Shown here piece by piece: positions 1 to 11,148 of a stretch of DNA of 11,148 bases (its first letter is position 1; every line of letters begins with the position of its first letter). Under the pieces are notes generated by a model that was not told where the DNA came from, searched no databases, and saw nothing but the letters and a program-made list of their open reading frames with translations. The stretch is from Gryganskiella cystojenkinii. Taxonomy: Eukaryota > Mortierellomycota > Mortierellomycetes > Mortierellales > Mortierellaceae. A program made the translations under genes and the position numbers. Location: assembly GCA_015852425.1 (NCBI GenBank), contig JAAAIG010001066.1:1-11148 (forward strand). Reading direction: 5' to 3'.

Positions 1-2
1 TT

Positions 3-21
3 AAAAAAAAAAAAAAAAAAA
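3..21 (+). repeat. A19 homopolymer
   Basis: Nineteen consecutive A residues at the window edge, inside the presumed first intron of the OST3/OST6 gene. It is a simple repeat with no function I can assign. Confidence 0.9.
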
Positions 22-90
22 GGTGCCATGGGTATGCACCTTCTTTACTTCAAGCTTTTTGTTGACCGATTCTTGACTTACGCGAGGATT

Positions 91-139
91 CTCTCTCTCT
101 CGCTCGCTCTTTCTTTCTTCTCTCTCTCTTTCTCTTTTT
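91..139 (+). repeat. CT-rich microsatellite
   Basis: An almost pure pyrimidine stretch of imperfect CT, CTTT and CGCT repeats. It lies 30-80 nt before the splice acceptor at 169, so it could act as an extended polypyrimidine tract. Confidence 0.85.
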
Positions 140-169
140 GCAACTTTAACTCCCTCTCCTTGACTGTAG

Positions 170-1273
170 AAACTTTGACCCTGAATACAGACTAGTGGCT
201 TCAGGATGGTCCCACTTGAAGGACAGATCTCAACTTCTGTTTGCCAGCTTGGATTTCAAGGCTGGTCAAGCTGTCTTTCAAAAGTTTGGCATGAACAACG
301 CACCCTCAGCCCTTTACTTCCCACCGTCGGCAGACTCGGCCAATGCAGCCCCACCAGCATTCCAGCGTTATGATTTCGGAAAGAGGTACGTGATGGAAAC
401 CTTGGTTTGATCCGATCGACGCAAAAAGGGACTCTGAGAAATTGGCTTCTTTATGTTTTGTTCACTTTTTCACTATCTCTCCAATTGACCTGTGGCTGCG
501 ATTATCTCCTTCCTCACAGTGGATTCCAGGCGGAACCCTTCGCTGCTTGGTTGAGTTCCCGATCTGGCGTATCCCTAACAGTGAGAAGGCCCTTTGATGT
601 CGTCGGATTCGCGCTCAAGGTACTCGCTCTCTTGGGTATGGGAGCTGTTGGTCACTTTATGTACAACCGTGCAGGCAAGATCATTCGCAACAAGTATATC
701 TGGGCCGCTGCATCCCTGGTAACAACACACCTCTTTCTTTGTACATCCGTGGTCTTTAACTGTTACTTGGTACTGTCTAAAAAAAAGTGGAACTGACAAA
801 AAAAATGAATTGCTTCCTCGTAGTTTACGATCTTTATCATGATCTCTGGACACATGTGGAACCAAATCAAGAACCCTCCTTACACTATGCCCGGTCGCGA
901 AGGTGGCCTGGGCTTCCTCGCTCAAGGTTTCCAGAACCAATTTGGATTGGAGACTCAAATAATCGCTATGATCTGTACGTAAAATGCCCCTCCTTATTTT
1001 GTTTCCTTGAATATTTTCACCAGTCCCGTTCAAGGAATCAGCCTCTCTTACTAATGAATCCTGCCCTATGTTTTCACTCGTTTGGTCAATGTAGACGCAG
1101 TCCTGTGTTGCTCGGTCGTCTCGCTGATCAGTAATATACCTCGCATCGAAGATCCTACCAAGCAACGATTCGCAGTCTGGGTCTGGATCGGGGTCTTTGG
1201 CATCATGTACTCGGTGCTTATGCAGTTTTTCCGTCTCAAGAACCCTGGTTATCCCTTCCGACTCTTGTTCTAA
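170..1273 (+). CDS. OST3: Oligosaccharyltransferase subunit OST3/OST6 (MagT1/TUSC3 family), 5' truncated by window edge
   Basis: Subunit of the ER oligosaccharyltransferase, which transfers the N-glycan to nascent proteins; in this family a lumenal thioredoxin-like domain is thought to hold acceptor cysteines through mixed disulfides. Model: exons 170-385, 520-718, 824-974, 1095-1273, giving 247 C-terminal residues; introns are 134, 105 and 120 nt with GTACGT, GTAACA and GTACGT donors, and all phases agree. The first visible residues read NFDPEYRLVASGW, the second half of the thioredoxin-like domain, followed by FGMNNAPSALYFPP. Four hydrophobic segments follow (starting VVGFALKVLALL, YIWAAASLFTIF, IIAMIYAVLCCS and FAVWVWIGVFGI), then the family-typical C-terminus NPGYPFRLLF. 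The redox CxxC motif and signal peptide should lie in exons upstream of the window; 1-169 reads as intron. OST3 versus OST6 cannot be decided here, so the symbol is a family label. Confidence 0.93.
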
Positions 1274-1366
1274 AAATTTGGGCAAAGGAAGAAAAAGGGT
1301 ATCCATTTATTGTCATCATTTCCGTACAATCTGAAAAAGAAGTACCACTCGCATGACGCTTTGACA

Positions 1367-1372
1367 AATAAA
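1367..1372 (+). terminator. AATAAA polyadenylation signal candidate for OST3/OST6
   Basis: A perfect AATAAA about 95 nt after the OST3/OST6 stop codon, in the right orientation and before the pyrimidine-rich leader of the next gene. Transcript 3' ends were not available to confirm it. Confidence 0.45.
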
Positions 1373-1379
1373 CAAGGTT

Positions 1380-1813
1380 GGCAGTTCATCGCCCTCCTTT
1401 TTTTTATCTTTCCTCGCCCCTGTCTGACAACCCCCTCTTCCCAAGTTGAGCAGTCTCCCCCTTTTCTTTCCCCTCTCTGCTCCTGTCACCACCACAATAG
1501 ATCCAAATACGGAGCGACTGTTCCGAACAGACCAAAAAATTCGTTTCCCACTCCCTTTTCTTCTGGTTTGTTTTACGAGACAGCCAAGTTGTGTTCACGC
1601 TTTGGCCTCGTCCTCGGACTTTGGACGCATATTCTATTCCTCTTTGTTCTCTCTTTCCTTCTCATTTGTTGCTTCGCTTCTTGTTATCCTTCCCTGCGCC
1701 TTCTTTCCTGCCCTCGTTCTATCTTTTCACCTCAACACACCCTTCTTATATTCTTCGTACCCCCCTTTCCTACCTCTCCTAGACGTCTCCAGACTTTTCC
1801 TTCGTTTGCTGGT
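1380..1813 (+). promoter_or_regulatory. Pyrimidine-rich promoter/leader of the phosphatase gene
   Basis: The 540 nt between the OST3/OST6 stop and the phosphatase ATG hold no supported gene. From about 1380 the + strand is strongly C/T-rich, a composition common in fungal core promoters and 5' leaders. The reading frame of the downstream gene stays open back to about 1310 without any ATG before 1814, and a second frame is open over the same stretch. That openness is expected because stop codons need purines. The exact transcription start cannot be seen. Confidence 0.5.
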
Positions 1814-4150
1814 ATGGCCACCTTTCACGCACTTTCACCACCTTTGGGCTCCCAGCAGTCTCGTCAAGCTCCTGACCTCTTCTCCATCGAGCTCGAACTC
1901 CTTTTACCGGAAGACCATTTCTTACCGGCGCAGAATATAGTTGCACAAGTTTGGACCAACATCCTTCACCGATTGAACCCAGATGGTCCCGAAACTTGGG
2001 CAGAGGTCCCCATGAAGCTCTCGCATGTCACTTCTATCGCAGAGTCGTCTCTCGGTGGCGGCTCGAACGAGCATACTAAAAACAAACGACGGAGTGTCGC
2101 CGTCTTTGCAACAAGACTTCAACCCACAGGTCGAGGCGATTTCGGCTTAACAGCCCGGTGGAAAGCCCACAAGGATATGACGGAATGGCAATGGGCTCCA
2201 ACAGCCATTACCGATACTCTGCAGGAACAACAAGAACAGAGCGGTGGAACCACGTTAATTGCTACTACCACCAAGGACGGGGAACCAATCAAGAACAGGG
2301 ACGTTAGTATTACCATTCGAGTTCCGCGGTCCATATCTGGTACTAGCTCGTGGTCCATGGGTCCACAATCGATCCTGGTTTATGGTCAACATGGCCCTCG
2401 TTTGGATGGTTTACTCGCCACCGCGGCCTCGTCTTCCTCAAATTCTCCCTCGATCATTGCAGCTGCCACCACCACAGCCTCTGCGATGGCCATGATTGGT
2501 GGACCAGGTCTCTACCTCGGCAATCACGCGGCTGCGACACGCGCCCGAATTTCTGGGTATGAAGCCGTTCTCTCGTTGGTTGGTGATCTATTAGATTTTG
2601 ATGAGGGTATTCCAGAGAGCGACAAAGACATCAACAAGAACGCATGGCTGGAACAGGCCAAGGCTAAGGAATTGGCGCAGACCCCACCAAAAAAATTCTC
2701 GGCCCTCTCTCGATCCTCGTCCCTGTCCTTCTCGAATGGGCCTGAAGAAGGTGGTGTTTCCCCCTTGGACATGAATGGGTCGACAGGTCTGCGTGACGGC
2801 CTGATGAAGAAGCGCTCCTCCGTCTCAGATTTCATGTCTCGGTATGAACCTGGATTGACGACCGGCCAAGAGGAGGAAGAATTCCTGGCTGGTGTCGTGA
2901 CCGAACCGGAAGAGGGACCGAGACTGACAAGAAAGACCTCCGTGACAAATATGATGGTCCCACTCCCCGTCTCTTCTTCTCCTCCCGTTTCCGGTTCCTC
3001 AAGAAGGCTGAGTCGGTCTTCTTACTCGGGCTCATTCACGTCCATCGCCGAGTTGGAGGCTTCAGATAGAACTACCACAGCCGCTACTCCTTCCAAAGTC
3101 GACAAGAAAATATCAACCAGCGCAGGTTTAAAAGAGACTGATACGGGTACCAAGGCAGAGGCTGCTATTGGGAACGGGAACGGGAACGGGAACGGAACCA
3201 CATTAGCTCAGTCTTCCAACGGATCAACGCCAACCGCTCAGGGCAAGAAAGGCTCGAACGCCTCACTCACAACCACTGATGCGGCGGCCGTTCTTCCACC
3301 TGCGCCGACAACTGCGACAGCCGCGCCGCCTTTGTCCAAGAAAGAGAAAGCAAAGGCGGCTTTAAGCGCCACAGCTGCTTCATCTTCATCCGCTTCTCTG
3401 CCACCCGTCTCTGGTAAGGTGTCTCCATCTTCAACAGGCTCGGGAAGAACGAATGTGGCCCTGTCCTCACCGACAATTGCTTCTCTTGGTATTGGCGCAG
3501 CCTTCCCGACTTTGGAGAACAAAACTCTCTCGAATCAATCATCTGTTGAAAACAAAGCAGTAAGCATCGGAGACACGGAGAAAACCAAGGAGAGCAAGGC
3601 ACCAGCACCAATTATCAGCACCGTATCCTCCAATAACGCCGAAACCTCGCCACCACCGTCCAGTGCCAAGGTCATGTCAACGCTGACTTCGTCATTTTCT
3701 TCTTCGGCCATGATCGCCTCCCTCTCTGCCGAGCTTTCATCCTCCTCAGCTCCTCCATCTTCCTCGTCCTCGACCACATCGACTGAGCCAATCAAGGAGT
3801 CACGCCCCTTCAGTCACAAGGTAATTTCGCTCCCACCGGGGTCGCATAACAGAATCTCGGACGCGAACCTGAAGGAAGCCGTAACGTTCTTGTTGGATGA
3901 GGTCGCTCAAGGAAAGAAAGTCCTAGTCCATTGCCGAGATGGTCACGGTCGCAGCGGCAGTGTCGCGATTGCCTACCTGGTCGCACGCGAGCAGATCCAA
4001 CAAAATAAGGAGCTGAGAGAAAAGAAAAAAACGGTCATGCGCACGCCTTCAGAGTCGTATCAAGCCGCGTTGAACGAGATTTGGAAGTGGAAATGTGATG
4101 TCTATCCTCACAAGGGTCTGCGCCAGAGCTTGGAGAGGATCGAATGGTAG
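1814..4150 (+). CDS. Dual-specificity phosphatase-like protein with long disordered insertion
   Basis: 778 residues in one exon. The start chosen is the first in-frame ATG, with a purine at -3 and G at +4. Residues 1-190 look folded (AQNIVAQVWTNILHRL near 45, GDFGLTARWKAHKDMTEWQW near 125) and may be a beta-sandwich. After a Ser/Ala/Thr-rich linker comes GGPGLYLGNHAAATRARI (229-246) and VLSLV (252-256), matching the beginning of a DSP catalytic domain. Residues about 266-668 are low-complexity (Ser, Thr, Ala, Pro, Gly/Asn repeats). The fold then resumes at KVISLPPGSHNRISDANL (669-686) and the signature HCRDGHGRS (706-714), a complete C-x5-R P-loop with nucleophile Cys707 and Arg713. The usual general-acid Asp is not at its expected place. 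It probably dephosphorylates phosphoprotein, or possibly phosphoglucan if the N-terminal domain binds carbohydrate; substrate unknown. Many RxxS sites in the insert suggest phospho-regulation. Confidence 0.85.
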   Translation: MATFHALSPPLGSQQSRQAPDLFSIELELLLPEDHFLPAQNIVAQVWTNILHRLNPDGPETWAEVPMKLSHVTSIAESSLGGGSNEHTKNKRRSVAVFATRLQPTGRGDFGLTARWKAHKDMTEWQWAPTAITDTLQEQQEQSGGTTLIATTTKDGEPIKNRDVSITIRVPRSISGTSSWSMGPQSILVYGQHGPRLDGLLATAASSSSNSPSIIAAATTTASAMAMIGGPGLYLGNHAAATRARISGYEAVLSLVGDLLDFDEGIPESDKDINKNAWLEQAKAKELAQTPPKKFSALSRSSSLSFSNGPEEGGVSPLDMNGSTGLRDGLMKKRSSVSDFMSRYEPGLTTGQEEEEFLAGVVTEPEEGPRLTRKTSVTNMMVPLPVSSSPPVSGSSRRLSRSSYSGSFTSIAELEASDRTTTAATPSKVDKKISTSAGLKETDTGTKAEAAIGNGNGNGNGTTLAQSSNGSTPTAQGKKGSNASLTTTDAAAVLPPAPTTATAAPPLSKKEKAKAALSATAASSSSASLPPVSGKVSPSSTGSGRTNVALSSPTIASLGIGAAFPTLENKTLSNQSSVENKAVSIGDTEKTKESKAPAPIISTVSSNNAETSPPPSSAKVMSTLTSSFSSSAMIASLSAELSSSSAPPSSSSSTTSTEPIKESRPFSHKVISLPPGSHNRISDANLKEAVTFLLDEVAQGKKVLVHCRDGHGRSGSVAIAYLVAREQIQQNKELREKKKTVMRTPSESYQAALNEIWKWKCDVYPHKGLRQSLERIEW
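3170..3193 (+). repeat. (GGGAAC)4 coding hexanucleotide repeat
   Basis: Four perfect GGGAAC units inside the phosphatase gene encode alternating Gly-Asn in the disordered insertion, around residues 453-460. Such repeats usually vary in copy number without shifting the frame. Confidence 0.9.
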
Positions 4151-4248
4151 TCTCGTCCATACAAAAAAGTCGATACGTTGTTCAATACCCAAAAAAGAAC
4201 ACATTATGAAAGGATTCTTCAAAACAACCAATATTTCCCTGCTGCCTC

Positions 4249-4270
4249 TTTTTTTTTTTTTTTTTTTTTT
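4249..4270. repeat. T22/A22 homopolymer between convergent genes
   Basis: Twenty-two consecutive T on the + strand in the 132-nt gap between the phosphatase stop (4150) and the Abraxas-like stop (4283, minus strand). In the Abraxas-like transcript it would be a genomically encoded A tract 13 nt after the stop. The gap is too short for two separate long 3' UTRs, so the transcripts may overlap. Confidence 0.9.
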
Positions 4271-4282
4271 CAGCACATGTTT

Positions 4283-6201
4283 TCAATATAAGAGATCTGG
4301 AGGCGAGTTTGTGGCATTCCTGCCTCCAGACTGTGACAGCGTCAAGGGAACTGGTGGCGGTGGCGGTGAGCGGACTGTAGCGGGTATCCCGCTTGACAAA
4401 CCAATAGGTCGAGGCGGTGGACGAGATGCCAGAGCGGAGTGGTCTGGACGATGACTGGCCGCGTTATGTGAAGGAGATGCGAGGGCCAGTTTTGTCTTTG
4501 TCACAATCGACTGACTGACAGAAATCTCATCAGTTTCGTCCAGTTCACGTTTGCCAAAGTGGGCCACGGGGGGTGGTATAGGTGTGATGGAACTGGATGA
4601 TCCCCCGCCTTCTAATTTGCTCCGCTCGATTTTTTCCTTCAGCTGTTCAATTTCCTTGAGTGCATCTCTGACCATCTCGTCGGACGTAATCACATTTTGG
4701 GTCAAGGACTAAAAATGAGCACATGGATAAGAGCGAGGCGCCAAGTGATAAAATTAGCGTTTGCGCCAAGAATCCAGTCAGCGTCGCCTAGTGCAATTTC
4801 AGCATTAGATTTGTTCCTTGTTCTTTACCATGGCAGCTTCGAACGAATTTTTGAACATAGCCTCGTGTCCGTCTATAAGCAAAGTAGTTGGTACGGCGTT
4901 GATCGTTTTCATCATAACGGCGCTCGAAGCATGCCTGTGAAAAGATAAGATGGTATGAAAAGGCGAGGAAATTTAAGTCTTTTCGAGATTCGAACGCGCA
5001 TGGAGAGTAAACACATGGTAAGCATATGTACCTTGACGCTCCAAGAGCCAAGTTTGATTGGAACGACTGATAATCCTCCTGTGGACTCTCTATCATGTTG
5101 GAAATCTCCACCGGCAATGCCTCAAACGAGCTTTCGAGAAATAATGATAATAAAAAAAGCAAAAACAAACACACAATGGGATTGTAAATTCGTTAATATC
5201 TGTATGAGTCAAATCAACTGCAGGTGCACGTATGTGAGCTTCACATACCTCTCATCATCTCCAACGGACCAGAAAGTATAATTGTAATCATGTGTCGACA
5301 TGTTCTCGTTGGTCTTGGCGGTAACGAGGGCGAGCAAGACAGGGAAGGGTTCTACATGACGCGCAGCAGCAAAAGGGTTCGAAGTCGAGAAAGCTAACGC
5401 TTGCTTGCGTTCCATGTACATCTTGAGTTTCAAAGCCACAGCCATATCCCGCAGGGACTGTTGATGAGTTTCTGACCGTCTGTATTTGAGGTATCCTAGG
5501 ATTGTTAGCTGATCAAGGACAAAGTTTAGTTCAGTTTGAGCCATTTCTCGAGTGAAAAAATGATGCGAAAATAACCTTCCGTCGAAAGGTGGAGAAGATG
5601 ACAAGAAAGAAAGAAAGAAAAGAGGAAGCAACCATAGCGCCTTACGTTAGATGGAATGCTGTAGTTCTCGAGCACATTTTCCTGGATCTCGCCCGAACGA
5701 GAATAGAACTTTGGCAAGTTTGGATCTAATTTGTATACGCCTTGGACAACTTTTTGCGACCATCAGGGGTAGTAAAGAGACGGAGGTATGGTCAGCTTAA
5801 GCACCATTTCTTCCTGGATGTATTCGTCGCACTTTTGCTCCCTTATGAGGAAGTTGTCCAAAGCAAGGCGTTCAAAACCGGTGTCAAACTCACCCACGGT
5901 GGTCGATACAGTCTTGACGCGTAAATCCGAGGTGTCGTCAACGACGGACCGTGTCTTTGACACCACAGCTCCGAGGACAAGCCCCTCCTGCGACGAAGGA
6001 GAATGGCAACGTTAATATGATGAAGGCTACATTCCTCGTGCCTTGTGCAGTTATGTGCAGGTATTGTCGAATAAGCAGGGATGCATGTCAAATGAAAAGG
6101 CACTGTACATAGTCGACACGAGCATTAGCACATTCGAAGAGCAAGGTCGAGAGCAGGATACCGTTAATCTGCACTCGAAGAGGGGGAGGAAAGGTAGCCA
6201 T
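4283..6201 (-). CDS. Abraxas/ABRO1 (FAM175)-like BRISC scaffold protein
   Basis: 390 residues from seven exons: 6201-6109, 5987-5894, 5740-5646, 5508-5249, 5130-5032, 4934-4829, 4708-4283. Introns are 121, 153, 137, 118, 97 and 120 nt and every phase joins. The order of motifs follows human Abraxas/ABRO1: VQINGILLSTLLFE and EGLVLGAVV (start of the MPN domain, residues 10-40), SGEIQENVL, then LGYLKYRRSETHQQSLRD, which corresponds to the GWYKFRR block, then PFPVLLALVTA. After that come the helical region and a coiled coil (DEMVRDALKEIEQLKEKIE), then a Pro/Ser-rich tail. No JAMM zinc ligands are seen, as expected for an MPN-minus scaffold. Family members hold BRCC36, a K63-specific deubiquitinase. 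The tail ends PPDLLY, without the SPxF motif that binds BRCA1, so a BRISC-like role fits better. The start ATG has weak context but matches the family N-terminus. Confidence 0.82.
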
Positions 6202-6431
6202 GAATGCCGATGGATGCTGAAGTCGAGATTGAACTGTTGTTGTCGTTGTTGCAGGTGATGAAGAAAAATGGGAAACAGGCACACAAAAAGAAACGTAAAG
6301 CACGACCAACGACACCGAGTGCTTGGCACCTGCACGACGACAGCCTTCGGTGACTGCTTTCAGCTCCTTTGATCATGAGGAAAGGTGCCACCAATATTTT
6401 TTTAAAAAAACAAAAACGATAATGGACCGCG

Positions 6432-8106
6432 CTATGCTTGCTCCGCTCTTTTGCTGCCTTTCCAAAACACAGTCTCGTTATGCAAACGTTCTACCATCCT
6501 CGTCGATGCACTCAACAACGGGTTCAACGGTTGAAGACCTGGCTCACCCATCAGCGAGAGACCTGCGAGGCCCATATAAGAGTGCATTACATCTATCGTA
6601 AACGAATACATCAGGTTTTAGAACGAAGCCAGCAATTGACAATCATCCCAGGATGATAAGAACACGAGACAAAAAGAATCATGAAGCTATTTCTCTTTTC
6701 CTTACCTGGGAACATATCAGGCCATTTTCCAAACCCTCCTAGACCTGGATGTTGTGTCTCCATAAGGTATCCTCGGTTGTACTCAAAATTGACAAGATCA
6801 TAGCTCCCCAGGATAGCAAGAGCACCTCCGACCCAGAAGGAATAACAGGTATCGGTTGGTTTGTTGGTCCTGCCCTGGAACCCAGTCGTTTGTCTTTGAA
6901 TGCACCATTTCCTTGTCCCTTCTTTGTCCACATATCCAGATCGAGCAAGTTGTTCCTCCAGGGACAACTCTTGAATCTCATTCTTACGCTCTCGTGCCGC
7001 ATACTCGGCCGCAATCAACTTTTGGTCCTTGATAGCATCGCCGCCAAGCAATCCTAACGTAGCTATCGCACAATAGGTCGTGCCTCCATGTGCCTCCTGT
7101 CTCGGGCTCTGTGAGAATCCATGTTCGTACGTGTTGCAGTCTCGAATGAACTTCAGGGCTCTTTCTTGATCGAACCCAGACCAGTCGTTCAAAAGATAGG
7201 ACAGAGCGGCTGCACTGTAGACAAAGCGAAGGTCAGACTGTTGATCGGTTACGCAGGGGATAAAACATCCATCCTCTCCCTGAAGTCTCCTCAAGGATCG
7301 CAGGATAGGCTCTTTGGCCACTCTGGAAAGGTCATCTCCCAAAAGTACTAGGGTCATCAGGGCTGTGTAGGTCATCGTGACATGGGCTGTGTCGTGCACA
7401 GTTGATCGTTCATCACATTCACAACCTCTGTTCGTCCTCATCTCGTTCGACTTTTGAAACGCCAGTCCAGAGAAGGGTCCACCTCCAAAACCGTAAAGAG
7501 CCTCGTTCTTGAGGTCTACAACGAGGAGTAAACTAAGTTAGTGCCATCGATAACGATATTTCAAATCTTGGATAACCATGAGTCTCTCCTTGATACCTAC
7601 CTCCAGTATCCTCGTCAGAAGGTACCCTTTGCTGGGAGTAGACCCATTCGATCCATGCTTTCCGGTCTGCTTCAGAGACCGTCTCCTCCAACACTCCAAG
7701 AAGCTCCAGTCCGCTGAGCGCAAACATGCCGAGCATCATTCTATATTCAAGACAGGTGGACACGACACAACGACAGACTCTTGGTGAGTACTTTCACGCG
7801 TTTGCGTGCCAAGTTGGCCGAGAACATCAATTTCCAAACACAGCCGCCAAAAATACGTCTGTTTGCATGGCTTCGTCTCTTTTCCACAGAAGGGCATGTC
7901 AAGCAGAGTAATTCCACAGTTTTTTTTTACCGGTGGGTGTCCATGGACGTATACGGTTGTGGCATCATCTGAAGTGTGCGTTTGAAGTACTGAATGTGCT
8001 TTTCTCGAGAAAATCTTTTAAGCTCGGCAGCGGCGGCAGACTCTGCAGTCGCAGCCTCCGGAGAAGTGTTTCCTTGTACCGAGGGAGGATCCTGGGTATT
8101 CAGCAT
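6432..8106 (-). CDS. CDC43: Geranylgeranyltransferase type I beta subunit
   Basis: 428 residues from four exons: 8106-7931, 7740-7601, 7515-6706, 6592-6432 (introns 190, 85 and 113 nt; phases agree). With the shared alpha subunit it transfers geranylgeranyl to the Cys of CaaX proteins ending in Leu, such as Rho-type GTPases, in the cytosol. Matches to the PGGT1B/Cdc43 family: HIQYFKRTLQMMPQPYTSMD near the N-terminus, MFALSGLELLG, YGFGGGPFSG, HVTMTYTALMTLVLLGDDLS, RFVYSAAALSYLLNDWSG, HGGTTYCAIATLGLLGG, GFQGRTNKPTDTCYSFWVGG, GGFGKWPD and HSYMGLAGLSLMGEP. Expected zinc ligands are Asp327, Cys329 and His379; the C-to-H spacing of 50 equals that in the mammalian enzyme. An extra loop of about 25 residues (rich in Glu/Lys/Arg, before RKWCIQRQ) is absent from human. 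It sits head to tail with the Abraxas-like gene, 230 bp upstream of it. Symbol given as the yeast orthologue name. Confidence 0.95.
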
Positions 8107-8434
8107 GGTACTTTAAGTGTTGAGGGTGGTTTGAGAAATGTTTGCAAGAGTGTGTGGAAAGAGAATGGACCAGCGCGAGAAGAAATGGAGAAAGGTCCGC
8201 ATGAATCGCACGTGACCATCACGTATTTGGGGACTCGTATTTGTTCTCCACATATTTACACGTATTTTCTAGGCACTTCAGAGCTTGGGTGTCTAACTAA
8301 CCGCCGTCTCTCTTTCACGCTTGCTCTAGGTGGTCAATTCATTTCTTTAATTTACTAATACTAGTTTTCATAAACGTTCCGTCCAATATCCAGTCGCATA
8401 CCGCACAACTTGAAGTCAATCATGAAAGTGACAT
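8107..8434. other. Intergenic region upstream of the GGTase-I beta gene
   Basis: 328 bp between the start of the GGTase-I beta gene and the stop of the repeat-peptide gene, both on the minus strand. It should hold the promoter of the former and the 3' UTR of the latter. No conserved coding sequence is seen in any frame. An AATTAAAGAA-like stretch on the minus strand near 8344-8355 could serve as a weak polyadenylation signal for the peptide gene. Confidence 0.5.
8209..8214. promoter_or_regulatory. CACGTG E-box in the GGTase-I beta promoter
   Basis: A perfect CACGTG palindrome about 103 bp upstream of the GGTase-I beta ATG; it is the core site of bHLH factors of the Cbf1/Pho4/SREBP type. A hexamer this short occurs by chance, so position is the only support. 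Confidence 0.3.
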
Positions 8435-8689
8435 TTAGGTACGAGAAGGCGACAGTCCGGCAGTTCCAGCCTTGCTTTGTGAGAGCTGGAGAATCTCAGC
8501 CTCGCTCTCAGAATCGTAGCGGCGAGTCCGAGAAGGAGACAGTCCGGCAGTTCCAACTTTGCTTTGTGAGAGCTGGAGAATCTCAGCCTCGCCCTCTGAA
8601 TCGTAGCGACGAGTGCGAGAAGGAGAGAGTCTGTTGGTTTCAAACCTTCCAGGAGAAGGTGTCACAATACCATGGGCTTCGGCATCACT
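8435..8689 (-). repeat. Tandem repeat of about 87 bp coding for peptide units 2-4
   Basis: On the minus strand the units are 8689-8606 (84 bp), 8605-8519 (87 bp) and 8518-8435 (81 bp plus stop). The last two differ at only a few positions, indicating a recent duplication. The first keeps only the ends (start Ser-Asp, end LSPSRT-RR). The multiple-of-three length keeps all frames open, which explains the spurious open frames on both strands here. Confidence 0.85.
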
Positions 8690-8881
8690 GCGACGAGTGC
8701 GAGAGGGAGACAAACCACTGGTTCTAAAATTTCCGTGAGGATTTTCTTGACTCAAAGCCACCGCAGACAGCAAGGGGGCCGCTTCGGTGTTGGGAACCGT
8801 AAGACAGACCGTAAAGACCAGTGCGCCCAACAGCATCAGACAGACTCGCTTGACGGAGCAGGACTTGGGGGAGGAAACCAT
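8435..8881 (-). CDS. Secreted tandem-repeat peptide precursor with R-T-R-R processing sites
   Basis: 148 residues in one exon, ATG with A at -3; I do not recognise the family. Residues 1-34 look like a classical signal peptide: basic start, hydrophobic core VCLMLLGALVFTVCLTV (13-29), likely cleavage after Ala34 in NTEA-APLL. The rest is polar, cysteine-free and divided by dibasic sites at residues 63-64, 91-92 and 120-121, each in the context SPSRTRR, which fits Kex2 and also the stricter furin pattern R-x-R-R. The released peptides would be residues 35-62, 65-90, 93-119 and 122-148 (28, 26, 27 and 27 long), all ending in LSPSRT; the last ends there because of the stop codon. Units 3 and 4 are nearly identical (YDSE(G/S)EAEILQLSQSK), while 1 and 2 have diverged. 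This is the layout of Kex2-processed repeat proteins and alpha-factor-like or RiPP precursors, but no modifying enzyme is nearby. The function is unknown; a repetitive structural wall or effector protein is the alternative. Confidence 0.72.
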   Translation of the reverse strand: MVSSPKSCSVKRVCLMLLGALVFTVCLTVPNTEAAPLLSAVALSQENPHGNFRTSGLSPSRTRRSDAEAHGIVTPSPGRFETNRLSPSRTRRYDSEGEAEILQLSQSKVGTAGLSPSRTRRYDSESEAEILQLSQSKAGTAGLSPSRT

Positions 8882-9044
8882 TGTAAAATTGTTGTTAGGG
8901 CTTGGTAGCTAATGATGAGGGAGAGTGACAGAGATACAGTGGAAGTAGGAAATGACGAAGAGTGAGTAGCAGGTGTGTTTTTTTGTATTGGGTTATGAAC
9001 GAAGAGTTTGTTGCTTGGGGAAGAAAAGAAAGAGATGAGTCGCA

Positions 9045-9051
9045 TTTTATA
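9045..9051 (-). promoter_or_regulatory. TATAAAA box candidate for the repeat-peptide gene
   Basis: TATAAAA on the minus strand, 164 nt upstream of the peptide-precursor ATG (8881). The distance allows a normal fungal start site 30-100 nt downstream of it. It is the clearest core-promoter motif in the spacer. Confidence 0.45.
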
Positions 9052-9587
9052 CAGAATCCGATTCTGCTTAAGACGACTTGGCATCAAAGCCTCCTCCAGC
9101 AGCAGAAACAGAGAACGGAATGGAAGGAACGATGGGAGACGGTCGAGGAGATTTAACTATCGTTTTTTCCATGTGTTCCTACGCGGACTAGGAGGAGCGA
9201 GCCTTGGACAAATTAATTTATGTCCTTAATAAGGTTTCCCTTTCAGCCACCAGCACGGACAATGGCCACTTGATAGTCTGTTGCCAAGAGCATGAAAACT
9301 AGGTCAGTTCTTGCAGTGGCTCATAAAATACCCACCGCACGAACATTCAGGAACTGTTGCTTTGCTTGACCACTGCCAGGCTCATTTTGCCGAACAATAG
9401 AAAAGAGGCTGGCAAACAGGGGACAGACCATTTCTCTTTCTTCGGAATATGTTTCCGCGTGTTGTCTTCTTCGACGTTACGAGGTCAACGCATTTGACGA
9501 GAAACAATTGTATCTTTCATGCATTTGCACCCATGATAGGGGGCTGAACAGTGACACTTCTGAACAATACACCGTCTTGCAGCGCTC

Positions 9588-9599
9588 CGCTTAGATGAT
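9588..9599 (+). repeat. 12-bp direct repeat, copy 1
   Basis: CGCTTAGATGAT, identical to 9838-9849 exactly 250 bp away. Both copies are closely preceded by TTGCAGCGC (here separated by a few bases), so the shared block is longer than the exact 12-mer. Confidence 0.8.
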
Positions 9600-9837
9600 T
9601 CTGGGGCGTGTGTGTGTTTGTGCTTTTTTTTGTGTTACTTGGATCTCTAGATCAAGTTTATTTTTGAGGCCTGGAATAGGCCGCGATCTAGACTGGTGAT
9701 TCCTTGTCGATACAGGCGGGCACATCTATGACAATAATGATGGGCGTCGGAGACTCTTTCTGGAAGCGCAACACTGATGCTGGCCTTGGTCAATGAATAA
9801 AGAAATAGCAGCAATAACGAACAAAAACAAATTGCAG

Positions 9838-9849
9838 CGCTTAGATGAT
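9838..9849 (+). repeat. 12-bp direct repeat, copy 2
   Basis: Second copy of CGCTTAGATGAT, here fused directly to the TTGCAGCGC block as TTGCAGCGCTTAGATGAT (9832-9849). Confidence 0.8.
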
Positions 9850-10179
9850 AATTTATGTGTGGAAGGCATCGACGCGTCCGTTCCGAGGATTGATTATGCT
9901 GAACGTTGTTGGCACCTCTGTCAAAGTGACAGGGTGGGCTCTTAGAAGGGTGAAACACCGTTTACTATGCAGGGCATCGTTGGTACCGTTCCAACGCCTG
10001 CCTTTTTTCAAAAATTTTAGTGGCAATTCGCCAGCGGTTCGGATTCCAGAAGCATCACGGAAAAAAAATCATCGTACGAGCTGCGATCCAAAAATTTTGT
10101 TTATTGTTGTGGGTTCATTGAATGGGTCTACTGCGGTGGTGTGAACCTCACAGGGCGCCTGTGTGTGTGTTTTTTTTGC

Positions 10180-10339
10180 TCGCCCTGGCCACCAAAAAAG
10201 TCCAGGGATTTCATCACATCCAAGTTTCCATTCCATCCATTCGTCCATCACATCATCGCTCTCCCCGCGTGCCTCTTCTCTGATCCCTTCTCATCCCCCA
10301 TCCTTACCCCCCCCTGAGCAGGAACCAGCAGCATCCAAT
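10180..10339 (+). promoter_or_regulatory. C/T-rich leader of eIF3e
   Basis: A run rich in CCAT, CATC and CCC triplets directly before the eIF3e ATG, typical of strongly expressed fungal genes. A CTGAGCAG at about 10313-10320 looks like a splice acceptor, so a 5' UTR intron is possible but unproven. Confidence 0.4.
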
Positions 10340-11148
10340 ATGGCCGCCCAGTATGATCTCACCTCAAAGATGATCCCCTTCCTGGATCTTCACCTTGTCT
10401 TCCCTTTGCTCGAGTTTTTGGAAATTAACGAGGTACTGCTTCAAGCTCACAACCCAGGGACTTTAGACAGACAGCTGGTCCAATCCTCGCTGTCCCCGAG
10501 TTCTTGGTCGCTGATCCATGCGCTGTCGTCATCATTCGTAGCTGAAATGCAACCACGTCATTAACATAGTTACTTTTTTCGCCACCAAAAAACCACAATT
10601 AGCTCTTCTACACCCCTAACACTTTGTTGGAGGCCCGTTATGAGCTTTCCTTGAAGACCAACATGATCGACTTTATCGACAAGCTCAACGGCGAGTTGAA
10701 GGAGGCTGGCGTCACCCCTGCTGGTGAGTTGTCGCTGTCGTTGTCGATGCTGGAATCAACAGACATGGAAGACTCTTGTGAAAGGATTCCTTTCAAAAAT
10801 TGACGTTATATTTTCTACTTGTTTTGTAGCCATCGAGTTGGTCAAGAAGCGCGAGGATATTCTGGAGCAGTTGCAGAACTCCCAGGCCGAGGCTCAAAAG
10901 GTCATGGATGTGATCGAGAACCCCGATGTCATCGCTGCTCTTCGTCAGGACAAGCTCCAAAACTTGCAGTTCTTGAAGGACAACTACGGCGTATGTGATC
11001 ATTTCCCAAAGTTGTGCTATCCCTAGCATTATGCTGACATTTTGAGGCTCGGGAAAGTTTGAAACCCTGGAGATGCGACAGTTTTCCTAATGCACCTTTA
11101 CATTCATTCGTTCTTGTAGATGACCCCCGAGATGATCCAGACTCTTTA
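10340..11148 (+). CDS. INT6: Translation initiation factor eIF3 subunit E (INT6), 3' end outside the window
   Basis: PCI-domain subunit of eIF3, which recruits the 40S ribosome to mRNA in the cytoplasm. Exons: 10340-10432, 10603-10723, 10830-10990, 11120-11148 (continues); introns 170, 106 and 129 nt with GTACTG, GTGAGT and GTATGT donors; phases agree. The protein opens MAAQYDLTSKMIPFLDLHLV then FPLLEFLEINE, matching the family N-terminus, and continues LFYTPNTLLEARYELSLKTN and MIDFIDKL. Exon 3 carries VKKREDILEQLQ and the helical region ending KDNYG, and exon 4 starts MTPEMIQTL. For intron 1, the acceptor AATTAG at 10602 was preferred over TTGGAG at 10632 because the extra ten residues fit the YNEK(D/E)LL region of homologues. 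The ATG has A at -3. The PCI domain itself lies beyond the window. Confidence 0.95.

Follow-up and report, generated by a model that had tools for sequence, protein, structure and literature searches.

The locus and its neighbouring genes

The window, by which the whole analysed stretch of 11,148 nucleotides is meant, holds on the minus strand at positions 8435–8881 a single open frame that runs uninterrupted from ATG to TAA over 148 codons. The encoded protein, hereafter the precursor, consists of an N-terminal predicted signal peptide followed by four units that are separated by Arg-Arg pairs. The predicted signal peptide (residues 1–34 or 1–35; 8777–8881, minus strand) begins with 12 residues containing K, K and R, continues with the hydrophobic run VCLMLLGALVFTVCLTV and ends in PNTEAA, where signal peptidase is predicted by eye to cut after NTEA or NTEAA. 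The hydropathy peak spans residues 13–31, with a mean Kyte–Doolittle value of 2.13 over 19 residues, and no second membrane segment was found by hydropathy, since no 19-residue window starting past residue 40 exceeds 0.16. The only KR of the precursor, at residues 11–12, lies inside this N-terminal region.

Unit 1 (PLLSAVALSQENPHGNFRTSGLSPSRT; residues 36–62; 8696–8776, minus strand) is 27 residues long, or 28 if A35 is its start, and is followed by the first predicted Kex2 site (residues 63–64; 8690–8695, minus strand). Unit 2 (SDAEAHGIVTPSPGRFETNRLSPSRT; residues 65–90; 8612–8689, minus strand) has 26 residues and precedes the second predicted site (residues 91–92; 8606–8611, minus strand), and unit 3 (YDSEGEAEILQLSQSKVGTAGLSPSRT; residues 93–119; 8525–8605, minus strand) has 27 residues and precedes the third (residues 120–121; 8519–8524, minus strand). 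Unit 4 (YDSESEAEILQLSQSKAGTAGLSPSRT; residues 122–148; 8438–8518, minus strand), again of 27 residues, is followed at once by TAA. Each of the three Arg-Arg pairs stands within an RTRR sequence. All four units end in LSPSRT, so that the stop codon of unit 4 occupies the place of a fourth Arg-Arg, and units 2, 3 and 4 start with SD, YD and YD, respectively. The original prediction, made from the letters of the DNA, had described four short units separated by R-T-R-R, a mature part free of cysteine and a Tyr residue directly after the cut in units 3 and 4; the frame bears out this description in each respect, with three RTRR sites, no Cys in any of the four units and Tyr where it was placed.

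The sequence TATAAA at 9046–9051 on the minus strand, 170 bases upstream of the ATG, is a candidate TATA box by its match to the consensus only. A C-terminal extension through an intron was considered and rejected: the GT in CGTACC before the TAA is a weak donor, the nearest AG would give an intron of 34 bases and later AGs would give longer ones, and the stop keeps register with the repeat units; this judgement was made by eye. Pfam gave no match for the precursor at E values up to 1, and Rfam gave nothing at gathering scores. Nothing came from a promoter scan that uses a prokaryote model, which is not applicable to fungi.

Directly downstream of the precursor gene and on the same strand lies a geranylgeranyltransferase type I beta gene (6611–8106, minus strand), of which the exon at 6611–7441 was matched and the start near 8106 was placed by eye. 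A protein of 778 residues is encoded on the plus strand at 1814–4150; it carries a dual-specificity phosphatase domain (PF00782) at its C-terminus and, by eye, a long Ser-rich middle of low complexity. At 10340–11148, also on the plus strand, is the start of the gene for eIF3 subunit e (PF09440), which is divergent from the precursor gene.

Coding evidence and searches for relatives

A tandem DNA repeat of 87 bases, present in 2.2 copies at 8442–8631, begins within the coding part for the fourth unit and takes in the greater part of units 3 and 4 together with the last part of unit 2. Tandem DNA repeats of period 87 appear in all six reading frames, and hence the repetition proves nothing about which frame is coding. 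The LSPSRT block occurs four times; among these copies, five of its six codons vary and none of the five changes the residue, whereas in the other five frames the variable codons that change a residue number 4 of 4, 4 of 4, 4 of 5, 1 of 4 and 4 of 4. The minimum of seven changes that the block requires are all silent (P about 0.0006, with 6.2 silent sites of 18). Seven codons distinguish unit 3 from unit 4, five silently and two by replacement, although this excess is not decisive alone because in plus frame 1 three of the differences are silent and two are replacements. The choice among synonymous codons is similar to that in two neighbouring genes, which served as the training set, and 22 of 5000 random recodings score as high. 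Total codon likelihood is slightly higher in plus frame 1 than in the precursor frame (0.157 versus 0.134 bits per codon), and plus frame 1 holds four stops. A 101-residue open reading frame on the opposite strand (8422–8727, plus strand) overlaps the precursor and repeats with the same period; this frame, plus frame 2, scores −0.036 and is one of those in which every variable codon of the LSPSRT block (4 of 4) changes the residue. The silent changes, the codon preference and the stop in register together indicate that the minus-strand frame at 8435–8881 looks protein-coding.

The likeness among the units is uneven. Identity extends over 25 of 27 positions between units 3 and 4, which are the sole pair of close copies. 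Each of the other five pairs shows 9 matches over 26–27 positions when LSPSRT is included, a level reached by a fraction of 0 to 0.00018 of 50,000 shuffles. With LSPSRT excluded, the same pairs show 3 matches over 20–21 positions, which is no better than shuffles (p 0.13–0.21); D at position 2 and E at position 4 are common to units 2, 3 and 4. Since LSPSRT is identical in all four units while the rest is at the shuffle level, the constant part of the product would be the C-terminal end before the cut.

Searches for relatives of the precursor returned none. A first search of 5.8 billion proteins yielded 7341 candidates, among which only the precursor itself was found, and a second, with a lengthened query and E values up to 10, found none among the 7992 candidates sharing most words. 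The second search admits longer relatives, and the precursor, being too short to be a candidate there, provides no positive control for it. Both searches reach predicted proteins that share five-residue words, so that a short, fast-changing gene could be missed. Among the best 120 of 262 matches in the same database, the exon of the neighbouring geranylgeranyltransferase gene has 31 relatives at 58–86% identity, the next standing at 48%; 26 of these 31 bear the names of Mortierella and allied genera, and the relative from Entomortierella chlamydospora is lower, at 51%. These genera belong to the Mortierellomycota, and the relatives of the neighbouring gene place the genome among Mortierella-type fungi. 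The homologues in related species that the original prediction had made a condition of its reading did not appear in these word-based searches of 5.8 billion proteins, despite the 31 found for the neighbouring gene. Scans of viral and prokaryote contigs, which are not fungal, gave 12 and 152 pattern matches, respectively, none of which was confirmed.

The source assembly (35.0 Mb, 1050 contigs) was searched for paralogues. The whole-genome search returned only the copy in the window and one weak match (E value 0.14, 27% identity, two internal stops), and none of the frames listed at the latter holds LSPSRT. A codon pattern for SPSRTRR, with Ser as TCN only, has six matches in the genome, three of them in the precursor gene; the reversed control pattern has four, and therefore the three matches elsewhere are at chance level. 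Among the frames of at least 40 residues listed at these three, there is no repeat of the precursor's kind. Either the precursor gene belongs to a narrow lineage, or it is too short and variable for gene callers and for the word search.

That the searches found no homologue, and that a 101-residue frame overlaps on the other strand, would agree with a frame that is open by chance because it lies over a tandem DNA repeat, or with a decayed gene. Such an origin is very unlikely, because the variation of the LSPSRT block is silent only in the precursor frame, because so few random recodings reach its synonymous codon preference, and because a hydrophobic start and a stop in register enclose the repeats.

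Candidate processing enzymes and comparison with Kex2-processed repeat proteins

The genome encodes enzymes that could process the precursor. Contig C808 carries a Kex2 gene, whose catalytic exon is closer to yeast kexin (1OT5, 6.6e-68) than to furin (7.2e-55). A P domain is present, and by eye the frame containing its last part has a later hydrophobic stretch. Serine carboxypeptidases give ten matches on six contigs, the strongest on C233. Comparison with solved structures covered one exon each from C662, C190, C552 and C259, leaving out C233 and C849. The best solved match of the C662 exon is Kex1 (1AC5, 1.3e-34), those of C190 and C552 are nearest to carboxypeptidase Y, and that of C259 is a near tie between carboxypeptidase Y (2.3e-12) and Kex1 (3.5e-12). 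Judged from the N-terminal half of the protein, the predicted C662 enzyme is Kex1-like; no membrane anchor was found for it. A gene of the DPPIV type lies on C364, with further DPPIV matches on C122, both being assignments to the family and not to Ste13. Since the searches for the P domain, carboxypeptidases and DPPIV all gave genes, the search method works in this genome for conserved families.

The precursor is probably a secreted protein that is cut by Kex2 into four linear peptides with a common C-terminus, that is, a Kex2-processed repeat protein (KEP). The 148-residue protein would enter the secretory pathway through its hydrophobic N-terminus, Kex2 would cut after the Arg-Arg pairs, and a Kex1-type carboxypeptidase would trim the two arginines, releasing four linear peptides of 26–28 residues that all end in LSPSRT. 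Removal of Arg-Arg by a Kex1-type enzyme would leave the three inner units with the very end that the gene encodes for the fourth, and the stop in register is what cutting by Kex2 and trimming by Kex1 predict. The RTRR sites, this stop and the presence of Kex2 and Kex1-like genes make a secreted multi-peptide precursor, as originally proposed, the best reading and likely the right one. The precursor gives exact peptide sequences and masses to seek, and the internal prediction that all four peptides end in LSPSRT after Kex1 trimming can be checked by mass spectrometry. The calculated monoisotopic masses of the trimmed, unmodified peptides are 2835.463 or 2906.500 for unit 1, depending on its start, 2781.379 for unit 2, 2822.393 for unit 3 and 2824.373 for unit 4; two arginines left on units 1–3 would add 312.2.

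An unlikely alternative is that the secreted protein stays whole in the cell wall or on the hyphal surface, with structural repeats and uncut Arg-Arg pairs. The recurrence of LSPSRT while the remainder of the unit drifts could reflect a binding or glycosylation motif in such a protein. However, all three dibasic sites keep exact register with the repeat units and the final copy breaks off where an Arg-Arg pair would follow, which would be needless if the pairs were uncut, and Kex2 is encoded in the genome.

KEPs were named in 2019 by Le Marquer et al. (PMC6339444) and surveyed again in 2020 by Umemura (PMC7329392). The criteria of the 2019 survey, as outlined there, were emulated in part and without the original pipeline (PMC6339444). 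For the signal peptide, which the survey calls with SignalP, hydropathy gives the peak of 2.13 over residues 13–31. Where at least four fragments are required after cutting at KR or RR, the precursor gives four past the N-terminal region, and hydropathy indicates no further membrane segment. Where at least three fragments must match one motif, three do so by an in-house FIMO-like score that takes unit 2 as the motif and assumes general background frequencies of the residues (p = 4.3e-6 for unit 1 and 6.4e-6 for units 3 and 4). Repeats must make up at least 15% of the protein, and here they make up 70% (4 × 26 of 148 residues). The 2020 survey asks for three or more tandem repeats, each of 8 residues or longer, with a position score above 0.6 (PMC7329392), and the precursor could fail these criteria because close copying (25 of 27) is confined to units 3 and 4. 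For the same reason, its repeats are weak when judged by what is usual among KEPs.

In common with KEPs as described in the two surveys (PMC6339444, PMC7329392), the precursor has a hydrophobic N-terminus, compact repeats and a dibasic site between units. Unlike them, it has four units with only two near copies, its constant part is confined to the last six residues before the cut, and no homologue was found. In the 2020 survey, 38 of 39 Mucoromycota strains had KEPs, 357 in all, and of the 7878 KEPs in total 2560 lacked homologues (PMC7329392), so that finding an orphan among the KEPs of this phylum is not surprising. Mucoromycota KEPs are also said to show larger-sized peptides (PMC6339444). 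The original prediction had called the precursor unrecognised; this holds for the sequence, which had no match in the searches made, but not for the layout, which belongs to the known KEP class (PMC7329392, PMC6339444). The layout is that of KEPs, and it is the sequence itself that is new. As a kind of system, the precursor is ordinary for fungi. No KEP study of Mortierella appeared among the papers listed by the literature searches, and the supplementary tables of the two surveys may include Mortierella KEPs.

Linear KEP peptides of Coprinopsis and other mushrooms are reported from culture supernatants and tissues (Vogt et al. 2022, PMC9769878). As in these mushrooms, the precursor appears to be secreted and has Arg-Arg between its units, and linear peptides produced by Kex2 and Kex1 are predicted (PMC9769878). 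In contrast to them, the precursor comes from another phylum and is known from its gene alone, whereas mushroom peptides have been detected; some of the mushroom peptides carry Ste13 dipeptides, and the units of the precursor do not (PMC9769878). KEP peptides are still present in Coprinopsis kex knockouts (PMC9769878), so that other enzymes may contribute to the processing. According to the same study, knockouts of six KEPs have no apparent phenotype, which led the authors to propose that the peptides act in the biotic environment (PMC9769878). KEPs of early-diverging fungi are discussed as possible signals in the 2019 survey, whose authors state that their role "will have to be determined" (PMC6339444). 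By analogy with the suggestion of Vogt et al. (PMC9769878), the most likely role, though held with rather low confidence, would be that of unmodified secreted peptides acting on other organisms or on neighbouring hyphae, with LSPSRT being recognised and the variable N-terminal part being tuned or free.

Pheromone and RiPP readings

The original prediction had compared the layout with pheromone precursors, Kex2-processed repeat precursors and precursors of the ustiloxin type; the second comparison stands, and the other two are weakened by the lack of XA or XP starts and of a YxIx core, respectively. If the precursor were an alpha-type pheromone precursor, its processing would be that of a KEP, with which this reading overlaps, and the four peptides would bind the receptor of a mating partner. 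Ascomycete alpha-factor precursors likewise have repeats for Kex2 cutting behind a signal peptide, which in the precursor is predicted, and their last copy also ends at the stop. Their peptides are shorter than the units of the precursor. Unlike alpha-factor precursors, the precursor has no XA or XP dipeptide of the Ste13 type at the start of any of the three units that Kex2 would release; unit 1, which would be released by signal peptidase, is the only one that could begin with AP. Moreover, a search of the genome gave no match to the STE2 receptor, and no control genome matched either. Farnesylated a-type pheromones carry a C-terminal CaaX, which is absent from the precursor, as it ends in SRT. 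STE3-type receptors of Dikarya bind farnesylated peptides, and this too argues against a pheromone, despite the same general layout and a sub-threshold STE3-like match in the genome. Trisporoids, named in the original prediction as the mating signal, agree with the literature, in which trisporic acid is the assumed signal of Mortierella (PMC3834313). A pheromone precursor therefore appears improbable.

There is a slender chance that the precursor encodes a peptide hormone or pheromone of Mortierella-type fungi, with four peptides whose single invariant C-terminus, LSPSRT, would bind a receptor of the fungus itself. If true, this would be the first peptide signal for mating or growth in a lineage assumed to rely on trisporoids.

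Least probable of all is a precursor of the ustiloxin type, from which Tyr-containing peptides would be cyclised: Tyr directly follows the cut in units 3 and 4, but only these two of the four units contain Tyr (in YDSE), the YxIx core defined in the 2020 survey is absent, and the units are 26–28 residues long against a typical 13, 14 and 8 (PMC7329392). The precursor resembles those of ustiloxin and phomopsin in having repeats with Kex2 sites, some of them containing Tyr, and differs from them also in that UstYa (DUF3328) had no match anywhere in the 35 Mb assembly, of which the window is part, in a search in which no control genome matched either.

The STE3-like match lies on another contig of the same genome (G000:C938:13660-14055, L022) and reaches about 17.5–17.6 bits against the pheromone A receptor family, for which the Pfam cut-off is 29.2. 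It does not tie the precursor, which is best read as a KEP, to mating. For Rhizophagus, an STE3 orthologue has been reported together with the statement that no peptide pheromone gene was found (PMC3834313). The C938 frame has several hydrophobic stretches by eye and is possibly a divergent fungal gene of the pheromone-receptor-like kind.
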